Below are positions 1-64,000 of a stretch of DNA of 64,000 nucleotides, piece after piece. Origin of the DNA: Clostridia bacterium (GTDB taxonomy: Bacteria > Bacillota > Clostridia > Oscillospirales > Feifaniaceae); the NCBI GenBank assembly GCA_017427525.1, contig JAFRSP010000070.1, positions 1 through 64,000 of the forward strand. Direction: 5' to 3'. A program made the translations under genes and the position numbers. The stretch's first letter is position 1. Every line of letters begins with the position of its first letter. Under the pieces are notes generated by a model. That model saw only the letters and a program-made list of their open reading frames with translations, was not told where the DNA came from and did no database searches.

Positions 1-593
1 GCAGCGCGCAGGCCGTCGGCGCTCAGAGTTGCCTGCGTGACGCCCTGCAGCAGCAGCTCGGCAGCCGGATCCAGCAGGCTCGTCTGGATCAGGCGGCGCA
101 TCGCTCTGGCTCCGGCAGGATCCCCGGCACAGCGGCGGGCCAATCTTGCCGGGAGCTCCGGGTCCGCTTCCACAGTCAGACCGGCCGCCTGGATCCGAGC
201 CAGCGCCTCGTTCAGCCGCAGGGCAGCGATTCGGGCCAGGCTCTGCTCCGTCAGGGGCTGAAACGATACCACCGCGTCCATCCGTCCCAAAAGTTCCGGG
301 GAAAAAACAGCGCTGACGCGCTCTCGCGCCCGGGCTTCCCCATCTGCCTCACCGCCCTCCCGGCCGGAAAAGCCTGCCCTGGCCTTAGGGCCGAGCGTTC
401 CGGCGTTGGTCGTCATCACCAGCAGGGTGTTCCGGAAATCGGCAGTCCGGCCCAGGCTGTCGGTCAGTCGGCCGTCCTCTAAGATTTGCAGCAGCAGGGC
501 GGTCACGCTGGGGTGGGCTTTTTCCAGCTCGTCCAGAAGGATCAGGCTGTGGGGCCTTGCCCGCACCCGCTCCGTCAGTTCTCCGCCTTTGCC
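1..593 (-). CDS. ClpB/ClpC-type AAA+ ATPase, internal to C-terminal fragment (partial)
   Basis: The minus strand encodes the second AAA+ module of a Clp/Hsp100 unfoldase. Reading leftward from about 593 come GKGGELTERVRARPHS, the Walker B region LILLDELEKAHP, the sensor-1 stretch LVMTTNAG, the arginine-finger region (FSPELLGRMD) and the C-terminal small domain up to position 1, where the gene leaves the window. Clp proteins remodel or unfold protein substrates in the cytoplasm. The Walker A and everything upstream are missing because the reading frame runs into a MATE transporter gene on the other strand. The fragment is visibly more GC-rich than the rest of the window. The family is clear; whether it is ClpB or ClpC, and whether the join is biological, cannot be told. 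Confidence 0.8.
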
Positions 594-854
594 GACACCA
601 TCATTTCCTTCTTCCAAGCGACAGGGGAGGGGAAAAAGTCGTTTGTGCTTGCCCTTCTGCGGAAGGGGATTGTGGATATTCCGCTGATGTTTTTGCTCAA
701 TCTGGCGCTGCCCATCTATGGAATCGTGATCGCCACACCGCTTGCCGACGCGTTTTGCTGCCTGGCGGCAAACCTGATGTTTGCCGCCTACCTGAAGGGA
801 CTTTTTGAGAAGAAGGCGAGCGCCGGAGAGGCGGTTTCAAGCTATACCGGTTGA
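588..854 (+). pseudogene. MATE-family efflux transporter, C-terminal fragment
   Basis: The last 80-90 residues of a MATE-type multidrug/sodium antiporter are visible: the family-typical stretch SFFQATGEGKKS, then LLRKGIVDIPLMFLLN, two hydrophobic segments, and a cytoplasmic tail ending at the stop at 852-854. Complete members are about 450 residues with 12 membrane helices, so four fifths of the protein is absent. The 5' break falls within about 20 bases of the break in the opposing Clp gene (575-595). A strong terminator follows. The family call is good; the fragment alone cannot be functional. Confidence 0.7.
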
Positions 855-870
855 AGAATCAAAGCAACCC

Positions 871-909
871 AAAAGGCCGAAACAGAAATGTTTCTGTTTC
901 GGCCTTTTT
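871..909. terminator. Rho-independent terminator, bidirectional
   Basis: A perfect inverted repeat (aaaaggccgaaacagaaa paired with its complement across a three-base loop) is flanked by A and T runs on its two sides. It can end transcription from the MATE fragment on plus and from the FMN-binding gene on minus. Confidence 0.88.
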
Positions 910-937
910 CACTTTGTCTGAGCAAAGGAAGGCGGAG

Positions 938-1414
938 CTATTTCTCGTGTACCAACTTCCCCGTCATAGAGTCGATTTGCAGAGAGATCAGCTGCAGCCG
1001 ATCGGCGGTTTTTTGAAGAAGCATATCGACATCTTCAGCCGAAGGATAGTATTTCAACCCGATCGCCCGCACCTTCTCACGGGTCACTTCTGGATCGGTT
1101 ATGAGTTCGGCTCGGGCAAAGACCACGACGCTGGTGACATAGTAGGCCCAGTCACCCTCCTTGAGAAAACCCTGATTCCAAACAGTGAAGCAAACCTTTT
1201 CACAGCGCCGGATCGCATCGAGCTTATGCCCCTCTTTTGCACCGTGGAGATAGATTTTGTTTTCCACCTCGTCGTAATAGAAATTGAGTGGAACGGCATA
1301 GGGATACCCCTCGTCACCGAGCACGGCCAGCACACCGCGTTTTTCTGTTTGCAGAATACGGATGCATTCCTCTCGCGGCTGCTCTTGATTGTGTCGACGC
1401 ATGGTTCTAAACAT
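938..1414 (-). CDS. Pyridoxamine 5'-phosphate oxidase-like FMN split-barrel protein
   Basis: A 158-residue protein of the pyridoxamine-phosphate-oxidase-like superfamily. Recognisable elements are the first-strand region RGVLAVLGDEGYPYAVPLN, the flavin-phosphate region YLHGAKEGHKLDAI and the C-terminal MTGKLVHEK. Small clostridial members are FMN-binding reductases of unknown substrate, some of them NimA-like. The start at 1414 was chosen because AGGAGG lies seven bases upstream; an earlier in-frame start at 1471 lacks a ribosome binding site. A clear paralogue of the same length is encoded at 56816-57292. Cytoplasmic; substrate unknown. Confidence 0.82.
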   Translation of the reverse strand: MFRTMRRHNQEQPREECIRILQTEKRGVLAVLGDEGYPYAVPLNFYYDEVENKIYLHGAKEGHKLDAIRRCEKVCFTVWNQGFLKEGDWAYYVTSVVVFARAELITDPEVTREKVRAIGLKYYPSAEDVDMLLQKTADRLQLISLQIDSMTGKLVHEK

Positions 1415-1537
1415 GGCAGATTCCTCCTGAATCGGAAAAGACTGGTGAGACAAAGCCCAAAATTTGCGCAAAAGGCAGAGGATGCCGGTGCATGAAAAAG
1501 AAAAAAGTGAGCACGTTGGTTGCCCTAGAGGGAGGGC

Positions 1538-2830
1538 CTATTTGAGCTTGTTTTCGAAGATTTCAACGATGGTTTTCTCGGTCTGCACCATGCCGGGCGA
1601 TGCAATCAGCCCCATGTTTCGCATGGTCTCCTCCGGAGTGGCTCCGTTGATTCCGTGAACTGCATCGATATGCACGCCCTTGAGAGCAAAATCCACGGCA
1701 CGGAAGGCGGCGTCGCAGGCTGCCACACCCTTCATGGTACAGCCCTGATTGCCGCCGTCGCAAATCATGCCGGTGATCGAAGAGGCCATGTTGTTGAGCG
1801 TGAATTCCAGTTCCCTGACGCCGCCGCCCTTAAGATAACAGAGGGCGCAGGCCATACCGGAACCCGCCGCGATGGCACAGCCGCAGAAAGCCGAAAGCCT
1901 CCCGGAGTATTCCTTGATATAGGTGCATACCAGATAGCTCAACATGGTAGCCCGGTAGAGGCGATCTTCGGAGAATCCGTGGATTTTACACACGCCATAG
2001 AGCGGCAAGGTTGTAATGATGCCGTGGGCTCCGGAGCCGGTGATGCTCATGGCAGGCTTGTCGAGTCCGAGCACCCTTGCTTCGATCGCCGTGTTGCACA
2101 GGAGAGAGGCGGTGTTTTTTTCGTCTTCGGAGAAGACCTCTCCTCCGTTCATGGCAAGGAGTGCCGACGCGAAGGTGGTCCGGGGGCTGGAAAGTCCCTC
2201 GTGGAAGAGGGCAAGGTTGACCTCGTAGGCCTTGCCGACAAAGGCGATCTCTTCGATGGGGACGGTCTCCGCATAGTGGAGAAGCTCCGACAGCCTGTAG
2301 CGGTGGATCACATAGCCGGCTGCCGCCGCATCGGCCTCAGTGGTGTCTGCGGCATGCTCAGCCTCGCTCTCAAAAAGGGTTTTCCCGTTTCGCTCGATTT
2401 TTGTGACGTTGATGTGGGAATCGCGGATCGTGACAACGGCCTTGTCGGTATCGGTCTCCACCGTGGCTTGAACGTAGATTCGGCTGGTCATGCCGCTCAG
2501 CACAACCGTGATTCTGCCCTGATCGATCAGCTGCTGTGCAGTCACGCTGTCTTCCGGCTTCACGTCGGCCAGAGCTTCAAGGCCCTTGTCGGCGTTTCCC
2601 GCGACATAGCCAAGCGCCGCGGCGAAGAGGTTCCCGACCCGGTCGGAATTGGGGATGCCGCAGGTGAAGGCATTCTTATACATGCCGCTGTTCATCGCCA
2701 CGGTCACATGCCTGAGGGTCCCCCCTGTGTAGGAGCGGGCTTTGGCCACGCAGAAGGCGATTGCACCGGGCTCGGTAACGCCCAGCGCGGGGATCATATC
2801 AGACTGAATCAGCTTTGTGAGTTCATGCAT
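1538..2830 (-). CDS. cyuA: L-cysteine desulfidase (CyuA/UPF0597 family)
   Basis: A 430-residue protein of the L-serine-dehydratase-alpha-like UPF0597/CyuA family, which uses a [4Fe-4S] cluster to break L-cysteine into pyruvate, ammonia and sulfide. It starts with the family hallmark IPALGVTEPGAIAF and carries the conserved glycine-rich stretch SITGSGAHGIITTLPLY. Candidate cluster cysteines sit in IAFCVAK, SAFCGCAIAAGSG and ICDGGNQGC. Length is typical. The gene lies 36 bases downstream of the hypothetical gene at 2867-3286 and may be co-transcribed with it. It could also act on other small amino acids, but the family match is strong. Confidence 0.9.
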   Translation of the reverse strand: MHELTKLIQSDMIPALGVTEPGAIAFCVAKARSYTGGTLRHVTVAMNSGMYKNAFTCGIPNSDRVGNLFAAALGYVAGNADKGLEALADVKPEDSVTAQQLIDQGRITVVLSGMTSRIYVQATVETDTDKAVVTIRDSHINVTKIERNGKTLFESEAEHAADTTEADAAAAGYVIHRYRLSELLHYAETVPIEEIAFVGKAYEVNLALFHEGLSSPRTTFASALLAMNGGEVFSEDEKNTASLLCNTAIEARVLGLDKPAMSITGSGAHGIITTLPLYGVCKIHGFSEDRLYRATMLSYLVCTYIKEYSGRLSAFCGCAIAAGSGMACALCYLKGGGVRELEFTLNNMASSITGMICDGGNQGCTMKGVAACDAAFRAVDFALKGVHIDAVHGINGATPEETMRNMGLIASPGMVQTEKTIVEIFENKLK

Positions 2831-2866
2831 GATTCGTTCTCCTTCGCCCGAAAAGGCAGAACAGGC

Positions 2867-3286
2867 TTATTCCGAGAACCAAGGCTCCTGGATCTCCTCG
2901 ATTTGCAGCTTCACGTCGACCTTTGCTGCGATTTGGTATTCATCCTCATAGACGATTTCACCCGGATCGTTGGTAAAGACGAGGTAGTATGGGTGCTGAT
3001 ACTTTTCCAAGAGAATCAGGGCAGGCTTGATCTTCAGGAGCATCTCTTCAGAATTCGAGGTTTTGAACCAGCAGACGACCGGCTCCTGATTTTTACACTG
3101 CGGCGGCCACGGGAGGTGCTCAGCAAACCAGGAATCGATCTCCCGGAAATGATTTGCGTCGCTTTCGCTCATGGTGCCGTTTTGAAGCAGCTGCCAGCAC
3201 ATGCTGAAGACGCCTTTGGCATACATGGTATTTCGGGCAAGTTCCTTCCCTTGAATTCTGACATATTTGAAATGCAGCTCAGACAT
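2867..3286 (-). CDS. Conserved hypothetical protein
   Basis: A soluble 139-residue protein with no signal peptide or membrane segment. Its features are an N-terminal strand followed by GKELARNTMYAKGVFSMCWQLL, a central tryptophan-rich stretch with SWFAEHLPWPP, and a C-terminal NDPGEIVYEDEYQIA motif that I associate with an uncharacterised clostridial family. The ATG follows a GAGGG ribosome binding site. Its neighbour downstream is the cysteine desulfidase, 36 bases away, so a shared transcript is likely, but no function can be assigned. Confidence 0.7.
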   Translation of the reverse strand: MSELHFKYVRIQGKELARNTMYAKGVFSMCWQLLQNGTMSESDANHFREIDSWFAEHLPWPPQCKNQEPVVCWFKTSNSEEMLLKIKPALILLEKYQHPYYLVFTNDPGEIVYEDEYQIAAKVDVKLQIEEIQEPWFSE

Positions 3287-3325
3287 GGTTTTCCCTCACT
3301 TCCAAGGTGGAGTGTTTTCACAGAG

Positions 3326-3612
3326 TTAGAAGGAAAGTTGCGAAGAATGGGTTGGGGGCGCCCCCGATATACGGACAGGGGCGCCCGCGCAGACGCTTGG
3401 GAACAGGCAACATAGAAGAACATAGTAACCTCCGTCAATAAAAGCAACAAAATCGGCATAGGACAGCGAGTCCTCTACAGCTTCGGAGGATTTGTTTATA
3501 ATAAAGGGAATCTTGCCCGTACTGGCAAAGAATCTTTCTGTTTCCAGCATGTACGTAATCGGGAAGTCAGCAAAGCTTTAGCTTTTGCGTAAGCTTCTTC
3601 CTTTGTTATCAT
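3326..3612 (-). pseudogene. Frameshifted small gene, possible immunity-protein relic
   Basis: From the ATG at 3612 the frame begins MITKEEAYAKAKA and soon goes out of register. One base shift at about 3570 restores a sensible reading: FADFPITYMLETERFF, then ASTGKIPFIINKSSEAVED, then ADFVAFIDGGYYV, down to the stop at 3326. The N-terminus (TKEEA..KA) resembles small YrhB/Imm-type immunity proteins, which is only a weak analogy. The last third coincides with a copy of the 41-base repeat and looks like non-native sequence. The ATG overlaps the stop of the preceding ORF (ATGA), as in coupled gene pairs. Confidence 0.4.
3358..3398. repeat. Imperfect direct repeat, left copy
   Basis: A 41-base GC-rich sequence (gcgcccccga...gacgctt) recurs at 5299-5340 in the same orientation with 36 of 41 matches and a one-base gap. 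The two copies flank the AT-rich nuclease block. This copy lies in the apparent C-terminus of the frameshifted gene. It could be a dispersed repeat or the trace of an insertion. Confidence 0.6.
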
Positions 3613-3782
3613 GGCAGTTCCTCCGTATTGTGATGCAGATGAGGGAAGTCACAGTTTTTCACCGAATCCACCATCTTTATATGGACTTTTTCGTTCATCT
3701 GTTTCCCACGATTCTGGAGATGTTGCGACAAGACATCCTCACATGCAATTACAGAATCGAGGTGTTTTTTATGTGCTCCCAA
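3609..3782 (-). CDS. Small ORF coupled to the relic downstream, unknown
   Basis: A 57-codon frame is open from a TTG at 3782 (inside the last codons of the nuclease gene) to a TGA at 3609 that overlaps the next ATG. The product is basic and histidine-rich (GAHKKHLDSVIACEDVL, later HIKMVDSVKNCDFPHLHHN). There is no clear ribosome binding site for the TTG; the first ATG lies at residue 30. It could be the C-terminal remnant of a toxin-like protein whose partner is the frameshifted ORF that follows. This is inference from layout only. Confidence 0.3.
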   Translation of the reverse strand: MGAHKKHLDSVIACEDVLSQHLQNRGKQMNEKVHIKMVDSVKNCDFPHLHHNTEELP

Positions 3783-5265
3783 TCATTTTACTAAGCCTGT
3801 AAAAGACATTCTCATCCTTCAGTGCATCCCAGGATTCAGTAAACAATTCCTCCGTATAATCATCCTTTGATGACAGGATCCAAATTTTCTCCTGTGATGC
3901 TATTACAGCGTATCTGACCCCGAGAAGCTTTGCATAGCTCCTGGCCTGCGTTTTCACCCCTTCAAGCTGTTTCTGACTTTTGATACTCCGCTTTGCTTCA
4001 ATAATAGCAAACGCTGAATAATGTCCCCGTTCAACAACTGGCCTCAGAACAAAATCCGGGATAAGTGCATGATTATGGTTCCCGATTTCTATATATAACT
4101 GCTGACGATAATCTCTTTCGGAATAGCCCAGTCTGGAAATCAGTGGCTTAATTAACCCTTCTTCTACTTCTTTTTCGGTGGCAAATGTACCGCTGCAAAG
4201 AACTCCTGCATAGCTGATCATAGGAACATCTGCCGATGTCAGTTCAACGATATAATTATATTCAGAAGGCATCAATTCGACGCCATTGATCCCCTGCATA
4301 TTCTTCTTTACAAGAGGCATGGACCCTAAAACAGGATCTGCCCTTATTTTTTCCAGGGGAATGTGGGTTGTTTTAACAGGGCTCCCGATATAGGTGCAGT
4401 GGTAGTAATAGAAAAACGGGTCTACAAATCCAATAGAATGGCTTCTCCAGATAGATGTAATAGCGCTGACAGGGGTCGTAAGATACATTACAATCATATC
4501 TCCAGCACGGGTTTCCGGATTACACTGCCATCGCATAACTGCACTGGTGTCGTTCTCGGCTTTAGAGTCGCTACCACGACCACTTCCGCCTACAAAGTAC
4601 GCGCTTCTTGGTTCCGGCAGGTCTTTAACCAAATAGCAGTCTGTTCCCCCTATGTACTTAGGTGCAAAATCATAAAGGAAAGCGCAGAGTTCATATGGTG
4701 ACAGAGAATTCTCCTCGCGAAACTTCTGAAGCGCCTTGCAAATTTCAGCGTAATGCCAGATTCTCCCCCGGCAATCAGCCTTTTTCGGAATTTCCGGCAG
4801 TGCTATATCAAAAGATTCTGCAATTCTTTCCAGAACATTATAGTTGGCAAAGAAATAATAAGGGACAAACAGACTTGGGTATTCTAATGCCAGACTTGTT
4901 GTATAAAACTCGATATCAGTACAGAATAGTCTCAGTAGTTCCTGTTCTTTCCCATCAAGATTATTCTTTGATTCCTGATACCACTCTCCGAAAACAGCGT
5001 CTATATCCGGTGGCTCTGCTTCATCGCCTTTCATCTCAAGTACTTGTTCTGAAGCAGTCTCCTTCATAACTTCTTCTGCCAAAGAACAAAGCTCGGAGTG
5101 CGTACCTTCAATATTCTCAGAGCTTGCAGAATAAAACTGCTGCAGTTCAGAAATAAAATCCGCAAAATCAGTTGAAAGGCTGCCTTTCAGACCGATTTTG
5201 AAAGTTTCTGACACATGTTTACCATCAGTTTTCATGTACAGATTCCAGACATATTCGTTCAGCAT
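3769..5265 (-). CDS. EVE-like domain plus PD-(D/E)XK nuclease, putative modification-dependent restriction protein
   Basis: A 498-residue protein in three parts. Residues 1-200 are helical and unrecognised. Residues about 222-341 resemble an EVE/PUA-like modified-base reader (CNPETRAGDMIVMYLTTP, then IGFVDPFFYYYHCTYIG). Residues about 360-480 look like the HsdR-N/PD-(D/E)XK nuclease fold, with IPDFVLRP (Asp404), AIIEAKRS (Glu423, Lys425) and TQARSYAK (Gln440). The start at 5265 follows a GGGGAGAG ribosome binding site. Its composition is clearly AT-richer than both flanks, which suggests transfer. A fused reader and nuclease suits a solitary type IV-like defence enzyme; no methyltransferase or helicase lies nearby. 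Function is inferred from motifs. Confidence 0.68.
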   Translation of the reverse strand: MLNEYVWNLYMKTDGKHVSETFKIGLKGSLSTDFADFISELQQFYSASSENIEGTHSELCSLAEEVMKETASEQVLEMKGDEAEPPDIDAVFGEWYQESKNNLDGKEQELLRLFCTDIEFYTTSLALEYPSLFVPYYFFANYNVLERIAESFDIALPEIPKKADCRGRIWHYAEICKALQKFREENSLSPYELCAFLYDFAPKYIGGTDCYLVKDLPEPRSAYFVGGSGRGSDSKAENDTSAVMRWQCNPETRAGDMIVMYLTTPVSAITSIWRSHSIGFVDPFFYYYHCTYIGSPVKTTHIPLEKIRADPVLGSMPLVKKNMQGINGVELMPSEYNYIVELTSADVPMISYAGVLCSGTFATEKEVEEGLIKPLISRLGYSERDYRQQLYIEIGNHNHALIPDFVLRPVVERGHYSAFAIIEAKRSIKSQKQLEGVKTQARSYAKLLGVRYAVIASQEKIWILSSKDDYTEELFTESWDALKDENVFYRLSKMIGST

Positions 5266-5298
5266 AATCTCTCCCCGATTGGAACTTTTCTGTACTAA

Positions 5299-5340
5299 GC
5301 GCCCCCGAATATGCGGACAGGAGCACCCGCGCGGATGCTT
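5299..5340. repeat. Imperfect direct repeat, right copy
   Basis: This is the second copy of the GC-rich repeat seen at 3358-3398. It lies in the 100-base gap between the nucleotidase stop and the nuclease start, so the pair brackets the nuclease and the small relic genes. Confidence 0.6.
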
Positions 5341-5365
5341 TGAACGGATTTCAAAAACAGAGCAG

Positions 5366-7069
5366 TTACGGCTCAAAGATCGTGATGCGGCCTTCACCAT
5401 AAGGATCGGCATAACTACTGCCGACTTCGCCGCCCAGAGTATCTACAAGATAGTCGATCAAAACCTGATTGTCAATTACTGCAGAATCCTGCAGAATTGC
5501 AGCGCCGTCGAAGGCCGTCATCCCGTCGCCGTTCTGCAGGAGCACATAGTCGGTTCCTGCAAGCGTATACTTCTTTTCGGGGTCGAGCGGTTCCCCGCCG
5601 ATGCGGACGTTTTTCACCCGGCGTTCCCCTTCGAATCCTGTACACATCCCGGTTTCATCTGTTTTGCAGGTTCCATTTGCAGAGAGGTGGATCTCATAGC
5701 TCATGCCGGACACCTGCAGGAATCCGCCGTTTTCGAGCGGCACGCTGCGGGAAGTCCATTCAAGAGCATCTAAAATCTGCTGTCCGGTCACCTCGACCAC
5801 ACTGAGCATATTGCCGAAGGGGAATACGGTATTGATATCCTCATAGGTGATCGATCCCTTCGGGATACTGGTGCGAATACCTCCGCCATTGATCACCGCA
5901 ATATCAGCGCCTGTTTTGGCCCGAAATGCATCCGCGCACAGGTCGCCCAGATTGGTCTCGGCGCGCCGAATCATGCGAATGGGGTTGCCGCTGGTATCCG
6001 TTTCAACGGGGTCGCTGATCGTAAGGTCCACAGCGGTGGTCGCCACAACGGTTTTCAGGGTCTGATTCAACTCCTCCATTGCAGCGTCGATCTTGGCACT
6101 GATTTCATTTTGGATTCCGAACAGTTCCCGCGCGTTTGCGGAATTCGGCCAACTCCAAATACCGGTATCCACGATTCCCTTTTCGGGAGAAATGAGGCTG
6201 TAACCGATGCAGTTCAGCATGGTGCCGCATGCGGAGCGCGTCACGCTGTCTCCGTCTTTGTTCTTCATCACAACCTGCTCGGTGTCGTGACTGTGACCGT
6301 CTAAAAAGACGTCGATGCCGTTGGTGTTGGAGATCACGTCGGCATAGGTCCAGGGGCTGTCGGTGCTGGCAAGACCCATATGGCCTATGACATAGACATA
6401 GTCCGCCCCTTCGGCCCGCACGCTGTCCACGGCGCTTTGCACTGCCTCATAGAGAAGTGTGCCGCTGTCGTCCCGGAGGAAGTCATAGATGTATTCGCCG
6501 GCTTCATTCTGGAAGAAGCGCGGTGTGGAGGAGGTGATTGTGTTCGGCGTGGTCACACCCACAAAGGCGATTTTCAGAGTTCCCACGGTTTTGATCACAT
6601 AGGGAGCGAAAACGAGTTCGCCTTCCCGATTGAAGTTGCAGCTGATATAGGAGAATTCCGCCTTTTGGGCGAGCTCTAGAAAGCGATCCACCCCGTAGTC
6701 GAATTCATGGTTTCCGGGGATCGCCACGTCGTAATGCATGGCGTTCATCAGCTCCAGAATGGCTTCTCCTTTCGTGACAGTGCCGATCACCCCGCCCTGA
6801 ATGGAATCCCCATCATCGACCAGCAGCGTGGAAATCCCTTGCGCTTCAAGGGTGTCGCGGATCTGCTGCAGTCCGGCATAGCCAAAGCCGTCGTCGATTC
6901 CGCAGTGAACGTCGCTTGTGAAGAGGATCATCACGTCGCCCGTTTCTTCGGTCAGATTCTCCTCCGCCGGCTGGTCTGCCGGCGTGTCCTCTGAAGCGCT
7001 GCACGCAGAGAGCAGAAGCAGCAAAAATACAAGGCTGAGGGATACGGTTTTTTTCCAGAAATGCTTCAT
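5366..7069 (-). CDS. 5'-nucleotidase / 2',3'-cyclic phosphodiesterase family lipoprotein
   Basis: A 567-residue cell-surface UshA/YfkN-type metallophosphoesterase. A signal peptide ends in the lipobox LLSAC (Cys about 22). The metal-binding motifs follow in order: FTSDVHCG, DDGDSIQGG, GNHEFDYG and DGHSHD. The C-terminal substrate domain shows INGGGIRTSIPKG and LLQNGDGMTAFDG. Such enzymes dephosphorylate extracellular nucleotides to salvage nucleosides and phosphate. A strong GGAGGAG lies nine bases before the ATG. Length is typical for a two-domain enzyme. The precise substrate (AMP, UDP-sugar or cyclic nucleotide) cannot be read. Confidence 0.92.
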   Translation of the reverse strand: MKHFWKKTVSLSLVFLLLLLSACSASEDTPADQPAEENLTEETGDVMILFTSDVHCGIDDGFGYAGLQQIRDTLEAQGISTLLVDDGDSIQGGVIGTVTKGEAILELMNAMHYDVAIPGNHEFDYGVDRFLELAQKAEFSYISCNFNREGELVFAPYVIKTVGTLKIAFVGVTTPNTITSSTPRFFQNEAGEYIYDFLRDDSGTLLYEAVQSAVDSVRAEGADYVYVIGHMGLASTDSPWTYADVISNTNGIDVFLDGHSHDTEQVVMKNKDGDSVTRSACGTMLNCIGYSLISPEKGIVDTGIWSWPNSANARELFGIQNEISAKIDAAMEELNQTLKTVVATTAVDLTISDPVETDTSGNPIRMIRRAETNLGDLCADAFRAKTGADIAVINGGGIRTSIPKGSITYEDINTVFPFGNMLSVVEVTGQQILDALEWTSRSVPLENGGFLQVSGMSYEIHLSANGTCKTDETGMCTGFEGERRVKNVRIGGEPLDPEKKYTLAGTDYVLLQNGDGMTAFDGAAILQDSAVIDNQVLIDYLVDTLGGEVGSSYADPYGEGRITIFEP

Positions 7070-7368
7070 GGCGTTTTTCTCCTCCGTTTTTTATACGTTC
7101 CATTGATCGGATGCTCTGAAAAGGGAATCCGTAGTGGCGAGCAAGGATGCAAATGAGATTTCGATTGTTCGGCACAGGAGCCGGTCGGCATGCTGTTGTC
7201 GGCTCCCAGCGAAAATCTGCGCTGCATAGGCAGCTGCCTGCTCTTTGCAAGTTCGTTTCGCGGTTTTGTGAAAAAGAGATGCGGCACAAATCCCTCATAG
7301 CAGGAGATGAAAAAGGGGATTGGTTTTCACCTCGCAGCGAGGAGGACCTCAGCATAGGATTTTATGGT
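7070..7368. other. Intergenic region without recognised gene
   Basis: About 300 bases separate the nucleotidase start from the end of the GNAT gene. Only the nucleotidase ribosome binding site is clear. Short frames on both strands lack ribosome binding sites, and no convincing promoter or RNA motif was seen. Confidence 0.5.
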
Positions 7369-7875
7369 TTACAGGATCAATTCCATGAGATCAAAATCCA
7401 CAAGCTGGCCGTTGATCTTAAAGAACCCTTTGAAGGTTCCGATTTTTTGAAATCCGAATTTTGAATACAGGTGGATCGCGTTTTTCTGATCGCTTCTCAC
7501 TTCAAGAGAGAGGATTTCCGACCTTGCAACATTTTTCGCAAAATCGAGGATGTGCTCCATCAGCGCGGTGCCGACGCCTTGATTCCAATGGGATTTTCGG
7601 ACCGAGATTCCGAGCTCCCCCCTGTGAGACATCCTCTGCCTCGGGAAGACGGAATAACTGGCGCTTCCGACAATCTCCTCCCCATCCTTGGCCAGATAGA
7701 ACACGCCGGTTTCGGAATGCTCCAACGATGCGAGAAAACGTGCCTCCTCCTCGACGGACAGGGGGAGCCCTTCCGCGCCGAAGCTTAAGTTGTCGGTCTC
7801 TGCGCCGCACAGTTTGGCAAAACGGAGAACCTTATCGGCGTCGTCGGCACAGGCCTTTTCGATTTGAATTGCCAT
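7369..7875 (-). CDS. GNAT-family N-acetyltransferase
   Basis: A 168-residue single-domain GNAT enzyme that would transfer an acetyl group from acetyl-CoA to an unknown amine. The acetyl-CoA-binding motif is visible as SHWNQGVGTALMEHIL, followed by LSLEVRSDQKNAIHLYSKFGF, the usual motif-B region of RimI-like enzymes. The start at 7875 is supported by AAAGGAGG six bases upstream; an earlier in-frame ATG at 7917 is poorer. It lies 90 bases downstream of the TIGR04076 gene, on the same strand. Confidence 0.87.
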   Translation of the reverse strand: MAIQIEKACADDADKVLRFAKLCGAETDNLSFGAEGLPLSVEEEARFLASLEHSETGVFYLAKDGEEIVGSASYSVFPRQRMSHRGELGISVRKSHWNQGVGTALMEHILDFAKNVARSEILSLEVRSDQKNAIHLYSKFGFQKIGTFKGFFKINGQLVDFDLMELIL

Positions 7876-7965
7876 GGTTCCTCCTTTCGGAAAAAGAAAG
7901 CGGATGTTTCTTCTCAAATCGTGGATACTGCAGGGATTCGAAGTTGTATGTCGGGCGCATGGGAG

Positions 7966-8280
7966 CTAGTTCGCATCCTCCTCCAGGGCTTCAAGAAGGA
8001 AGCTGACCGGCCGAAACCCGTCGTTACAGGAGATCATGGCAGACCGTTTGTTTTTCATCCAGCCGTCGTAGAGGTTTTCACCGCCATGCGAGAGCGTCAT
8101 CACAAAAGCCGAGATACTGTCCCAGGCGCTGTCGCAAAAGCCGTCCGGCTTCTGCCATCCGTTTGCAAGGAAGACCTGGCCGAGTTCCATCTCGCAGGCA
8201 TGTGCGATCGGATTCTCGTATTGTTCGATGAGATCGTCGTACCTGGCGATTTTTTTCACCGTGATTCGCACTTTTTTCAT
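7966..8280 (-). CDS. TIGR04076-family protein
   Basis: A 104-residue soluble protein matching the small TIGR04076 family: it begins MKKVRITVKKI, has CEMELGQVFLANGWQKPDGFCDSAW split around a conserved Lys-Pro-x-Gly-Phe-Cys, and ends with a CNDGFRPVSFLLE segment containing the family's C-x-D-G-x-RPV signature. Function is unknown; members occur in anaerobic Firmicutes. The ATG follows GGGAGAA at eight bases. Confidence 0.78.
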   Translation of the reverse strand: MKKVRITVKKIARYDDLIEQYENPIAHACEMELGQVFLANGWQKPDGFCDSAWDSISAFVMTLSHGGENLYDGWMKNKRSAMISCNDGFRPVSFLLEALEEDAN

Positions 8281-8348
8281 GAGAGTTTCTCCCTTTTTAT
8301 CTTTCGATCAGGTTCTTCAGGTGGCCGCCCGAAGGAGTCCTGAAGCGC

Positions 8349-8765
8349 TTATTTCCCCTTGTGCTTTTGCTTTCGTTTTTCCTGCCTTTGTTCAAACCGC
8401 CTCTGCTTTTCCGCTTCGCGCATTTGGCGGGAGACTGTCTTTCGCTGCAGTTTGTGCTCTTCTCTCTGCAATTGCAGCGCCTGCTGTGATTTTGTTCCGA
8501 TTCCGACCTGCAGGGTCTGCTTTCTAGCCTCCCGCTGCAGCTTCTTGGGATTTGCCGCATCCTTTTTTACAACCACGCTGACAGACGGACTGAATTGCAA
8601 TTGATCGTAATGCTGAAGGATGTAGGCATAGACCTCGTGATCCTTTGGTTCCGCCCCAAACGTGACCTTGCATACGGAGAGTTTTTTGTTTTCGATTCTT
8701 TCAAAGACGCCCACCCAGAACGGATCTTCGAAAAACACCGTCAGGCGTCCCTGATGCTGGTTCAC
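8349..8765 (-). CDS. yjdF: YjdF family protein (DUF2992)
   Basis: A 138-residue YjdF-type protein. The N-terminal half holds the signature GRLTVFFEDPFWVGVFER. The C-terminal half is a highly charged Lys/Gln/Arg-rich tail (EEHKLQRKTVSRQMREAEKQ and onward), probably a long basic helix. GTG at 8765 was chosen because GAGGAGGG lies seven bases upstream and the family starts just before the LTVFFEDP motif. In other Firmicutes this gene is controlled by the yjdF riboswitch, which responds to azaaromatic compounds; a structured leader is present here. The molecular function of the protein is not known. Confidence 0.82.
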   Translation of the reverse strand: MNQHQGRLTVFFEDPFWVGVFERIENKKLSVCKVTFGAEPKDHEVYAYILQHYDQLQFSPSVSVVVKKDAANPKKLQREARKQTLQVGIGTKSQQALQLQREEHKLQRKTVSRQMREAEKQRRFEQRQEKRKQKHKGK

Positions 8766-8814
8766 AACGATTCCCTCCTCAACCTTCCGCAGGAGCAAAA
8801 CAGATAACCCCAAA

Positions 8815-8886
8815 AGGCAGACTGCGCGCCGCCGTTTCACAGGACGACGGTCTGCCTGCCGAACCGGCGCATCCCGCAGGATGCGC
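8815..8886 (-). promoter_or_regulatory. Structured 5' leader of yjdF, candidate yjdF-type riboswitch
   Basis: On the minus strand an 8-bp hairpin (GCGCATCC with loop TGCG, 8867-8886) is followed by a larger nested stem-loop closed by AGGCAGAC and GTCTGCCT (8815-8857), with an inner CCGT/ACGG helix. A short T stretch then precedes the GTG by about 50 bases. The position fits the yjdF riboswitch, but I could not align the conserved core, so it could instead be an attenuator or the terminator of the upstream transporter gene. Confidence 0.4.
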
Positions 8887-8918
8887 AATGCTGCAATGCA
8901 GTACGGATCGGAAAAGAC

Positions 8919-9848
8919 TCAGACCGATTCTCTTCGCAGGCGGCTCTTCGAAGCGCCTGCGCCTTTTCTCTTGTATTCTCCGATCATCGCGCCGCCGATG
9001 ATGAAAACGGCGCCGACAATCTGGAAAACCGTCAGCTTCTCGTGCAGGAACAACGATGAGAAAAACACGGCCGAGACAGGGTCCACATAGCTGATCAGGG
9101 CAACGGATTGCGCCGGTAGCTTCTGAAGACCGGAAAAATAGAGCATATAGGCAAGCCCCGTGTTGATCAGTCCAATGATCAGCAGATAGGGAATATCTGA
9201 AGCGAGCGGGTGCGGGAACCCCACGGTCAGAAGGGTATAGATCAAAACCACGACGAAGGCAACGTCGATTTCAATTGCCGCAGTCTGAAGCCCGCTGGTG
9301 CGTTTGATGCGTTTGTTGAACACGAGAAGCACGGCATAGAAAAGCGCGGAGGCAACCGCATACAGCAGGCCGGTCATGCTGAGCCCTTCGGCTGCGATGC
9401 TTCCGCTGATAAAAAGCAGGCCGACAAAGACGATGGCGATCGCGGCGATTTTCGGGCCGGTCAGCCTTTCGCCAAAGAGCCATGGAGACAGCAGCAAAAC
9501 CAGCATTGGGCCGATATAATAGATCAGGGTCGCCAAACTGACATTCAGAAGACGGTATGCGCCAAACAGCGTGATCCAGTTCATTCCAAGAGCAATTCCG
9601 CCGAGGAGAAGATCAAACAGCTCCGATTTCAGATTTTCAAGAGAGAATCCTCCGCGCAGCAAAACGATTGCTGTCAGGGCGACTCCGCCGATAAAAGTCC
9701 TCATCAGAACGATCTGGCTGCTGAAAAGGGAGATCTGCGCGGCAACGACCCCGTTTGTGCCCATCAGCAGCAGGGCAAGGATGTATCTCCCATAGAAGGC
9801 GCCAAGGCCGGCGTCTGTTTTCAAAGGGGTTTTGTTGTTCCCGCTCAT
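8919..9848 (-). CDS. EamA-family (DMT superfamily) transporter
   Basis: A 309-residue integral membrane protein with about ten hydrophobic helices in two EamA repeats. The first has GGIALGMNWITLFGAYRLLN followed by SLATLIYYIGPML. The second has IGLINTGLAYMLYFSGLQKL followed by SVALISYVDPVSAVFFS. Such proteins export or exchange small metabolites, and the substrate cannot be read from sequence. The ATG at 9848 has GGAGGG upstream; the frame extends to 9875 without a better site. Confidence 0.88.
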   Translation of the reverse strand: MSGNNKTPLKTDAGLGAFYGRYILALLLMGTNGVVAAQISLFSSQIVLMRTFIGGVALTAIVLLRGGFSLENLKSELFDLLLGGIALGMNWITLFGAYRLLNVSLATLIYYIGPMLVLLLSPWLFGERLTGPKIAAIAIVFVGLLFISGSIAAEGLSMTGLLYAVASALFYAVLLVFNKRIKRTSGLQTAAIEIDVAFVVVLIYTLLTVGFPHPLASDIPYLLIIGLINTGLAYMLYFSGLQKLPAQSVALISYVDPVSAVFFSSLFLHEKLTVFQIVGAVFIIGGAMIGEYKRKGAGASKSRLRRESV

Positions 9849-9953
9849 TCCGATTCCCTCCGCAGATCCCAGCACTGCCGCAGCGTGCTTAAATAGAGAT
9901 TTTTGCCAACAGAAAAGACGGCATGCATAAAATAATCGGCCGGTGAATCCCTT

Positions 9954-10490
9954 TCAGCCTGAAAGCGGTGCGTTTAGAAGCGCCCGAATCGACGACTCAT
10001 AGTCGGTGTCGATCAACGAAACCTGCTCGTTTTTCCCTCGAAAGCCTTCGAGGATTTTCCGATTCTCTTCCTTTAGCCAAGCGGCAGTGCAGCAGGAATT
10101 GTCGAGCCTAGATTCGATATCGGAGCTGTGTTGCATGATCTTATCGAAGTGAGTGTCGATATAGCGGTCTGTCATTGCAAGACAGAGGAACCTGACGAAA
10201 GAAGAATACGATTCGCCGAGATCCTGCCTCCAATCAAAGGGGATATAGCAGCCTTCAACGATCAGGTTTTGCCGGTTTTCGATCGCCGTTTTGATGATCT
10301 CCCGAACAATCGGCCAGAGGTAGTTGGTCAGAGCATCGTCGTCCTTAGGAGTGAGAGCGGTTTTTCCGCTGCGGATGAGCCCCATCTTCAGGTGATCGAT
10401 GGAAAGATACGGAGCGTGATAGATTTCGAGCAGCCTCTGGGCCAAAAGCGTTTTCCCTGTGTGGGAAGCGCCTGTTAACAGGATGATCAT
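9954..10490 (-). CDS. P-loop kinase-like protein
   Basis: A 178-residue soluble P-loop NTPase. The Walker A is LLTGASHTGKTLLAQRL at the very N-terminus, followed by YLSIDHLKMGLI, where the Asp/His could contact substrate, and IVEGCYIPFDW. This layout matches small-molecule kinases of the AAA/adenylate-kinase-like type annotated as 2-phosphoglycerate-kinase-like or zeta-toxin-like. The ATG overlaps the stop of the upstream acetyltransferase by four bases (ATGA), so the two are translationally coupled. Substrate unknown. Confidence 0.72.
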   Translation of the reverse strand: MIILLTGASHTGKTLLAQRLLEIYHAPYLSIDHLKMGLIRSGKTALTPKDDDALTNYLWPIVREIIKTAIENRQNLIVEGCYIPFDWRQDLGESYSSFVRFLCLAMTDRYIDTHFDKIMQHSSDIESRLDNSCCTAAWLKEENRKILEGFRGKNEQVSLIDTDYESSIRALLNAPLSG

Positions 10491-11125
10491 CGTCTTGCCC
10501 TTAGCTCCTTTTTGACCTTTTCCAAATCACTGCATGTCAGGATCGGGATTAAGGCGTTGATTTCTTCTATGCTTTTATCCCACCATCGGAAGGCGAGCAG
10601 CAGGTTGATCAGTTCATCGTCAAAGCGTTTCCGCAGTGCCCGTGCCGGATTTCCTGCCACGATCGTGTAGGGATCAACATCGTGGCCAACGATGCTGTTT
10701 GCGCCGATGATGGCGCCGTCGCCGATATGGACGCCGGGGAGGATGACCGCGTTCTGACCGATCCACACATCGTTTCCGACGACCGTATCTCCTTTTAACG
10801 GAAGATCACTCTGTGTGGGCGGCTCCATATTCCACCCTTCGAGCGTGTAAAAGGGGAAGGTGGAAACCGCGTTCATCTGATGATTCGCGCCGTTCATCAC
10901 AAACTCCACTCCCGATGCAAGCTGACAGAACTTGCCGATGATCAGTTTGTCGCCGTTCCATGCGTAATGATGGGTGACATGGTTTTCAAATTCCGAATCG
11001 GCAATATAGGTAAAGTCGCCAACAAAAATGTTGGGATTCGTGATCGTTGGCTTCACATAGATTTCTTTTTCATACCCGGGAATCGGATAGACGGTATTCG
11101 GATCGGGCTTCTTTTTACGTTCCAT
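10487..11125 (-). CDS. Vat-like xenobiotic O-acetyltransferase (left-handed beta-helix)
   Basis: A 212-residue hexapeptide-repeat acetyltransferase. The N-terminus follows the Vat pattern (PDPNTVYPIPGYEKEIYVKP then TNPNIFVGDFTYI). Next come GDKLIIGKFCQLASGVEF and FVMNGANHQMNAVST with the catalytic-type His, then repeats including GNDVWIGQNAVILPGVHIGD and YTIVAGNPARALRKRFDD. Vat enzymes acetylate streptogramin A; chromosomal relatives can be silent or act on other substrates. A good AAGGAGAG precedes the ATG. Resistance is not proven by homology. Confidence 0.83.
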   Translation of the reverse strand: MERKKKPDPNTVYPIPGYEKEIYVKPTITNPNIFVGDFTYIADSEFENHVTHHYAWNGDKLIIGKFCQLASGVEFVMNGANHQMNAVSTFPFYTLEGWNMEPPTQSDLPLKGDTVVGNDVWIGQNAVILPGVHIGDGAIIGANSIVGHDVDPYTIVAGNPARALRKRFDDELINLLLAFRWWDKSIEEINALIPILTCSDLEKVKKELRARR

Positions 11126-11254
11126 CTGTTCTCTCCTTGAAACGGACTGTGTTTTCCGGATCGTGTGTATTCAGCGTGCCCTGCGGCAAGACGGTGAATC
11201 TTGGAGCTCTGAGGAACAGTCAAATTGATCGGGGAAACACATTTGAGGAAGCGA

Positions 11255-11506
11255 TCATTTTTTCTTCAGGCTTTTCAGATAGGGCTTCCGCTCCGGCGCG
11301 ATCCGATAGCTTTCCGCCGCTTTTTGGACGGTTTTATTGTGCGTCCAAATATCGAGCCGCTGCTGCTCCAGGAAGGGAAGCGCCGATTCATACTGCTTGG
11401 CCAGAGCCGTTGCAAAATACCAGGCGATCATCATATTGACATAATACGCGTAGATCTCAAGCAGCCGTCCTGCATCCGATGTCTCAGCCTTTCGTATCAA
11501 GATCAT
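11255..11506 (-). pseudogene. In-frame fusion relic: GNAT N-terminus joined to AlkD-like C-terminus
   Basis: The 83-residue ORF has two unrelated halves. Residues 1-24 (MILIRKAETSDAGRLLEIYA) are the start of a phosphinothricin-acetyltransferase-like GNAT. From YYV onward (NMMIAWYFATALAKQYESAL, then LDIWTHNKTVQKAAESYRI) the sequence is the end of an AlkD/HEAT-like DNA alkylation repair enzyme. The join falls at 11438-11446, codons for Tyr-Tyr-Val common to both families, as expected for a deletion through short homology. A strong AAGGAGG upstream means it may still be translated. Neither domain is complete. Confidence 0.75.
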
Positions 11507-11531
11507 ATCGCATCCTCCTTCGCCGACGATG

Positions 11532-12086
11532 TTATTGCCTTGCCTCGTCTTGAGGGGTCAGCGTCGGACGCTCCGCGTGCTCCGAGGCGCCAGGATGAAA
11601 CTCCGTGCTTTTACGCCCTTTTGAGTTGTCATATGGATTCGCCGACCTATTTACGATGCGGGCGCCCGCATCGTCCGCCCATTTCTCACAGAAAAAGTCG
11701 AAATAGTCATATCGGCCCTCTCTGCGCCATTTTTGAAAGAGGGGGAAATGTGCCCATATGCTGCTGGGGAACCCCACGACAGGCAGGAAGAGCGGGCCAA
11801 GTATCAGCGATTGAATGGTGTGGCCGTATTCGTGAACCAGGATCCGCTGCGCATGGGCTTCGCCGTTTCTCCAATGCCCGAAAAAGATGAACATGCCCAG
11901 AGCCATGGAGGATCGGAATCTCCAGTGGGAGACGACCGAGCAATGGAAGCAGAGCCTTTTTCTCCTTGGATTGATCGCTGTCAGCACAAGAAAAAGAAAA
12001 AGCCCGGCAAGGTTTTGCGGCAATCCCCACGTGAACTGCAATGCCGTATAGAGGATATGGTTGATTTTGTATTTCTTCTCCCTCAT
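11532..12086 (-). CDS. Membrane protein with HEYGH zinc-peptidase-like motif
   Basis: A 184-residue protein with an N-terminal hydrophobic helix (LPQNLAGLFLFLVLTAI), a second hydrophobic stretch near residue 60 (MALGMFIFFGHW) and the metalloprotease-like motif RILVHEYGHTIQSLILG, followed by another hydrophobic segment and a C-terminal FCEKWADDAGAR. HExxH-like HEYGH could bind zinc; families with this arrangement are uncharacterised. The last 45 residues look low in conservation. The start at 12086 overlaps the stop of the small ORF upstream, and the ribosome binding site is weak. Confidence 0.65.
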   Translation of the reverse strand: MREKKYKINHILYTALQFTWGLPQNLAGLFLFLVLTAINPRRKRLCFHCSVVSHWRFRSSMALGMFIFFGHWRNGEAHAQRILVHEYGHTIQSLILGPLFLPVVGFPSSIWAHFPLFQKWRREGRYDYFDFFCEKWADDAGARIVNRSANPYDNSKGRKSTEFHPGASEHAERPTLTPQDEARQ

Positions 12087-12292
12087 GGTTCCGTTCCGTC
12101 CTTTTTGTGCAAGGCCATCGCCGCCGCGCAGCTTGGAACAAGAATTTGACTGTTGAGGTCCTTGCCAAACCGGTCGAAGACGAGCGGCTCAGGGAAAACA
12201 AGGCTGTAAAATAGATCGATCAAACGGACGGCCGCATTGCTTGCAGCCTTCAAAGGCACATCCTTAAGCGAGACCCGTTTTTGCATCTGCAC
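12083..12292 (-). CDS. Small ORF of unknown function
   Basis: A 69-codon frame begins inside the last codons of the preA-like gene and ends with a TGA overlapping the ATG of the HEYGH membrane protein (ATGA). The product (KRVSLKDVPLKAASNAAV, then FPEPLVFDRFGKDLNSQ) is soluble and unrecognised. No strong ribosome binding site is seen; it may be read by coupling from preA or may be chance. The two-way overlap with its neighbours is the only support. Confidence 0.35.
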   Translation of the reverse strand: MQMQKRVSLKDVPLKAASNAAVRLIDLFYSLVFPEPLVFDRFGKDLNSQILVPSCAAAMALHKKDGTEP

Positions 12293-13835
12293 AGTTACCC
12301 TGGCTGTCTAAGGTCTGCGGACGGCTTTTTTTTGCAGCGCTGATTGCTCCGGAACTACAGACCAGCCTGCACAGATGACATCCCACGCATTTGTTTCCGA
12401 TCAGTTTCGGCTTGCGGGTAGCAGGGTCGAACTCTATCGCCTGATGCCCGCCGTCCATACACGACACGTAGCATCGGCCGCAGCCGATACACCGTTCGCT
12501 GTCGAACAACGGAAAAACGACCGTGCCGCGTTCAATGCTCTGATGATCAACAACGGTTTTGCTCGCTCCGCCGATCAGTTCCTGCAGAGAAGCGACGCCC
12601 TTGCATTTCATGTATTCAGACAGACCTTCGAGAAGATCGTCAATGATCCTGTATCCATACTGCATCACAGCAGTGGTGATCTGCACGCTCCCGGCCCCAA
12701 GCAGGATGAATTCAAGCGCGTCTCTCCAGGTCTCAACGCCGCCCATTCCGCTGATATGAAGCCCTTTCAAATCCTCGCACCCAGATAGATCCGAGATGAA
12801 CCGCAGAGCGATCGGCTTGACGGCAGGTCCGGAATACCCGCCTACGATAGACTTCCCCTGCACAGCGGGCTGAGCGACAAGGGTATCGATATCGACCCCT
12901 GTGATCGAGTTGATGGTGTTGATGGCCGAGATGCCGTTCGCCCCGCCGCGCTTGGCGGCCAAGGCCATTGGCACCATATCCGTGATATTTGGAGTGAGCT
13001 TGGCCAAAACCGGAAGGCTCGTTCCGCTCTTTGTGGCCCGTGTGAATTTTTCGATCAGCTCCTCAGACTGCCCGATGGTCACGCCCATGTCGGCGGCCTC
13101 CATGTTCGGACACGAGAAATTGCACTCGATGGCCGAGGCCCCCGCCTGCTCGCACTTTTTTGCCAGGCTGGCCCACTCGGCTTCGGTTTGTCCCATGATC
13201 GAAGCGACGATTACCTTGGTGGGGAACTCTTCTCTCAGTTTTCTGAAGATCGCCATGTTCTCTTCAACACTGTGGTCGGAGAGCTGCTCGATATTCTTGA
13301 ATCCGCAGAAGGAATGGGAATGGCTCCTGATCACCGAAAACCTCGGAGAGGCCTCGTGCTGCGGAAAACTGCAGATGGTTTTGAAAGCCGCCCCTGCCCA
13401 GCCGGCTTCAAAGGCTCTTTTGCACATCTCATATGTGCTCGCAACGACGGAGGAGGAGAGCAGAAAAGGATTTTCCAATTTGACCCCGCAGATATCCACC
13501 GACAGGTCCGTTTCCTCTATCAGTCGCTTCGGCAGATATCCCCGGCTCTGGATATCGCCAAGTTCCATGTTGCTGTGACGGATCTTGACCGGGATTCCGT
13601 CCCGGGAGAGGATACACGCCTTTTCGCAAGGGGCGCTGCAGGATGCGCAGTCTGCGGATCCGAGCTTTCTGATCGCCCCGAAATAATTCTCGAAATAGAT
13701 CGATCGGAGCACGCTTCCCACCGGAGCATTCTGGGGGCAGGCATGGGAACACACCGGGTCATGGCAGAGCATGCATTTGTTCACTTCAGACAAATCAAAA
13801 AATGATGCATAATCGGGATATAACCTGTGGTTCAT
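12264..13835 (-). CDS. preA: Dihydropyrimidine/dihydroorotate dehydrogenase-like iron-sulfur flavoprotein (PreA type)
   Basis: A 523-residue protein with three parts. Residues 1-100 carry two cysteine clusters (CMLCHDPVCSHACP and CASCSAPCEKAC) like the N-terminal Fe-S domain of the PreT/GltD partner. Residues 110-420 form the FMN TIM barrel (NPFLLSSSVV, CNFSCPNMEAADMG, INTINSITGVDID). The C-terminus has two [4Fe-4S] sets (CIGCGRCYVSC and CVGCHLCRLVC). PreA reduces uracil or thymine with electrons from PreT. Here part of the PreT-type cluster domain is fused on and no separate PreT is adjacent. Its ATG overlaps the rlmD stop by four bases. Confidence 0.85.
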   Translation of the reverse strand: MNHRLYPDYASFFDLSEVNKCMLCHDPVCSHACPQNAPVGSVLRSIYFENYFGAIRKLGSADCASCSAPCEKACILSRDGIPVKIRHSNMELGDIQSRGYLPKRLIEETDLSVDICGVKLENPFLLSSSVVASTYEMCKRAFEAGWAGAAFKTICSFPQHEASPRFSVIRSHSHSFCGFKNIEQLSDHSVEENMAIFRKLREEFPTKVIVASIMGQTEAEWASLAKKCEQAGASAIECNFSCPNMEAADMGVTIGQSEELIEKFTRATKSGTSLPVLAKLTPNITDMVPMALAAKRGGANGISAINTINSITGVDIDTLVAQPAVQGKSIVGGYSGPAVKPIALRFISDLSGCEDLKGLHISGMGGVETWRDALEFILLGAGSVQITTAVMQYGYRIIDDLLEGLSEYMKCKGVASLQELIGGASKTVVDHQSIERGTVVFPLFDSERCIGCGRCYVSCMDGGHQAIEFDPATRKPKLIGNKCVGCHLCRLVCSSGAISAAKKSRPQTLDSQGNCADAKTGLA

Positions 13836-15262
13836 TTTTTTCTCTCGATTCTTTCCCGTGTTTCAAATGTGTTTTTTGAAATCGGTTTTTTATAAGCAGC
13901 TCTTTTTCTGATCCTGTAAAAAAGCGCTGCTGTTTCGCAGTGGGAGGTGCGGGGGAAGAGATCAAAGGGACGTGCCTCGCGGAGGGAGTAACCGAGGTCG
14001 CGCAGCAGGCGGGCGTCGCGCGCAAGGGTGGCGCAGTTGCAGCTGATATAGACGATGCGATCGGGGTCCATACCGGCCACCGTCTCCAGCAGACTGGCGT
14101 CGCAGCCCTTGCGGGGAGGGTCGAGGATGACCACATCGGGGGAGAAACCTTCCGCCGCAAGCTGCGCGGCGGCCTGCGCGGCGTCGGCGCATAGAAATCG
14201 CACGTTTTCAAATCCCGCCTCACGGGCACAGATGGCGGCGTCCTGCACGGCGCTGGGGACTACCTCTACCCCAACCAGTTCCCGGCACTGCGCCGCCATC
14301 GAGAGCCCGATGGTGCCGATGCCGCAGTAGAGATCCAGCACCCGCTCTCTGCCGGTCAGGGCAGCCAGACGCGCGGCCTCCAGATAAAGGGCTTCGCACT
14401 GGTCGTGATTGACCTGATAGAAGGAGGCGGCCGAGATACGATACCGATTGCCGAGCAGACGGTCCTCCAGCCGGTCGGTGCCCCACAGTGTGAGATAGCG
14501 GTCGCCCAGCACCACATTGGTTTGCTTTTGATTGATGCAGAGCTGCACCGAAACAAGGCCGGGCAGCTCGCTTCGCAGCGCCGCGATCAACTCGTCTGCG
14601 TGGGGCAGGAACTGCCCGTTGACGACGATCACCACCATCACCTGGCCGGTCGCCGCACCGACCCGAACAAAGAGCGAGCGGACTAAGCCTCTGTGAAGCC
14701 GTTCGTCATAGACCGAGAGATGGAAACGGTCAATATGGTCGCACAGTAGCCGTGCGGCACGGTCGGCCGCTTCCGGCTGAAGCAGACAGCCGGAACAGGG
14801 GATGATCTGGTGGCTCCGCCCGCGATAGAATCCGGTGACGGCGCTTCCTCCGGAAAGGCCGACCGGAAGCTGCACCTTATTGCGGTAGCGGGTCTGGCTG
14901 GGCGCAGGGACGATGGGTAAAAGCTGCGGTTCCTCTCCCAGCTCTTTTTGCAGAGCCGTGCGAACTTGCTGCTCTTTGATACGGCACTCGGCCTCATAGG
15001 AGATGTGCCAGTAGGTGCAACCGCCGCAGAGGCCGAAGACAGGGCAGGCGACCTCGATCCGGTCGGGCGAGGGGGAGAGCAGCCGCTCGAGTCTACCATA
15101 GCCATAGTGCGTGAGCGCCTTGACCACACGGACTTGTGCAAGATCTCCCTCCGCCGTGAAGGGGACAAAGAGAACGTAGCCGTCGCTCCGTCCCACGCCG
15201 AGACCTTCGTGCGTCGTGCCGGTGATGTGCAGGGTAACAAGATCATTTTTCTTCAGCGGCAT
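13832..15262 (-). CDS. rlmD: 23S rRNA (uracil-C5)-methyltransferase, RlmD/TrmA family
   Basis: A 476-residue SAM-dependent RNA m5U methyltransferase. The N-terminal TRAM domain (KNDLVTLHITGTTHEGLGVG) is followed by the [4Fe-4S] region CPVFGLCGGCTYWHI with a further Cys near PCSGC. Next come the SAM-binding motif VLDLYCGIGTIGLSM, the DPPRKGCD motif and the catalytic-cysteine motif YISCNCATLARD. It methylates uridine in 23S rRNA; whether it is RlmD, RlmC or the dual-site RlmCD cannot be told. A GGGGGG ribosome binding site precedes the ATG. The stop overlaps preA by four bases, giving a two-gene transcript. Confidence 0.9.
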   Translation of the reverse strand: MPLKKNDLVTLHITGTTHEGLGVGRSDGYVLFVPFTAEGDLAQVRVVKALTHYGYGRLERLLSPSPDRIEVACPVFGLCGGCTYWHISYEAECRIKEQQVRTALQKELGEEPQLLPIVPAPSQTRYRNKVQLPVGLSGGSAVTGFYRGRSHQIIPCSGCLLQPEAADRAARLLCDHIDRFHLSVYDERLHRGLVRSLFVRVGAATGQVMVVIVVNGQFLPHADELIAALRSELPGLVSVQLCINQKQTNVVLGDRYLTLWGTDRLEDRLLGNRYRISAASFYQVNHDQCEALYLEAARLAALTGRERVLDLYCGIGTIGLSMAAQCRELVGVEVVPSAVQDAAICAREAGFENVRFLCADAAQAAAQLAAEGFSPDVVILDPPRKGCDASLLETVAGMDPDRIVYISCNCATLARDARLLRDLGYSLREARPFDLFPRTSHCETAALFYRIRKRAAYKKPISKNTFETRERIERKK

Positions 15263-15347
15263 GGTAAGATCCCCCCAGTTTGGCCGTGCGGCCCCGCGGA
15301 TCGGTTTTTTCGGAATGGATACTGTGCTTGAAGGGTGCAGATGCGGA

Positions 15348-15396
15348 AGAAAAGCGCTTCTCCATGCATCGTGAAAAGACGAACGGAGAAGCGCAT
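15348..15396 (-). terminator. Rho-independent terminator
   Basis: A ten-base stem (gcgcttctcc paired with ggagaagcgc at 15385-15394) spans a 21-base loop; on the minus strand it is followed by TTTTCTT. It ends the transglutaminase gene transcript. Confidence 0.72.
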
Positions 15397-15468
15397 TCGA
15401 TCAGCAGCGAAAGCGGGATGAAAACCTGAGTAAAGTGTGTGGCTACCTCCGTTTGAACGAATCGGCGG

Positions 15469-16704
15469 TCAGGAAAGCCGCTCGACAAAGCCAAGAGCGC
15501 GGGCCATCATCTCCACGGCGTCGCCCCTGGTGAAGGAAGAACCGTCCCACGCAGCGGGAGCAAATCCCATGGTCTGAGCGGTATCCATGGCGGTGGCCCA
15601 TTCAAAATCCTGTCCGTCCCGGTAACCCAGGGCGCGCAGGAGAAAGGTGGCAAAATCTCGTCCCGAAGTGGCGGCGGAAGAGCCGAAGAGGGTTTCGCTC
15701 TGCCCCTTGGTGAGACCGTCACGATAGAGCAGTGAAATATGAGGAGCCGCCCAGGCGGGAAGATCGGTGAAGGGAGAATGGTTTTCGCCTGCAAGCGCTT
15801 CGCTTTCACGGTCCAGCACCCGCACAAAGAGCACGGCGGCCTCCGCCCTTGTGGGAGCACGGTCGAGCTCGTAGCCGAGATCGGTGCCGAGGAAGAGCCC
15901 CTTATCGTGCAGCAGATCGGCCATCATGAGCTGATCCGCTCCGGTTCCGGGCTGACTATCAATCAGGTTGGTATAGTAAGTGCGGCCGAAATCAAAAAGC
16001 TCCTGCATCGTGACGCCGCCGTCGACCTTGTGGGTTGGCAGCTCGGCGGGACGCTTGAGCAGATATCGGTCTTCGATCTGACTGCCAAAATCGGGATCGT
16101 CCCAAGTGACGTCGACGAGCAACCACTCCCCGTCGATCCAAACCGCATTGTAGGAGTGGTTCATCGCATCCGAGGACAAAAACAGGCAGGGGATCTGCGC
16201 CAGCCGGCAGAACAGCAGCATGGCGCGGGAGTAGCCGTCGCAAACGGCGGTTTGATTCAGGAAAACGCCGACGGGGGAGTGTGATTCAATTCCCTGTTCC
16301 CCGTAGGTGGTGTGGAGAATGATCCAATCGTGGATGGCGATCACTTTTTCACGGTCGGTCATCGAGGGGGTTAGAAGGTTCTGCAGCACAGATTCCGCGG
16401 CAGACTGGAGTTGGGCGTCGCTCATCGACTCGGGGTAGACGCCAGTGTAGGTCACGAAGCGGCTGGTGCCCTCCATATTGAGTTCGAAGTTGCGGGGAAT
16501 CAGCGCGCTGCTCAGCGAGAGGATTGTGGCGAGGCTTGCATTCCAATCCGCAGCCGCGTCGAGCTGCAGCTTGCGTCCGGAATCATAAGTATCGATCAGC
16601 CCTTCTGCGATGATGTTCTCGTAGTGGGTGAAAGCGAGCGCATTCGGGCAGAAGGTCAGAAGGAACACAAGAATAAAAACAAGTGCAAGAATTCGTTTCA
16701 GCAT
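15469..16704 (-). CDS. Secreted transglutaminase-like protein with S-layer-homology repeats
   Basis: A 411-residue exported protein: a signal peptide (LALVFILVFLLTFCPNALA), then a transglutaminase-like cysteine protease/peptidase core with the Cys-His-Asp triad in TAVCDGYSRAM, NHSYNAVWIDGEW and LVDVTWDD, then two S-layer-homology-like repeats (RAEAAVLFVRVLD, FTDLPAWAAPHISLLYRDG, FATFLLRALGYRDG) that would tether it to the cell wall. An ATG at 16704 with AAGG upstream starts the signal peptide; the frame is open for 388 more codons, but those are antisense to the SGNH gene. Likely acts on wall or surface proteins. Confidence 0.85.
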   Translation of the reverse strand: MLKRILALVFILVFLLTFCPNALAFTHYENIIAEGLIDTYDSGRKLQLDAAADWNASLATILSLSSALIPRNFELNMEGTSRFVTYTGVYPESMSDAQLQSAAESVLQNLLTPSMTDREKVIAIHDWIILHTTYGEQGIESHSPVGVFLNQTAVCDGYSRAMLLFCRLAQIPCLFLSSDAMNHSYNAVWIDGEWLLVDVTWDDPDFGSQIEDRYLLKRPAELPTHKVDGGVTMQELFDFGRTYYTNLIDSQPGTGADQLMMADLLHDKGLFLGTDLGYELDRAPTRAEAAVLFVRVLDRESEALAGENHSPFTDLPAWAAPHISLLYRDGLTKGQSETLFGSSAATSGRDFATFLLRALGYRDGQDFEWATAMDTAQTMGFAPAAWDGSSFTRGDAVEMMARALGFVERLS

Positions 16705-16941
16705 AGAAAACACCTTGTTGAATGGGCCTGTCGTATGAAAAACAGGGGCTGCGGGATCTGAGAAGACAGGGAAAAACGGGCCTCTCAGATCCAAATCAAT
16801 GAACAATACTATCATATCACAAAAGATGCATGGAGGAAAAGAGGGAAAATCTATTTTTGGGGACTTTTCGAATGCCGTTTGATGCAGTATAATGGAAAAA
16901 ACAAGATGCCATATCATAAAAAATGAAAGAGGTGCGGATTC

Positions 16942-17637
16942 ATGAAAGTCTTGTTTGTTGGCAACAGTCATACCTTTTTTAACGACATGCCCTATATGCT
17001 TCGCCTGCTTGGCGCGGCCAGAGGCATTGAAATCGACGTTGTGCAGAACACCTCCGGAGGAAGGGGTCTCGATTGGCAGGCCAATCAGTTTGATGTGCGC
17101 TTCAACATCCTCTACGGCGGATACGACTTTATCGTGTTGCAGCACATTGCGCATCCCTTCCCCGGCAAGGAAAACCTCATCGAGAGTGCTGAAAAGCTGA
17201 TTCCCTACCTGGATCGCTCCGGCAGCGTGCCGGTGCTCTACATGCCGTGGAGCGAGAAAAACAATCCTGAGGGTCAGGCGATTATCGTGGAGGCGCATGA
17301 GGCGCTGGCCAAGAAATATCCGGCCCTGCGCATGGCGCCGATCGGCCTGGTTTGGGACAAGGTTCGCAATGAGCATCCTGAGATCGAGCTCTATTATCGC
17401 GATGGCGAGCATGCTGCGCCGATCGGATCTTACCTGATTGCCTGTACCCTGCTGCGCACCCTGACCGGAGTTTCCGTCAAGGGACTGCCCAGCCATCTGG
17501 AGATGGGCAAGCCCACCTTTGCCGGCCTCAAGCTGGATAAGGTTCTGGAACAGGATTTTGCATGCGCGACCGACTATCAGCTCAACGAGGCCGCCTGCGC
17601 AGTCGTGCAGGATGCTGTGGAGACCATCCTGAAATAA
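16942..17637 (+). CDS. SGNH/GDSL-family hydrolase
   Basis: A 231-residue hydrolase without a signal peptide. The nucleophile block is FVGNSHTFFNDMP (Ser9) and the C-terminal Asp-His block is YYRDGEHAAPIGSYLIA; between them VQNTSGGRG and FIVLQHIAHP occupy the positions of the oxyanion-hole blocks. Family members are esterases or carbohydrate deacetylases. AGAGGTG precedes the ATG, and a TATAAT box at 16888-16893 is a likely -10. The gene stands alone on the plus strand between two minus-strand units, with a terminator downstream. Confidence 0.85.
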   Translation: MKVLFVGNSHTFFNDMPYMLRLLGAARGIEIDVVQNTSGGRGLDWQANQFDVRFNILYGGYDFIVLQHIAHPFPGKENLIESAEKLIPYLDRSGSVPVLYMPWSEKNNPEGQAIIVEAHEALAKKYPALRMAPIGLVWDKVRNEHPEIELYYRDGEHAAPIGSYLIACTLLRTLTGVSVKGLPSHLEMGKPTFAGLKLDKVLEQDFACATDYQLNEAACAVVQDAVETILK

Positions 17638-17756
17638 GCTGCAGGGGAAAGCCTTTCCCGTCTGCGGCGCGCTGCAAAATGGCGCATCGCACAAAGGGCC
17701 GAGCAAGTGCAAAGCGTCTGTGTTTTGCCGGCCTCTTGCAAAAATCCTTATACAGA

Positions 17757-17797
17757 GCAAAAGAAGCTCCAAGCCGATCTTCGGCTTGGAGCTTCTC
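17757..17797 (-). terminator. Rho-independent terminator
   Basis: A perfect 16-bp stem with a three-base loop (17762-17796) is followed on the minus strand by CTTTTGC. It sits between the convergent SGNH gene and ricT and would end the four-gene femX-to-ricT transcript. Confidence 0.85.
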
Positions 17798-17857
17798 GAA
17801 TTCTTGCCCGAAAATGCACGGAACGCCTGTTTTATAAAGGACTGCCTGCTCCGCAGA

Positions 17858-18715
17858 TCAGTCAGCAATCAGGTCGTCGTCGAGCATAACAGGGGTGCCT
17901 TTCTTGGTGCCATCGCGTAGGAGGGAGACTTCGCTCTTGTGGAGGTCGACCGTGGTGTCCTCGTCGATGAGATGCACGGTCAGGATCCCGCGCAGCAGAT
18001 TGACGGCAGTGACGTAGCCGCGTCCCTGATCGGTCTGCACCAGAGCGCCCTGGTGAGGCGTGCTGGAGAGAAGGGCCTCGTAAGCGTCCTGCTCATATTT
18101 CAGGCAGCACATCAGCCTTCCGCAGGTGCCGGAGATCTTAGTGGGATTGAGAGAGAGCCCCTGCTCCTTGGCCATTTTGATGGAGACGGGGCGGAATTCG
18201 TCCATATAAGAGGAGCAGCAGAAGAGACGGCCGCAAACGCCGAGGCCACCCAGCATCTTGGCCTCATCGCGCACGCCGATTTGACGCAGCTCGATCCGCG
18301 TGTGGAAATACGAGGCGAGATCCTTTACCAGATCCCGGAAATCAACGCGTCCGTCCGCCGTGAAATAGAAGAGGATCTTGCTGCGGTCGAAGGTGTATTC
18401 CACATCGACCAGCTTCATATCCAGCTTATGTGCGGCAATCTTTTGCAGACAAACCTGAAAAGCAGCCTGCTCGCGTTCTCTGTTTTCAAGAACGGTCTGT
18501 TCATCCTTGGAATCAGCATAGCGCACGACCTTTTTCAGAGGGGCGACGAGTTCGGTATCGTCAACCTCGGTGTTGCCCGCGACAACCTCGCCGAACTCGA
18601 GTCCCCGCGAGGTCTCAACCACGACGTGATCTCCCACGGCAAGTGTGAACTCACCGGGATCGAAATAATAGGCCTTACCGACCTCTTTGAATCTTACGGA
18701 ACAAACGGTAGTCAA
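17858..18715 (-). CDS. ricT: RicT/PSP1-family protein (YaaT)
   Basis: A 285-residue PSP1-domain protein. Motifs are VRFKEVGKAYYFDPGE at the start, DRSKILFYFTADGRVDFRDL, RIELRQIGVRDEAKMLGG, and cysteine pairs in GVCGRLFCCSSY and SGTCGRLMCCLKYEQ. RicT is part of the RicAFT complex that binds [4Fe-4S] clusters and stimulates RNase Y-dependent mRNA processing and developmental phosphorelays. TTG at 18715 was chosen because GGGAGG lies seven bases upstream and the family starts right before VRFK; an ATG at 18733 is less likely. The TTG overlaps the holB TGA by two bases. Confidence 0.9.
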   Translation of the reverse strand: MTTVCSVRFKEVGKAYYFDPGEFTLAVGDHVVVETSRGLEFGEVVAGNTEVDDTELVAPLKKVVRYADSKDEQTVLENREREQAAFQVCLQKIAAHKLDMKLVDVEYTFDRSKILFYFTADGRVDFRDLVKDLASYFHTRIELRQIGVRDEAKMLGGLGVCGRLFCCSSYMDEFRPVSIKMAKEQGLSLNPTKISGTCGRLMCCLKYEQDAYEALLSSTPHQGALVQTDQGRGYVTAVNLLRGILTVHLIDEDTTVDLHKSEVSLLRDGTKKGTPVMLDDDLIAD

Positions 18716-19518
18716 GACAGTACCTCCCAACATTCAATGAGCATAGACGTTGCAAGCAAGGGTAGGGAAGCGGCGCCCTCTGCGTGAACGCGATAGGAGA
18801 GCGCGAGCTTGGGGAGCGAGACAAGCGCCGCCGTCGACGCTTTTGCCGCAAGGGGCGAGGGAGTTTTAAGAGCCTTTTCCCTCAGAAGATTGCGGCAGAG
18901 CAGGCAGAGCGCGTCGCAGCACTCTGCGAAGGTTTCGCGCTTTGCGGCAAGCTCCGGCTGCAGGGCGAGAAGACCGTAACGGTCACGCTCCAGCAGACGG
19001 GTCAACAAGATCTCGGCGAGGGTGAGCGAAGGAGAGTCCTCCTTACAATTGAGTGCATAGACGGCGACACGGGAGAGAATGGTCTCCAGCAGCAGAGACC
19101 TTCGACTGGTCGTCAGGATCAGGGTAAGATGAGAGGGCGGTTCCTCGAGGAGCTTCAGCAGGGCGTTTTGCGCCTGTACGGTCATGAGATCGGCCTGGGA
19201 AATCAATGCTGCGCGCCGAACGCTTCCCATAGGAGAGAGCAGAGCTTCTTCCCGCAGAGTGCGGATCTGATCGATCTTGATTGAAGTTCGATCGGGCTCG
19301 ATCAAGAGCAGGTCAGGATTGGAAGACGCATCGAAAGAGCGGCAGCTGCGGCAGGTTCCGCAGGGGTATGCTCCCTTCGGTGTGGGACAGAGCAGCCGCT
19401 TTGCAAGGAGAAACGCGGCGTCTTTGAGCTGCCTTTCATGGTCTCCGGTCAGCAAAAGGGCGTGCGACAGGCTGTTTTGCGAAAGCGCCTGCTCGAGCGC
19501 CGCCGGCAGCCGCATCAA
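18712..19518 (-). CDS. holB: DNA polymerase III delta-prime subunit
   Basis: A 268-residue clamp-loader subunit. It has the zinc-binding cysteines CPTPKGAYPCGTCRSC, the delta-prime region IKIDQIRTLREEAL, and the sensor motif AQNALLKLLEEPPSHLTLIL followed by SRVAVYAL. As in typical delta-prime subunits the Walker A is degenerate (LLLTGDHERQLK). It loads the beta clamp at replication forks. The likely start is the TTG at 19518 with GGAGG seven bases upstream, overlapping the alr TGA by two bases; an ATG one codon in is an alternative. The order holB-ricT is common in Firmicutes. Confidence 0.92.
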   Translation of the reverse strand: MMRLPAALEQALSQNSLSHALLLTGDHERQLKDAAFLLAKRLLCPTPKGAYPCGTCRSCRSFDASSNPDLLLIEPDRTSIKIDQIRTLREEALLSPMGSVRRAALISQADLMTVQAQNALLKLLEEPPSHLTLILTTSRRSLLLETILSRVAVYALNCKEDSPSLTLAEILLTRLLERDRYGLLALQPELAAKRETFAECCDALCLLCRNLLREKALKTPSPLAAKASTAALVSLPKLALSYRVHAEGAASLPLLATSMLIECWEVLS

Positions 19519-20642
19519 GGGGAGACCTCCCCGGAGGGTTTCTGCTCATCGAGATAGCGGCGGGGTACGGCGCTGTCGACAAACAGGGGATTGAGATCAA
19601 ACACCGCAAGATCGCCCACCTCCACCGACGCCAGATCGGTCACGTCGACCACTGTGTTGGTCAGACCGATGCGTCCCAGGGTGGGAAGCCGCTTGCCGCG
19701 AATGGTACAGTGCAGAGCGGGATTGCCGAACAGTCCCTTAACGGAATGCCAGAGATAGCGGATGCGGTCGATGGGCCGGAAAGCGTCTTTCCCGCGGACG
19801 TGTCCGAGACCGTCGGCAACGCCGGCAGTCAGCACGGCGGTGCGGGTGGGACGGCGGGTGAAGTACACATTGGTGTAGCCCACGTTGTGCCCCTTTGGCA
19901 GCTCGTGCAGTTCGGCCACTTCACATTCGAACCGCCCCAGGCGCTCGAGCTTCACAGGGGAGGGCATGGGGAGCCTTCCCACAAAAGCGCTGCCGATGCG
20001 CACGGCATCCAACCGGGTGTTGGGGTGTAGCAGCGCGCCGCAGGAGTTTGCGAGATGCCGGGTTTCAAAGGTGAGTTTTTCGGCTTCCAGCCGCTGAACC
20101 ATACTCAGGAAAAGGGTGAGCTGGTCGGCGGTGGTAGAGGCGGTGGAAAAGGAGCGGGAAAAGTGGGAAAATACTCCAATCGGCTGCAAATGCGGGCATT
20201 CGCGCAGCAGGGCAGCGCAGTCGGCCTCTTCCCCGGGGCGGAATCCAAAGCGGCCAAACCCCGTATCGAGCTTCACGTGGATTTTTACCGTTTCGCCGCG
20301 GCGGTTTGCCGTTTCCTCCAGCACCCGTGCGGCGGTTCTCGAACCGATGGCCGCCATCAGGCCGAGTCGAAGGATCTCTTCTGCCTCACTCTTCAGAGAG
20401 GTGGAGGAGAGCAGCAGGATCCCGCAGGAGATTCCGGCCTCCCGCAGGATGCGGGCGTCGTCGATCGAAGCGACGCAGAGCGTGGGAATGCCTTCCTGCA
20501 CCAGGGTTTTCGCAAAGGGGACGAGCCCCATTCCAAAGCCATTTGCCTTGCAGACGCCGTAGATCGGAACATCTCCCATCGTGGCCTGCAGCGTACGGAT
20601 ATTACGGCGCAGCGCGCTGAGATCAACCACAAGTTGTCGCAT
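19515..20642 (-). CDS. alr: Alanine racemase-like PLP enzyme lacking the usual catalytic tyrosine
   Basis: A 375-residue fold-type III PLP enzyme. The PLP lysine is Lys32 in YGVCKANGFGMG (usually VKANAYGHG). The barrel shows IHVKLDTGFGRFGF and RHLANSCGALLHP. The C-terminal beta domain contains LTAGVADGLGHV, where typical racemases have GYADG; Val275 therefore replaces the catalytic tyrosine. A segment around PIDRIRYLWHSVKGLFGN is an insertion relative to classic Alr. Classic enzymes supply D-alanine for the cell wall. GGAGGAGG precedes the ATG at 20642. With femX upstream, a wall role is plausible, but activity is uncertain. Confidence 0.8.
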   Translation of the reverse strand: MRQLVVDLSALRRNIRTLQATMGDVPIYGVCKANGFGMGLVPFAKTLVQEGIPTLCVASIDDARILREAGISCGILLLSSTSLKSEAEEILRLGLMAAIGSRTAARVLEETANRRGETVKIHVKLDTGFGRFGFRPGEEADCAALLRECPHLQPIGVFSHFSRSFSTASTTADQLTLFLSMVQRLEAEKLTFETRHLANSCGALLHPNTRLDAVRIGSAFVGRLPMPSPVKLERLGRFECEVAELHELPKGHNVGYTNVYFTRRPTRTAVLTAGVADGLGHVRGKDAFRPIDRIRYLWHSVKGLFGNPALHCTIRGKRLPTLGRIGLTNTVVDVTDLASVEVGDLAVFDLNPLFVDSAVPRRYLDEQKPSGEVSP

Positions 20643-20661
20643 GGGGTTTTCCTCCTCCCGG

Positions 20662-21738
20662 TCAGGCCTTTGCACCGCGGTTTTTCAGACGATAGAGGGT
20701 GCGCATTGTCTTGTTGTAGACCTTGCGCAGTTGCTCGATGGACTTTGCCACGGTCGGCTTGAAGCAGAGCTCAAATTCGCCGCAGAACTCCACCAGCTCG
20801 CCGCCGAAGCCGCGCTTGAAGCGATAGAGACCATAGAGCGGGTTGTCTTCCGAAAGATCGCCCGAAACTCCGCGAAAATCATAAAGCGTGCAGCCCTCCG
20901 CAAGAGACCAGCGCATCATTTCCCACTGCAGAAGATAGTTGGGCATCACGTTGCGGAACTGGTTGGAGGAGGCGCCATAGAGATACCAGACCTTGTCGCC
21001 GTAGTGGATGGCGAGGGTGCCGGCGATGGGCTTGTCCTCATAAAAGGCCATGTAGAGCCGCAGGTTTTGGCCCATACTATCCATCATGCGCTGGAAATAG
21101 GAGAGCGGACGGGTGACAAAATTGTCGCGCATACCGGTTTCGATCATAATATTGTAGAACGACTCCAGCATCTCGGGGCCGCAGATGCGCACCTCCACTC
21201 CCTTGCGGCCGGCCAGGCGCACATTGTAGCGCCACTTGCCGTCGAACCCGTTCATGAGATCCTCCTCCGTTTTGCCCAAAACCGGCAGACGGAAGACAAA
21301 GCGCGGCTGGATGCCCTCGAAGTTCTTTCCCTCGGCATGCAGCACAAAGCCCTGCCGCTTCATGATCTCACAAAAGAGCGCATCGTCGCTCCGGATATCA
21401 GGATCGAGCTTGAAGGTAAAGCCCCGCCGCTCTTTGGCGAGACGGCGCGCCCCCTCCATGAGAGCTGCAATGGTCGCCTCGTCGTGCGGGTCGCAGACCG
21501 GGCCGCGGGGGGAATAGAGCATGGTATAGGGCATGCCGGGCATCCGGCGGATGAGGATGGCCATGCTGCCGCAGATGGCGCCGTCCTCCCCGCGAACCAG
21601 CACGACCTGCCAATCCCACTCGTTTTTCACGCCTGCCCAGATCACGCTCTGGCAAAAATGCCCCTTGGGATGTGCCATATTGAACGCCTCGTATTCAGCC
21701 AAACGGGCCGGATCGTCGCGGTTGAGAAATTCTATCAT
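20662..21738 (-). CDS. FemAB/FemX-family peptidoglycan bridge aminoacyltransferase
   Basis: A 358-residue Fem-type protein with two GNAT-like folds: FCQSVIWAGVKNEWDWQ, YSPRGPVCDPHDEATI, DGKWRYNVRLAGRKGVEVR, FYEDKPIAGTLAIHYGDKV, YLYGASSNQFRNVMPNYLLQ and YGLYRFKRGFGGELVEF are all family hallmarks. Fem proteins add amino acids from aminoacyl-tRNA to the peptidoglycan stem peptide in the cytoplasm. It is the first gene of the femX-alr-holB-ricT unit, 19 bases from alr, linking wall synthesis to replication genes on one transcript. Confidence 0.9.
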   Translation of the reverse strand: MIEFLNRDDPARLAEYEAFNMAHPKGHFCQSVIWAGVKNEWDWQVVLVRGEDGAICGSMAILIRRMPGMPYTMLYSPRGPVCDPHDEATIAALMEGARRLAKERRGFTFKLDPDIRSDDALFCEIMKRQGFVLHAEGKNFEGIQPRFVFRLPVLGKTEEDLMNGFDGKWRYNVRLAGRKGVEVRICGPEMLESFYNIMIETGMRDNFVTRPLSYFQRMMDSMGQNLRLYMAFYEDKPIAGTLAIHYGDKVWYLYGASSNQFRNVMPNYLLQWEMMRWSLAEGCTLYDFRGVSGDLSEDNPLYGLYRFKRGFGGELVEFCGEFELCFKPTVAKSIEQLRKVYNKTMRTLYRLKNRGAKA

Positions 21739-22177
21739 GAGCGACTGCCTTTCTTTTCGCCCGGCGCAAAGACCATCGGCCGGGCTTGATCAATGGAATC
21801 CCCTTGGAAGAAGGGCGAAAAGGAATCCGTTATATGGGAACAATACAATTCTATCTTACCACATTCGGCCCCCCGCGTTCAAGAAGAGAGTGAGGGGCTT
21901 TGCCGAGAAAAATTCCGGCAGCTGTGGGAAATAAAAGCTTTGGAGCGGAGCCCTGCGTGAGAGCGTTTTGCTTTGGCGCCTGGTTCGGGTAGCTTTTTTT
22001 CTTTTGATGTGGTATACTAAAAAACAAGAAACCCTCGCGGCAGTGTTCGGAGTCGGGAGATGCGGGCGGCGGGAAGAGAGCAGCCGAAGAAGAACGACTG
22101 CTCTTTGCTTTTCGCACGGGGCGTTTTGCGCCGGAAAGAGCGCAGAAAACCCTCACAGAATGTTCACGCAAATGCGG
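21739..22177. other. Intergenic region between divergent units
   Basis: About 440 bases lie between the femX start and the strong plus-strand promoter. No gene with a ribosome binding site was found on either strand. Short frames here are compositional. Confidence 0.5.
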
Positions 22178-22206
22178 TTGACAAATGGAAGGACTCTCCA
22201 TACAAT
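22178..22206 (+). promoter_or_regulatory. Sigma-A promoter for the GspC/secretin-like pair
   Basis: A perfect TTGACA (22178-22183) and a near-perfect TACAAT (22201-22206) are separated by 17 bases, about 108 bases upstream of the GTG start. Confidence 0.8.
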
Positions 22207-22313
22207 GAGATTTACGCTTTGGTGCAAAAAAGCGTTTTGCGGTTTTTGAAGGAAACGTTTCAACGGCAGGGAATCCTGAATCGGGGCCCTCAGGAAAACA
22301 GGAGGTCATTTAC

Positions 22314-22775
22314 GTGCCAAGCCCACGAAAAAAGAAAAGCTTTCCCACGGTTCGCAGCTCCAAAACCAGAGCGCGGGCTGCCTTTACCGTGTTTTTGCTC
22401 ATCCTGGCTGCCGCGCTCGTGATTCTGCTGGCGACCTTTTTACGGCACCCCGAGGTGATTGCGGAATATCGCAACCGCTCAAATTTGGTGGTGGAGAGCG
22501 GACAGGCGCAGCTGCTCGACAGCCTGACCAAGGCACCGATGCTGCCCGAGACGGTATCGACCATTCGGTTGGACGGAATCTTTGTCCGCAGGGCCGGCGA
22601 AAACTATGCCACCTTCACGGTGGATGGGGTGACGGCCACCATGGTGGAGGACGATTACATTGGAAGCTATCAGATCGCAACCATCGCCTCCGACGGCGTG
22701 ACCCTCAAGGGTTCGGACACCGTGAAGCTGACCATGGCGGACAACAAACTCGATCTTACCCATGCGGAGGAATGA
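22314..22775 (+). CDS. Membrane-anchored protein with GspC/PilP-like C-terminal domain
   Basis: A 153-residue protein: basic N-terminus, one membrane helix (AAFTVFLLILAAALVILLATF, residues about 22-42), a linker, then a small beta domain (STIRLDGIFVRRAGENYAT followed by DDYIGSYQIATIASDGVTLK). That layout and the Gly-rich YIGSYxIxxIxxDGVxL pattern recall the homology-region domain of GspC or PilP, which in diderms docks onto secretin N-domains. The GTG at 22314 has AGGAGG eight bases upstream. The next gene encodes secretin-type N-domains four bases later, which supports the analogy. The similarity is by eye and needs profile support. Confidence 0.6.
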   Translation: MPSPRKKKSFPTVRSSKTRARAAFTVFLLILAAALVILLATFLRHPEVIAEYRNRSNLVVESGQAQLLDSLTKAPMLPETVSTIRLDGIFVRRAGENYATFTVDGVTATMVEDDYIGSYQIATIASDGVTLKGSDTVKLTMADNKLDLTHAEE

Positions 22776-22779
22776 CCCC

Positions 22780-24129
22780 ATGATGAAACGATGGATTTCG
22801 ATTATTTTGGCGGGCGTTCTTTTGGCACTGTGTCTGCTTTGCGGCGCGCTGGCAGCCTCTGAGGATGAGGTGCCGGAGAGTACCGGCGAAGAGGAACCCC
22901 TTTCGGCCTACCCTGCCCTTGCTCCGCCCAGCGGCGCAGGGCTGGTACAGCGCAACGCCTATGTGCCTGCCCCTGAAGAACGAAGCCTGAGCGCGGAAGA
23001 GCTGCTCGGCTCGGTGACCTATCTCTCGGACGCAGTTGTGAAGCTGATGCCCGAGACCCATGAATTCATTTCACTGGATTATCAGAATACCGATCTGCGG
23101 GAACTTGTGGCCCTCATCGGCAAGGTTGACGGAAAGCATGTGCTTTATTTCGGAGACCCGGTCAGGGTCACTGTGAAGGCCAATGTGGTCACCCCGATGA
23201 AGGCGCTGGATCTGACGCTGGAAGCGGCCGACCCCGACCTGACATACGTTTTGATGGACGATGTGATCGTGGTGGGGCCAAGCTCGCTGGTGACCAACAC
23301 CTTCCCCTATACCGATGTGGTAGTGACCAAGCGGCTGAACTACCTCACCGTGGAGGCCTTGAAGACCACCGCAGAGCTCCAGGGGATTCCCTACACGGCC
23401 ATCGAGCCGACCGAAAACGGCGTTTCGATCACTGCGCCTCCCTATGAGCTCACCTATCTGCTTTCGCTGGTGGAGGCGCTCGATCTGAAGGAGAACTTTA
23501 TCAATGCCGACACGGCGCCTGAACTGATTTTGGAGCGTCTGGAACTCAAATATATCACGGGAAAACAGTTCCTTTCACTCGCCGAGAAGTTCGGGGTTCG
23601 AGCCGGCGTGGTGGACGACTACAGCAACAAGCATTTGGTTTATCTGACAGGGCCGGACGCCACAATCACGGCGCTGCGCCGCACTGCGGCCTCCTTTGAT
23701 GTGGAGGCCTGCGCCAAGCTCTCGCCGACGGGATCTGCCATTCAGGCGCAGCCCTATCATCTCAAAACTGCGGCGCCCGCCGACATGAAGACCATGCTGG
23801 AATCCTGCGGGATCGCCTTCAATGTGCTCGACATGGGGGACGGACGCAGCACGGTATACGCCCTCGGCGGTCAGGCAGAAACGGCCCAGGCCGTTGCACT
23901 GATGGAGCGGCTCGACGCGGAGGGAATGCGTCTGCTGGTGATCGGCAGCGGAGCCGAATCCAAGGATATGACATGGCTTAGAGACGTCATTGTGAAGGAG
24001 ACCGATCTGCAGAAAAAGAACTTCGTCGTCACATCCAATCTCGGCTATGGAGAAAACCGCTACTATCTCTGCTGTATTGCCGGTGAGGAGGAGCTTGCCC
24101 AGGCGCAGCCCTATGTGTCGCTGCCCTGA
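22780..24129 (+). CDS. Exported protein with secretin N-domain-like repeats, no secretin barrel
   Basis: A 449-residue protein: signal peptide (IILAGVLLALCLLCGALAA), a linker, then an STN/N0-like domain at about 96-166 (FISLDYQNTDLRELVALIG, LDLTLEAADPDLTYVLMDD). Three repeats follow at about 186-236, 253-308 and 324-380, each ending in the ring-building pattern of secretin N1-N3 modules (GVSITAPPYELTYLLSLVEALD; LVYLTGPDATITALRR; VYALGGQAETAQAVALMERLD, shown in part). The outer-membrane secretin domain is absent. The start at 22780 follows GGAGGA eight bases upstream. It may form a ring or scaffold outside the membrane with the GspC-like neighbour. Confidence 0.62.
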   Translation: MMKRWISIILAGVLLALCLLCGALAASEDEVPESTGEEEPLSAYPALAPPSGAGLVQRNAYVPAPEERSLSAEELLGSVTYLSDAVVKLMPETHEFISLDYQNTDLRELVALIGKVDGKHVLYFGDPVRVTVKANVVTPMKALDLTLEAADPDLTYVLMDDVIVVGPSSLVTNTFPYTDVVVTKRLNYLTVEALKTTAELQGIPYTAIEPTENGVSITAPPYELTYLLSLVEALDLKENFINADTAPELILERLELKYITGKQFLSLAEKFGVRAGVVDDYSNKHLVYLTGPDATITALRRTAASFDVEACAKLSPTGSAIQAQPYHLKTAAPADMKTMLESCGIAFNVLDMGDGRSTVYALGGQAETAQAVALMERLDAEGMRLLVIGSGAESKDMTWLRDVIVKETDLQKKNFVVTSNLGYGENRYYLCCIAGEEELAQAQPYVSLP

Positions 24130-24212
24130 GCAGCGGCGGCAATGCAGGGGTATCCGGAGGGCGTTTCAAGCAGAGAATAAAAAGGCGGCCGTATCTCAGA
24201 GCGGCTTCTGAA

Positions 24213-24257
24213 AAAACGAGAATACGGCGGCCAACTCCATGGAGTTGGCCGCCGTAT
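24213..24257 (-). terminator. Rho-independent terminator of ychF
   Basis: A perfect 36-base palindrome (24222-24257, ending gttggccgccgtat) is followed on the minus strand by TCTCGTTTTTTC. It lies in the convergent gap between the secretin-like gene and ychF; on the plus strand there is no comparable T run. Confidence 0.8.
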
Positions 24258-24292
24258 GATTCTGTTTGGAGTGAGCAGGAAACAGCATGCCG

Positions 24293-25387
24293 TCACACGT
24301 TGAAGCGGAAGAGCACAACATCGCCATCCTGCATCACATAGTCTTTGCCTTCGCTGCGCACGAGGCCCTTTTCTTTGGCGGAGGCCAGCGAACCGTTTGC
24401 CATGAGCTCCTCAAAGGAGATCACCTCGGCGCGGATAAAGCCGCGCTCGATATCGGAGTGGATTTTTCCGGCGGCCTGCGGGGCCAGCGTTCCCTTGGCG
24501 ATGGTCCAGGCGCGTACCTCGGGCTCCCCCGCGGTCAGAAAGCTGATGAGGCCGAGCAGACGATAGCAGACTTCGATCATCCGGTCGAGGCCGCTGCGTT
24601 CCAGGCCGATATCGCTCAAAAAGAGTTCCTTTTCCTCGGGCTCGAGGGCCGAGATCTCCTCCTCAAGGCGGGCGCAGATGGGAAGCACCATCGCGCCCTC
24701 TTTTTCGGCCAGCTCGACCAGGCTGCGATAGAAAGCGTGGTGCTCCAGTCCTCTGCGGAAATCCTCTTCGCTGAGATTTGCGGCATAGACAACAGGCTTC
24801 ATGGTCAAAAGATTCGAGCTGCGTACAAGGGCAGCCTGGGCTTCATTGAGAGGAAAGCTTCGCGCCGGCTGTCCCGATTCCAGGTGCGCACCGATCTGTT
24901 CAAAGAGCTGCACTTCGGCTTCGAACTTTTTATCCCCCTTGGCCGCCTTTCTGGCACGATCGCACCGGCGCTCACAGGCTTCAAGATCGGCGAAGATCAG
25001 CTCGAGATTGATGGTCTCCAGATCGCGCAGCGGGTCTACGCTGCCGTCGACATGAACGATATTGGAATCCTCAAAGCAGCGTACCACATGGACGATGGCG
25101 TCGACCTCGCGGATGTGGGAGAGGAACTTGTTTCCCAGTCCCTCGCCGCGAGAAGCTCCCCGCACAAGACCGGCGATATCGACGAACTCCACTGTGGCGG
25201 GGGTGACCTTCTTGGGATGATAGAGCTCGGCCAGCGCATCGAGCCGACTGTCGGGCACGGCGACCATACCCACATTGGGTTCTATGGTGCAGAAGGGGTA
25301 GTTGGCAGCGCTTGCACCGGCATTGGTGATCGCGTTGAAGAGCGTGCTCTTGCCCACGTTCGGCAGCCCTACGATACCTAATTTCAT
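24293..25387 (-). CDS. ychF: Redox-regulated ATPase YchF
   Basis: A 364-residue Obg-family P-loop ATPase. G1 is [18 protein letters not shown], then [12 protein letters not shown] (switch I), [17 protein letters not shown] (G3) and the YchF-specific NLSEEDF (degenerate G4 accounting for ATP rather than GTP preference). The C-terminal TGS-like domain ends [18 protein letters not shown]. YchF/Ola1 associates with ribosomes and modulates stress translation. AAGGAGATG precedes the ATG. A promoter-like TTGAGA-17-TATGCT lies at 25545-25573. Confidence 0.95.
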
Positions 25388-25941
25388 CGATTCTCACATC
25401 TCCTTGAAAATCCTGTAGTTTCAATGGGTTCCTTATGACCTTATCTCCAAAACTCCTGCGCCTTTTTCGCCGACTGAGCCATTTTAAGGCATATGCAGAT
25501 TCAAACCGATGCACGGCTTTTGGAATGGAACGGTTATCAGATAAAGCATACCACAGAACTCCTTATTTCTCAATATCCTGCGGTGCTGTAAACGGCCGAA
25601 AATACGATCAAAAAAGGAAGACAGTCGTCGGGAAAGAAGCTGCCAAAGGGGAGATGAACGCCATCGACATTTTCGCGATCCAACCGATAGCTTGAAGGGA
25701 CGGCCAAAGCACAGAGCCTAAGAGCAGAGGCGCCAGCGCTCACCAGCGGCCGCCCTGCACAGTGACAGGCGTTTTTTACGCCCATTCATGCGCTCGTTTG
25801 GCATGAAAACGCATGGATTTTTGTGAAGATCCATAAAGCTGAGTTTTGGGGATCCTGTATTCATGCGTCTTTGTATGGTTTGTGAAGGGCGAAAACCACA
25901 GAAAAGCACCAGCAGATCTCCTTTTTCTCACCTTGTCCCAC
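25388..25941. other. Intergenic region with ychF promoter
   Basis: The gap between the divergent ychF and SDR genes holds a minus-strand promoter candidate (TTGAGA at 25568-25573, TATGCT at 25545-25550, 17-base spacing). Otherwise no gene, repeat or RNA was recognised; short frames lack ribosome binding sites. Confidence 0.5.
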
Positions 25942-25970
25942 TTGCATTTATATCGATGCAGGGGTATAAT
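25942..25970 (+). promoter_or_regulatory. Sigma-A promoter of the SDR gene
   Basis: TTGCAT (25942-25947) and a perfect TATAAT (25965-25970) lie 17 bases apart, about 47 bases before the ATG. Confidence 0.75.
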
Positions 25971-26016
25971 TTTAATAGAACTTAAAGGGGAAAAGTAACT
26001 TTAAGGAGGTATTGCT

Positions 26017-26802
26017 ATGTTCGATTACAAGGGAAAAGTTGTTGCAATCACCGGCGCGTCTTCCGGCTTGGGGAAGCAGATGGCTGAAGGCTATGCCCAG
26101 TGCGGCGCCGATCTTGTCCTGATGGCAAGAAGAGTGGAGCGCCTGGAAGCCAGTGCAGAAGAGTGGGAAGCAAAGTACGGCGTAAAGGTCCTTCCGGTGG
26201 CCTGCGACGTAACCAGCACGGAATCCATCAACAACGCTATCGCTGCCGTTGACGCCAAGTTCGGTCATGTTGAAGTCATCGTCAATGACGCGGGCGGCGA
26301 GAGAGGCACCGGAACGCCTCTGGTGGATTACAAGAAAGAAGATTGGGAATTCACGCTGAACCTGGATCTCACCTCTGTGTTTGAGGTCACCAAGATCTTT
26401 GCCGGATATATGAAGAAGAACATTGAAGCCGGCAAGCAGACCTATGGACGCGTGATCAACATCGCTTCCATCTACGGCCTTGTGGGCAACACAGCCATTC
26501 CCACGATCGCCTACCATGCCACCAAGGGAGCCGTTGTCAACTTCACCCGCGGCGCTGCGGCTGAGCTTGCCAAGTCCGGCATCACCGTCAACGCGATCTG
26601 CCCCGGCTATTTCTACACGGAGCTGACCACTGAGACTCTGAACTCGGAGTTCTTCCAGGCCTTTGCCAACCAGTCGGTCCCCATGGGTCGTTACGGCAAT
26701 TCCGGCGAGCTGAATCCCGCGGCGATTTTCCTCGGTGCGGAGGAGTCCAGTTATGTCACCGGACAGATCGTTGCGGTCGACGGCGGCTACACCTGTGTGT
26801 AA
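26017..26802 (+). CDS. Short-chain dehydrogenase/reductase (SDR)
   Basis: A 261-residue classical SDR: cofactor motif TGASSGLGKQM near the N-terminus, NDAGG in place of NNAG, catalytic Ser in INIASIYGLVG and catalytic YHATK (Tyr about 168, Lys 172), then CPGYFYTEL and the C-terminal YVTGQIVAVDGGYT. It would be a cytoplasmic NAD(P)-dependent oxidoreductase such as a gluconate 5-dehydrogenase-like enzyme; the substrate is not readable. A strong promoter, a perfect TAAGGAGG, biased codons and its own terminator point to a highly expressed single gene. Confidence 0.92.
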   Translation: MFDYKGKVVAITGASSGLGKQMAEGYAQCGADLVLMARRVERLEASAEEWEAKYGVKVLPVACDVTSTESINNAIAAVDAKFGHVEVIVNDAGGERGTGTPLVDYKKEDWEFTLNLDLTSVFEVTKIFAGYMKKNIEAGKQTYGRVINIASIYGLVGNTAIPTIAYHATKGAVVNFTRGAAAELAKSGITVNAICPGYFYTELTTETLNSEFFQAFANQSVPMGRYGNSGELNPAAIFLGAEESSYVTGQIVAVDGGYTCV

Positions 26803-26839
26803 TCCTATTCTCCTGTTGCATTTCTTCTCACAAAAGAGA

Positions 26840-26876
26840 CAGCATCCGTCATTCAGGGCGGATGCTGCCTTTTTTC
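26840..26876 (+). terminator. Rho-independent terminator of the SDR gene
   Basis: A nine-base stem (cagcatccg with cggatgctg) and ten-base loop are followed by cctttttt. Confidence 0.88.
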
Positions 26877-26902
26877 TGATACAAAACAGGAAAATAAGGG
26901 AA

Positions 26903-27373
26903 TCAGAAGATGAAATCTCCACTTTTTCCACCGTGTTTTTCCACCAGATGAATATCCCGAATCACCATGCGCTTGTCGATAGCCTTGCACATGTCGTAAA
27001 CGGTAAGCAACGCCACGGAAACCCCCGTGAGCGCTTCCATTTCCGCGCCGGTCTTGCCCTCTGTTTTTACGGTACAGAGAGCCTGAATTTCGCAGGTCTC
27101 GGGCAATAGGGTAAAGGTCAGTTCAGCATTTGTGAGGGGGATAAGATGGCACATTGGAACCAGATCCGCCGTGCGCTTGCATCCCAAGATCCCCGCTGCC
27201 TGGGCAACGGTGAGCACATCGCCTTTTCTCACGGTTCTTTGCGCAACGGCATCGAAGACCTCGCGGCTGACCTGGATGGTTCCGGCAGCAGTGGCCGAGC
27301 GGGAAGTGCTCTCCTTTCCTGAGACGTCGACCATCCGGGCGTTGCCCTGGTCGTCAAAATGTGTGAAGCCCAC
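26903..27373 (-). CDS. moaC: Cyclic pyranopterin monophosphate synthase MoaC
   Basis: A 156-residue MoaC, the second enzyme of molybdopterin synthesis, converting the MoaA product into cyclic pyranopterin monophosphate. It begins GFTHFDDQGNARMVDVSGK and has ILGCKRTADLVPMCHLIPL, VKTEGKTGAEMEALTGVSVA and VYDMCKAIDK, which include the conserved His, Lys and Asp active-site residues. GTG at 27373 was chosen for the GGAGG eight bases upstream; the open frame reaches 27577 but would run through the divergent promoter. It is divergent from moaA. Confidence 0.95.
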   Translation of the reverse strand: MGFTHFDDQGNARMVDVSGKESTSRSATAAGTIQVSREVFDAVAQRTVRKGDVLTVAQAAGILGCKRTADLVPMCHLIPLTNAELTFTLLPETCEIQALCTVKTEGKTGAEMEALTGVSVALLTVYDMCKAIDKRMVIRDIHLVEKHGGKSGDFIF

Positions 27374-27424
27374 CTTTCGGCCTCCTTTGTTTGCCGCGGC
27401 GGAAACGACGCGGCGCTTTTTTAC

Positions 27425-27453
27425 AGTATAGAGGCAATCCGCTGAAATTGCAA
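27425..27453 (-). promoter_or_regulatory. Promoter of moaC
   Basis: On the minus strand TTGCAA (27448-27453) and TATACT (27425-27430) are 17 bases apart, ending about 50 bases before the GTG. It is back to back with the moaA promoter. Confidence 0.65.
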
Positions 27454-27473
27454 CTGTCGTCAGCGGAGCGGAA

Positions 27474-27502
27474 TTGACATTTTTTATGAGGCAGAATATA
27501 CT
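27474..27502 (+). promoter_or_regulatory. Promoter of moaA
   Basis: A perfect TTGACA (27474-27479) and TATACT (27497-27502) are 17 bases apart, about 50 bases upstream of the moaA ATG. Confidence 0.75.
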
Positions 27503-27551
27503 TGAAGCGGGGGAAATCTCGCCGCCATACAGCGGAAAGGGGGAGATGCAT

Positions 27552-28532
27552 ATGCGCGATCGATATGGCAGAATCATTGACTATATGCGGGTGTCCATCA
27601 CAGACCGCTGCAATCTGCGCTGCAAATACTGTATGCCCGATGGGATCGATCTGGTGCCCATGGAGGATGTGATGACCTATGAAGAGATTGCTGAGGTTTG
27701 CTCCGTTGCCGCTGAGCTTGGGATCCGCAAGCTGAAGGTCACCGGAGGAGAGCCGCTGGTGCGCCTGGGATGCGCGGATTTGGTCCATTCCCTCAAAGCC
27801 ATTCCGGGAATCGAGCAGGTGACCATGACGACCAACGGTGTGCTGCTGGGGCGGTATTTGCATGAACTGCTGAAATCCGGGCTGGATGCGGTGAATATCA
27901 GTCTCGATACCCTTTCCAGGGAGCGTTTTGCAGCCATTACCGGGCGAGACGAGCTTCCTGACGTGCTGGAAAGTATCGAAGCGGCAATTGCATCGCCCCT
28001 GCGGGTCAAGCTGAACGTTTTACTTCAAAAGGGCATCAATGACGAAGAGTGGTTTGCTCTTGCCTCCCTGGCAAAGGAAAAGCCGCTGGATGTGCGGTTT
28101 ATTGAAATGATGCCCATCGGCTCCGGGAGGGAATTCACGGGAATCGCCAATCCCGAACTCCGGGAGGAGCTTCGAAGACGCTTCCCCGATCTGGAAGAGG
28201 ATGGATCCGTGCACGGGAACGGTCCCGCGACCTATGTGAAAATCCCGGGCTGGAACGGGAGCATTGGATTTATCAGTGCCATACACGGCAAATTCTGCGA
28301 TAGCTGTAATCGGCTTCGCCTCGTCTCCCAGGGGGAGATCAAGCCCTGCCTGTGTTATGGAGACGCTGTGGGCCTCATGCCCATACTGCGGGGAGAACAG
28401 GACGCCGAGAAGCGCAGAGCAAAGCTCCGCGCTGCGCTGGAGGAAGCTGTTCGTGCAAAGCCGAAGCAGCACTGCTTTGAGGAACCGGAACACATCACCG
28501 AAACAGGGCGCATGGGCCGTATCGGAGGATAG
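27552..28532 (+). CDS. moaA: GTP 3',8-cyclase MoaA
   Basis: A 326-residue radical SAM enzyme that starts molybdopterin synthesis from GTP. The SAM cluster motif is TDRCNLRCKYCMPDG, followed by KLKVTGGEPLVR and MTTNGVLL. The second, substrate-binding cluster uses FCDSCNRLRL and KPCLCYG. The C-terminus GRMGRIGG contains the double glycine needed for activity. The ATG at 27552 has GGGGGAG six bases upstream. It heads the plus-strand run moaA, MOSC-MogA, mobB. Confidence 0.95.
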   Translation: MRDRYGRIIDYMRVSITDRCNLRCKYCMPDGIDLVPMEDVMTYEEIAEVCSVAAELGIRKLKVTGGEPLVRLGCADLVHSLKAIPGIEQVTMTTNGVLLGRYLHELLKSGLDAVNISLDTLSRERFAAITGRDELPDVLESIEAAIASPLRVKLNVLLQKGINDEEWFALASLAKEKPLDVRFIEMMPIGSGREFTGIANPELREELRRRFPDLEEDGSVHGNGPATYVKIPGWNGSIGFISAIHGKFCDSCNRLRLVSQGEIKPCLCYGDAVGLMPILRGEQDAEKRRAKLRAALEEAVRAKPKQHCFEEPEHITETGRMGRIGG

Positions 28533-28555
28533 CTCTGTGGTTGGAGGGATACAGT

Positions 28556-29557
28556 ATGCAGGGAAAAACGAATTTTGCAGGCGAGGGGCGCGTGCTCGCC
28601 GTTTGCATCAGCGAAAAAAAAGGTGTGCAGAAATCCCAAGTGCCCGAGATCCGGCTGATCGAGGATTGGGGGATCGAAGGCGACGCTCACGCGGGCAACT
28701 GGCACCGGCAGGTGAGTTTGCTCGCCTTTGAGAAAATCGAAGCCTTCCGGGCCAGAGGAGCAAATGTGGAGTTCGGCGCATTTGGAGAAAACCTGGTGGT
28801 AGAGGGTTTCGACCTGCGCACGGTTCCCGTGGGGACGCGGTTTAAGGTGGGAGAGGCCCTTTTGGAACTCACTCAGATCGGCAAAGAGTGCCACAGTCAC
28901 TGCGAGATCTACAAGGTCATGGGAGACTGTATCATGCCCCGAGAGGGCGTGTTTGCAAAGGTTTTGAAGGGCGGCACGGTTCGCCCCGGAGATAGGGTGG
29001 AACGGCTTTCGCTGGATCCCGATCGACCCTTTACCGCTGCGGTAGTGGTGCTCAGCGACAAGGGTTTTCGGGGTGAGAGGGAGGATAAAAGCGGCCCTTT
29101 GATCTGCGAGATCCTGACAGAGCAGGGTTATGAGGTGGTGGAAATGCTTCTGCTGCCCGACGAACGTCCGGCGCTGGAGACCGCGCTGATTCAACTGGCA
29201 GACCGGAGGCAGGTCAATGTGATCTTCACCACCGGCGGCACCGGTTTTTCCGAGCGGGATGTGACGCCGGAGGCCACCCTTGCCGTATGTGACCGGATGG
29301 CGCCCGGTATCGCCGAAGCCATGCGGTATTATTCACTGCAGATCACCCCCCGTGCCATGCTCAGCCGCCAGACCTCGGGGATCCGGAAGAAGACCCTGAT
29401 CGTAAACCTGCCGGGCAGCCCCAAGGCATGTAAGGAAGATTTGGATTTTATTTTGCCTTCTCTGGGGCACGGACTTGGGATTCTGCGGGGAACCGATGGG
29501 GAGTGCGGTACGGATGTGCCGCGTGAACAGGGCTATGATCCGGAGACGAAACGATGA
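28556..29557 (+). CDS. MOSC-domain / MogA (MoaB) fusion protein
   Basis: A 333-residue two-domain protein. Residues about 10-160 are a MOSC beta-barrel (EDWGIEGDAHAGNWHRQVSL, GENLVVEGFDLRTVPVGT, and the conserved cysteine in GKECHSHCEIYK). Residues about 165-325 are a MogA/MoaB molybdopterin adenylyltransferase (VVVLSDKGFRGEREDKSGP, FTTGGTGFSERDVTPEAT, IVNLPGSPKACKEDL). MogA adenylylates molybdopterin before metal insertion; MOSC domains carry or handle sulfurated cofactor. ATG at 28556 follows GGAGGG. The stop overlaps the mobB start by four bases. Confidence 0.92.
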   Translation: MQGKTNFAGEGRVLAVCISEKKGVQKSQVPEIRLIEDWGIEGDAHAGNWHRQVSLLAFEKIEAFRARGANVEFGAFGENLVVEGFDLRTVPVGTRFKVGEALLELTQIGKECHSHCEIYKVMGDCIMPREGVFAKVLKGGTVRPGDRVERLSLDPDRPFTAAVVVLSDKGFRGEREDKSGPLICEILTEQGYEVVEMLLLPDERPALETALIQLADRRQVNVIFTTGGTGFSERDVTPEATLAVCDRMAPGIAEAMRYYSLQITPRAMLSRQTSGIRKKTLIVNLPGSPKACKEDLDFILPSLGHGLGILRGTDGECGTDVPREQGYDPETKR

Positions 29558-30042
29558 GCGCACAGAAAGTTCTCGCCGTATCGGGAGAGAAGAAGGCAGG
29601 AAAGACCACGCTGCTGGAAAAATTGATCCCGGCGCTGGCGCGGCGTGGTGTGCGGACAGCTGTGATCAAGCACGATGGACATGGTTTTTACCCTGACAGG
29701 GAAGGCACAGATACCAACCGTGTGTTTGCGGCAGGGGCTGTGGGAGCTGCAGTGTTCGACGGAGAAAAGTTCCAGGTGGTAAAGCGGGTTCCGGTGGCGG
29801 AACAGGAGCTGATTTCGCTCTTTCCGGAGGCTGATCTGGTGCTGTTGGAGGGCTTTAAGGCTTCCTCCTGGCCCAAAATCGAGGTTTTGGGAAAAATAGG
29901 GCGGCCTGTGGTGAAAGAGCCCGGCACGCTGATCGCCGTTGTGACGGAGGGGGAATCTCCTTACCCGCATGTTCCGAAATTCCATCCGGAGGAAACGGAA
30001 GAGCTTGCCGAGTTTCTGTGCGCGTGGCAGAAGAGGGGCTGA
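29554..30042 (+). CDS. mobB: Molybdopterin-guanine dinucleotide biosynthesis protein MobB
   Basis: A 162-residue P-loop GTPase-like protein. The Walker A is VSGEKKAGKTTLLEKLI, then TAVIKHDGHGFYPDREGTD with the family's HD.H motif, and DLVLLEGFKASSWPKIEV. MobB helps form or deliver nucleotide-modified molybdenum or tungsten cofactor; no mobA is seen in the window. Coupled to the MOSC-MogA gene through an ATGA overlap and followed by a terminator. Confidence 0.92.
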   Translation: MSAQKVLAVSGEKKAGKTTLLEKLIPALARRGVRTAVIKHDGHGFYPDREGTDTNRVFAAGAVGAAVFDGEKFQVVKRVPVAEQELISLFPEADLVLLEGFKASSWPKIEVLGKIGRPVVKEPGTLIAVVTEGESPYPHVPKFHPEETEELAEFLCAWQKRG

Positions 30043-30169
30043 ATAGCTTCTCCGCGGGAAAAAGAGCCGCCGGGGGAGAATGCAGTTAAGATGGAAACTG
30101 CCTGCCCGCCCTGTGGATTTGGTTCATTGGAGAGGGCTGCAGTTTTTGGCATAAAGCGTCCGGATAATC

Positions 30170-30211
30170 AAAACACCCCTTGAAACACCTTGTGGTTCAA
30201 GGGGTGTTTTT
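30170..30211. terminator. Bidirectional Rho-independent terminator
   Basis: A long stem (aaaacaccccttgaa with ttcaaggggtgtttt) with an eleven-base loop is flanked by A and T runs. It serves both mobB and the FAD oxidoreductase that converges from the right. Confidence 0.9.
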
Positions 30212-30239
30212 GTGTTTTTTGGGGTTGCAAAACCGTGAC

Positions 30240-31130
30240 TTACCACGATGCAGCGCCCAGAGCATATGCTTCACGGACCACGCTGTCTACGATATCGTGA
30301 ACGCTCTCACAGTTGCCGCTAAGCCGAAGCCAGGAGGGAAGTTGTCCCTTCACAAGCAGGCTGCGGCAGAGCGTCTGATCGGGGAGGAGCCCCAGAGCGG
30401 TCACAAGCGTGTCGCAGGAGATTTCCCAGCGGCGGCCGGTATCCAAATTGCGGGCCGTCACCCCGCGGATGCGTCCGGTGCCCAGGATCTCGTCCACGGT
30501 GGTGCGCAGGAGCACCGGGATGCGATAGGCCTCGAGACACTCTCTGCGGTTTCGCGCCATGCCTCCCACGTGATCAGCCTGCTCCAGCAGAGCGACGACC
30601 GCCCGACCGGACTCCACGAAATGGCGAGCCATAATCTGGCCGATATCGCCGCTGCCCAGGATGAGGATACGGTCACCTACGCTGTGGCCGCCGAGATTGA
30701 CCAGCTTTTGAGCCGTTCCGGCGGTGAAGATTCCGGCGGGCCGCGTTCCGGCGATTCCCAGCGAGGCAAACGTTTTCTCGCGGCATCCGGCGGCCAGGAT
30801 ACAGCGGTCAAAGCGGATGCGGCGCAGCCCTGCCCTTCCGGAGAGCAGGGCCGTTTGATCGGGAGAAAGGGAGAGCACACTTGTTTGGGTAAGAACCTGC
30901 GCAGAGGAGTTTTGCAGAGCGGGAATCAGCCGCGCGGCGAACTCCGGCCCGGTGAGGTCCTCACCAAACAGGGCGCGGCCGAAGCCTTCGTGGAGACATT
31001 GGTTCAAGATTCCGCCCAGCAGAGTCCCCCTTTCGCAGAGCAGCACGGAGCGACCCGCTTCCGCAGCGCCGAGGGCGGCGGAGAGACCGGCGGCTCCGCC
31101 GCCGATCACAAGAAAATCAACATGTTCCAT
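30240..31130 (-). CDS. FAD/NAD(P)-dependent oxidoreductase (HcnB/pyridine nucleotide-disulfide type)
   Basis: A 296-residue flavoprotein with the FAD motif FLVIGGGAAGLSAALGAAEA, the CILAAGCREKTF stretch, an NAD(P)-binding motif ILILGSGDIGQIMARHF, and VTALGLLPDQTL. It lacks the redox-active CxxC of disulfide reductases. Such proteins pair with a GlpA/LhgO-like dehydrogenase, as here: its ATG lies 14 bases inside the upstream gene. In many clostridia a DUF1667 gene follows; here a terminator follows instead. Likely substrate is a hydroxy acid or glycerol phosphate; unproven. Confidence 0.85.
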   Translation of the reverse strand: MEHVDFLVIGGGAAGLSAALGAAEAGRSVLLCERGTLLGGILNQCLHEGFGRALFGEDLTGPEFAARLIPALQNSSAQVLTQTSVLSLSPDQTALLSGRAGLRRIRFDRCILAAGCREKTFASLGIAGTRPAGIFTAGTAQKLVNLGGHSVGDRILILGSGDIGQIMARHFVESGRAVVALLEQADHVGGMARNRRECLEAYRIPVLLRTTVDEILGTGRIRGVTARNLDTGRRWEISCDTLVTALGLLPDQTLCRSLLVKGQLPSWLRLSGNCESVHDIVDSVVREAYALGAASW

Positions 31131-32589
31131 ATTTCGCTCCCAATACCGGCGAGCCCTCTCCGTCCAGCGTCACCGCTTCCGGAGGAATGCGTTGCGCCCG
31201 AGCCAGCAACTCCAGTACGTCGCTCAGGCATCTGGCGCCCTGACAGCGGCCCATTCCCGCTCCGGTGCGGCGCTTGACACCGTCTAAGGTCACGGCGCCG
31301 CGCCGAATGGCTTCCAGGATCTCACCCCGGCTCACATCCCGACAAACGCAGAGGATATCTCCATAGTTCGGGTCCTCCCGTACAAGAGCGGCGCGCTGCG
31401 CTTCGTCCATGCCGTGCAGGCGGCGAACGCCCCTGCGGTTCGGATGGAAACGAGGGTTGTTTCCCGGGAATCCGAGCGTCTCTGCGGTGAACTCGGCGCA
31501 GAGACGGCCCAATTCGGCGGCGCAGGTGAGACCTGGCGTTTTGATGCCCAGCAGACTGATGAGCCCATTATCCTGATATAGAGTAAAGTCGTTGATAGAG
31601 CGATCCTCCGGCACCCAAACACCGCCCTCCTCCCGCACAGTACGGGGATTGGGACGCAGGGCCGAAAAGCTGCGGATCTGCTCCGAAAGGGGAAGAGAGG
31701 GCGCCACCTTGGCGCAGAGCTCCGTCAGCCAACGCAGTCCCGATGCGGCGGTAGCGCCGTCGGGAGCCAGGTCCCGGCCGCGTTCGGTGGGGCCAACGAG
31801 AAGATTGCCGTCCACTGTCGGGACCAGAGTCAGACCCTTGCCCTTCTCCTCCGGCTCGTGGAAAATCACATGCTGAAAAAAGCCCTGCACGGTGTCGTCC
31901 AAAACAAGGTAGTCCGCGCCGGTGGGGAAGATGCGGACCGTGGGAAGGCAGAGCATTTCCCGCACGGCGTCGGCCGAAAGGCCTGCGCAGTTGATCACGA
32001 TTTTGGCCCTATAAACCTCCTGCTCGGTCTCAAGGAGAAAGCCGCCTTCGCTGCGCTCCATGCGCAGCAACCTCTCGCAGAATCGGAATTCCACCCCGTT
32101 GGCCGCAGCGTTTTCATAGGCCGCGATCCCAAGCTCCCAGGGATTTACAACGCCGGTGCCGGGGGCGAAAAGCCCACGGGTGGCGGCGTGCGACAGGTTT
32201 GGTTCAAGAGCAAACAGCTCGTCGCCCTCCACGATACGCAGCCCCGCAACACCGCTTGCAAGCCCGTTCTCCAATTTCTGCTCCAGCACGGCTTCGGCAT
32301 GTGGGCCGAAGGCGACCATCAGCGAGCCGCAGCGGGAAAAGCGGATGTCCAGCTCCTCGCAGAGGCGGTCAAAGGAGGCGTTGGCGCGCGCGCACAGCCG
32401 CGCCTTGAGCGAGCCGGGATGATTGTCATATCCGGAGTAGATAATACCGGTGTTGGCGCGGGTCACACCTGTGCAAACGTCCTCCCGCTGCTCCAGCACC
32501 GTGATATGGAGATTCAGCGCAGACAGAGCCCGTGCGGCAAAGCAACCCAACACTCCCGCGCCGATCACCGCAACATCCGTGTGCCGCAT
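31117..32589 (-). CDS. FAD-dependent dehydrogenase (GlpA/LhgO-like) with BFD [2Fe-2S] domain
   Basis: A 490-residue protein. The DAO-type FAD domain starts VAVIGAGVLGCFAARALS and shows ANTGIIYSGYDNHPGSLKA and TGVVNPWELG. The C-terminal 90 residues form a BFD-like ferredoxin domain with CVCRDVSRGEI and GAGMGRCQGARC, giving four cysteines for a [2Fe-2S] cluster. Relatives oxidise 2-hydroxyglutarate, glycerol 3-phosphate or opines. It is two bases downstream of the moeA-PBP fusion, so it belongs to the Mo/W-cofactor operon, which is an unusual partner. Confidence 0.87.
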   Translation of the reverse strand: MRHTDVAVIGAGVLGCFAARALSALNLHITVLEQREDVCTGVTRANTGIIYSGYDNHPGSLKARLCARANASFDRLCEELDIRFSRCGSLMVAFGPHAEAVLEQKLENGLASGVAGLRIVEGDELFALEPNLSHAATRGLFAPGTGVVNPWELGIAAYENAAANGVEFRFCERLLRMERSEGGFLLETEQEVYRAKIVINCAGLSADAVREMLCLPTVRIFPTGADYLVLDDTVQGFFQHVIFHEPEEKGKGLTLVPTVDGNLLVGPTERGRDLAPDGATAASGLRWLTELCAKVAPSLPLSEQIRSFSALRPNPRTVREEGGVWVPEDRSINDFTLYQDNGLISLLGIKTPGLTCAAELGRLCAEFTAETLGFPGNNPRFHPNRRGVRRLHGMDEAQRAALVREDPNYGDILCVCRDVSRGEILEAIRRGAVTLDGVKRRTGAGMGRCQGARCLSDVLELLARAQRIPPEAVTLDGEGSPVLGAKYGTC

Positions 32590-32591
32590 GA

Positions 32592-34502
32592 TCAGAACCG
32601 CTCCCGAACCACGCCGGGATGCTCCAACCGGTATCCGCCCAGCGCCTCCAGGCGGGCGCGGAAGGCATCGGAACGCAACACCTCCAGCAGACGCTGCACC
32701 ATGGGCGTGTTCATGGCGTCGTCGGAGATCAGCAGGTCATACTGCTCCATACAGATAGGAAGAAAATCCAGTCCATACAGCTGGGCGGCCGAGTAGATGC
32801 CCATGCCGGCGTCGGCAGTTCCGGCGGCGATCTGGGCGGCGACCGAGGTGTGAGTGAACTCTTCCCGGTCGTAGCCGAGGATGCTCCGCGGGTCAAGCCC
32901 GTGGGTCTTGCACAGATAGTCGATGAGGATGCGGGTGCCGGAGCCCTTCTGGCGGTTCACATAGCGCAGTCCGCTCTTTGCCAGATCCTCCAGGGAACGG
33001 ATGCCCAACGGATTGCCCTTTGAGAGCATCAGTCCCTGCGTGCGGCCTACGCATTCTACCAGGCATACCCCGCCCTGCGGGAAGTATTTTTGGACAAAGG
33101 CGGTATTGTAGCTGCCGTCGGCCTCATTCAGCAGATGGGTTCCGGCAACATGGGCTTCCCCCCTGCGAATGGCCATAAGGCCTCCCATGGAGCCCACATG
33201 CGTGGAGCTCATGAACATGCCGGCCTCTGCGGCATGGAGCAGGTCGGCGCACTCATCCAGCAGAGGATCGTGACTGCCGATGGCCACCAGGGTATGATCC
33301 AACGCGTCGACGGAGCGCAGCAGCTTCACGGGGACCGATTCTCCGGCGGCATAGCCCTCCACCCCCTGCGGCACGGTCAGGATACCATCAGCCTTCATAA
33401 AGGAGGAGACTACGCCGCTGCCCCTGCTCAGTGGGGAGGCGATGAGCTTTCCGTTCACTTTACCCAGCCGCACTCGGACATATTCCTGATATTTCAGCCC
33501 CGAAACTACGGCACGGGCCAGAGTGGCCGGAAGCAGAGGTTCGTTCTCCGGGGCGGTACGGTACCATTCCTCCAACAGAGGCTTGAGCAGTTCGGTCAGA
33601 ACCAGAATGCCGGAAACGGGATACCCCGGCACACCCAGAATCGCTTTGCCGCCCCGATGACCTAAAATCGCGGGCTTGCCGGGCTTGATGGCAATGCCGT
33701 GGCAAAGCACCGTGCCGAGCTCCCCGATGACCTTTTCGGAGTAATCCTCCCGTCCGGCAGAGGAGCCGGCGTTGAGCAGAACCACATCGCACTCCGAAAG
33801 CGCCTGCTCCAGCGCGGCAGAGAGCAGTTCTTCCCGGTCAGGTACAATGGGATAGGTTTTGGCTTCGGCGCCCCACTCTTTTACCATCGCGGAAAAGATG
33901 GAGGAATTAAATTCCACAATGTCCCCGGGCTTCGGGTCGGAAGTCGGCGGCACGATCTCGTCGCCAGTGGGGATGATGCCCACCACAGGGCGGCGCAGCA
34001 CGTCGACCTGCAGCACGCCTGCCGCCAGCATCGCGCCGATGGCAGAGGGAGAGATGCGCATGTGGGAGGGGAGGATCATCTCGCCCGCGCAGATATCCTC
34101 GCCGATTTGGCGGATATGCTGCCATGGCACGGCAGGACTGTAGAGCCGGATGGTGCCGTCCTCCTGCTCGATCACATCTTCTACCATAACTACGGCGTCG
34201 CAGCCTTCCGGGATGGGATCTCCGGTATCCACCACAGTGAAATCTTCCGGGAACAACACAGCGGGAGTGGTCTCGGTGGCTCCGAAGGTGCGCTCGGCCC
34301 GCAGAGCAATGCCGTCCATGGCGCTGGCGAGATAGTGCGGGGCGCTGATATGGGCGTATACGGCACGTGCAGTGACGCGTCCGCCGGCTTCGGTTACGGC
34401 AACAGACTCAGATTCAGGGCCGAAATCCTGAGAGCGCAGCGCCTCCAAAAACCGGGCTTTTGCCTCGTCAAGAGGAAGGTTGGTCAGATATTGAAAAGCC
34501 AT
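32592..34502 (-). CDS. MoeA fused to a periplasmic-binding-protein-like domain
   Basis: A 636-residue protein. Residues 1-410 are MoeA, molybdopterin molybdotransferase: HYLASAMDGIALRAERTF, VVDTGDPIPEGCDAVVMVED, IIPTGDEIVPP, LLNAGSSAGREDYSEKVI and GVPGYPVSGIL. Residues about 420-630 are a PBP-like domain (VAIGSHDPLLDECADLLH, SSTHVGSMGGLMAIRRGEAH, VNRQKGSGTRILIDYL) resembling the soluble sensor part of molybdate/tungstate-binding proteins. The PBP part may sense the anion or cofactor. It lies 12 bases downstream of the second moeA. Confidence 0.93.
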   Translation of the reverse strand: MAFQYLTNLPLDEAKARFLEALRSQDFGPESESVAVTEAGGRVTARAVYAHISAPHYLASAMDGIALRAERTFGATETTPAVLFPEDFTVVDTGDPIPEGCDAVVMVEDVIEQEDGTIRLYSPAVPWQHIRQIGEDICAGEMILPSHMRISPSAIGAMLAAGVLQVDVLRRPVVGIIPTGDEIVPPTSDPKPGDIVEFNSSIFSAMVKEWGAEAKTYPIVPDREELLSAALEQALSECDVVLLNAGSSAGREDYSEKVIGELGTVLCHGIAIKPGKPAILGHRGGKAILGVPGYPVSGILVLTELLKPLLEEWYRTAPENEPLLPATLARAVVSGLKYQEYVRVRLGKVNGKLIASPLSRGSGVVSSFMKADGILTVPQGVEGYAAGESVPVKLLRSVDALDHTLVAIGSHDPLLDECADLLHAAEAGMFMSSTHVGSMGGLMAIRRGEAHVAGTHLLNEADGSYNTAFVQKYFPQGGVCLVECVGRTQGLMLSKGNPLGIRSLEDLAKSGLRYVNRQKGSGTRILIDYLCKTHGLDPRSILGYDREEFTHTSVAAQIAAGTADAGMGIYSAAQLYGLDFLPICMEQYDLLISDDAMNTPMVQRLLEVLRSDAFRARLEALGGYRLEHPGVVRERF

Positions 34503-34514
34503 CGAAATACCCCC

Positions 34515-35738
34515 TCAATCTACGGAATAGAGCCGAACTCGGATGATCTCGCCTGCAGGAACTCCCTCGCAGTCTCTGGGGATGCAGAAGAATCCATCGG
34601 AGCCGGCAAGGCTTGTGATCAGCCCGGATTTACTGTGAATGGGATGTGCTTGGGGCATGTCCGCTTCCCCAGTGAGAAAGACTCCCATATACTGAGCACG
34701 GCCATGGTTTGCGCTCACCGCCTCGGTGAGACGAGCCGGTATGCTGCGCTCCCGCACGGTGCGTCCCAGCAGCCTTCCGATGAGCGGACGCACAAAAAGT
34801 TCAGACACGAAGAATGCCGCCGCGGGATGCCCAGGCAGGCCGAATACCGGCTTGCCCTTGCAAAGCCCCAGAATGGTGGGTTTTCCAGGCTTCATGGCGA
34901 CACCGTGAAAGAGAATCCCGCCCTGCTGCTCCAGCACACGGCAGGTGGCGTCTTTCATCCCCACGGAACTGCCGCCGGAGATAAGGACCATGTCGCAAGC
35001 TGTCAGAGCCTGATCCAGTCCGGCGCGAAGCAGCGGCTCCTCATCTTTGAGGATGCCGAAGGCAATGGGCGTTCCGCCCGCCTCCTGCACCAGGGCGGAG
35101 AGCATGGCGGAATTCGCGTCGCGGATCTGTCCCTCCTCGGGGATTTCCGATATCGGCACCAGCTCGTCGCCGGTGGAGAGGATACCCACCACCGGCCTGC
35201 GGGAGACCGGCAGACGGGAGATTCCCATGGCGGCCAATGCGCCGATATCCTGCGCGGTCAGCTTTCGTCCCGCGGGGAGTACCGTTTTGCCGGGACGCAC
35301 GTCGTCCCCTTTGAAGATCAGGTTTTCCCCAGGCGCTGCGCTCTTCAGAATGCCGATGGTGCCGTCGCCATAGTCTTCGGTATATTCGATCATCACCGCG
35401 GCGTCTGCCCCCTGGGGAATGGCGCCCCCGGTAGGCACGGCAGCACACTCCCCGCTTGAGAGAGGCATAGAGGCTCCCTCGCCCATGAGGATCTCTCCCT
35501 GCAGGGTGAGCAGGGCAGGAAGAGAGTCAGAACAACCAAAGGTGTCCGAGGCACGCACGGCGTAGCCGTCTACCGTGGACCGGTCGAATCCCGGCACGAA
35601 CTCCTGCGCCGTCACCGGTGCGCTCAGCACCCGACCCGTAGCCTGCTCAAGGGGAAGCTCCTCAACTCCCAACGGACCCTGAGCGAAGGTATCGGACAGA
35701 AGAGCATAGACCTCTTCCGGAGTTTTTACTGTCAGCAT
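34515..35738 (-). CDS. moeA: Molybdopterin molybdotransferase MoeA
   Basis: A 407-residue MoeA: FDRSTVDGYAVRASDTFG, AVPTGGAIPQGADAAVMIEY, ILSTGDELVPISEIPEEGQI, ISGGSSVGMKDATCRVLEQ, GLPGHPAAAFFVSELF. MoeA inserts molybdate or tungstate into adenylylated molybdopterin. ATG at 35738 follows AAGGAGG. Two MoeA paralogues in tandem are typical where molybdenum and tungsten insertion are separated, so one may serve tungsten; this is inference. It heads the minus-strand moeA, moeA-PBP, two-flavoprotein operon. Confidence 0.95.
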   Translation of the reverse strand: MLTVKTPEEVYALLSDTFAQGPLGVEELPLEQATGRVLSAPVTAQEFVPGFDRSTVDGYAVRASDTFGCSDSLPALLTLQGEILMGEGASMPLSSGECAAVPTGGAIPQGADAAVMIEYTEDYGDGTIGILKSAAPGENLIFKGDDVRPGKTVLPAGRKLTAQDIGALAAMGISRLPVSRRPVVGILSTGDELVPISEIPEEGQIRDANSAMLSALVQEAGGTPIAFGILKDEEPLLRAGLDQALTACDMVLISGGSSVGMKDATCRVLEQQGGILFHGVAMKPGKPTILGLCKGKPVFGLPGHPAAAFFVSELFVRPLIGRLLGRTVRERSIPARLTEAVSANHGRAQYMGVFLTGEADMPQAHPIHSKSGLITSLAGSDGFFCIPRDCEGVPAGEIIRVRLYSVD

Positions 35739-35772
35739 GGAGGATCCTCCTTTTTGCACGGGGTGGCTTTTC

Positions 35773-35801
35773 TTGCAAAGAACGCCTGTATCGGCTATAC
35801 T
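35773..35801 (+). promoter_or_regulatory. Promoter of the ThiF/MoeB-like gene
   Basis: TTGCAA (35773-35778) and TATACT (35796-35801) are 17 bases apart, about 22 bases before the ATG. Confidence 0.65.
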
Positions 35802-35823
35802 CAGAGCCAAGGAGGCGATGCAG

Positions 35824-36495
35824 ATGGAACTGCGGTATGAACGGAATATCCCCTCCGTCTCCCCGGAGGAGCAGGCCGCCCTTTCCCGGAAACGGGTGCT
35901 TGTGACGGGCTGCGGCGGCCTGGGAGGGTTTTTGATCGAATATCTTGCCCGGATGGGTGTGGGGGAGCTGACGGTGGCAGACGGAGACGTATTCGAGGCC
36001 TCCAATCTGAATCGGCAGCTCCTCTCCGCGCCGGAAACGCTGGGCAAAGGCAAAGCCGCGGCAGCGGCGGCGCGGGTGCACCGAATCAACCCGCGGGTCA
36101 AAGTCGTGCCGGTAGAAGCCTTTTTCGGAAAAGACAACGCCGATCTCCTGACGGAGGGGCAGGATCTGGTGCTGGACGCTTTGGACAGTGCCGAGTCCAG
36201 GCTGATTCTGGAGGATGCCTGCGCCAAATGGGGCGTGACCATCGTGCACGGTGCGATCATGGGCTGGTCGGCCCAGGTCACGGTGGCAAGGCCGGGAGAA
36301 AACACCCTGCATCGGCTCTATGGGGAGAGCTTTTCACCGCGGTCAAAAACCAGTCTGCCCTTCACACCGGCATTCTGCGCGGCGGTGCAGGCAGCCGAAG
36401 CGGTGAAGCTGCTGTGCGGCCGTCCTTCGGCCCTGGAGGGGAAGCTGCTTGTGGCAGATCTGCTGCAAATGAACTGGGAAGTGATTCGGATCTAA
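35824..36495 (+). CDS. ThiF/MoeB/HesA-family adenylyltransferase
   Basis: A 223-residue E1-like enzyme that would adenylylate the C-terminal glycine of a ThiS/MoaD-type carrier. It has the nucleotide motif VLVTGCGGLGGFLIEYLARMG, the arginine-containing ASNLNRQLLSAPETLGKGKA, and DALDSAESRLILEDAC. The CxxC zinc pairs usual in MoeB and the C-terminal region are reduced or absent, so it belongs to the short HesA/ThiF group. The likely partner is the MoaD-like protein at 40880-41116. The ATG at 35824 follows GGAGG. It overlaps the convergent LysR gene by four bases. Confidence 0.88.
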   Translation: MELRYERNIPSVSPEEQAALSRKRVLVTGCGGLGGFLIEYLARMGVGELTVADGDVFEASNLNRQLLSAPETLGKGKAAAAAARVHRINPRVKVVPVEAFFGKDNADLLTEGQDLVLDALDSAESRLILEDACAKWGVTIVHGAIMGWSAQVTVARPGENTLHRLYGESFSPRSKTSLPFTPAFCAAVQAAEAVKLLCGRPSALEGKLLVADLLQMNWEVIRI

Positions 36496-37379
36496 TTGCA
36501 AGGTTCGACCGAGAAATAGTTCAGCACAAAATCCCGAAAGGCTCTGCCCAAAGGGGAGAGGGTCTTTTCCCTGCGAAAGCAGACCATCATCTGCCGGGTA
36601 AAGCGGCGATCCTGAAGGGGGATCAGCCGGATCGCCCCATCTCCCAGATAAAGTGCGGAGCAGTCGGTTGGCACAAAGCCCACACAAAGGCCTGAGGCGA
36701 TCATTTGCCGGTGCAGCTCCCGGGAATCGGCATAGCAGACCGAATGAAAGCGGAGCGCCAGCGCGCTGCAAATCTGAAAGGGGAACTCCTCTCCGGAGCG
36801 GCCGCCTCGCAGAAACACCGCATCCTGCCCCTCCAGCGCCTTCGGAAGCAGGGAGGGGCTGTCTGCAAGAGGGTGCCGCGCGGGGACGGCCAGAGCATAG
36901 CGCTCCTCGTAGAGGGGATATCCGGTGAATTTTGCATATTTTCTTCCGGCGGGGTAGATGAGCATATCATATTCATTGATATCAAGGTGTTCCAAGCTCT
37001 CAATTTCGCCTGTGAGCTCGAATTCCGTTTCCGGGGCGATTTCCCGGTAGGCAGCAAGGCACTCGGTGAGCTTGTCGCAGAAGCCGGCAAGGCCGATCTT
37101 GATTTTGGCCTCCGCCCCCGTGGATAAAAGACGCATATCATCAAGCGCATAGTCCAGTTCCCGAAGTACCATGGTGCTGAATTCCAACAGTCTTGCGCCG
37201 GCCGAATTCAACACCAGCTTTCGACCGTTTCGCTGAAAGAGCGGCATCCCGAGTTCCTCCTCCAGCGTGGAGAGGTTTTTGGACAGGGATGACTGGGAAA
37301 GATGCAAAAGCTCCGCAGCTTGGGAGACGTTTTCCAATTGGGCGATGGTGACAAAATAACGCAGCTGCGCAATACGCAC
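36492..37379 (-). CDS. LysR-family transcriptional regulator
   Basis: A 295-residue LysR-type regulator: N-terminal winged helix-turn-helix (QLRYFVTIAQLENVSQAAEL then SLSKNLSTLEEELGMPLFQR), a linker helix, and an effector-binding domain from about residue 90 (IKIGLAGFCDKLTECLAAYR, AVPARHPLADSPSLLP). GTG start. It lies between the ThiF-like gene and the tungstate transporter and may control either, but no operator was identified. Confidence 0.9.
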   Translation of the reverse strand: MRIAQLRYFVTIAQLENVSQAAELLHLSQSSLSKNLSTLEEELGMPLFQRNGRKLVLNSAGARLLEFSTMVLRELDYALDDMRLLSTGAEAKIKIGLAGFCDKLTECLAAYREIAPETEFELTGEIESLEHLDINEYDMLIYPAGRKYAKFTGYPLYEERYALAVPARHPLADSPSLLPKALEGQDAVFLRGGRSGEEFPFQICSALALRFHSVCYADSRELHRQMIASGLCVGFVPTDCSALYLGDGAIRLIPLQDRRFTRQMMVCFRREKTLSPLGRAFRDFVLNYFSVEPCN

Positions 37380-37715
37380 GGCGGCACCGTCCTTTCCGAC
37401 GTTTCAGGGTTTCGGGAAAGCTCTGCGGGAGCAGGGAAGCCCCTCTTCCAACATAACCCTGCAAAAACGGGATTTCTGAACAGGGGAAATTCTCCCTGCC
37501 TTCAGTATAAATCCCCTTATTCCAAAAAGCAATCAGAAAATGGAACGATCCCTTTGCGCCTGCCGGAGGCAAAAACGCGGTAAGAACCCACCGGAAGGCT
37601 ACCGCGCTTTTCGCAGAGAGAGGCCCCGTTGGCCGATGCGAATTCCCCAGCAGGGTTTCAAAAAACAAAAAGGGAGCAGGACGCTTTGATTTGAGGAAAA
37701 ACACGGGAAAATCTG
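37380..37715. other. Intergenic region upstream of the tup promoter
   Basis: The gap between the LysR start and the tupA promoter holds a hairpin (cgcggta at 37576-37582 with taccgcg at 37600-37606) followed by CTTTTC, which may be a weak plus-strand terminator. No gene with a ribosome binding site was found. Confidence 0.45.
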
Positions 37716-37744
37716 TTGCATCGAAGAAGAAATTGTGTTACAAT
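37716..37744 (+). promoter_or_regulatory. Sigma-A promoter of the tupABC operon
   Basis: TTGCAT (37716-37721) and TACAAT (37739-37744) are 17 bases apart, leaving a leader of about 130 bases before tupA. Confidence 0.75.
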
Positions 37745-37780
37745 TATGACATGCTGAAAACTGAATTTTGCAGTTTGAAA

Positions 37781-37860
37781 GCGGTGGACGAGCCTCTTTC
37801 CGAACCCGACCTGAACGGAGTTTCCGGGCAGGTCCCGATTGGATTGAGCTCGCTTTTTTA
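37781..37860 (+). promoter_or_regulatory. Structured leader RNA upstream of tupA, candidate Moco/Tuco-like riboswitch or attenuator
   Basis: An outer helix CGAGC (37789-37793) with GCTCG (37848-37852) encloses GACCTG (37808-37813) with CAGGTC (37829-37834), which in turn encloses CGGA-GTT-TCCG. Six T residues follow the outer helix at 37854-37859. The helix-plus-T-run layout suggests transcription control. Molybdenum/tungsten cofactor riboswitches are known upstream of Mo/W transport and cofactor genes, which makes that class attractive, but I could not confirm its conserved core. Confidence 0.5.
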
Positions 37861-37885
37861 TTCTGCAAAAATGGAGGAGAAACAC

Positions 37886-38875
37886 ATGAAAAGAACCCTT
37901 GCCTGGATTCTGGCCGCCGTATTGGTTTTAGGCCTTCTGGCCGGCTGCAGCAAAAATGCCGAGACCCCCGACGACGGGTCAGATGCTGAGGAAAGCGCCA
38001 CCAATACCGTGATCCTCAAGGAAGCGGACGAAAAAATGATCAACACCTATACCCTGCTGGCAGTCAATCCCGAGGCTCCCTTTGTGGATGCAGATGGCAA
38101 TCCGGTCTCCGACGTGGCGGTGAACGCCGCCGGTGCCGAGGCGCTCATCGACTGGTTCCTGTCTGCCGAGGGGAAGGATTTGGCCGCCGACTACGGTCAG
38201 GCCGAATATGGCGACAGCCTGTTCTACCTGCTGGAAGGCGCCCCGGTCTTTGCGGGCGAGATCGCCGCTGCCACCCCCGAAACCGAGACCATCCGGCTTT
38301 CCACCACCACCTCCGTCAACGATTCCGGCCTGCTTGGCGCGCTGCTTCCCGTGTTTGAATCCGAATACGGCTACAAGGTGGAGATCCAGTCTGCCGGCAC
38401 CGGCAAGGCGATCGCAGCGGCCAAATACGGCAACGCGGATCTGATCCTGGTCCACGCCAAGTCCCAGGAAGAGACCTTCGTGGCAGACGGCTTCTCATAT
38501 GTGCTGCCCGGCTTTGAAAGCGAGCGGCTTTCCTTCCTGTATAACTACTTTGTGCTGTGCGGGCCTGCCTCTGACCCCGCCGGCGTGAAAGACTGTGCGA
38601 GCGTTCTGGATGCCTTTGCCGCCATTGCCGACGGTAAGTACACCTTTATCTCCCGCGGCGACGGCTCCGGCACTCACACCAAGGAGCTGTCTCTCTGGCC
38701 CGAGGCTTTGGGCATCACCGCCGATGCGGAGAGCTTTGCCGACTACACCGAGTGGTATGTTTCCGCCAATGCCGGCATGGGTTCCTGCCTGGTGATGGCC
38801 GAGGAGAAGGAAGCCTATATCCTCACCGACAAGGCCACCTTCCTGACCTTCCAGGCCAACGGCGGCGTGATGTAA
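37886..38875 (+). CDS. tupA: Tungstate-binding lipoprotein, apparently circularly permuted TupA
   Basis: A 329-residue lipoprotein (lipobox LLAGC, Cys21). Residues 136-329 match the N-terminal two thirds of TupA: IRLSTTTSVNDSGLLGALLP, VEIQSAGTGKAIAAAKYGNA, FISRGDGSGTHTKELSLW, TDKATFLTFQA. The normal C-terminal part (about MINTYTLLAVNPE, then AAGAEALIDWFLSAEGKDLA, ADYGQAEYGDSLF) instead occupies residues about 42-113, before the core. TupA binds tungstate outside the membrane and passes it to TupB. GGAGGAG precedes the ATG at 37886; the longer open frame from 37691 would cross the promoter and leader. Confidence 0.88.
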   Translation: MKRTLAWILAAVLVLGLLAGCSKNAETPDDGSDAEESATNTVILKEADEKMINTYTLLAVNPEAPFVDADGNPVSDVAVNAAGAEALIDWFLSAEGKDLAADYGQAEYGDSLFYLLEGAPVFAGEIAAATPETETIRLSTTTSVNDSGLLGALLPVFESEYGYKVEIQSAGTGKAIAAAKYGNADLILVHAKSQEETFVADGFSYVLPGFESERLSFLYNYFVLCGPASDPAGVKDCASVLDAFAAIADGKYTFISRGDGSGTHTKELSLWPEALGITADAESFADYTEWYVSANAGMGSCLVMAEEKEAYILTDKATFLTFQANGGVM

Positions 38876-38897
38876 CCTTTCTGATTCGACAACAACC

Positions 38898-38921
38898 GGG
38901 GCAGGGCGTTGGCCCTGCCCC
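38898..38921 (+). other. Intercistronic hairpin between tupA and tupB
   Basis: A nine-base perfect GC stem (ggggcaggg with ccctgcccc) with a short loop lies 23 bases after the tupA stop. The following bases are ctttgcg, a weak T run. Such hairpins usually stabilise the upstream message so the binding protein is made in excess, or partially terminate. Confidence 0.6.
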
Positions 38922-38942
38922 TTTGCGTAAGGAGCGATCAAT

Positions 38943-39629
38943 GTGCAAACCGCGCTGCAAAAGGCTCTTGAGCTCATCCTTTCGGGAGACCGTGAGTTGG
39001 CCAATATTCTTCTGGTCACGGCAAAAACCTGCGTGACCAGCTCGCTGATCGCGCTGCTGGTCGGCCTTCCCATCGGGATTTGGCTGGGAGCCAGCCGGTT
39101 CCGGGGCCGTCAGGCGCTGGTGGTTTTTTTCCGCACCATGATGGGCATGCCGCCCGTGGTGTGCGGACTGGTGATGTATATGCTTTTCTCAGGGGTTGGC
39201 CCGTTCGGAAAGAAAAAACTGCTTTTCACGGTGACTATCATGATCATTGCACAGGTGGTGCTCATCACCCCACTGGTGGTCGCCAATTTGGAAACATATG
39301 TCGCGGCGATCGCCCAGTCTGTGAGGGAAACGGCCAAAGGTCTCGGCATTGGGCCGTGGCGGACCTTTCTGCTGCTCTCAAATGAGTGCATGTATCCCAT
39401 CTTTTCCACCTACCTGCTGGCCTTTGCCCGCTCCATTGCGGAGGTCGGCGCGGTGTCCATGGTGGGCGGTGCCATCGCCTGGAAGACCAACGTGATGACC
39501 ACGGCTATCATGCTCTATACCAATCGGGGCAGCTTCACATTGGGGGTCGCATTGGGCGTTATCCTGATCGCGATCTCCCTGCTGGTGAATATCGCCGTCA
39601 CCGTGATGCAGAGGAGGCTGAGCCGATGA
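38943..39629 (+). CDS. tupB: Tungstate ABC transporter permease TupB
   Basis: A 228-residue permease with about five or six membrane helices: LANILLVTAKTCVTSSLIAL, MGMPPVVCGLVMYMLFSG, and the EAA-like loop SVRETAKGLGIGPWRTF that contacts the ATPase, followed by AFARSIAEVGAVSMVGGAI. The GTG at 38943 has AAGGAG eight bases upstream. The stop overlaps tupC by four bases. Confidence 0.92.
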   Translation: MQTALQKALELILSGDRELANILLVTAKTCVTSSLIALLVGLPIGIWLGASRFRGRQALVVFFRTMMGMPPVVCGLVMYMLFSGVGPFGKKKLLFTVTIMIIAQVVLITPLVVANLETYVAAIAQSVRETAKGLGIGPWRTFLLLSNECMYPIFSTYLLAFARSIAEVGAVSMVGGAIAWKTNVMTTAIMLYTNRGSFTLGVALGVILIAISLLVNIAVTVMQRRLSR

Positions 39630-40294
39630 AGATCGCAGCCTGCAGCAAAACCTACGGAAAGCGCACGGTACTCCGCTGTGGGGAGCTGACGTTGGAGCCC
39701 GGAGAGGTCTGTGCCGTGGTGGGACCGAACGGCAGCGGGAAGTCCACCTATGCCAAACTGATCGCGGGGGTGCTGGAGCCGGACAGAGCCGGAAGACTGG
39801 TCGAGGAGGCTGTGACGATCCGGTATATGCCGCAGAAAAGCTATCCCTTCCGGATGAGTGTGGAGAAAAACATTCTGCTCTCCGGGGATGATCGGGAAAG
39901 AGCGAGGGAGCTGATGGAAAAGCTCCGGCTGACCGCCCTTGTCCGTCAGCGTGCCGGCTCCCTGTCCGGTGGGGAAGCAGCCAAGATGGCCTTGGCACGG
40001 GTGCTGATGCAGCGGTGTGATCTGCTGATTCTGGACGAACCCACCGCGGCCATGGATATGGAATCCGCCATCGCCGCCGAGCAGTTGATTCAGAACTACC
40101 GGCAGGAGAATGGGTGTGCCGTTTTGCTGGTGACCCATGATCTCTCTCAAGCACGGCGCATGGCGGGCAACGCGCTGTTTTTCTATGGAGGGGAACTGTG
40201 TGAAGCCGGCAGCGCAGAGACCGTGCTCTTTCATCCTGAGCGGGAGGAGACCCGCCAGTTTCTCGAGTATTACGGAGGCTTTGCAAAACGATGA
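39626..40294 (+). CDS. tupC: Tungstate ABC transporter ATP-binding protein TupC
   Basis: A 222-residue ABC ATPase: Walker A VVGPNGSGKSTYAKLIAG, Q-loop YMPQKSYPF, signature LSGGEAAKMALARVL (here SLSGGEAAK), Walker B DLLILDEPTAAMD and the switch His in LLVTHDLSQA. It energises tungstate import with TupB and TupA. ATG at 39626 follows GAGGAGG and overlaps the tupB stop (ATGA). The operon is followed by a terminator. Confidence 0.93.
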   Translation: MKIAACSKTYGKRTVLRCGELTLEPGEVCAVVGPNGSGKSTYAKLIAGVLEPDRAGRLVEEAVTIRYMPQKSYPFRMSVEKNILLSGDDRERARELMEKLRLTALVRQRAGSLSGGEAAKMALARVLMQRCDLLILDEPTAAMDMESAIAAEQLIQNYRQENGCAVLLVTHDLSQARRMAGNALFFYGGELCEAGSAETVLFHPEREETRQFLEYYGGFAKR

Positions 40295-40295
40295 A

Positions 40296-40324
40296 AAGCG
40301 CTGGAGGTTTTACCCCCAGCGCTT
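40296..40324. terminator. Hairpin terminator between tupC and the MoaE-like gene
   Basis: A nine-base stem (aagcgctgg with ccagcgctt) and eleven-base loop; on the minus strand TTTTCAT follows, so it chiefly ends the convergent MoaE-like gene, and it can weakly serve tupC. Confidence 0.65.
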
Positions 40325-40336
40325 GATTCATGATAT

Positions 40337-40729
40337 TCAGGTTCTTTCGATTTCAAATACGCACTCCTGCTTGAGCGCGCCGACCAAGAATTGCAGGGCA
40401 TCGACTACATGGGGCCGGATGTCGCCTCCGATGAGCACGAGCATGAGATCCTCCCCGAGAGCCAGTTCGCCCTCGTTGAGCCAGACACGGACATGATAGA
40501 TCCCTGGCAGACGCTTTGTCTTTTCCACGGTCTCTTTCACCTTTTTTGCATCGTAGCAAAAGTGCATGCCCTTGACCGGAAGAGTCCCCTCTGCACCCTC
40601 CCTCACCATGGCCCTGGCGGTCTGGCGCACCACGCTGTTGTGAACAAGATACATCCCGCATTTTGCCGCATTCTTCTCCGCTTTGGCCTCCTGTAGCCAG
40701 AGATCGACAGAGGGCGCTTTTTCACCCAT
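40337..40729 (-). CDS. MoaE-like molybdopterin synthase large-subunit homologue
   Basis: A 130-residue MoaE-fold protein: SVDLWLQEAKAEKNAAKCGM, YLVHNSVVRQTARAMVREG, MHFCYDAKKVKETVEKTKR, IYHVRVWLNEGELALGEDLM, LIGGDIRPHVVDALQFLVGA. MoaE with thiocarboxylated MoaD converts cPMP to molybdopterin. Classic MoaE ends in a lysine-rich segment (KREA-type) that provides catalytic lysines; here the chain stops at CVFEIERT, so these are missing. It has AAGGAGG and its own promoter (TTGTCA-16-TATACT, 40752-40779), and is separated from the moaD-like gene by a terminator. Confidence 0.78.
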   Translation of the reverse strand: MGEKAPSVDLWLQEAKAEKNAAKCGMYLVHNSVVRQTARAMVREGAEGTLPVKGMHFCYDAKKVKETVEKTKRLPGIYHVRVWLNEGELALGEDLMLVLIGGDIRPHVVDALQFLVGALKQECVFEIERT

Positions 40730-40751
40730 GCGTTCGCCTCCTTTTTGTACC

Positions 40752-40779
40752 AGTATAGCAGGAATTTGAAAAATGACAA
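40752..40779 (-). promoter_or_regulatory. Promoter of the MoaE-like gene
   Basis: On the minus strand TTGTCA (40774-40779) and TATACT (40752-40757) are 16 bases apart, just upstream of the ribosome binding site. Confidence 0.6.
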
Positions 40780-40812
40780 CGCAGGCTGCGGGTTTTCCCA
40801 CAAAAATCGCAG

Positions 40813-40850
40813 AAAAAAGGCCCCGGATGAAATACGCATTCGGGGCCTTT
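40813..40850 (-). terminator. Rho-independent terminator of the aor-moaD operon
   Basis: A stem of AAAGGCCCCG with CGGGGCCTTT, with extra pairing of ATG and CAT in the loop, is followed on the minus strand by TTTTTT. Confidence 0.85.
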
Positions 40851-40879
40851 GCAGGGTTTTCCATGAGGCGTATGATTGA

Positions 40880-41116
40880 TCAGCCGCCGCCGAGCAGGGT
40901 ATAGACAAAAAGAATATCCCCCTCCGCAAGCGATTGGTCGGGAAACCTTCTGGCCTGATCGACCATATAGATCACCCCGTTCAGCTCCTCAGCAGGGTTT
41001 CGGCCCTCCCGCCGCAACAGCAGTGCGGCGGCCTCCTCACAGGTGAGGACTTGCGGAGCTTCGACCGTTCCCTCCCATTTTTGGGTGAGCTCGTAAAAAA
41101 CGACAGAAACTCTCAT
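40880..41116 (-). CDS. MoaD/ThiS-family sulfur carrier protein
   Basis: A 78-residue ubiquitin-like carrier: VSVVFYELTQKWEGTVEAP, GVIYMVDQARRF, AEGDILFVYTLLGGG. The C-terminal Gly-Gly is adenylylated and thiocarboxylated by a MoeB/ThiF enzyme to donate sulfur during molybdopterin synthesis. Here the chain ends in three glycines after TLL rather than the usual two. It follows the aldehyde:ferredoxin oxidoreductase gene by five bases; such MoaD-like genes commonly accompany tungsten oxidoreductases. Confidence 0.88.
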   Translation of the reverse strand: MRVSVVFYELTQKWEGTVEAPQVLTCEEAAALLLRREGRNPAEELNGVIYMVDQARRFPDQSLAEGDILFVYTLLGGG

Positions 41117-41121
41117 GGCGC

Positions 41122-42966
41122 TTATCGATACAGGTCGGCGATGACAAGATCCAATCCGCCGACGGCTTCCAGAGCTTCTTTGGAGGGAACAAGCGTCTCT
41201 TTGTCCATATGCATGATCTCAAAGAAATTGTCGGCCAGCCGCTCCACGTCCACCTTGGAGTCTTTCAGAGGGCCGGTAAAAGGAGGAGCCGCTTCCGTAA
41301 AGCGCTTGGAGAGCGTGAAGCTCTTTCTCGACATCCCTTCGCGCAGATTGAAAGCGTGCCGCATATAGAAGATGCGAACGCCCAGATCGTCGATCTCCTC
41401 CGGCGTATACTGGAACCCGGTCACTGCGATGAGGTAACGGGGGATGATCCCTTGAGGAGAAGCGCCGCCGCCCAGGAGACAGTAGCCGGCAGAATTGCGG
41501 ATCTCCGAGAGGATCACGCCGGCCTTATCGGCCTCTCCGCTGGTGGCGTAGTCAAAATCGGGACCGCTGGGGCGCATTCCGATGCCGCCCTTGACGTGTC
41601 TGCCCGGGGTGGGATCGTATTTGTAGGTGCGGGACAGGCCGTAAGCTAAGCGGCTGTCATGTTGGGGCTCTTCGATTCCGCTTGCGACTACCAAAAACTC
41701 CTCCCCCTTGCCGAGGCGGCGGCAGGCTTCTCGGGAGCCTTGGCACAGGGTCGCGCCGATGCCCTCGCCTTTGCAGATCTTTTCGCAGAGGGCCACGATG
41801 GCGTCGCTGTTGCCCCAAGTGAGATCAATACCGTCGAGCTCCTCTCTGGAAAGCACGCCCTCGTTGTAACACTCCATGGCCCAGGCGATGGTGGAGCCGG
41901 TGGAAATGGTATCCAGTCCGTATTCGTTGCAGAGCTCGTTGCATTGGCTCACGGAAATGGGATCGCTGTTGAGCAGCAGGGAGCCGAAAGCGCCCTGGGT
42001 CTCATACTCCGGACGGGGAGTGTCGGAAAGATCCATTTTGTCATTCGGGATATCCATGATGGCGCCGCAGCCCAGGGGGCAGTTGGAGCAGTTGTATTTC
42101 TTCTTCTTAAACTTGTCGATCCCCACGCTGCCCACGGGAGTAGACATGGCCTCGGGATAGTCTGCCACGCCGGAGCCGCTCCAGTTCTTCACGCCCGCGT
42201 CTCCGGAGAGGGTGGAGTTGGTGAAGCCGGCGCCGGTGCCATAGGCCCCGAACGCACGTGAAAAACCGGCGCCGGGCCCGTCTTTCATATTAGCGGCAAG
42301 CTCCCTGTTGAGCTGCAGGAGACCCTCGCGGTCGGCTACCTCGGTGCGGGCTTCTCCTTTGACCACGATGGCTTTGAGTTTCTTGGAGCCGATCACGGCG
42401 CCTGAACCGCCTCTGCCGGCGGCGCGGTGCTCGTTGTTCATCACGGCGGCAATGGGGGACATCCGCTCTCCGCCGGGACCGATGAAGGCGGCCTGAACCT
42501 TCTCGCCGTGGATCTCCCGGAATTTTGCCTCAAGCGCCTTGGAGGTCATTCCCCAGAGCGCGGAAGCATCATACAGCTGAGCCTTTCCGTCTTCAATATA
42601 GAGATAGACGGGGGTTTCAGAAATGCCGTTGATGAAAACAGCATCGTAGCCTGCTTTTTTCAGAGCGGGGCCGAAATACCCGCCGGAGTTGGCGTCGTTC
42701 CAGCCGCCGGTGACAGGGGATTTACTGACCACGGTGTAGCGGCCGCCAAAAAAAACATTGGCATTGTTGAAGGGAGAGGTGACGAACCCTACCATGCTCT
42801 CGGGACCGAACACATCCGCGTGGGCAGGCATATTTTCATAGAGGATCTTGGCGCCAAGACCGGGGCCGCCGATGAAATTTCTGGCGGTTTCCTCGTCGAG
42901 AATCCGATCTTCCAGCGTTTTGTTTGTGAGATTGACAAACAGCATTTTCCCGGCATAACCAAACAT
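41122..42966 (-). CDS. aor: Aldehyde:ferredoxin oxidoreductase (tungsten-pterin enzyme)
   Basis: A 614-residue AOR-family enzyme oxidising aldehydes to acids with ferredoxin. The N-terminal domain has GYAGKMLFVNLTNKTLEDR, FIGGPGLGAKILYENMP and KSPVTGGWNDANSGGYFGP. The [4Fe-4S] ligands are CSNCPLGC near residue 290 and a fourth Cys in NSAGYCLLGG near 500. The DPTPGRHVKGGIGMRPSG region also matches. Cofactor is tungsten bis-pterin in known members. ATG at 42966 follows AAAGGAAA; a promoter TTGTGA-17-TATAAT lies at 43100-43128. It forms an operon with the MoaD-like gene. Confidence 0.94.
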   Translation of the reverse strand: MFGYAGKMLFVNLTNKTLEDRILDEETARNFIGGPGLGAKILYENMPAHADVFGPESMVGFVTSPFNNANVFFGGRYTVVSKSPVTGGWNDANSGGYFGPALKKAGYDAVFINGISETPVYLYIEDGKAQLYDASALWGMTSKALEAKFREIHGEKVQAAFIGPGGERMSPIAAVMNNEHRAAGRGGSGAVIGSKKLKAIVVKGEARTEVADREGLLQLNRELAANMKDGPGAGFSRAFGAYGTGAGFTNSTLSGDAGVKNWSGSGVADYPEAMSTPVGSVGIDKFKKKKYNCSNCPLGCGAIMDIPNDKMDLSDTPRPEYETQGAFGSLLLNSDPISVSQCNELCNEYGLDTISTGSTIAWAMECYNEGVLSREELDGIDLTWGNSDAIVALCEKICKGEGIGATLCQGSREACRRLGKGEEFLVVASGIEEPQHDSRLAYGLSRTYKYDPTPGRHVKGGIGMRPSGPDFDYATSGEADKAGVILSEIRNSAGYCLLGGGASPQGIIPRYLIAVTGFQYTPEEIDDLGVRIFYMRHAFNLREGMSRKSFTLSKRFTEAAPPFTGPLKDSKVDVERLADNFFEIMHMDKETLVPSKEALEAVGGLDLVIADLYR

Positions 42967-43099
42967 AACGTTTCCTTTCCGGACAGTTGTCCATTTCCGA
43001 ATCGTGACGGCAGCACTGCAGGACAGGCCGCGCGGCAGAACCGAAAAGCCCGTCGTTTTTCCGTGCGGGACAAGGGGTTCCATATGAATTGATACTTCT

Positions 43100-43128
43100 A
43101 TTATAGCTTGGGGAAAAGGGTTTCACAA
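43100..43128 (-). promoter_or_regulatory. Promoter of the aor-moaD operon
   Basis: On the minus strand TTGTGA (43123-43128) and a perfect TATAAT (43100-43105) are 17 bases apart. Confidence 0.72.
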
Positions 43129-43275
43129 GTCAGAGAACCGGAGCGTTGATCGCTTTTTGGAATAAGAAGTTGCTTTGAACCGTTTAGGGGAGCTGTTTCT
43201 GAGGGCAAATCGGACAGGGAAAAGAGGACTGCGCGGGAAAAGGCTTTTCTTTATCGGAGGAATCCGCTATAATCA

Positions 43276-44181
43276 ATGAAAAAGAGACAGGTTCAAAGGA
43301 TACGGGTGAAAACCCGCTTCTTGGAAAGGAATCGATTCATTGTGGCGCATCGTGAACTCCCGAAAGGGGTTATGGCAGAAACCGTTCAACTTAAGGAAAA
43401 CGGGCGTATAGTTCCCGCGATCCTGCTGCGGCCTTCGCGGCAAGCGGGGTCTTCCGCCGGAATGCTGTGGCTGCATGGCGGCGGCTACTGCCTCGGCACC
43501 ATGAAGCAGGTCTATCTGTCGCGTGCCGTTGGTCTCGTGCGTCGGTTTGGCATGGTCGTGCTTTGCCCCGGGTATCGTTTGGCCCTGCGGTGGCCGTATC
43601 CCGCCGCGATAGAGGATTGCTATGCCTCTCTGCGCGGCCTCCTGCGCCGCGCTGAGGAGTTCGGCGTGAATCGGAATCAGCTCATGGTGGGCGGAGAGAG
43701 TGCGGGCGGCGGGCTTACGGCCTCGCTCTGTATGATGGCGCGCGACCGCGGCGAGGTGAAAATCGCCTTTCAGACTCCGCTTTACCCGATGCTCGACAAC
43801 CTTGCCGAAGAGGTGCATAAGCAGGCGCCCAAGCGGGATCTGCTGGTGCGGGCCACCCCCATCGGATGGGGACTCTATCTTCGTGCCAACGCCAAGCGGG
43901 CGGTCTCTCCCTATGCCTCTGCGGCGCGCCAGACCGATTACCACGATCTTCCGCCCGCTTATACCTTTGTGGGAAACCGCGAGCCGTATTATGCCGAGAC
44001 CGTGGCTTATATCGAGGCGCTGCGTGCTGCAGGGGTGGAGGCAAGAGCCGATATATATCCCTGTGGCCTGCACCTCTTCGATCTGAGGAGACCGAATTGG
44101 GAGCTCAGCCGGTATGCGGCATTGCGGTTTGAGGATGCGGTCGGCGATGCGCTGAAACGCTGCTTTGCCGAAAACGGCTGA
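43276..44181 (+). CDS. Alpha/beta hydrolase, HSL/bacterial type IV esterase family
   Basis: A 301-residue esterase-like hydrolase. The oxyanion motif is LWLHGGGYCLG, the nucleophile elbow GGESAGGGL (Ser about 140), and the catalytic His lies in CGLHLFDL. The expected Asp region reads VGNREPYYAETVAY with Glu in place of the usual DP.x.DE Asp, so the acid is uncertain. A TATAAT box sits only two bases before this ATG and the GGAGGA lies 15 bases upstream; the true start may be the ATG at 43372, preceded by AAAGGGG. Substrate unknown; cytoplasmic. Confidence 0.82.
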   Translation: MKKRQVQRIRVKTRFLERNRFIVAHRELPKGVMAETVQLKENGRIVPAILLRPSRQAGSSAGMLWLHGGGYCLGTMKQVYLSRAVGLVRRFGMVVLCPGYRLALRWPYPAAIEDCYASLRGLLRRAEEFGVNRNQLMVGGESAGGGLTASLCMMARDRGEVKIAFQTPLYPMLDNLAEEVHKQAPKRDLLVRATPIGWGLYLRANAKRAVSPYASAARQTDYHDLPPAYTFVGNREPYYAETVAYIEALRAAGVEARADIYPCGLHLFDLRRPNWELSRYAALRFEDAVGDALKRCFAENG

Positions 44182-44262
44182 CGGTTTGCCCTCGATCAGG
44201 AGGGCGTGTTTTCCCTTTTGGACAGGGAGAATGCAGCGTATCAAGCAAAAGAGGAGATAAGC

Positions 44263-44296
44263 AAAGAGGGGCAGGCTCTGCTCCTCTTTTCCTTTT
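44263..44296 (+). terminator. Rho-independent terminator of the esterase gene
   Basis: An interrupted stem (aaagagg.ggcag with ctgct.cctcttt) is followed by tccttttc on the plus strand. It also lies just downstream of the convergent mecA stop. Confidence 0.6.
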
Positions 44297-44320
44297 CGGC
44301 GAGAGAAAAAGCTGCGGGAA

Positions 44321-44860
44321 TCAAAGGGACTGTCTTCCGAAAGCTTTCGGCGAGGTTTGCAGGGGGGTGCCCCTCTGCTCCAACAGTCCACGGATGCGCG
44401 CAGGACACTCCACCCCAAATTCACGCAGCAGCAAATGCGCCTTCCCGTCTGCTCTGGCCGTGGCGTAATAGTTTCCGTCCATTCGATAGAGCGTGGTGGA
44501 TTCTTCCAGCTTGCAGAGCTGAGGCAGCAGGTCGAGCAGATGGTCGATCTGCTCAAAGGAATAGGTACAAAGCTCCTCTTCCGCTTTGCGAAGCAGGCTG
44601 CGTCCTTTGCGGGCAAGCGGTTGCTTGGTCACCAGCAAAACACACCCCCCGTCCGGCGCGGGGTGGGCCTCCACCAGCAGACGGCATCCATCCGAAGAGA
44701 AGCCGACGTCTTTGCGCGCACGGTTCAGCATATCCCGAAAGGCGCGCTGGGTGGCAGGGCGATCATAGTCGATTTCTTCAAAGGTCAGGCCGTAGTAGTC
44801 GAGATCCTCCGCTTCAAGCAGCAGCCTGACCTTGTTTTCGCACACCATTTCAATCTTCAT
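44321..44860 (-). CDS. mecA: MecA-family adaptor protein
   Basis: A 179-residue MecA homologue. It begins KIEMVCENKVRLLLEAEDLD and continues YGLTFEEIDYDRPATQRAFR, FSSDGCRLLVEAHPAPDGGC, and a C-terminal domain with EELCTYSFEQIDHLLDLLPQ and SSTLYRMDGNYYAT-like YRMDGNYYATARA. MecA recruits substrates to the ClpC AAA+ unfoldase; in Bacillus the target is the competence factor ComK. It is shorter than Bacillus MecA because the linker is reduced. A GAGAGGAG site precedes the ATG. Confidence 0.85.
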   Translation of the reverse strand: MKIEMVCENKVRLLLEAEDLDYYGLTFEEIDYDRPATQRAFRDMLNRARKDVGFSSDGCRLLVEAHPAPDGGCVLLVTKQPLARKGRSLLRKAEEELCTYSFEQIDHLLDLLPQLCKLEESTTLYRMDGNYYATARADGKAHLLLREFGVECPARIRGLLEQRGTPLQTSPKAFGRQSL

Positions 44861-45190
44861 CTCGTGGCTCCTCTCTCCATGTATTCGGCGAAAAAGGCTT
44901 CCTGTTTACTATATGTCATCCTCCGCGCCATCGTGCCGGCGCCGGAAGGGTTCTGTTTCCATTCTATAAGGCGTCATTGCCGCTTTACAATCGACAAGAA
45001 GCGGGAAAACAGGAAATCACAGGGCAAACCCGGATGTTTTCGCCACAGTTTCCCAAAACAGGCAGAAAGTTTTTTCCTTTGAAGAAAGAATTTCAACGGG
45101 AGACGGCGAAATCCTACGAAACTGCATCAAAGGAAAAAGTGTGCCTTGCTCTGCGGAGGTCGTCCTTTTTGCTGAAGCTGCCGGATACAG
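44861..45190. other. Intergenic region
   Basis: About 330 bases lie between the divergent mecA and the glycoside-hydrolase-like gene before its promoter begins. Nothing beyond the mecA ribosome binding site was recognised. Confidence 0.45.
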
Positions 45191-45219
45191 TTGCGGTTTC
45201 AGATGTTTTTCGCTATAAT
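45191..45219 (+). promoter_or_regulatory. Sigma-A promoter of the putative glycoside hydrolase gene
   Basis: TTGCGG (45191-45196) and a perfect TATAAT (45214-45219) lie 17 bases apart, about 40 bases upstream of the ATG. Confidence 0.72.
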
Positions 45220-45258
45220 AAAATTTAAGTTACCGAATGAGAAAAGGAGGAGTTTTGT

Positions 45259-46416
45259 ATGCCGAGATTCGAGAGATCCCCGGCGCCTTACCGCGGAAAA
45301 AGAAGAGAGCAGGGGCTTCGCCGCCTCATCTCCTTTCTTGTAGGGCTGGCTCTGGTTGCGCTCTTGGTGATCTGGCTTGTAAACTCTCCCCTTTGGGAAA
45401 GGATTACACATCGAGGGCAGGAGGAATCTGCAGGGTCGGAAGTCACAGAGGAACAGGGGCAGACCTCATCTTCGGAAGGGGCTGGAGAACCGCAGACCGG
45501 TGAGAAGGATTTGCCGTCCGAGGAAACGGACAGTCAGAAAGAATCGACGCTGCCGGTCGATCCTGCAAAGGTGCTGGCGGCCGGAAAATACTTTGCGGTT
45601 CTCTCCCGGGAAGATACTGCCTCTCTGGAGGAGGCCGTGCAGCGAGCCGTCGCACAGGGGGCGGACGGAATCATGGTGGATCTCAAGCAAAGCGGGGGAG
45701 AGATCCTCTATCGTTCTTCTCTCGGAGAAGAAGCTGTGGTCAAGGCTTTGTCTTCCGACCCCTATTCATTAGAAGAGCTTTCTGCGCTCTGTTGGCAGCA
45801 TGATTTGCTGCTGATCGGGCGAATGAGCACCTTCTCCGACTCACTTGCCGCCTCCCATATCGCCGGCTCTTACTTGACGGTGGAGAGCGGAGTGGCGTTT
45901 CTGGATGGCTACAACAAGCGCAATCTCGATCCCTATCGCGAAGCGGCGCTTGCCTATCTGACCCGACTGGCCGAAGAGGCTGCGCCCTATCTCGACGGCA
46001 TGATCCTCAGCGATCTGACCTTCCCCTCCTATGGAAAGCCCTATCTGATCGCGCTGCCTCAGAGTCCCGACAAGGGAAGCCAGCTGCTTTTCTGTGCGCA
46101 GGAACTTGCCCGCGTCGTCTCGCAGCAGGGCGCGGCTGTCTGGATCGAGTTTCCCGTCCGTGCTCTCACCGACGCGTCGTACGCCTCGGTTTCCGGGCAG
46201 ACCTACCTTTCGGCACTCTCCGAATCGGAGCGGCCGCTTCCGGTGGTTTTGAAGCTGAGCGGAGCCGAGACCGACGATACGGTTGCACGGCTGATGGGAT
46301 TGCTGCCGGAATCGCTCACGGTCATCGTGGAGCACACGCTGAAAGAGAGCAGCGCCGAAGACCTTGCAAGATTTCCGGGAGCCGCAGCGCTGCTCTGTCC
46401 GCTTCAGGCTTCCTGA
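45259..46416 (+). CDS. Membrane-anchored putative glycoside hydrolase (DUF4015/TIM-barrel type)
   Basis: A 385-residue protein with a basic N-terminus, one membrane helix (LISFLVGLALVALLVIWLV, residues 23-41), an acidic Ser/Glu/Thr-rich linker (about 50-95) and an extracellular domain resembling GHL/DUF4015 barrels: YFAVLSREDTASLEEAV, ADGIMVDLKQSGGEILYRSS, LLLIGRMSTFSD, YLDGMILSDLTFPSYG. The VDLK Asp parallels the conserved VIDVKD of the family. Likely a wall or polysaccharide enzyme; substrate unknown. AAGGAGG precedes the ATG. Confidence 0.72.
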   Translation: MPRFERSPAPYRGKRREQGLRRLISFLVGLALVALLVIWLVNSPLWERITHRGQEESAGSEVTEEQGQTSSSEGAGEPQTGEKDLPSEETDSQKESTLPVDPAKVLAAGKYFAVLSREDTASLEEAVQRAVAQGADGIMVDLKQSGGEILYRSSLGEEAVVKALSSDPYSLEELSALCWQHDLLLIGRMSTFSDSLAASHIAGSYLTVESGVAFLDGYNKRNLDPYREAALAYLTRLAEEAAPYLDGMILSDLTFPSYGKPYLIALPQSPDKGSQLLFCAQELARVVSQQGAAVWIEFPVRALTDASYASVSGQTYLSALSESERPLPVVLKLSGAETDDTVARLMGLLPESLTVIVEHTLKESSAEDLARFPGAAALLCPLQAS

Positions 46417-46485
46417 GTGTGAAAAGAGCGGCACGTCCAAAAGAGAACTAGATGAAACGATGGTCTTTTCAAAAAGACAAGAAAG

Positions 46486-46521
46486 AGCAGGCTGGAAGCT
46501 TCGGATTTCAGCCTGCTTTTG
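46486..46521 (+). terminator. Rho-independent terminator
   Basis: A nine-base stem (agcaggctg with cagcctgct) and fourteen-base loop are followed by tttt; it ends the glycoside-hydrolase-like gene. Confidence 0.75.
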
Positions 46522-46626
46522 GTTAAAGACCAAGAAAGGGCCGCATTCGGCAGCCCTTTTTCAACTCTCGGGGAAAAGCAAATTCACAAATGCGGCGAGA
46601 TGTGCAAAATCAAAGGGGATGGGTGT

Positions 46627-47880
46627 TCAGCGGTTTCTGCGTAGCTTGGGAGGGGAGGGAGCCCGCATGGGCTGGCGCTCGGCTTCGATTTCGGGAATCT
46701 CTTCCAAACGCCCGAACTCGTCGAACCGCATTTTCTTGGCCTGGGAACCGGTTAAGCGCAGCACCTCCTTGAAATGTGAGACCTGATCCGGAGCATAGAG
46801 GGTATAGGCCACGCCCTCTTTCCCTGCACGGGCCGTGCGGCCGATCCGGTGCAGATAAAAGGCGTTTTCATCCGGCACGTCGTAGTTGATGACCATGTCC
46901 ACATCGTCCACATCGATGCCGCGGGCCGCCACATCGGTGGCGATCAGCACCTTGAGCTTTCCCTCGCGGAAGGCCCCCATCACTTGATTGCGCAGACTCT
47001 GCCGCATATCGCCGTGCAGACAGTCGCAGTTCAGCCCCTGCTTCTGGAGGGTGCGGTTGAGGTTGTCGACCATATATTTGGTATTGCAGAAGATGATGAC
47101 CCGCTCGTAGCTTCCGCTCCGGATGAGGCGCACACAGTCTGACGCCTTCTGGCTTCCCACGCTTTCCAGACAGTACTGCGCGATTTTGGGCTTCGAGCGC
47201 TCGCTGCGCTCCACCGTGATCTCCTCCGCGTCGGTTTGGTAGAGCCAGGAGATATCGAGCACCTCGCGGCTGAGGGTAGCGGAAAACAGATAGAGCTTGC
47301 GGTTCTTTGGGGTTTTGTCGATGATTTTGCAGACGTCTTTGTAAAAACCCATATTGAGCATTTCGTCGCATTCGTCGAGCACCAAATTCTGTACCCCGTC
47401 AAGCCGGACGGTGCGGCGGTTCCAGTGGTCGAGAAGACGGCCGGGCGTCGCCACGACGATCTGCGGATACCGCTTGAGCGCGCTGAACTGCCGCTCGATG
47501 GGCTGTCCGCCATAGAGGGTTGCAATGCGCAGCTCGGGGCGGTATTTGGCCAAAAGACGAAGCTCTTCCGTGATCTGCTGGGCGAGCTCCCTCGTCGGAG
47601 CCAGGATGAGCGCGCGGATACGCTGTTCCTCGGGAAGAATGTTTTCGATCAGCGGGATCCCGAAGGCGCAGGTTTTTCCGGTGCCTGTCGGCGCTTTGGC
47701 AATCACTTCTCTGCCTGCAAGCATCACGGGAAGCGCCTTGCGCTGCACCTCGGTCATGGTTGAAAAGCCCATGGCGGAGACGGCCCGTCTGACCTCCTCG
47801 GAAATGGGAAGCGCATCAAATTCGGTTGGTTCCCGAGCCGCTTCCGGCCTTTGCAGTTTCTGCATCTTGTTTTGCTCCAT
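46627..47880 (-). CDS. DEAD-box-family RNA helicase with a DECD motif
   Basis: A 417-residue RNA helicase in the order Q-motif region (FDALPISEEVRRAVSAMGF), Walker A IAKAPTGTGKTCAFG, Ia APTRELAQQI, Ib ATPGRLLDHW, motif II VLDECDEML (DECD instead of DEAD), motif III FSATLS, V ATDVAARGIDVDD and VI HRIGRTARAG. It would unwind RNA in ribosome assembly or mRNA turnover. The C-terminus is short and basic. AGAGGAGG precedes the ATG. Confidence 0.94.
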   Translation of the reverse strand: MEQNKMQKLQRPEAAREPTEFDALPISEEVRRAVSAMGFSTMTEVQRKALPVMLAGREVIAKAPTGTGKTCAFGIPLIENILPEEQRIRALILAPTRELAQQITEELRLLAKYRPELRIATLYGGQPIERQFSALKRYPQIVVATPGRLLDHWNRRTVRLDGVQNLVLDECDEMLNMGFYKDVCKIIDKTPKNRKLYLFSATLSREVLDISWLYQTDAEEITVERSERSKPKIAQYCLESVGSQKASDCVRLIRSGSYERVIIFCNTKYMVDNLNRTLQKQGLNCDCLHGDMRQSLRNQVMGAFREGKLKVLIATDVAARGIDVDDVDMVINYDVPDENAFYLHRIGRTARAGKEGVAYTLYAPDQVSHFKEVLRLTGSQAKKMRFDEFGRLEEIPEIEAERQPMRAPSPPKLRRNR

Positions 47881-48074
47881 GGTTCCTCCTCTTATTCCAC
47901 AGACGGTCTCACGCCTTTTCTCTTAAAGATAGTCTATCACATACCGGCCAAACGGCGCAACCATACGTGTGAATTTGCCGTCTTTGTGCGCACGGGAAGA
48001 AGGCGCCGCAGGGATGCCCGCCGCGCTGACTGGCAGAGGTTTTGCAGGCAGGCGGCGGGAAAGCGTTTTTTTGC

Positions 48075-48102
48075 TTGCGCGTCTCTTGATTTGTGCTATA
48101 CT
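48075..48102 (+). promoter_or_regulatory. Promoter of the AIM24-like gene
   Basis: TTGCGC (48075-48080) and TATACT (48097-48102) with 16-base spacing, about 95 bases before the start. Confidence 0.55.
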
Positions 48103-48196
48103 GGGAAAGGCGGAAAATGGTTGAGGGCTTTGAAGCTTCAAAAGGAGGGCCCCGATTTTCAAAAAGCCGGAATTGTTTATTCAGGAGGAAAGAAGT

Positions 48197-48880
48197 ATGC
48201 GGTATACGATTCACGGGGAGCCCATGCCTGTGGTGGTCTGCGAGCTGGATGCAGGAGAGAGCATGATTAACGAAAGCGGCTCCATGGCTTGGATGAGTCC
48301 GAACATGAAGATGGAGACCACGTCCGGCGGCGGAATCGGCAAGGTGTTCGGAAGACTGATCTCGGGAGAAAAGCTTTTTCAGAATGTCTACACGGCTGAG
48401 CGCGGTCCTGGGATGATCGCCTTTTCCAGCTCGTTTCCCGGTGTAATCCGCGCGGTGGAAATCACGCCGGACCGGCCGATCATCGCGCAGAAGTCGGCCT
48501 TTTTGGCCGCCACTGCGGGCGTTTCTCTTTCGATCCACTTCCAGAAAAAAGCCGGCGCGGGGTTCTTCGGCGGAGAGGGTTTTGTGATGCAGCAGATCTC
48601 CGGCAGCGGCATTGCCTTTTTGGAGATCGACGGAAGCGCAATGGAATATGAGCTGCGCAGCGGAGAGCAGATGATCGTGGACACTGGCCATCTGGCCATG
48701 GCTGACCCCACCGTGGGGATCGACGTGCAGATGGTGAAAGGGGTCAAAAACGTCGTGTTCGGCGGCGAAGGCCTGTTCAACACGGTGTTGACCGGCCCCG
48801 GTAAAATCGTTTTGCAGACCATGCCGATCTCCCGCTTTATGGGGCTCATCTCAGCCCATCTGCCCAGCAGCCAGTCGTAA
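48197..48880 (+). CDS. AIM24/TIGR00266-family protein
   Basis: A 227-residue beta-rich protein: VVVCELDAGESMINESGSMA, TSGGGIGKVFGRLISGEKLF, AERGPGMIAFSSSFPGVI, GEGFVMQQISGSGIAFLEID and IVDTGHLAMADPTVGIDVQ are the TIGR00266 landmarks. The family forms a double-psi-like tryptophan-rich beta fold; bacterial members have no settled function. The start at 48197 follows AGGAGGAA. It stands alone between a promoter and a terminator. Confidence 0.88.
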   Translation: MRYTIHGEPMPVVVCELDAGESMINESGSMAWMSPNMKMETTSGGGIGKVFGRLISGEKLFQNVYTAERGPGMIAFSSSFPGVIRAVEITPDRPIIAQKSAFLAATAGVSLSIHFQKKAGAGFFGGEGFVMQQISGSGIAFLEIDGSAMEYELRSGEQMIVDTGHLAMADPTVGIDVQMVKGVKNVVFGGEGLFNTVLTGPGKIVLQTMPISRFMGLISAHLPSSQS

Positions 48881-48908
48881 GATCCATCGTTTTACACACA
48901 AAAAATCA

Positions 48909-48945
48909 GCCGCCGCAAGGGAATCTTCCCTTGCGGCGGCGTTTT
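48909..48945. terminator. Rho-independent terminator
   Basis: A 15-bp perfect GC-rich stem (gccgccgcaagggaa and complement) followed by gttttgc; it separates the convergent AIM24-like and symporter genes. Confidence 0.82.
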
Positions 48946-48965
48946 GCTTTTTCGGAGAATAAGAG

Positions 48966-50405
48966 TCACGCTTTCGTTTGATCGACCTCGCGGAAATACC
49001 GTTTTGTGAGGTCGACGACGACGGGACTGAGCGCCAGGAGGGCGATCAGGTTCGGAATGGCCATAAAGCCGTTGAGCACAGAGGCCAACGTCCACACGTC
49101 GGAGAGGCTGAGTGTTGCGCCGACCACCACGAAGAGCACAAAGATCGTTTTATAGAGGCCTGTGGCTTTCACGCCGAAGAGGTATTCGAAGCAGCGCGTG
49201 CCATAAAGCGACCAGCTCAAGATTGTAGAGAGGGCGAACAGAGAAAGACACATGGCAATCAAAAGCGCGCCGGCCTTGCCGCCGAGCACCGAGCCGATGG
49301 CCGCCGCCACATCGGTGGCGCTGCCGCCCGTGCCCCAGGTGATTTCCAGATTGCCCGTGCAGAAGGAGCTGAGCACGATCAGGCAGGTGAGGGTGCAGAT
49401 CACAATCGTGTCCATGAAAACTTCAAAGATGCCATAGAGTCCCTGCTTCACAGGGTTGGTTTCACTGGTCGCGGCGTGGGCCATAGGAGCGGAGCCGAGG
49501 CCGGCCTCATTGGAGAAGCAGCCGCGCCCGATGCCCTTTTTCATGGAGGTGAGGATTGCAGCGCCGCCGGCGCCGCCGATAAAGGCTTTGGCATTGAAGG
49601 CGCCGCGGAGGATCATGGAAAAAACCATGCCGATGTAACGGAAATTGGCACCGACCACAAGGACGGCGGCGGCGATATAGATCACAGCCATGAAGGGCAC
49701 CAGCTTTTCCGTGACCGAGCCGATGCGCTTGATCCCGCCGATCAGAACCAGCGCGACGATCGCGGCGACCACGATGCCGACGAGCAGCGTGCTGAGCGTG
49801 AAGGTGGATCCCAGCGCGGTGAGGGTAACGGCGCCCGTATTGCCGCCGAAGGCGTCGATCAGGTTATTGATGGCCGTTGCAATGGACTGCACCTGCGTTG
49901 CATTGCCGATGCCGAAGGCGCAGAGCGCGCCGAAGATGCAAAACAGGGCGCCGAGCCACTCCCATTTTTTGCCCAGGCCGTTTTTGATGTAATACATGGG
50001 GCCGCCGACCCAGTCGCCCTGCGCATTGCGTTCCCTGTATTTTACCGCAAGCGTGACCTCGGCATATTTGGTCACCATTCCCACGATGGCGGCGATCCAC
50101 ATCCAGAAAACGGCGCCCGGCCCTCCGATAAAGACGGCGCCGGTCACACCGACGATATTGCCGGTGCCGACAGTGGCGGCAAGGGCGGTGGTCAGGGCCT
50201 GAAAGGGCGTGACTTCGCCCCTGCCGGAGGCCTGTTTCTGAAAGAGTTTTCCGATTGTGTGCTTCATGGTGTGGCCGAAGCGCCCGAACTGGAGGAAGTT
50301 CAGACGAAGGCTCAGATAGAAGCCTGTGCCGACCAGCAGGATGAGCATCATGGGGCCCCAGGCTATGTTGTCGTCCAGATAGGTTAGGATGCTGCTGATG
50401 TTCAT
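48966..50405 (-). CDS. Alanine/glycine:cation symporter (AGCS family)
   Basis: A 479-residue secondary transporter with about 11 membrane helices. Family marks are LVGTGFYLSLRLNFLQFGRF, ALTTALAATVGTGNIVGVTG, GAVFWMWIAAIVGMVTKYAE, AFIGGAGGAAILTSMKKGIG, CFSNEAGLGSAPMAHAAT and LSLFALSTILSWSLYGTR. It imports alanine or glycine with sodium or protons. The leader holds a glycine riboswitch and a terminator, so glycine is the likely substrate and signal. GAAGGAG precedes the ATG. Confidence 0.95.
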   Translation of the reverse strand: MNISSILTYLDDNIAWGPMMLILLVGTGFYLSLRLNFLQFGRFGHTMKHTIGKLFQKQASGRGEVTPFQALTTALAATVGTGNIVGVTGAVFIGGPGAVFWMWIAAIVGMVTKYAEVTLAVKYRERNAQGDWVGGPMYYIKNGLGKKWEWLGALFCIFGALCAFGIGNATQVQSIATAINNLIDAFGGNTGAVTLTALGSTFTLSTLLVGIVVAAIVALVLIGGIKRIGSVTEKLVPFMAVIYIAAAVLVVGANFRYIGMVFSMILRGAFNAKAFIGGAGGAAILTSMKKGIGRGCFSNEAGLGSAPMAHAATSETNPVKQGLYGIFEVFMDTIVICTLTCLIVLSSFCTGNLEITWGTGGSATDVAAAIGSVLGGKAGALLIAMCLSLFALSTILSWSLYGTRCFEYLFGVKATGLYKTIFVLFVVVGATLSLSDVWTLASVLNGFMAIPNLIALLALSPVVVDLTKRYFREVDQTKA

Positions 50406-50458
50406 GTTTCAAATCTCCTTCCGTTTTCGTGAATTCTTGCTTTCCGGAATCGGAGCAC

Positions 50459-50482
50459 GAAAAAGCGCCCCGCCGGGGGCGC
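50459..50482 (-). terminator. Leader terminator (riboswitch expression platform)
   Basis: On the minus strand GCGCCCC-CGGC-GGGGCGC is followed by TTTTTC. It lies between the glycine aptamer and the symporter ATG, where ligand-dependent termination would act. Confidence 0.8.
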
Positions 50483-50592
50483 AAACATCAGTTTCAAGGG
50501 CAACATGCAGGCGGGCAGGCATCCATAGAACCTCAGAACGGGAAACAAGGGATTTGTCCATTCAGAGCGTTTTTCTTGATGCGTTGTCGCAC

Positions 50593-50671
50593 GATTCTGT
50601 CCTTTTGCCTGAGAGATTCGGCCTTGCGGCCTTGCACCTTCGGCACTCAAATCAATGAGCTTCTCCAGAAT
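50593..50671 (-). ncRNA. Glycine riboswitch (single aptamer)
   Basis: On the minus strand the P1 helix GATTCTG/CAGAATC encloses the class core GAGTGCCGAAGGTGCAAG and CTCTCAGGCAAAAGGACAG, which is diagnostic of glycine aptamers. Only one recognisable aptamer is present. It sits upstream of the AGCS symporter and a leader terminator. Confidence 0.93.
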
Positions 50672-50736
50672 CCCCTCCATGCGCAGTTTCAAAACGATTC
50701 TGCGCATTTCACAGGATCATATTCACTATGCGCCAA

Positions 50737-50765
50737 ATCATAGCACAAAACGCCGGGATTTGCAA
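50737..50765 (-). promoter_or_regulatory. Promoter of the riboswitch-symporter transcript
   Basis: On the minus strand TTGCAA (50760-50765) and TATGAT (50737-50742) are 17 bases apart, about 65 bases upstream of the aptamer. Confidence 0.68.
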
Positions 50766-50843
50766 GATGGGATTTTAAAAAGTTTTTCCGCAGATCGCTT
50801 GTCCTGGAGCTTTTCGAAGCTGACCTCGATTGTGAATCATCGG

Positions 50844-51881
50844 TCAAATGGGCTGAAGCCGCCAGAGAGAAAGAGCGGAAAGCGACTGTGCGAGCTGGGG
50901 CAACGCCGATGGGGCGCAGCAGAAACTGCGGATCCCGGCATAGACCAGCGGACCGAGCAGGCGAAGAGGCGGTTCCCCGCACAGATTGACAGGGATCCCC
51001 CTGCGGAGCGTTTCGGAAAGCACGGGTTTCACTGCGGCGATCAGGGCGCCGTCTGACAGTCCCATGCGGAGCAGGGCGTTGAGACCGATGCTGACGAAAT
51101 CGCTTTGCGCCAGCAGCTCGGAAAGGTTGAGAAGGGCCTCTCTGGTCTCGAGCATGGCGCCGAGGAGAGGAACTCTTCCCCCGGAAAGACAGGAAAGTTG
51201 CTCTCGGATCCAGTGCAGCTCCCTGCCGCTGCGCACATTGGGCACCAAAACGGCGAGCAAGGGGCAGGGAAATGCGGACAGTGTCCGGAGCTGAAGCTCG
51301 CGCAGCAACTCGGGGTCGCCCCGCGCGAGCACGGCCTTGTCGCCTTCAAAATCGTAAAGCCTCACGGTGGTCCTTTCCGACGCCTGCAAAACGGCCGCAC
51401 GGCAGGCGGCTCTCTCGCCGGGGAAGAGGCCCTCGGTGCGCAGAAGACCGATGGGAAGCCCCGCCTGCAGGGCCCGCCGCAGTCCCGACAGGCCCCAAAC
51501 AGAGGCGGAAAAGTGGATGAGGATCCCATCGGCCGTGTAGACCTGTCTGGGAAGGGGGGAGGGGTCGCAGGGATTGCCGAAAGAGACCATGCTTCCCCAG
51601 GGAAAGTTGGGCGGGCTGTCGACCAGCAAAAGGGGAAGGCTGAGTTCTCTTGCATAGATAGCAGTATGGGTCAGCAGTCCCTTCTTCGTGACAAGGAGAC
51701 CGGACAGACGGGGGAGAAGAGCCCGCAGCGTGGGGATCTCCATCCCGTCAAGACAGAGGATCAGGCGGCAGTCCGGAGCTTCCGGCAAGGGGACGCGGCT
51801 GCCGCAGTACAGACCGCAGGCAGCCCCGGGAACAAGAGGGACGCCTTCAAGCCGCGTGGTGGTCGTGGTGGTCAGATTCAT
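50844..51881 (-). CDS. Degenerate PTS enzyme I-like protein
   Basis: A 345-residue protein that follows the order of PEP-utilising enzymes. A swivel-domain stretch with a histidine (GLLVTKKGLLTHTAIYAREL, His72) is followed by a PEP-barrel half: GLLRTEGLFPGERAA (Arg148), VRLYDFEGDKA, LGAMLETREAL (Glu245), FVSIGLNALL and VNLCGEPP (Cys301). Enzyme I normally has about 570 residues with an HPr-binding domain, and its SIGTND Asp binds magnesium; here the HPr domain is gone and TND is LNA. A stretch of six threonines opens the protein. The start at 51881 has AAAGG upstream. Catalysis is doubtful; a regulatory role is possible. Confidence 0.7.
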   Translation of the reverse strand: MNLTTTTTTRLEGVPLVPGAACGLYCGSRVPLPEAPDCRLILCLDGMEIPTLRALLPRLSGLLVTKKGLLTHTAIYARELSLPLLLVDSPPNFPWGSMVSFGNPCDPSPLPRQVYTADGILIHFSASVWGLSGLRRALQAGLPIGLLRTEGLFPGERAACRAAVLQASERTTVRLYDFEGDKAVLARGDPELLRELQLRTLSAFPCPLLAVLVPNVRSGRELHWIREQLSCLSGGRVPLLGAMLETREALLNLSELLAQSDFVSIGLNALLRMGLSDGALIAAVKPVLSETLRRGIPVNLCGEPPLRLLGPLVYAGIRSFCCAPSALPQLAQSLSALSLWRLQPI

Positions 51882-51968
51882 TTGCCTTTCCCCTTTCATG
51901 TTTGGGGATATGGTAACATATGCCGGGCCGGAAAAATGTCAAAAAAAGAAAAAGAAGGTAAGACCCGC

Positions 51969-52005
51969 AAAAAACGACTGCCGCAGGAAGCTCCTCCTGC
52001 GGCAG
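51969..52005 (-). terminator. Rho-independent terminator of the tatD-GNAT unit
   Basis: An eleven-base stem (ctgccgcagga with tcctgcggcag) is followed on the minus strand by CGTTTTTTG. Confidence 0.85.
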
Positions 52006-52024
52006 AACGCTTAAGAGATCAATT

Positions 52025-52447
52025 TCAGAAGTAGATCGCATATTTTCGGCTCGCTGCCTTGTGAAAGCCGGCGCTTTCATAGAGCTTATGTGCGGGAAGA
52101 GCGCTTTCCAGACAGGTGAGGGAGATCGAGCGATACCCCTCCTCCTTTGCGCGGGCGATGGTCTCGCGCAGCAGGAAAGAGCCGACCCCTTTCTTCTGAT
52201 GTGAGCGGCGGACTGCAACGTTGAACAATTCAAGACAGGGCTGAAAGGAGAAGGTGAAAAGAGGGATCTCCACTTGGGTGACGCTCCCGATGATCTCCCC
52301 TGCCTCCTTGACCACATAGATGCGGTAGGCGGCGTTTTCACGGTAGCGTTCATAGAACTCGATCGGGTTGCTGGAGTCGAAGGCCTCGTCGATCAGGGCC
52401 TTGTAAGAGGGAAGGTCTTCTTTTTTTAAACATTCAAGCTGATACAT
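52025..52447 (-). CDS. GNAT-family N-acetyltransferase
   Basis: A 140-residue GNAT: YQLECLKKEDLPSYKALIDE, GEIIGSVTQVEIPLF, LFNVAVRRSHQKKGVGSFLL with the acetyl-CoA loop, and ALPAHKLYESAGFHKA. Substrate unknown. The ATG at 52447 follows GGAGAC; the frame is open to 52519 but overlaps the tatD end. It lies 34 bases downstream of tatD and is probably co-transcribed. Confidence 0.87.
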   Translation of the reverse strand: MYQLECLKKEDLPSYKALIDEAFDSSNPIEFYERYRENAAYRIYVVKEAGEIIGSVTQVEIPLFTFSFQPCLELFNVAVRRSHQKKGVGSFLLRETIARAKEEGYRSISLTCLESALPAHKLYESAGFHKAASRKYAIYF

Positions 52448-52481
52448 GGGGACAAGTCTCCGTTTCTGAGGATTTCGGGGG

Positions 52482-53243
52482 TCAGTCCGGAATGCCGAAG
52501 CAGCGGCAGGCATTTGCATAGGTCAAGGCGGCCATTTCCTCAAAGGAGACGCCGCAGAGCTCGGCCATCTTCTCACAGGTGTGGCGCACATAAGAGGAAT
52601 CGTTGCGTTTGCCGCGGTGGGGAACGGGGGTGAGATAAGGGGCGTCGGTCTCGATCATAAGACGGTCCTTCGGAACGGCAAGGACCGCTTCATGCGTCTT
52701 CCTGGCGTTTGAAAAGGTGATCACACCGGTAAAGGAGAGATAGAACCCCAACGCCACCAGTTCCCGCGCCATCTCAGGCGATCCGGAGAAGCAGTGGACA
52801 ACGCCGCGGCAGCCCGAATCTTTCAGAAAAGAAAGAGTATCGCCGTGCGCATCGCGGTCGTGAACGACGATGGGCTTGTCAAGCAGCCGTGCAAGCCGAA
52901 GCTGATAGGAAAAAACAGCACGCTGGAGATCGCGGTCCGGCTGCTCGCGAGAATAATCGAGTCCGATCTCACCCAGCGCAACGCATTTGGGGTGGGCAAG
53001 CTGTGCACGCAGCCGGTCGCCCTCTGCGGGATCAAATGTTTCAGCATCCTGCGGATGCACCCCTGCGGCGGCATACACATAGGGATAGCGGTCGGCCAGT
53101 TCCAGGCACCGGTCGGCGGAGTCGAGGTTGGCGGCCACGCAGAGAATGCGGCTCACCCCTCTCTCCGGCATCGAGGCAAGAAGCACATCTCTGTCGGGCT
53201 CAAAGCGGGCGTCATCGTAATGGGCATGGGAATCAAAGAGCAT
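52482..53243 (-). CDS. tatD: TatD-family metal-dependent DNase
   Basis: A 253-residue TatD/YcfH-type hydrolase: the metal ligands in FDSHAHYDDARF, then AAGVHPQDAE, ALGEIGLDYSREQPDRDLQ, KPIVVHDRDAHGD, VVHCFSGSPEMAREL, and IETDAPYLTPVPHRGKRNDS. TatD enzymes degrade DNA or trim tRNA and follow metG in many Firmicutes, as here. ATG at 53243 follows GGGAGGA. Confidence 0.94.
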   Translation of the reverse strand: MLFDSHAHYDDARFEPDRDVLLASMPERGVSRILCVAANLDSADRCLELADRYPYVYAAAGVHPQDAETFDPAEGDRLRAQLAHPKCVALGEIGLDYSREQPDRDLQRAVFSYQLRLARLLDKPIVVHDRDAHGDTLSFLKDSGCRGVVHCFSGSPEMARELVALGFYLSFTGVITFSNARKTHEAVLAVPKDRLMIETDAPYLTPVPHRGKRNDSSYVRHTCEKMAELCGVSFEEMAALTYANACRCFGIPD

Positions 53244-53361
53244 GGGATCATCCTCCCTTTCAGAACCGTGCGGGGAAGGGATTTTTCCCCACCCCGCACG
53301 AAAGTGCATCATAGCGGATTTAAGGTCTGCACGTAAGTCAGGTCGATGCGGCGCAGAAGGC

Positions 53362-55314
53362 TCAGCGGACCTGGCTGCCGGGGGTGCAGTCGTCAACAAA
53401 GACCAGTTTGCAGTCGTCTTCCGAGTTTTCGCAGGCAAGCAGCATCCCGTGGCTCTCCACGCCGCGGAAAACGGCGGGCTTGAGGTTGGCCACAATGATG
53501 ATGCGGCGGCCGACCAGGTCTTCAGGCTTGTACCACTCCCGGATGGAGGCGGCGATCGTGCGATCCTCTTTGCCGACCTTGAGCGAAAGCTTGAGAAGCT
53601 TGTCGGACTTGGGCACGATCTCGCAGGCGACGATCTCGGCAACTCTCAGATCGAGCTTGGCAAAATCATCGATCGTGATTTCGGCGGGCGCGGCGTCCTT
53701 GGCTTCGGCCGCAGGGGCGGCCTTTGCGGCTTCTGCAGCGCGCTTTTGCTTGTCCGCTTCGAGTTGATCCAGCTCTTTTTCCAGATCGATACGCGGGAAG
53801 AGGATCTCTCCTTTGGAGGTGGAGAATTGAGCGGTGGCGCCGAAGGTGTTCACCGAAGCCCATTCGCAGCCGGCTTCGTCAACGCCGAGGTAACCCAGGA
53901 TCTTGGCGGAGGTGTCGGGCATGGCGGGCTGCATGAGGATGGACACGATACGAAGCACTTCGCACAGGTTGTAGAGCACCTGCTGGAGACGGTCCTTGCT
54001 GGCTTCGTCCTTGGCAAGCTTCCAGGGCATGGTCTCGTCGATATACTTGTTGGCGCGGGAGACCAGGCGGAAAACCTCGGAGAAGGCGTTGGAGAAGAGC
54101 AGCTGCTCCATGAGGCCGGTGTATTTGGAAACCACGTCGCCGGCCAGAACCTTCAGCTCATCGTCGAGGACGTCGCTTGCACCGGTTGCGGCGATCTTGC
54201 CGCCGAAGTATTTTTCACTCATGGTCAGAGTGCGGCTGACAAGGTTGCCGAGGTCGTTGGCAAGATCGGAGTTGATGCGGTTGATAAGGGCCTCGTTGGA
54301 GAAGATCCCGTCGTGGCCGAAGGGAACCTCGCGCAGCAGGAAGTAGCGGATCGCATCGGTCCCGTAGCGCTGGCAGAGCACCAGCGGGTCGACCACATTG
54401 CCCTTGGACTTGCTCATTTTGCCGCCCTCAAGCAGCAGCCAGCCGTGGCCGAAGACCATCTCCGGAACCGGGATGTCGAGCGCCATCAGCATGGCCGGCC
54501 AGATAATGGTGTGGAAGCGCACGATTTCCTTGCCGACCAGGTGCACCTGTGCCGGCCAGTATTTCTGATAGAGGGAATCGTCGTCCGAGCCCCAGCCGAG
54601 GGCCGTGATATAGTTGGAGAGCGCATCGACCCACACATAGACGATGTGCTTGTCGTCGAAGGTCACGGGGATGCCCCACTTGAAGGAGGTACGGGAGACG
54701 CAGAGATCGTCGAGCCCCGGACGGATGAAGTTGGTGAGCATCTCGTTGAGACGGGTCTGGGGGGAGATGAAGTTGGGGTTCTTCTCATAGAGCTCTTCCA
54801 GCGCCTTCTGATACTTGGAAAGACGGAAGAAATAGCTTTCTTCCTTGGTCAGCTCCACTTCGCGTCCGCAGTCGGGGCACTTGCCGTCGACCAGCTGATG
54901 CTCGGTCCAGAAGGATTCGCAGGGGGTACAGTACCAGCCCTCGTACTCGTTCTTGTAGATATCGCCCTTGTCGTAGAGCATTTTGAAGATTTTCTGCACG
55001 GCGGCGACGTGGTAGTCGTCGGTCGTGCGGATAAAGCGGTCGTTGCTGATGTTGAGCACCTTCCAGAGGTCCTTGATCCCAGCCACGATCTCGTCGACAT
55101 ACTGCTTGGGAGATTTTCCGGCCGCAATGGCCTTGCGCTCGATTTTCTGGCCATGCTCGTCGGTGCCGGTCAGGAACATGACGTCGTATCCCTCGAGACG
55201 ACGAAAGCGAGCTTCAGCGTCGGCCGCGACGGTGCAGTAGGCGTGGCCGATGTGAAGATTGTCAGAGGGGTAGTAGATCGGTGTGGTGATATAATAGGTC
55301 TGTTTTTCACTCAT
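53362..55314 (-). CDS. metG: Methionyl-tRNA synthetase
   Basis: A 650-residue class I synthetase charging tRNA-Met. HIGH motif in PSDNLHIGHAYCTVAADAEA, zinc knuckle CTPCESFW and CPDCGREV, WYCTP and HGWLLLEGGKMSKSKGN (KMSKS at about residue 300), anticodon-binding helical domain, then an Ala/Lys-rich linker and a C-terminal EMAP/tRNA-binding domain (LDLRVAEIVACEIVPKSDKL to FVDDCTPGSQVR) that usually dimerises. ATG follows TAAGGAGG. Operon order DUF975, metG, tatD, GNAT on minus. Confidence 0.97.
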   Translation of the reverse strand: MSEKQTYYITTPIYYPSDNLHIGHAYCTVAADAEARFRRLEGYDVMFLTGTDEHGQKIERKAIAAGKSPKQYVDEIVAGIKDLWKVLNISNDRFIRTTDDYHVAAVQKIFKMLYDKGDIYKNEYEGWYCTPCESFWTEHQLVDGKCPDCGREVELTKEESYFFRLSKYQKALEELYEKNPNFISPQTRLNEMLTNFIRPGLDDLCVSRTSFKWGIPVTFDDKHIVYVWVDALSNYITALGWGSDDDSLYQKYWPAQVHLVGKEIVRFHTIIWPAMLMALDIPVPEMVFGHGWLLLEGGKMSKSKGNVVDPLVLCQRYGTDAIRYFLLREVPFGHDGIFSNEALINRINSDLANDLGNLVSRTLTMSEKYFGGKIAATGASDVLDDELKVLAGDVVSKYTGLMEQLLFSNAFSEVFRLVSRANKYIDETMPWKLAKDEASKDRLQQVLYNLCEVLRIVSILMQPAMPDTSAKILGYLGVDEAGCEWASVNTFGATAQFSTSKGEILFPRIDLEKELDQLEADKQKRAAEAAKAAPAAEAKDAAPAEITIDDFAKLDLRVAEIVACEIVPKSDKLLKLSLKVGKEDRTIAASIREWYKPEDLVGRRIIIVANLKPAVFRGVESHGMLLACENSEDDCKLVFVDDCTPGSQVR

Positions 55315-55401
55315 GAAGAAATCCTCCTTATGATTGGAATCGGCTGAAACGCGGCGCCGTGGGAAACGGCGGCCACGGAAACGCACGGGACGGGAAGGGT
55401 T

Positions 55402-56517
55402 TTACGAAAGGGGCGGATCGATCTGCGTGGGCGGCTCCTCACTGGGATCCGAGAGCTCGAAGGGCACCGGAGCCTGACTCTCGCGGTAGACGCTGTAGGG
55501 GGCCGGTCCGCCGTCAAGCCGGGAGGCGTCCCGAATATACTCGCAAAAGAGCACGTTGGCCGTGTTGAAATAGGCGGATAAGACCAGATAGGGGAGCGGG
55601 ATCAGCAAAAGGTTCAAAACATGCAGCGGGACGCCGCTGAGGAAGGAGACAGAAGCGGCGAGAAAGCCGCTGACCGCAGAGGCCAGGAGAAACCAGCCGA
55701 GGAAGCTCAGATGGAACCACATTGCTTCGAAACGGTGTCCCTTCATCATGCGAACGCTGTTTTTGAACAGCTCTCCGCAAGAAGCTTCGGGATTGCGATT
55801 GGCCAGATAGTCCAAGGGCAGATAGCGCAGCATCCACACATAGAGAATAAAGGCGAGGACAAGGAAGAGAAGAAATCCGCCCAACAGGATGCCGAGGATG
55901 GCGGGAGTGTTCTCCAGATAGGGGATCAGATCCTCAAAGGCATAGTTGAGGCCCTGCGGGAGATTGCTGTTTTGTGCAAACTCTTCCACCCAGGGGGCCA
56001 GCACGGCAGGCGGAAGGCCTTCTACAAACCGCACGAAGACCGGAGCGAAGTAGACGAAAAAGGCAACCAGAGGAAGCACTACGATCAGCAGAGCCCAGCC
56101 GATGGTGCGCAGCATGAGCAGAAAAGTGAGAAGGAGCGTTTTCCCAAAGCGGGACAACGTGTCCATCCAGCAGAACACGGTGGAAAAAGGACCGCGCTCT
56201 CCATCGGTCAAAGAGATGAACCAGGCAGTGATTCCGAACCCGATGGGAATTGTCAGCAGATGCTGCAGGAATGAACTGAGTGAGCTGAGCTGGGAATAGG
56301 CCTTGAGTTGGGCAGTAGGGGCGAGAAAATAACCTTGCAGTACAACGGATTTCGGATCGATTCCCATGACCGTTGCCGACGCATAGAGCAGGAGCGTGAA
56401 GCTCAGGCTTACCGCAAGCGGTACCAGCAAAACGGCGATGGCCAGCCCCCAGCTGCCCTTGAGCATTCGCCGACTCATCCCCTTGAGATTGCGGCGAATT
56501 TGAGATTTGTTCAGCAT
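55402..56517 (-). CDS. DUF975 family integral membrane protein
   Basis: A 371-residue protein with about six hydrophobic helices. It starts LNKSQIRRNLKGMSRRMLKG SW-like and has GFGITAWFISLTDGERGPFS, FGKTLLLTFLLMLRTIGWAL, YVWMLRYLPLDYLANRNPEA, SVRMMKGHRFEAMWFHLSFL and a proline-rich cytoplasmic C-terminus. DUF975 proteins are common in Firmicutes; function unknown. GAAGGAGG lies before the ATG. metG follows after 87 bases. Confidence 0.85.
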   Translation of the reverse strand: MLNKSQIRRNLKGMSRRMLKGSWGLAIAVLLVPLAVSLSFTLLLYASATVMGIDPKSVVLQGYFLAPTAQLKAYSQLSSLSSFLQHLLTIPIGFGITAWFISLTDGERGPFSTVFCWMDTLSRFGKTLLLTFLLMLRTIGWALLIVVLPLVAFFVYFAPVFVRFVEGLPPAVLAPWVEEFAQNSNLPQGLNYAFEDLIPYLENTPAILGILLGGFLLFLVLAFILYVWMLRYLPLDYLANRNPEASCGELFKNSVRMMKGHRFEAMWFHLSFLGWFLLASAVSGFLAASVSFLSGVPLHVLNLLLIPLPYLVLSAYFNTANVLFCEYIRDASRLDGGPAPYSVYRESQAPVPFELSDPSEEPPTQIDPPLS

Positions 56518-56762
56518 GGCAAACCTCCTTCGACGTGTGCAGACAGTCGCGTGGTCAATTCCGGAAAACACATGTGACAAAGTCTCACAGCAATCATTGT
56601 GAAGTGTATAAAATATATTATAGCAAAATCCGGTCGTTTTTCAATCGGAAAGCAAAATTTTTCGGCATTTGTATCGGAAAGATACGTGCAGGCAGGGTTT
56701 TTCAGTAAAATCGCATGGGGTTCAAAAGAGAAAATGGCCCCCTGAAGGAGCATGAGAAAGGG

Positions 56763-56790
56763 AAAGGCACGGCATAGGCCGTGCCTTTTT
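56763..56790. terminator. Rho-independent terminator
   Basis: The stem ggcacggc with gccgtgcc and a short loop is followed by ttttt on plus and TTTCCC on minus. It lies just downstream of the minus-strand FMN-protein gene. Confidence 0.7.
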
Positions 56791-56815
56791 GGAAAATCGA
56801 TTCGGATGGGCAGCT

Positions 56816-57292
56816 TCAGGATTCGTTGACCAGCTTGCCGGTCATGTGTTCCGGGTTCAGAGCAAACATCAGGGTGCCGGGGCCGGAATGCAGAATCTCA
56901 TGCTCGATATAGGCCTCGTCGTCTGTAAACTTTCTGCTGAGCAGACAGGCGATCCGGCAGAGCTGCTCCTGATCCTCAATGAATTCAATGCGCCCGAACA
57001 TGATCACGCTTTTGATGTTGAGGGCCCACTCGCCCTCTCTGCGGAAGCCCCGATCATAGACGCAGAAGGAGGCCTTGTCGTGCCGGCGGATAGCGTCGAT
57101 CTTATGGCCCGTTTTCCCGCCGTGGAAATAGAGCTTTCCGTCCTCTTCGCAGTAGAAGTGGTTGATGGGCATCCCATAGGGGTAGTCGTCGTCGCCGAGG
57201 ACCGAGAGAACGCCGCGGGGCTCGCTCTTCAGGATCGCAATGCATTCTTCATTTGAGAGTTGCTGTTTGAATCGAAGCATATTTCTGAACAT
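56816..57292 (-). CDS. Pyridoxamine 5'-phosphate oxidase-like FMN split-barrel protein (second copy)
   Basis: A 158-residue paralogue of the protein at 938-1414: ECIAILKSEPRGVLSVLGDD, YPYGMPINHFYCEEDGKLYF, HGGKTGHKIDAIRR and HMTGKLVNES align one to one with it. ATG at 57292 follows GGAGG. Probably an FMN reductase of unknown substrate. It lies 98 bases downstream of the GHL10-amidase gene. Confidence 0.85.
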   Translation of the reverse strand: MFRNMLRFKQQLSNEECIAILKSEPRGVLSVLGDDDYPYGMPINHFYCEEDGKLYFHGGKTGHKIDAIRRHDKASFCVYDRGFRREGEWALNIKSVIMFGRIEFIEDQEQLCRIACLLSRKFTDDEAYIEHEILHSGPGTLMFALNPEHMTGKLVNES

Positions 57293-57390
57293 GGGAGGAA
57301 CCTCCTTTACAGTCAAAGGGTGTACCGGCAGGGGTCTGACAAGAGGAAATACGGCAATGGGCCGTAAGGCGAGGGGATTGCTCGAAGCGG

Positions 57391-60300
57391 TCAGCGTTCG
57401 CCGCCGAGATAGGCGACCACGCCGTCGGCAATGCCTTTTGTTTCCTTTTGGATGTAGCTGTCGTCGACAAGCAGCTCATATTCATTGGGATTGGTGACGA
57501 AGCCGAGCTCCACCAGGATACTGGGGCATTCATATACGCGGCAGACGGCCAGTCCCTGCGCCACCGCGCCTCGGCTGTAAGCGCCGGTGGCCTTTGCTGC
57601 GTACCGCTGCACCACGGCGGCGAGAGGCGCGGAGAAATCCTCAGAATAGTAGGTGGTGACGCCGTAGCATTTGCCGACGTCGGTGACATAGTCGACGGAA
57701 TTGTGGTGAAGGGAGACAAACAAAACGGGTCTCACGGAGCGTGTGATGGCAACGCGCTCTTCAAGGGAGACGGATTCATCGCCCGCACGGGTCATCATGA
57801 CGGCGGCTCCGCGGTTTTCCAGCTCCTTTTTCAGGGCCAGAGCCGCGCGCAGGTTGAGCTCCTTCTCCCGGTCGCCGTTTGCGCCGAGCGGGCCGGATGC
57901 GCCGGGGTCTCCGCCGCCGTGACCGGCGTCGACCAAAATGGTCTTGCCGGCAAGGGGCTTATCTCCGGCGGCAAGGGTGGGAGGATTGCGCAGAGCCAGA
58001 GTGAGATACCCGCCGTTGTGCGAGAGGGTGAAGCCGTTGAGCGCGGCCCCTTCCTTGAAGGTGAAGGTGTAGACGGCGTCGTTCCCCTTCTGATGGCAGG
58101 TGACGCTGTGCAGCAGGGGGTTGGAGGCCAGAGTGATGCGGCTTCTCACATCGGTCGTGTTGTGGAGCGTGAGCTCGAAAGAACCGTTCTTTTCCTTCAT
58201 AGTGTAGGCGGGGAAGGTCGGCAGTTTCCACTGGATGGAGGTGATGTGGGCGGTGGAAAAACCGGTGACGTTGGCTGCAATATTCGAAGGAAGCTTCTCA
58301 TGAGAGGTCTTGACGTTGCTCTTGAGGGTCCAGCCGCCATAGCGGAACTGATAGTAGGTATCGGTTTCCCAGACGATGTAGTCGCGCGCGCCCCGGAAAA
58401 GGGAGGTCTTGCGGGAGGCGGAGGAGGAATTGGAGGTGCGCATGACGGCACAGTCGACATTGATCGTACCGACCAGCGTGTCGTCCTTCATATAGCAGTA
58501 GACCTGGGACGGAGCGGACTTTTTGACGGTCTTCCCGTTGTAGACCAAGGTATAGGAGGGAGCGCCGAGTGAAATCAGCCCCTTGCCGGAATGCGGCCGC
58601 ATGGTGACGGTGGCGGTGTATTTCTGTGCGGGGACGCTTCCTTTGGTGGAGACCACCTGCTCGGGAGAGAGAGCATAGGTGGTCCCGCCCAGAGCGGCCG
58701 TGACCGAGGAGCCCTGCGGCGCCACACAGGTCAGCGTGAAGGTTTCGCCCGGCGCATAGCGGGAATTGGAGGTGGGGAAAAGGGTTCCCTCGGCGAAGGC
58801 CGCGTCGTTCAGGACAATGCCGCCGCCGGAAGAAGACGACGCGGTTTTCCGGATCAGCGTGTAGTTTGTGGTTTTTCCCTGGTGCTCAAAGACGAAGGTA
58901 TTCTTCCCCTCCGTGAGCGGGACATAGAGGCAGAAATAGCCGGAAGGGGTGCGGTCGATCTCCTGCCCATTGACATAGATGGGCTCGTTTGGATCGCCCG
59001 CCCCGATGATGTAGCTCTTTGCGCTGGTGAGGGTGCTGCCGTTGCCCGGGGATGCGATCACAAGCCCGTCGGCCTTGGGCGTCCCCTCGGGAATGGGGGC
59101 TTTGGCGATGGAAGAGGAAGCGGGGAGCGCGGCGCCCTGCACAAACAGCGCGCGCAGCGTATCGGCCAGCCCGAGGGTGTTCTCTTTGATTTTGGAGTAG
59201 CCGTAGAACACGGCACCCTCCACATTGCCGAGCTTCTCGTTGAGAGCAAGCTGACGGGGGATCTCAGAGGTGTCTTTCCAGGCAGTGGTCTCTCCCACAC
59301 GGTAGGCGGCGTGTCCGATATAGAGAGCCACTCCGGTGTCGCGGCAGACGTCACTCCACCAGCGGACAAGAACATCGTAGTCGCTGCCCTTTTGGCCGAT
59401 GGGCCAGTAGATCTGTGGGCAGACATAGTCGATCAGCCCGTCCTTCACCCAGGATCGGACGTCGGCGTAGAGACTGGAATAGCTTTCGAATCCGGTGGTG
59501 TCGGAACCGGCGGGATCGCTCGAGGCGTTTCTCCAGATGCCGCTGGGCGCCACGCCGAACGCGCAGTCGGGATCGATGGCCCGGATCGCGCGGCCCACCT
59601 CTTCGATCAGCCGGCGGGTGTTGGAGCGCCGCCAGTCGGCAAGGGAGAGAGAACCGCCGTAGCGGGCATAGCTTTCCGCATCGTCAAAGGCGGCGGTATA
59701 GGTTTTCCCGTCCTTGGTAACGGTGGGCGAGGGATAGAAATAGTCGTCGAAATGGATGCCGGCCAGGTTGTAATTGCGAACCAGCTCCTCTACGCCGCGC
59801 ACGACCAGATCGATGGAGTCGGGATTGCCGGGGTCGAGATAGAGCTTGCCGTCATCATAGGCAACGGCCATCGCGGGGTTCTCCCGAGCGGGATGCCCTG
59901 CGGGAAGCGCGGAGACGTCGCGGGTCGGATTGCTCACACTGCCCTCGGTCAAACGATAGGGGTTGACCCAGGCATGCACCGCGATCCCCCGGGCGTCGGC
60001 CTGTTCGATGAGATAGGCGAGAGGATCCCAACCGGGGTCTTTGCCGGCCGTTCCGGTCAGAGATTTTGCCCATGGGAACACGCCGGAGAGATAGTAGGAA
60101 TCTCCGGTCGGACGCACCTGGAAGAAAACGGCGTTGAGGCCGGCCTTCTCTGCGGTGTCTAAAATATCGCGCAGCTCTTGCTGTTGGGAGGCGACAGTAT
60201 CGGTGTGGGGAAAGTCGATCGAATAGACCGTGGCGATCCACACGCCGCGCACCGGCTGCTCGGCGGCAAGGGCCGGCTGCGCCCAGAAGAAAAACATCAG

Positions 60301-60399
60301 CAAGGGAAGCACCGCAGAAAGAACGAGCTGGCGGAGCGCCTTGGTCAGGGGGAGACGGTTGTGATTGGCAGAGGTGTGGTTGAGTAGTTGTCGTTTCAA
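57391..60399 (-). CDS. Secreted GHL10 glycoside hydrolase fused to N-acetylmuramoyl-L-alanine amidase
   Basis: A 1002-residue exported wall enzyme. Signal peptide (LVLSAVLPLLMFFFWAQPALA). Residues about 50-400 are a GHL10/YngK-like barrel: RGVWIATVYSIDFP, LNAVFFQVRPTGDSYY, HAWVNPYRLT, IHFDDYFYPSPTVT, DYVCPQIYWP. A middle part of about 400 residues is beta-rich. The C-terminal 180 residues are an Amidase_3 zinc amidase: TILVDAGHGGGDPGA (His), RAALALKKELENRG, FVSLHHNS (His) and ILVELGFVTNPNE (Glu). The TTG at 60399 with AAGGAG seven bases upstream is preferred. It would cut both glycan and peptide-glycan bonds. Confidence 0.92.
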   Translation of the reverse strand: MKRQLLNHTSANHNRLPLTKALRQLVLSAVLPLLMFFFWAQPALAAEQPVRGVWIATVYSIDFPHTDTVASQQQELRDILDTAEKAGLNAVFFQVRPTGDSYYLSGVFPWAKSLTGTAGKDPGWDPLAYLIEQADARGIAVHAWVNPYRLTEGSVSNPTRDVSALPAGHPARENPAMAVAYDDGKLYLDPGNPDSIDLVVRGVEELVRNYNLAGIHFDDYFYPSPTVTKDGKTYTAAFDDAESYARYGGSLSLADWRRSNTRRLIEEVGRAIRAIDPDCAFGVAPSGIWRNASSDPAGSDTTGFESYSSLYADVRSWVKDGLIDYVCPQIYWPIGQKGSDYDVLVRWWSDVCRDTGVALYIGHAAYRVGETTAWKDTSEIPRQLALNEKLGNVEGAVFYGYSKIKENTLGLADTLRALFVQGAALPASSSIAKAPIPEGTPKADGLVIASPGNGSTLTSAKSYIIGAGDPNEPIYVNGQEIDRTPSGYFCLYVPLTEGKNTFVFEHQGKTTNYTLIRKTASSSSGGGIVLNDAAFAEGTLFPTSNSRYAPGETFTLTCVAPQGSSVTAALGGTTYALSPEQVVSTKGSVPAQKYTATVTMRPHSGKGLISLGAPSYTLVYNGKTVKKSAPSQVYCYMKDDTLVGTINVDCAVMRTSNSSSASRKTSLFRGARDYIVWETDTYYQFRYGGWTLKSNVKTSHEKLPSNIAANVTGFSTAHITSIQWKLPTFPAYTMKEKNGSFELTLHNTTDVRSRITLASNPLLHSVTCHQKGNDAVYTFTFKEGAALNGFTLSHNGGYLTLALRNPPTLAAGDKPLAGKTILVDAGHGGGDPGASGPLGANGDREKELNLRAALALKKELENRGAAVMMTRAGDESVSLEERVAITRSVRPVLFVSLHHNSVDYVTDVGKCYGVTTYYSEDFSAPLAAVVQRYAAKATGAYSRGAVAQGLAVCRVYECPSILVELGFVTNPNEYELLVDDSYIQKETKGIADGVVAYLGGER

Positions 60400-60455
60400 G
60401 ATGGTTCTCCTTATGATGGACAAACGGGCGGGTGACGGAAATCAGGCCGGCAGCG

Positions 60456-61400
60456 CTACAGGTTCTTTTTGGGCAGGCAGCTGGCCGCGGCCGTTTGCTG
60501 CGCCGTCGGCATCGCCGCCTGCGCGCCGTAGCCTGTGGTGGAGAGCGCGGCGGCGAGGTTGGCAAATTCCACGGCCTGAGAGAAGGGAAGTCCGACCGAG
60601 AAGGCATAGGCCAGCGCACCGTTGAAGGAGTCGCCCGCTGCGGTGGTATCAACCGCCGCAACGTCGTAGGCGGGGTAGTGCGCAAGCTCATCTCCGGAAT
60701 AGACGTATACCCCCTTTTCGCCGGCCGTGTTGATCACGGTTTTCACCCCCAGTGTCAGCAGAGCCTTGCAGGCGGCAAGCCGTGCGGCATCGTCTGTCAG
60801 GGGGATCCCCGTGAGCCGGGAGAGCTCGGTGTCGTTCGGGGTGACGATGCCCACGTGCCCCAGCAGCTCATCGGAAAGGGGCAGGGCAGGGGCGGGGTCG
60901 AGGATGACCAGCTTCCCCTGTCCGGCACAGTATTCGGCTGCCCACAAGGTGGTCTCCATGGGGATCTCAAGCTGGAGCAGCACGATCGAAGCGTCGTCGA
61001 TCAGGCGCTTGACGCGGTGGAGATAATCGGTCGTCACGGCAGCGTTGGCGCCGGGAGCGACACAGATGGCGTTTTGTCCCGCAGCGTCCACCTGAATCAT
61101 GGCGATTCCGGTGGGAAGGTCGCCGTCGCGTTCCAGACCGGAACAGTTTATGCCGGCGGATTGGAGGCGGGAAAAAACGGATTCGCCGAACGAGTCGCTT
61201 CCGATCCGGCCGAGCAGACAGACGGTCCCTCCCAGCTTGGCGGCCGCAGCGGCCTGATTGGCGCCCTTTCCGCCGGGAGACAGTTGAAAGTCGGTCCCTG
61301 AAACGGTCTCGCCCGGGGCCGATAGATGAGACACACGAAGACTCAAATCCGCATGGATTGAGCCGATCACGCAGATGTTGGACTGGGGCTTTTGGTTCAT
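60456..61400 (-). CDS. rbsK: Ribokinase (PfkB family)
   Basis: A 314-residue PfkB carbohydrate kinase: ICVIGSIHADLSLRVSHLSA, the signature LSPGGKGANQAAAAAKLGG, GRIGSDSFGESVFSRLQSAG, VTPNDTELSRLTG, and the anion-hole/catalytic motif VDTTAAGDSFNGALAYAF with the base Asp. It phosphorylates ribose or a related sugar; no rbs transporter is adjacent. GGAGGG precedes the ATG. The wall-hydrolase gene starts 56 bases downstream. Confidence 0.9.
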   Translation of the reverse strand: MNQKPQSNICVIGSIHADLSLRVSHLSAPGETVSGTDFQLSPGGKGANQAAAAAKLGGTVCLLGRIGSDSFGESVFSRLQSAGINCSGLERDGDLPTGIAMIQVDAAGQNAICVAPGANAAVTTDYLHRVKRLIDDASIVLLQLEIPMETTLWAAEYCAGQGKLVILDPAPALPLSDELLGHVGIVTPNDTELSRLTGIPLTDDAARLAACKALLTLGVKTVINTAGEKGVYVYSGDELAHYPAYDVAAVDTTAAGDSFNGALAYAFSVGLPFSQAVEFANLAAALSTTGYGAQAAMPTAQQTAAASCLPKKNL

Positions 61401-61913
61401 GGGATTCCCTCCAAACAGCGGATACGCCGCCGAGATCTTGCAAATGGGCAGATGTGATGGGCCGAAGGAGCCGGCCCGCCTCCCACCACGGGCGCGCGTG
61501 AACACGGGGACAGGGGTTTGCCTCGTCGGCAGGGCGGGCAGGGACGACTGCATCCTGGATCATGCGTGGTCGCGATGTGGAATCCTTTGAGACAGGGGTA
61601 TCATTAAATACCATATCATATAGACAAATTATTTTACCATATGTGGAAGATTTCGGCAAGAATTCTCGAAAAAAAAAGAAAAGAAAAGCTCCGCCGTCGG
61701 CAAAGGAAGGGACAGATAGGAGAGGAACCCGCCGACTCAGGGGAAGTGTATGTATGAATCAAGAAGGAGAGGGCCGGACAAACCTTCGGGAAAAGCCGGT
61801 AAAGCGGGCCGCAGAACCGCACAGACGAAAAGCAAGCAAGATGAATTTTTATTCAAATTTCAAAACGCAGCCCCCGCACTTTAGAAAATTTTTAAAAAAG
61901 ATGCAGCATCCAC
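61401..61913. other. Intergenic region upstream of ribokinase and citrate-synthase genes
   Basis: This divergent gap of about 500 bases is GC-rich near ribokinase and AT-rich after 61600. The segment 61610-61645 contains two CCATAT repeats within an AT-rich stretch, possibly an operator or promoter for ribokinase. No gene was found; a 123-codon lysine/arginine-rich frame on plus has no ribosome binding site. Confidence 0.4.
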
Positions 61914-61942
61914 TTGACAAAAAATCGATATAGTCGTATGCT
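61914..61942 (+). promoter_or_regulatory. Promoter of the citrate synthase-aconitase unit
   Basis: A perfect TTGACA (61914-61919) and TATGCT (61937-61942) are 17 bases apart, about 48 bases before the GTG. Confidence 0.72.
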
Positions 61943-61989
61943 TGTATACATCAATTCAAAAACGGGTTGTTTTATGGAGGACCGCCATC

Positions 61990-63348
61990 GTGATTGAGTA
62001 CGACAAAAATTCCAATCTTCTGACCGAAATCGAGCACAACTACAATCTGCAGGATGTGGAAGAACCTCACCTGTATCGTGAGATTTTCCCCTATTCCGAG
62101 ATTCCCAAGTGCACCTTCAATTACCGTCTGTCTCCGATGGATACCCCCAAGGAGATCTGGATTACGGACACCACGTTTCGCGATGGTCAGCAGAGCCGCG
62201 CGCCCTACACGCCCGATCAGATTGTCCATCTCTACAAGCTGCTCAGCCGCTTGGGCGGACCCAAGGGCAAGATTCGTCAGTGTGAGTTCTTTCTCTACAG
62301 TGAGAAGGACAAGGAGGCGCTGACCCGCTGCCAGGATCTCGGGCTGCCCTTCCCCGAGATCACGGGATGGATCCGCGCCACTCAAAAGGATTTTGAGCTG
62401 GCGCGCGGAATGGGACTCCAGGAGTGCGGCATTCTGGTGAGCTGCTCCGACTATCACATTTTCAAAAAACTCAAAAAGACCCGCGGAGAGGCCATGAACG
62501 ACTATCTCAAGGTGATCGCCGACGCCATTGACGCGGGGATCAATCCGCGCTGTCACTTTGAAGATATCACCCGTGCCGATTTTTACGGCTTTGTGATTCC
62601 CTTTGCCCATCAGCTGAGGCGGCTGATGGAGCAGAGCGGACGGCCCATCAAGATTCGCGCCTGCGACACGCTGGGATACGGGATCCCATACAGCGGCGCC
62701 TCCATGCCGCGCAGCATTCCCGGAATTATCTATGGGCTGCGCAACTATGCCGGATTCCCCTCTGAACTGCTCGAGTGGCACGGCCACAACGATTTTTATA
62801 AGGCAGTCGTCAACTCTGCCACGGCCTGGCTCTACGGAGCTTCCTCGGTCAACTGCTCGCTGCTTGGGATCGGCGAGCGCACGGGCAACACGCCGCTTGA
62901 GGCCATGGTGATGGAATATGCACAGCTCCGCGGCACTCTCGACGGGATGGACCCCACCGCTATCCGGGATATTGCCGATTACTACGAAGAGGAGCTCGGA
63001 TACCATATCCCCGACAACACGCCCTTTGTGGGAAGAGACTTCAACATGACGCAGGCGGGAATCCATGCCGACGGCCTGCTCAAAGACGAGGAAATCTACA
63101 ATATTTTCGACACGACGACCATTCTCAAAAGCCCGCCGAAGGTTTCCATTACCAAGACGTCGGGAGCCGCAGGCCTTGCCATGTGGCTTTCGGGGCATCT
63201 CGGACGGCGGGAAAATCCCATCGACAAAGACGATCCCCGTGTGGTTCTCCTGAAGGACTGGGTGGACGAGCAGTATGAGAAGGGCCGTGTCACCATCATC
63301 GGAAACGCGGAACTTGCGGAGCAGTGCGTACGGCTTGGCATTGCCTGA
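61990..63348 (+). CDS. Re-citrate synthase / homocitrate synthase-like DRE-TIM enzyme
   Basis: A 452-residue DRE-TIM acyltransferase. The metal/substrate motif is WITDTTFRDGQQSRAPYTP, then CHFEDITRADFYGF, ACDTLGYGIP and EWHGHNDFYKAVVN with the HxH metal pair, and GIGERTGNTPLEA. Relatives condense acetyl-CoA with 2-oxo acids; the Clostridium kluyveri Re-citrate synthase has this length and, as here, lies outside leucine genes. The aconitase gene directly downstream supports citrate as product. The GTG at 61990 follows GGAGG. Alternatives are homocitrate or isopropylmalate synthase. Confidence 0.87.
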   Translation: MIEYDKNSNLLTEIEHNYNLQDVEEPHLYREIFPYSEIPKCTFNYRLSPMDTPKEIWITDTTFRDGQQSRAPYTPDQIVHLYKLLSRLGGPKGKIRQCEFFLYSEKDKEALTRCQDLGLPFPEITGWIRATQKDFELARGMGLQECGILVSCSDYHIFKKLKKTRGEAMNDYLKVIADAIDAGINPRCHFEDITRADFYGFVIPFAHQLRRLMEQSGRPIKIRACDTLGYGIPYSGASMPRSIPGIIYGLRNYAGFPSELLEWHGHNDFYKAVVNSATAWLYGASSVNCSLLGIGERTGNTPLEAMVMEYAQLRGTLDGMDPTAIRDIADYYEEELGYHIPDNTPFVGRDFNMTQAGIHADGLLKDEEIYNIFDTTTILKSPPKVSITKTSGAAGLAMWLSGHLGRRENPIDKDDPRVVLLKDWVDEQYEKGRVTIIGNAELAEQCVRLGIA

Positions 63349-63366
63349 TACGCTTCCCGTGCAGCG

Positions 63367-63394
63367 GGAGGGCTTTCCTTTTGGAGAGCCCTCC
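63367..63394 (+). other. Intercistronic hairpin between citrate synthase-like gene and aconitase
   Basis: A twelve-base perfect stem (ggagggctttcc with ggagagccctcc, allowing one wobble) and four-base T loop, with no T run after it. It may stabilise or process the mRNA rather than terminate. Confidence 0.55.
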
Positions 63395-63484
63395 TCCTGG
63401 ATTGTAAGCCTTTTGCGGCATGTGGAAATAAGAACGTTTCCGGTTCTGCCGCTGACAATATGCAAAAAAAGAGGGGATACCGTT

Positions 63485-64000
63485 ATGAATGTAACTCAGA
63501 AGCTGATTGCTTCGCACCTTGTCTCGGGAGAAATGATCCCAGGGCAGGAGATCGCCCTTCGCATCGACCAGACCCTGACGCAGGATTCGACCGGCACGAT
63601 GGCCTATCTGCAGTTTGAGGCGATGGGCATCGACAGGGTCAAGACCAAGCGGTCGGTCGCCTATGTGGACCACAATATGCTCCAGGCAGGCTTTGAAAAT
63701 GCCGACGATCACAAATACATCCAGACGGTCACCAAAAAGCACGGCATTTGGTTTTCACGCCCCGGAAACGGCATCTGCCATCAGGTGCATCTGGAGCGGT
63801 TTTCGAAACCGGGCGAAACGTTGCTCGGTTCGGACAGTCACACGCCGACCTGCGGCGCGGTGGGAATGCTGGCCATCGGCGCGGGCGGACTCGATGTGGC
63901 GGTCGCCATGGGCGGTGGAGCCTATCACGTTTTGATGCCAAGAGTCTGTCAGGTGAAGCTGACGGGCAAACTGCCCCCCATGGTGACCGCGAAAGACGTG
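63485..64000 (+). CDS. Aconitate hydratase, N-terminal part (runs off window)
   Basis: The first 172 codons of an aconitase: NVTQKLIASHLVSGEMIPGQ, VAYVDHNMLQAGFENADDHK, IWFSRPGNGICHQVHLERFS, LLGSDSHTPTCGAVGMLAIG (the Asp-Ser-His active-site motif with Cys) and GGAYHVLMPRVCQVKLTGKL. It isomerises citrate to isocitrate; the [4Fe-4S] cysteines lie beyond the window. The short N-terminus (HLVSGEMIPGQEI) is of the clostridial/mitochondrial-like type with a separate leader pattern. GAGGGG precedes the ATG. Confidence 0.93.
   Translation, partial: MNVTQKLIASHLVSGEMIPGQEIALRIDQTLTQDSTGTMAYLQFEAMGIDRVKTKRSVAYVDHNMLQAGFENADDHKYIQTVTKKHGIWFSRPGNGICHQVHLERFSKPGETLLGSDSHTPTCGAVGMLAIGAGGLDVAVAMGGGAYHVLMPRVCQVKLTGKLPPMVTAKDV

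Follow-up and report, generated by a model that had tools for sequence, protein, structure and literature searches.

Features of the locus

The DNA analyzed here, called the window, is the whole stretch of 64,000 nucleotides at the start of contig JAFRSP010000070.1 of a Clostridia bacterium (assembly GCA_017427525.1). The organism is a gut bacterium with a genome assembly of 1.42 Mb in 74 contigs (94% complete), and its family lies near Candidatus Galloscillospira; one of its two sister genomes belongs to an uncultured Clostridia bacterium, the other to Candidatus Galloscillospira excrementipullorum (Oscillospiraceae). Two genes, A and B, are read together on the plus strand, and the features around them are the following.

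20662 to 21738, minus strand: femX, a FemAB-type ligase gene (Pfam FemAB, E 1.6e-65), divergent neighbour outside the pair
22178 to 22206, plus strand: sigma-A type promoter TTGACA-17-TACAAT, agreeing with the consensus at 11 of 12 bases, which does not prove that it is active
22314 to 22775, plus strand: gene A, membrane-anchored PilP/GspC-HR family protein, 153 aa, GTG start
22554 to 22739, plus strand: HR domain of A, residues 81-142, the extent of the fold match to 3oss_C
22780 to 24129, plus strand: gene B, 449 aa, coding for an exported protein of secretin N-domains without a barrel; its N-terminus looks like a signal segment
23062 to 23289, plus strand: N0/STN domain of B, about residues 95-170, from a PilQ N0 profile match and a VIA fold match
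23290 to 23928, plus strand: three secretin-type repeats of B, about residues 171-383, from a sub-threshold Secretin_N match, a GspD N-domain profile match and the model
23929 to 24126, plus strand: C-terminal domain of B, about residues 384-449, aligning with the last domain of pilus-linked relatives at a weak identity of 16%
24222 to 24257, no strand: terminator-like bidirectional hairpin with a 16-pair stem, between B and ychF

The initial annotation of this DNA had described a two-gene unit at 22314 to 24129 behind a promoter of its own. Both the span and the promoter were recovered, and only the start of B was changed, to ATG 22780 (or 22783); the open-frame start at 22762 is too early because the ribosome site GGAGG sits within the 3′ end of A. 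The spacing between the genes is 4 nt, A has a good ribosome site of its own (AGGAGG), and ychF lies beyond the hairpin, convergent with B.

Other open frames were seen in the same surroundings. Frames of 402 aa (window 20581-21789, plus strand) and 844 aa (locus L011, 6425-8956, plus strand) run antisense to femX/alr and neighbours, and are probably shadow frames of G+C-rich coding DNA. A 799-aa protein with a transglutaminase core domain is encoded at 15469-17868 of the window (minus strand), adjoining the PSP1 gene.

Domain identity of the two proteins

Protein A has a single hydrophobic helix, with the 19-residue hydrophobic windows beginning at residues 18-32, which gives it an N-terminal membrane anchor, and the C-terminal part after this helix is a beta domain. 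The window protein searched alone gave no useful profile match, and Pfam PilP (PF04351) had no match in it; among 24 members of the A family, PilP was matched below threshold in seven and T2SSC in six (both E up to 0.1). The family profile built from these 24 sequences matched Neisseria PilP (2ivw) in the PDB at E 1e-5 and the GspC HR at E 0.0017. The AlphaFold model is weak overall (mean pLDDT 56, built from four sequences, those of the window and related loci), and its beta domain has the PilP/HR beta fold: the best match was the GspC HR of the GspC-GspD complex (3oss_C; Z 8.6, rmsd 2.0, 60 residues), PilP followed at Z 7.7, every one of the ten top rows was a PilP, a GspC-type protein or a Dot/Icm component, and after these the score fell to Z 4.3 for an unrelated row. 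A had been annotated as a single-pass protein with a GspC-like domain, and it is one.

Protein B was analyzed in the same way, with a family profile of 12 sequences from which LysM had been removed. Its matches included six PilQ N0 entries, two at E 2e-8 and four below 1e-6, and the GspD N-domains at E 2.6e-5. Pfam Secretin_N was found in the window protein at residues 255-310 (E 3e-5, below the curated cut-off) and in relatives above the cut-off, in up to three stretches. The B model, also weak (mean pLDDT 56, from four sequences, those of the window and related loci), contains further alpha/beta repeat units, from which three repeats and a C-terminal domain were assigned. At E 0.001 or lower Foldseek gave 38 matches, every one a secretin, and the PilQ N0 fold was found by VIA at Z about 10. 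Since the N0 fold is also present in phage baseplates and TonB receptors, the sequence is a stronger argument for B than the fold. The secretin barrel (PF00263) is absent from window B and from the window genome. Thus the earlier description of B as an exported protein with an STN/N0 domain, three repeats and no barrel stands, and the secretin-N and PilP/GspC likeness on which the annotation depended was found through the family profiles.

Distribution and operon context in other genomes

The pair is conserved at 61-68% identity in the two sister genomes and, by profile, across several families, and by sequence this conservation is more than would be expected from chance. A first profile including LysM (A1) matched 258 of 394 genomes, mostly via LysM alone, so the counts were taken with a LysM-free profile (A3). 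Six of the eight genomes of the window's family have B. The LysM-free profile found it in 18 other genomes among 391 of the class, to which searches by gene order added six.

In other monoderm Clostridia the two genes head a type IVa pilus operon with the order A-B-PilT-PilC-PilM-PilN-PilO-PilB. Outside the window's family 20 loci extend far enough to be informative, four further loci stopping at contig edges, and in 20 of 20 a pilus gene lies directly 3′ of the pair (PilT in 18, PilC in two); where the contig continues beyond it, PilC, PilM, PilN, PilO and PilB are found. In locus L016 the Pfam families T2SSE, T2SSF, PilM, PilO and T2SSE/MshEN were confirmed. A adjoins B, as expected of the partner of a secretin gene, in the window as elsewhere, and the pilus operon surrounds them in the relatives, not in the window. 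The annotation had proposed that the pair could be a new system; it does stand alone in the window, but it has relatives, and these are the first two genes of type IVa pilus operons.

The architecture LysM plus STN plus Secretin_N occurs in many relatives of B, while B of the window genus has no LysM. Loss of LysM was considered as a marker of pairs outside a pilus operon (called orphans below) and was rejected, because B of family f32 has no LysM although it is pilus-linked and B of two orphan genomes has one.

Some pilus-linked loci were irregular. In G536 the A homologue of the pilus operon (L111:10555-10980) has a lipobox-like start (FISGC) and no plain membrane helix, comparable to diderm PilP, and B is a short open frame of 263 aa. 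In G492 an in-frame TAA splits B into two open frames (L096:3482-4909) in an otherwise intact pilus operon, which is a sequencing error or a pseudogene. In genus g211 a B homologue was seen in two loci (L103:8374-9978 in G437 and L110:2-970 in G515) with no recognisable A directly upstream.

The readable contexts of the pair in the window's family contain a FemAB-type ligase, alanine racemase, DNA polymerase delta′ and PSP1, and zero pilus genes. Such neighbours could mean that the pair is a wall-synthesis scaffold, organising peptidoglycan enzymes such as the divergent FemAB-type ligase and alanine racemase and surrounding no fibre. The idea gains from femX and alr adjoining the pair in different genera (the window, L014 and L015) and from the LysM domains in B of the two orphan genomes; against it, transcription of these neighbours runs away from the pair, and unrelated housekeeping genes (PSP1, DNA polymerase delta′) share the cluster, so that the arrangement may be plain synteny. 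We consider it unlikely, though the least improbable of the alternatives weighed here.

Pilus, secretion and sporulation genes in the lineage

Four independent filament families were searched in the genomes. The window genome (G000) has in its assembly no T2SSE ATPase (PF00437) above the cut-off, no platform protein (PF00482), no N-methyl pilin (PF07963) and no prepilin peptidase (PF01478). In two genomes of the same genus (G002, G004) platform protein, N-methyl pilin and prepilin peptidase are likewise missing, and no T2SSE match exceeds the cut-off; all three are draft assemblies, 92-97% complete. The same four families were not found in G007, which carries the pair and is 75% complete (for T2SSE, none above the cut-off). 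The annotation had seen no pilus or secretion gene near the pair, and for the four families this extends to the whole assembly. It had also named pair occurrence only within full pilus loci as a case that would speak against it; six genomes of the family carry the pair outside a pilus locus, and three of these six (92-97% complete) have no pilus genes of the families tested.

Elsewhere in the family the pair occurs with unlinked filament genes, namely a pilin cluster and a PilT-like gene in G005 and a Tad-like cluster in G006, and in G001 and G003 filament genes occur without the pair. With the pair present where the filament is missing and the filament present where the pair is missing, the two are uncoupled within the window's family, the draft state of the genomes being the caution.

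Pilin and platform-protein clusters of another type, with no pair in them, were noticed in L129 (G005:C11:1-12000) and L134 (G001:C25:1-8000), one of them with a 527-aa PilM-like frame.

Another reading is that the pair still works with a type IV filament, encoded by genes that the draft assembly lacks or that are too diverged to be recognised. The assembly is indeed only 94% complete, and G005, of the same family, has its pair together with the unlinked pilin cluster and PilT-like gene; yet three genomes of the genus have none of the four families, and G001 and G003 keep filament genes with no pair, and an overlooked filament is accordingly rated as improbable.

The envelope was surveyed with secretin and Omp85 searches, in which outer-membrane control genomes gave positives. 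Among 29 genomes with the pair there was no secretin above the cut-off and no Omp85; by this sequence test the pair-bearing genomes are taken to be monoderm, as the annotation had assumed for the window, and a diderm envelope was rejected since Omp85 was missing from all 29. A full secretin elsewhere in the genomes was rejected as well, the PF00263 matches in G084, G437, G620 and G753 being below the cut-off and covering the last 45 positions only. The start of the locus of one such weak match (L115) looked, by eye, like an ABC-transporter permease.

A search of the genome for GspE, GspF, pilins and sporulation genes had been proposed with the annotation; GspE/GspF and pilins are missing in G000, and the sporulation gene SpoIIIAH is present. 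This bears on the explanation that the pair is a sporulation part, a channel or ring in endospore formation like SpoIIIAG/AH, a comparison that the annotation had drawn. SpoIIIAH is found in G000 and in most of the pair genomes tested, and the lineage may sporulate; however, genomes with the pair inside a pilus operon have it too, as does G003 without any pair, while G007 has the pair and no SpoIIIAH match (in an assembly only 75% complete). SpoIIIAG/AH was not among the sequence or fold matches listed, which does not exclude likeness, and the matches obtained were PilP and PilQ/GspD. The comparison therefore gained no support of its own, and a part in sporulation seems to us about as improbable as an overlooked filament.

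The orphan clade and selection

In an unrooted tree the B proteins of the orphans fall together on one side of a branch supported at 98/97, and a long branch (2.06) leads to the subgroup of the window. Having no root, the tree is formally compatible both with a lineage that lost its pilus and with pilus operons that took up a free pair. Domain by domain, orphan and pilus-linked copies are 16-29% identical, so the biochemical properties of the orphan pair may have changed; the most similar domain of B is N0, at 29% as compared with 16-22% elsewhere. In A, 18 of 19 pilus-linked copies carry a DPF/NPF box directly ahead of the HR domain; none of five orphans, the window included, has it, and by eye the sixth orphan, that of G005, is without it too.

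In Neisseria and Pseudomonas the C-domain of PilP binds the N0 of PilQ, and the region before this domain probably binds PilN and PilO (PMC3441751). We infer from the position of the box that it is linked to PilN/PilO, and as N0 is best kept and the box is gone, the orphans appear to have retained the side of A facing B and to have altered the side possibly facing PilN/PilO.

Rates of substitution were calculated by the Nei-Gojobori method with our own script. Comparing the window with its sisters gave dN/dS values of 0.15-0.22 for both genes, at nearly saturated synonymous sites; the two sisters compared with each other gave 0.05-0.07. The orphan pair is under purifying selection. A relic, in which the pair would be the decaying remainder of a lost pilus operon, would suit the absence of pilus genes, the missing LysM and DPF box and the branch of 2.06; but the open frames are intact in six genomes of the window's family, dN/dS within the genus is 0.05-0.22 for both genes, and promoter, ribosome sites and gene spacing are intact as well, which makes decay highly improbable.

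The four alternatives, wall scaffold, sporulation part, overlooked filament and relic, fit less well than the reading preferred here, which takes A and B for the module at which PilP and PilQ meet in a type IVa pilus machine of monoderms, since separated from the pilus and kept as a ring in the wall zone. This reading as a whole is held with moderate confidence. Its part concerning origin, a pilus-derived PilP-PilQ-type module that is now uncoupled, is very probable, and its part concerning mechanism, a ring with a reused role, is only slightly favoured.

Proposed mechanism

A would be held in the cytoplasmic membrane by its one helix and would project its PilP/GspC-HR domain. B would be exported, its N0 docking on A through beta-strand edge pairing; this proposed binding of HR to N0 is drawn from gene adjacency and from N0 being the best kept domain. 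The repeats of B may then pack laterally and so build, within the wall zone, a ring or collar that has no outer-membrane barrel. In piliated relatives such a collar would sit at the base of the pilus, often fixed to peptidoglycan by LysM, and would lead the fibre across the wall. For the window's family, where the pair is unlinked from pilus genes, A has lost its DPF box and B of the genus has no LysM, the pair would be under selection as a stand-alone ring from membrane to wall, for another task.

Value of the findings

1. How monoderm type IV pili cross the wall, and whether a channel protein exists, has been stated to be open (PMC6916266; PMC5007114), and PilP and PilQ have been stated to be absent from monoderm pili (PMC4471445; PMC9765702). 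The operon, in which pilT is preceded by a PilP-like gene and by a PilQ-like gene that has no barrel and often a LysM domain, provides a concrete candidate for wall passage, and the question becomes testable through a single deletion.

2. The window's family offers a natural experiment: the presumed collar is retained there in the orphan pair, and the pilus is gone. It suggests that a wall-crossing ring, said to be absent from monoderms, has been kept for another use.

3. A wider proposal is put forward tentatively: that monoderm Clostridia have a pilus collar of a PilP-type and a barrel-less, often LysM-bearing PilQ-type protein, and that in one Oscillospiraceae lineage, with neither pilus nor secretion ATPase, it has become an independent ring with a new function. 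In the open literature that was searched no PilP-type partner, LysM-bearing barrel-less PilQ or pilus-free pair was found, and the novelty may be overstated.

Comparison with known systems

The sporulation channel SpoIIIAG/SpoIIIAH combines, in a monoderm, a membrane protein with a ring protein that is related to secretion rings; neither SpoIIIAG nor SpoIIIAH was among the matches listed for the pair, and the window genome has a separate SpoIIIAH. GspC-GspD of type II secretion is alike in its HR domain with one membrane helix and in its N0-N1-N2 domains, whereas A has no further C-terminal domain such as PDZ, B has no barrel, and the genome has no GspE/GspF.

The monoderm type IVa pili share the machine of PilB, PilC, PilM, PilN, PilO and PilT without an outer membrane; those of Streptococcus sanguinis and Clostridium have been described without PilP or secretin, and a large PilO has been proposed for wall passage (PMC6916266). 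Imam et al. (2011, PMC3244431) reported PilQ homologues from a few Gram-positive pil operons (Desulfotomaculum reducens, Pelotomaculum thermopropionicum), describing them as secretin homologues that may have been acquired from Gram-negatives and mentioning neither PilP nor LysM nor lack of a barrel; they resemble B, compared by description only, as PilQ-related proteins in a Gram-positive pil operon.

PilP-PilQ of the diderm type IVa pili (Neisseria, Pseudomonas) shares with the pair a membrane-anchored HR-type protein beside a protein of N0 plus repeats and, in relatives of the pair, the place in a pilus operon. The pair differs in having no barrel and no outer membrane around it, in the transmembrane helix that anchors A where diderm PilP has a lipid, in the LysM of B in many relatives, and in the lack of a pilus in the window genus.

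Follow-up and report, generated by a model that had tools for sequence, protein, structure and literature searches.

A TupA-family lipoprotein with its C-terminal segment ahead of its core: a probable natural circular permutant in Clostridia

The gene at 37886–38875 (+ strand) of the window (the whole 64 000 nt stretch of DNA analysed here) raises the question of whether a tungstate-binding protein of the TupA family can carry its C-terminal segment in front of its core and, if so, whether this order is real, how it came about and whether the protein still does the work of TupA. The ORF is intact, starts with ATG behind a Shine–Dalgarno sequence (GGAGGAG, 37873–37879) and encodes a 329-residue lipoprotein of a gut bacterium; comparison with four relatives gives dN/dS values of about 0.06–0.14. 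Read from its N-terminus, the protein is made up of a signal peptide with the lipobox LAGC (L18-A19-G20-C21, with Cys21; 37886–37948), of which residues 2–18 are a helix in the AlphaFold2 (AF2) model, a disordered tether (residues 22–39, 37949–38002; pLDDT below 50 over residues 20–36), a segment homologous to the C-terminus of TupA (residues 40–115, 38003–38230), a linker between the old C-terminus and the old N-terminus (residues 114–139, 38225–38302) and the TupA core, meaning the canonical N-terminal and middle part (residues 132–325, 38279–38860), which is recognized by NF041772, PF12849 and the structures 3muq, 3lr1 and 5my5. In the alignment the moved segment contains an insertion peculiar to the permuted clade, about 11 residues long (VDADGNPVSDV, 38084–38116).

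The order of the segments was followed by phmmer comparison with solved structures. Residues 133–323 of the query match residues 4–179 of 3muq, and query residues 42–87 match residues 185–232 of the same chain; 3lr1, 5my5 and 3kn3 behave likewise, each matching two query stretches in swapped order. Two matches per TupA chain in reversed order are the pattern of a circular permutation. The best stretch for both Pfam PBP_like_2 and the NCBI TupA model is query residues ~130–325, and as these matches stop at profile positions 209 of 267 and 192 of 266 respectively, the final part of each profile is absent behind the core. A profile built from the N-terminal segments of 46 permuted relatives matches the tail of canonical TupAs (i-E down to 6e-23; below 1e-3 in 66 of 76 ORFs), and 20 column-shuffled versions of this profile gave no matches. 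The N-terminal segment, aligned separately, is thus homologous to the TupA C-terminus, and the reading in which the two are unrelated fails. The central claim of the original prediction, that the C-terminal segment of TupA lies ahead of the core, is borne out by the structure matches and the moved-segment profile together. In 53 non-redundant canonical TupAs the core match is followed at once by the moved-segment match, with an offset of −4 to +1 residues. The bounds given for the segment need refining at its start, as homology begins at about residue 40 (VILKEAD), earlier than the ‘MINTYTLL’ proposed. The loop that holds the new termini connects the helix after LTDKATFLT with the strand VILKEAD.

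All 86 permuted ORFs have the order [C-segment]-[N-core], and a second copy of the moved segment, as in a duplication intermediate with it at both ends, was found in none of the 86 permuted and 62 canonical ORFs. The window protein is homologous to TupA over both core and C-terminal segment and departs from the canonical N-to-C order, for which reason we file it as a permuted TupA variant and not as an ordinary member. Its score of 133 bits lies below the NCBI TupA equivalog cutoff of 400 bits, a cutoff without discriminating power here as none of 291 genomes of the class reaches it. Order-sensitive annotation of this kind (NCBI TupA equivalog, Pfam) covers only about two thirds of a permuted TupA.

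As the window stems from a 74-contig assembly, two pieces of a normal tupA might have been joined in the wrong order during assembly or binning. Of 143 relatives confirmed when 84 980 species genomes were scanned, the 80 best were fetched; all 80 have the permuted order, at 64–90% identity and in the assemblies of other species, and whole-genome searches added further permuted copies (L082, L083, L121–L123 and L150). In all 81 permuted proteins measured, the spacing from LF to TTTS is exactly 26 residues, indicating that the old termini are bridged and not directly fused. An artefact that recurs at more than 80 loci of different species, each assembled separately, and that keeps a linker of invariably 26 residues and is under purifying selection has a negligible probability, and because the independent assemblies of the 80 relatives show the same order, misassembly is excluded. 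The permuted TupA is an inherited change of architecture common to more than 80 related species, and no sequencing error.

Mean column identity among the 46 aligned permuted members is 67%. The distribution of the permuted form is restricted in the samples covered. Permuted tupA was found in four of the 391 genomes of the class sample and in one (L150) of the 150 sampled from family f23. The phylum sample of 348 genomes includes 171 with a match, none of these being a permuted TupA except in the window's own genome; the best match outside the window there (223 bits) covers the core only. Among plasmid records, none covers at least 80% of the permuted TupA query.

How the order arose was approached through trees of the two halves. 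A quick tree built from the cores of 81 permuted and 41 canonical proteins needs a single change of order (SH-aLRT 100 for the permuted clade), and the clade remains monophyletic after sampling of family f23, with SH-aLRT values of 99.9 for the core, 87.2 for the moved segment and 99.7 for both together. On these trees the permuted order has arisen once, in a single clade. A TupA of canonical order from family f23, L158, is sister to this clade in both half-trees, with 83.3 for the core and 91.5 for the moved segment, support for this position in the concatenated tree being 0, and it has a shorter insertion at the exact site of the ~11 extra residues of the permuted clade. A chimera, in which the N-terminal segment was taken from another TupA paralogue and fused before a truncated core, would have had donors at hand, as some genomes (G101, G552 and G455) carry two tupA-like genes. 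Core and moved segment, however, share their nearest canonical group and the sister L158 in trees made independently, which favours the rearrangement of a single gene and makes a chimera very improbable. Agreement of the half-trees places both segments in the same ancestral gene, with their order swapped, as in a circular permutant. We therefore regard the window gene as a natural circular permutant of tupA whose product would keep the TupA fold, bind tungstate and hand it over to TupBC, with a probability of roughly 0.93.

In one ancestor within the Clostridia, tupA was probably duplicated in tandem and in frame and the tandem then lost its outer halves, which would leave the C-terminal segment ahead of the core and the old termini bridged by the 26-residue linker. 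Neighbouring tupA-like copies are found in the class, at L116 (in G552) and at G455:C1:1986592-1989321, one of them divergent, so that copies from which duplication and truncation could proceed do exist. Several other arrangements were noted in passing. L118 and L129 have a second tupA tail without a core; G101, of the same genus, has a permuted and a canonical-order tupA in one genome (C157:1359-2279 and C285:1646-2398); and in L161 (G888) a canonical tupA is split, with its core in a frame of 174 aa and its tail in one of 119 aa, probably because this copy is broken or was misread in sequencing.

Whether the permuted protein would still bind tungstate can be judged from its ligand site. In Desulfovibrio alaskensis TupA this is formed by T9–T11, S12, H59, R118, T124 and D170 (PMC5517513). 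Counterparts are the TTTS oxyanion motif at residues 140–143 (38303–38314; T9–S12), His190 (38453–38455; H59), Arg257 (38654–38656; the selectivity residue R118), Thr263 (38672–38674; T124) and Asp315 (38828–38830; D170), and T140–T142, S143, H190, R257, T263 and D315 are invariant across the 46 permuted members. None of the published oxyanion-site residues lies in the moved segment. From this conservation, tungstate would be bound in the conserved cleft. A real permutant that has changed its ligand, to molybdate or another oxyanion, might be suspected from the clade-specific insertions in both core and moved segment and from the missed equivalog cutoff (133 of 400 bits, which the canonical clostridial TupAs sampled miss too), but the invariance of T140–S143, H190, R257, T263 and D315, a tungsten-type aldehyde:ferredoxin oxidoreductase (AOR) in the neighbourhood and AOR homologues in the flanking DNA retrieved for 21 permuted loci make it improbable.

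AF2 modelling with 46 family members gave a mean pLDDT of 89.3 and a pTM of 0.78, and the linker (residues 114–139) is predicted to be ordered, with high pLDDT. A Foldseek search with this model returned TupA-family structures as the best matches (E down to 7.5e-14; best TM normalized by target 0.65, for 3lr1), aligning only about 195 columns of the core because the program respects chain order. The idea that the protein could still fold in the permuted order agrees with the confident model and with TupA structures as its best matches, the Foldseek alignment itself speaking for the core only; the TupA fold would probably be kept, with the moved segment expected at its usual place. Domain-swapped oligomers, in which the moved segment would complete a lobe of the neighbouring molecule, could give the permuted order a purpose, but the confident monomer model over both parts and the linker points the other way, as does the fixed length of 26 residues, which fits intramolecular closure, and we consider this reading scarcely credible.

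Retention of the TupA fold would still place the lipid anchor at a new point. Lobe A of TupA consists of residues 2–76 and 201–251 and lobe B of residues 91–200 (PMC5517513). In the phmmer structure alignment (offset of 23 from the TTTS motif), Q200/Y201 of TupA fall on T54/Y55 of the window protein, which puts the new break (325 | ~40) within lobe B; judged from the published boundaries, the new N-terminus would be in lobe B and the old one in lobe A. As it is the new N-terminus that carries the lipid, the tether would enter at lobe B. In canonical TupAs a median of 19 residues separates the Cys from the point where the core match begins, and the anchor soon reaches lobe A at its TTTS strand; in the permuted TupA it would reach lobe B at its last strand, at the edge of the lobe. 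Tether entry would thus be some 100 residues in sequence from TTTS, whereas the canonical tether runs almost straight into it. The original prediction had spoken of tethering from a new point, and the published boundaries make this specific as a probable move from lobe A to lobe B.

Directly downstream lie a gene for a TupB-like permease (BPD_transp_1; 38943–39629, +) and, overlapping it, one for a TupC-like ATPase (ABC_tran; 39626–40294, +), both assigned by Pfam domain. A TupB homologue is the next gene in 80 of the 81 permuted loci with enough flank (in the 81st, L083, it overlaps in ORF coordinates), and a TupC-like ATPase gene is present in 72 of 73; in having adjacent tupB and tupC the permuted gene is like canonical tupA. 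A tungsten-type AOR (AFOR_N, AFOR_C; 41122–43083, −) is likely to be the consumer of the tungsten. Near tupABC there are also two MoeA genes, a MoaE and a ThiF, and a small protein (40880–41116) which has no Pfam match and is taken to be ThiS/MoaD-like because of its C-terminal Gly-Gly. The permuted TupA would pass tungstate to the adjacent TupBC importer, and import would probably feed the neighbouring AOR and molybdopterin genes. In the simplest working model from this gene arrangement, TupABC would be an importer of the ordinary kind, except that its receptor is permuted, and would supply tungsten to the AOR system. In a separate observation, the protein encoded at 32592–34502 (−) is a MoeA with a PBP_like domain (PF12727) fused to its C-terminus, so that a binding-protein-like domain is carried by a molybdopterin enzyme. 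Divergent from tupA and upstream of it is a gene for a LysR-type regulator (36492–37379, −), possibly a regulator of the tungsten cluster.

The permuted gene is preceded by a conserved leader (37771–37859). Of 87 permuted tupA loci, 67 have a counterpart at this place, and no canonical locus has one. The 15 bases at its heart, GTGGACGAGCCTCTT, are mostly identical between loci. A hairpin with the hexaloop GGACGA (37773–37805, +) is present in 52 of 53 distinct leaders, its lower stem being variable yet paired, and the minimum free energy fold and the sequence give a competing terminator-like fold ending in a T-run (37787–37859, +), whose 5′ arm is the conserved leader motif. No Rfam family matches the leader at up to E = 1. 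Among 196 genomes of the class the 16-base leader motif occurs exactly in the window's own genome only, inexact matches being about as frequent as those of the reversed control, and viral contigs contain no exact match. The leader looks like a transcription attenuator, and may control tungsten uptake as an attenuator or a riboswitch. Elsewhere in the window (50587–50678, −) there is a glycine riboswitch aptamer (RF00504, 63.7 bits).

Taken with the new tether point, the leader invites the further reading that the permutation was selected, with a shift of the membrane tether, away from the ligand-motif end of lobe A and to lobe B, altering opening, closing or docking to TupB, and that with a tungsten-responsive attenuator peculiar to the clade it forms part of a re-engineered uptake module. 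L158 already has a lipobox-like N-terminus with its segments in canonical order, so that a need for anchoring alone cannot explain the permutation; relocation of the anchor might. We hold selection of this kind to be a tentative and rather unlikely proposal.

Compared with canonical TupA (NF041772; PDB 3lr1, 5my5 and 3muq), the permuted protein shares both halves, the oxyanion-site residues, its nature as a lipoprotein and the tupBC operon, and differs in its swapped segments, new termini, linker of 26 aa and insertion of ~11 aa, and in an anchor at what would be the other lobe. To our knowledge, natural circular permutations for which both a living relative of canonical order and a large permuted clade are available are uncommon, and the tupA permutation can be assigned to a branch and its halves traced. 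Circular permutants are known within the class II fold, where glycine betaine-binding proteins (OpuAC/ProX type) are permuted relative to molybdate-binding proteins and CysB (PMC2395249). That permutation is deep, visible in structure only at below 24% identity, and lies between families with different ligands, unlike the event described here, which took place inside one family with a traceable relative of canonical order. The searchable literature, which takes in few subscription journals, held no earlier description of a permuted TupA; a circularly permuted binding lipoprotein is a known kind, and as far as that literature goes the permuted TupA is a new case of it. The known case is Tp0684/TpMglB-2 of Treponema pallidum (‘Type Ic / Cluster Bc’), a naturally permuted, glucose-binding lipoprotein of class I (PMC4990184), which like the permuted TupA is a circularly permuted binding lipoprotein of an ABC importer. 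It differs in its ligand and in its class I (cluster B) fold, and represents a separate event in another family; the window protein does not have that sugar-binding fold, its best matches being PBP_like_2 in Pfam and, among structures, folds of class II (TupA-like). The permuted TupA would thus be a second, independent permuted lipoprotein binding protein after Tp0684, from another fold class. The authors of the Tp0684 study speculated that tethering was the driver and noted that the new N-terminus lies near fewer ligand residues (PMC4990184), an idea that the permuted TupA makes testable.
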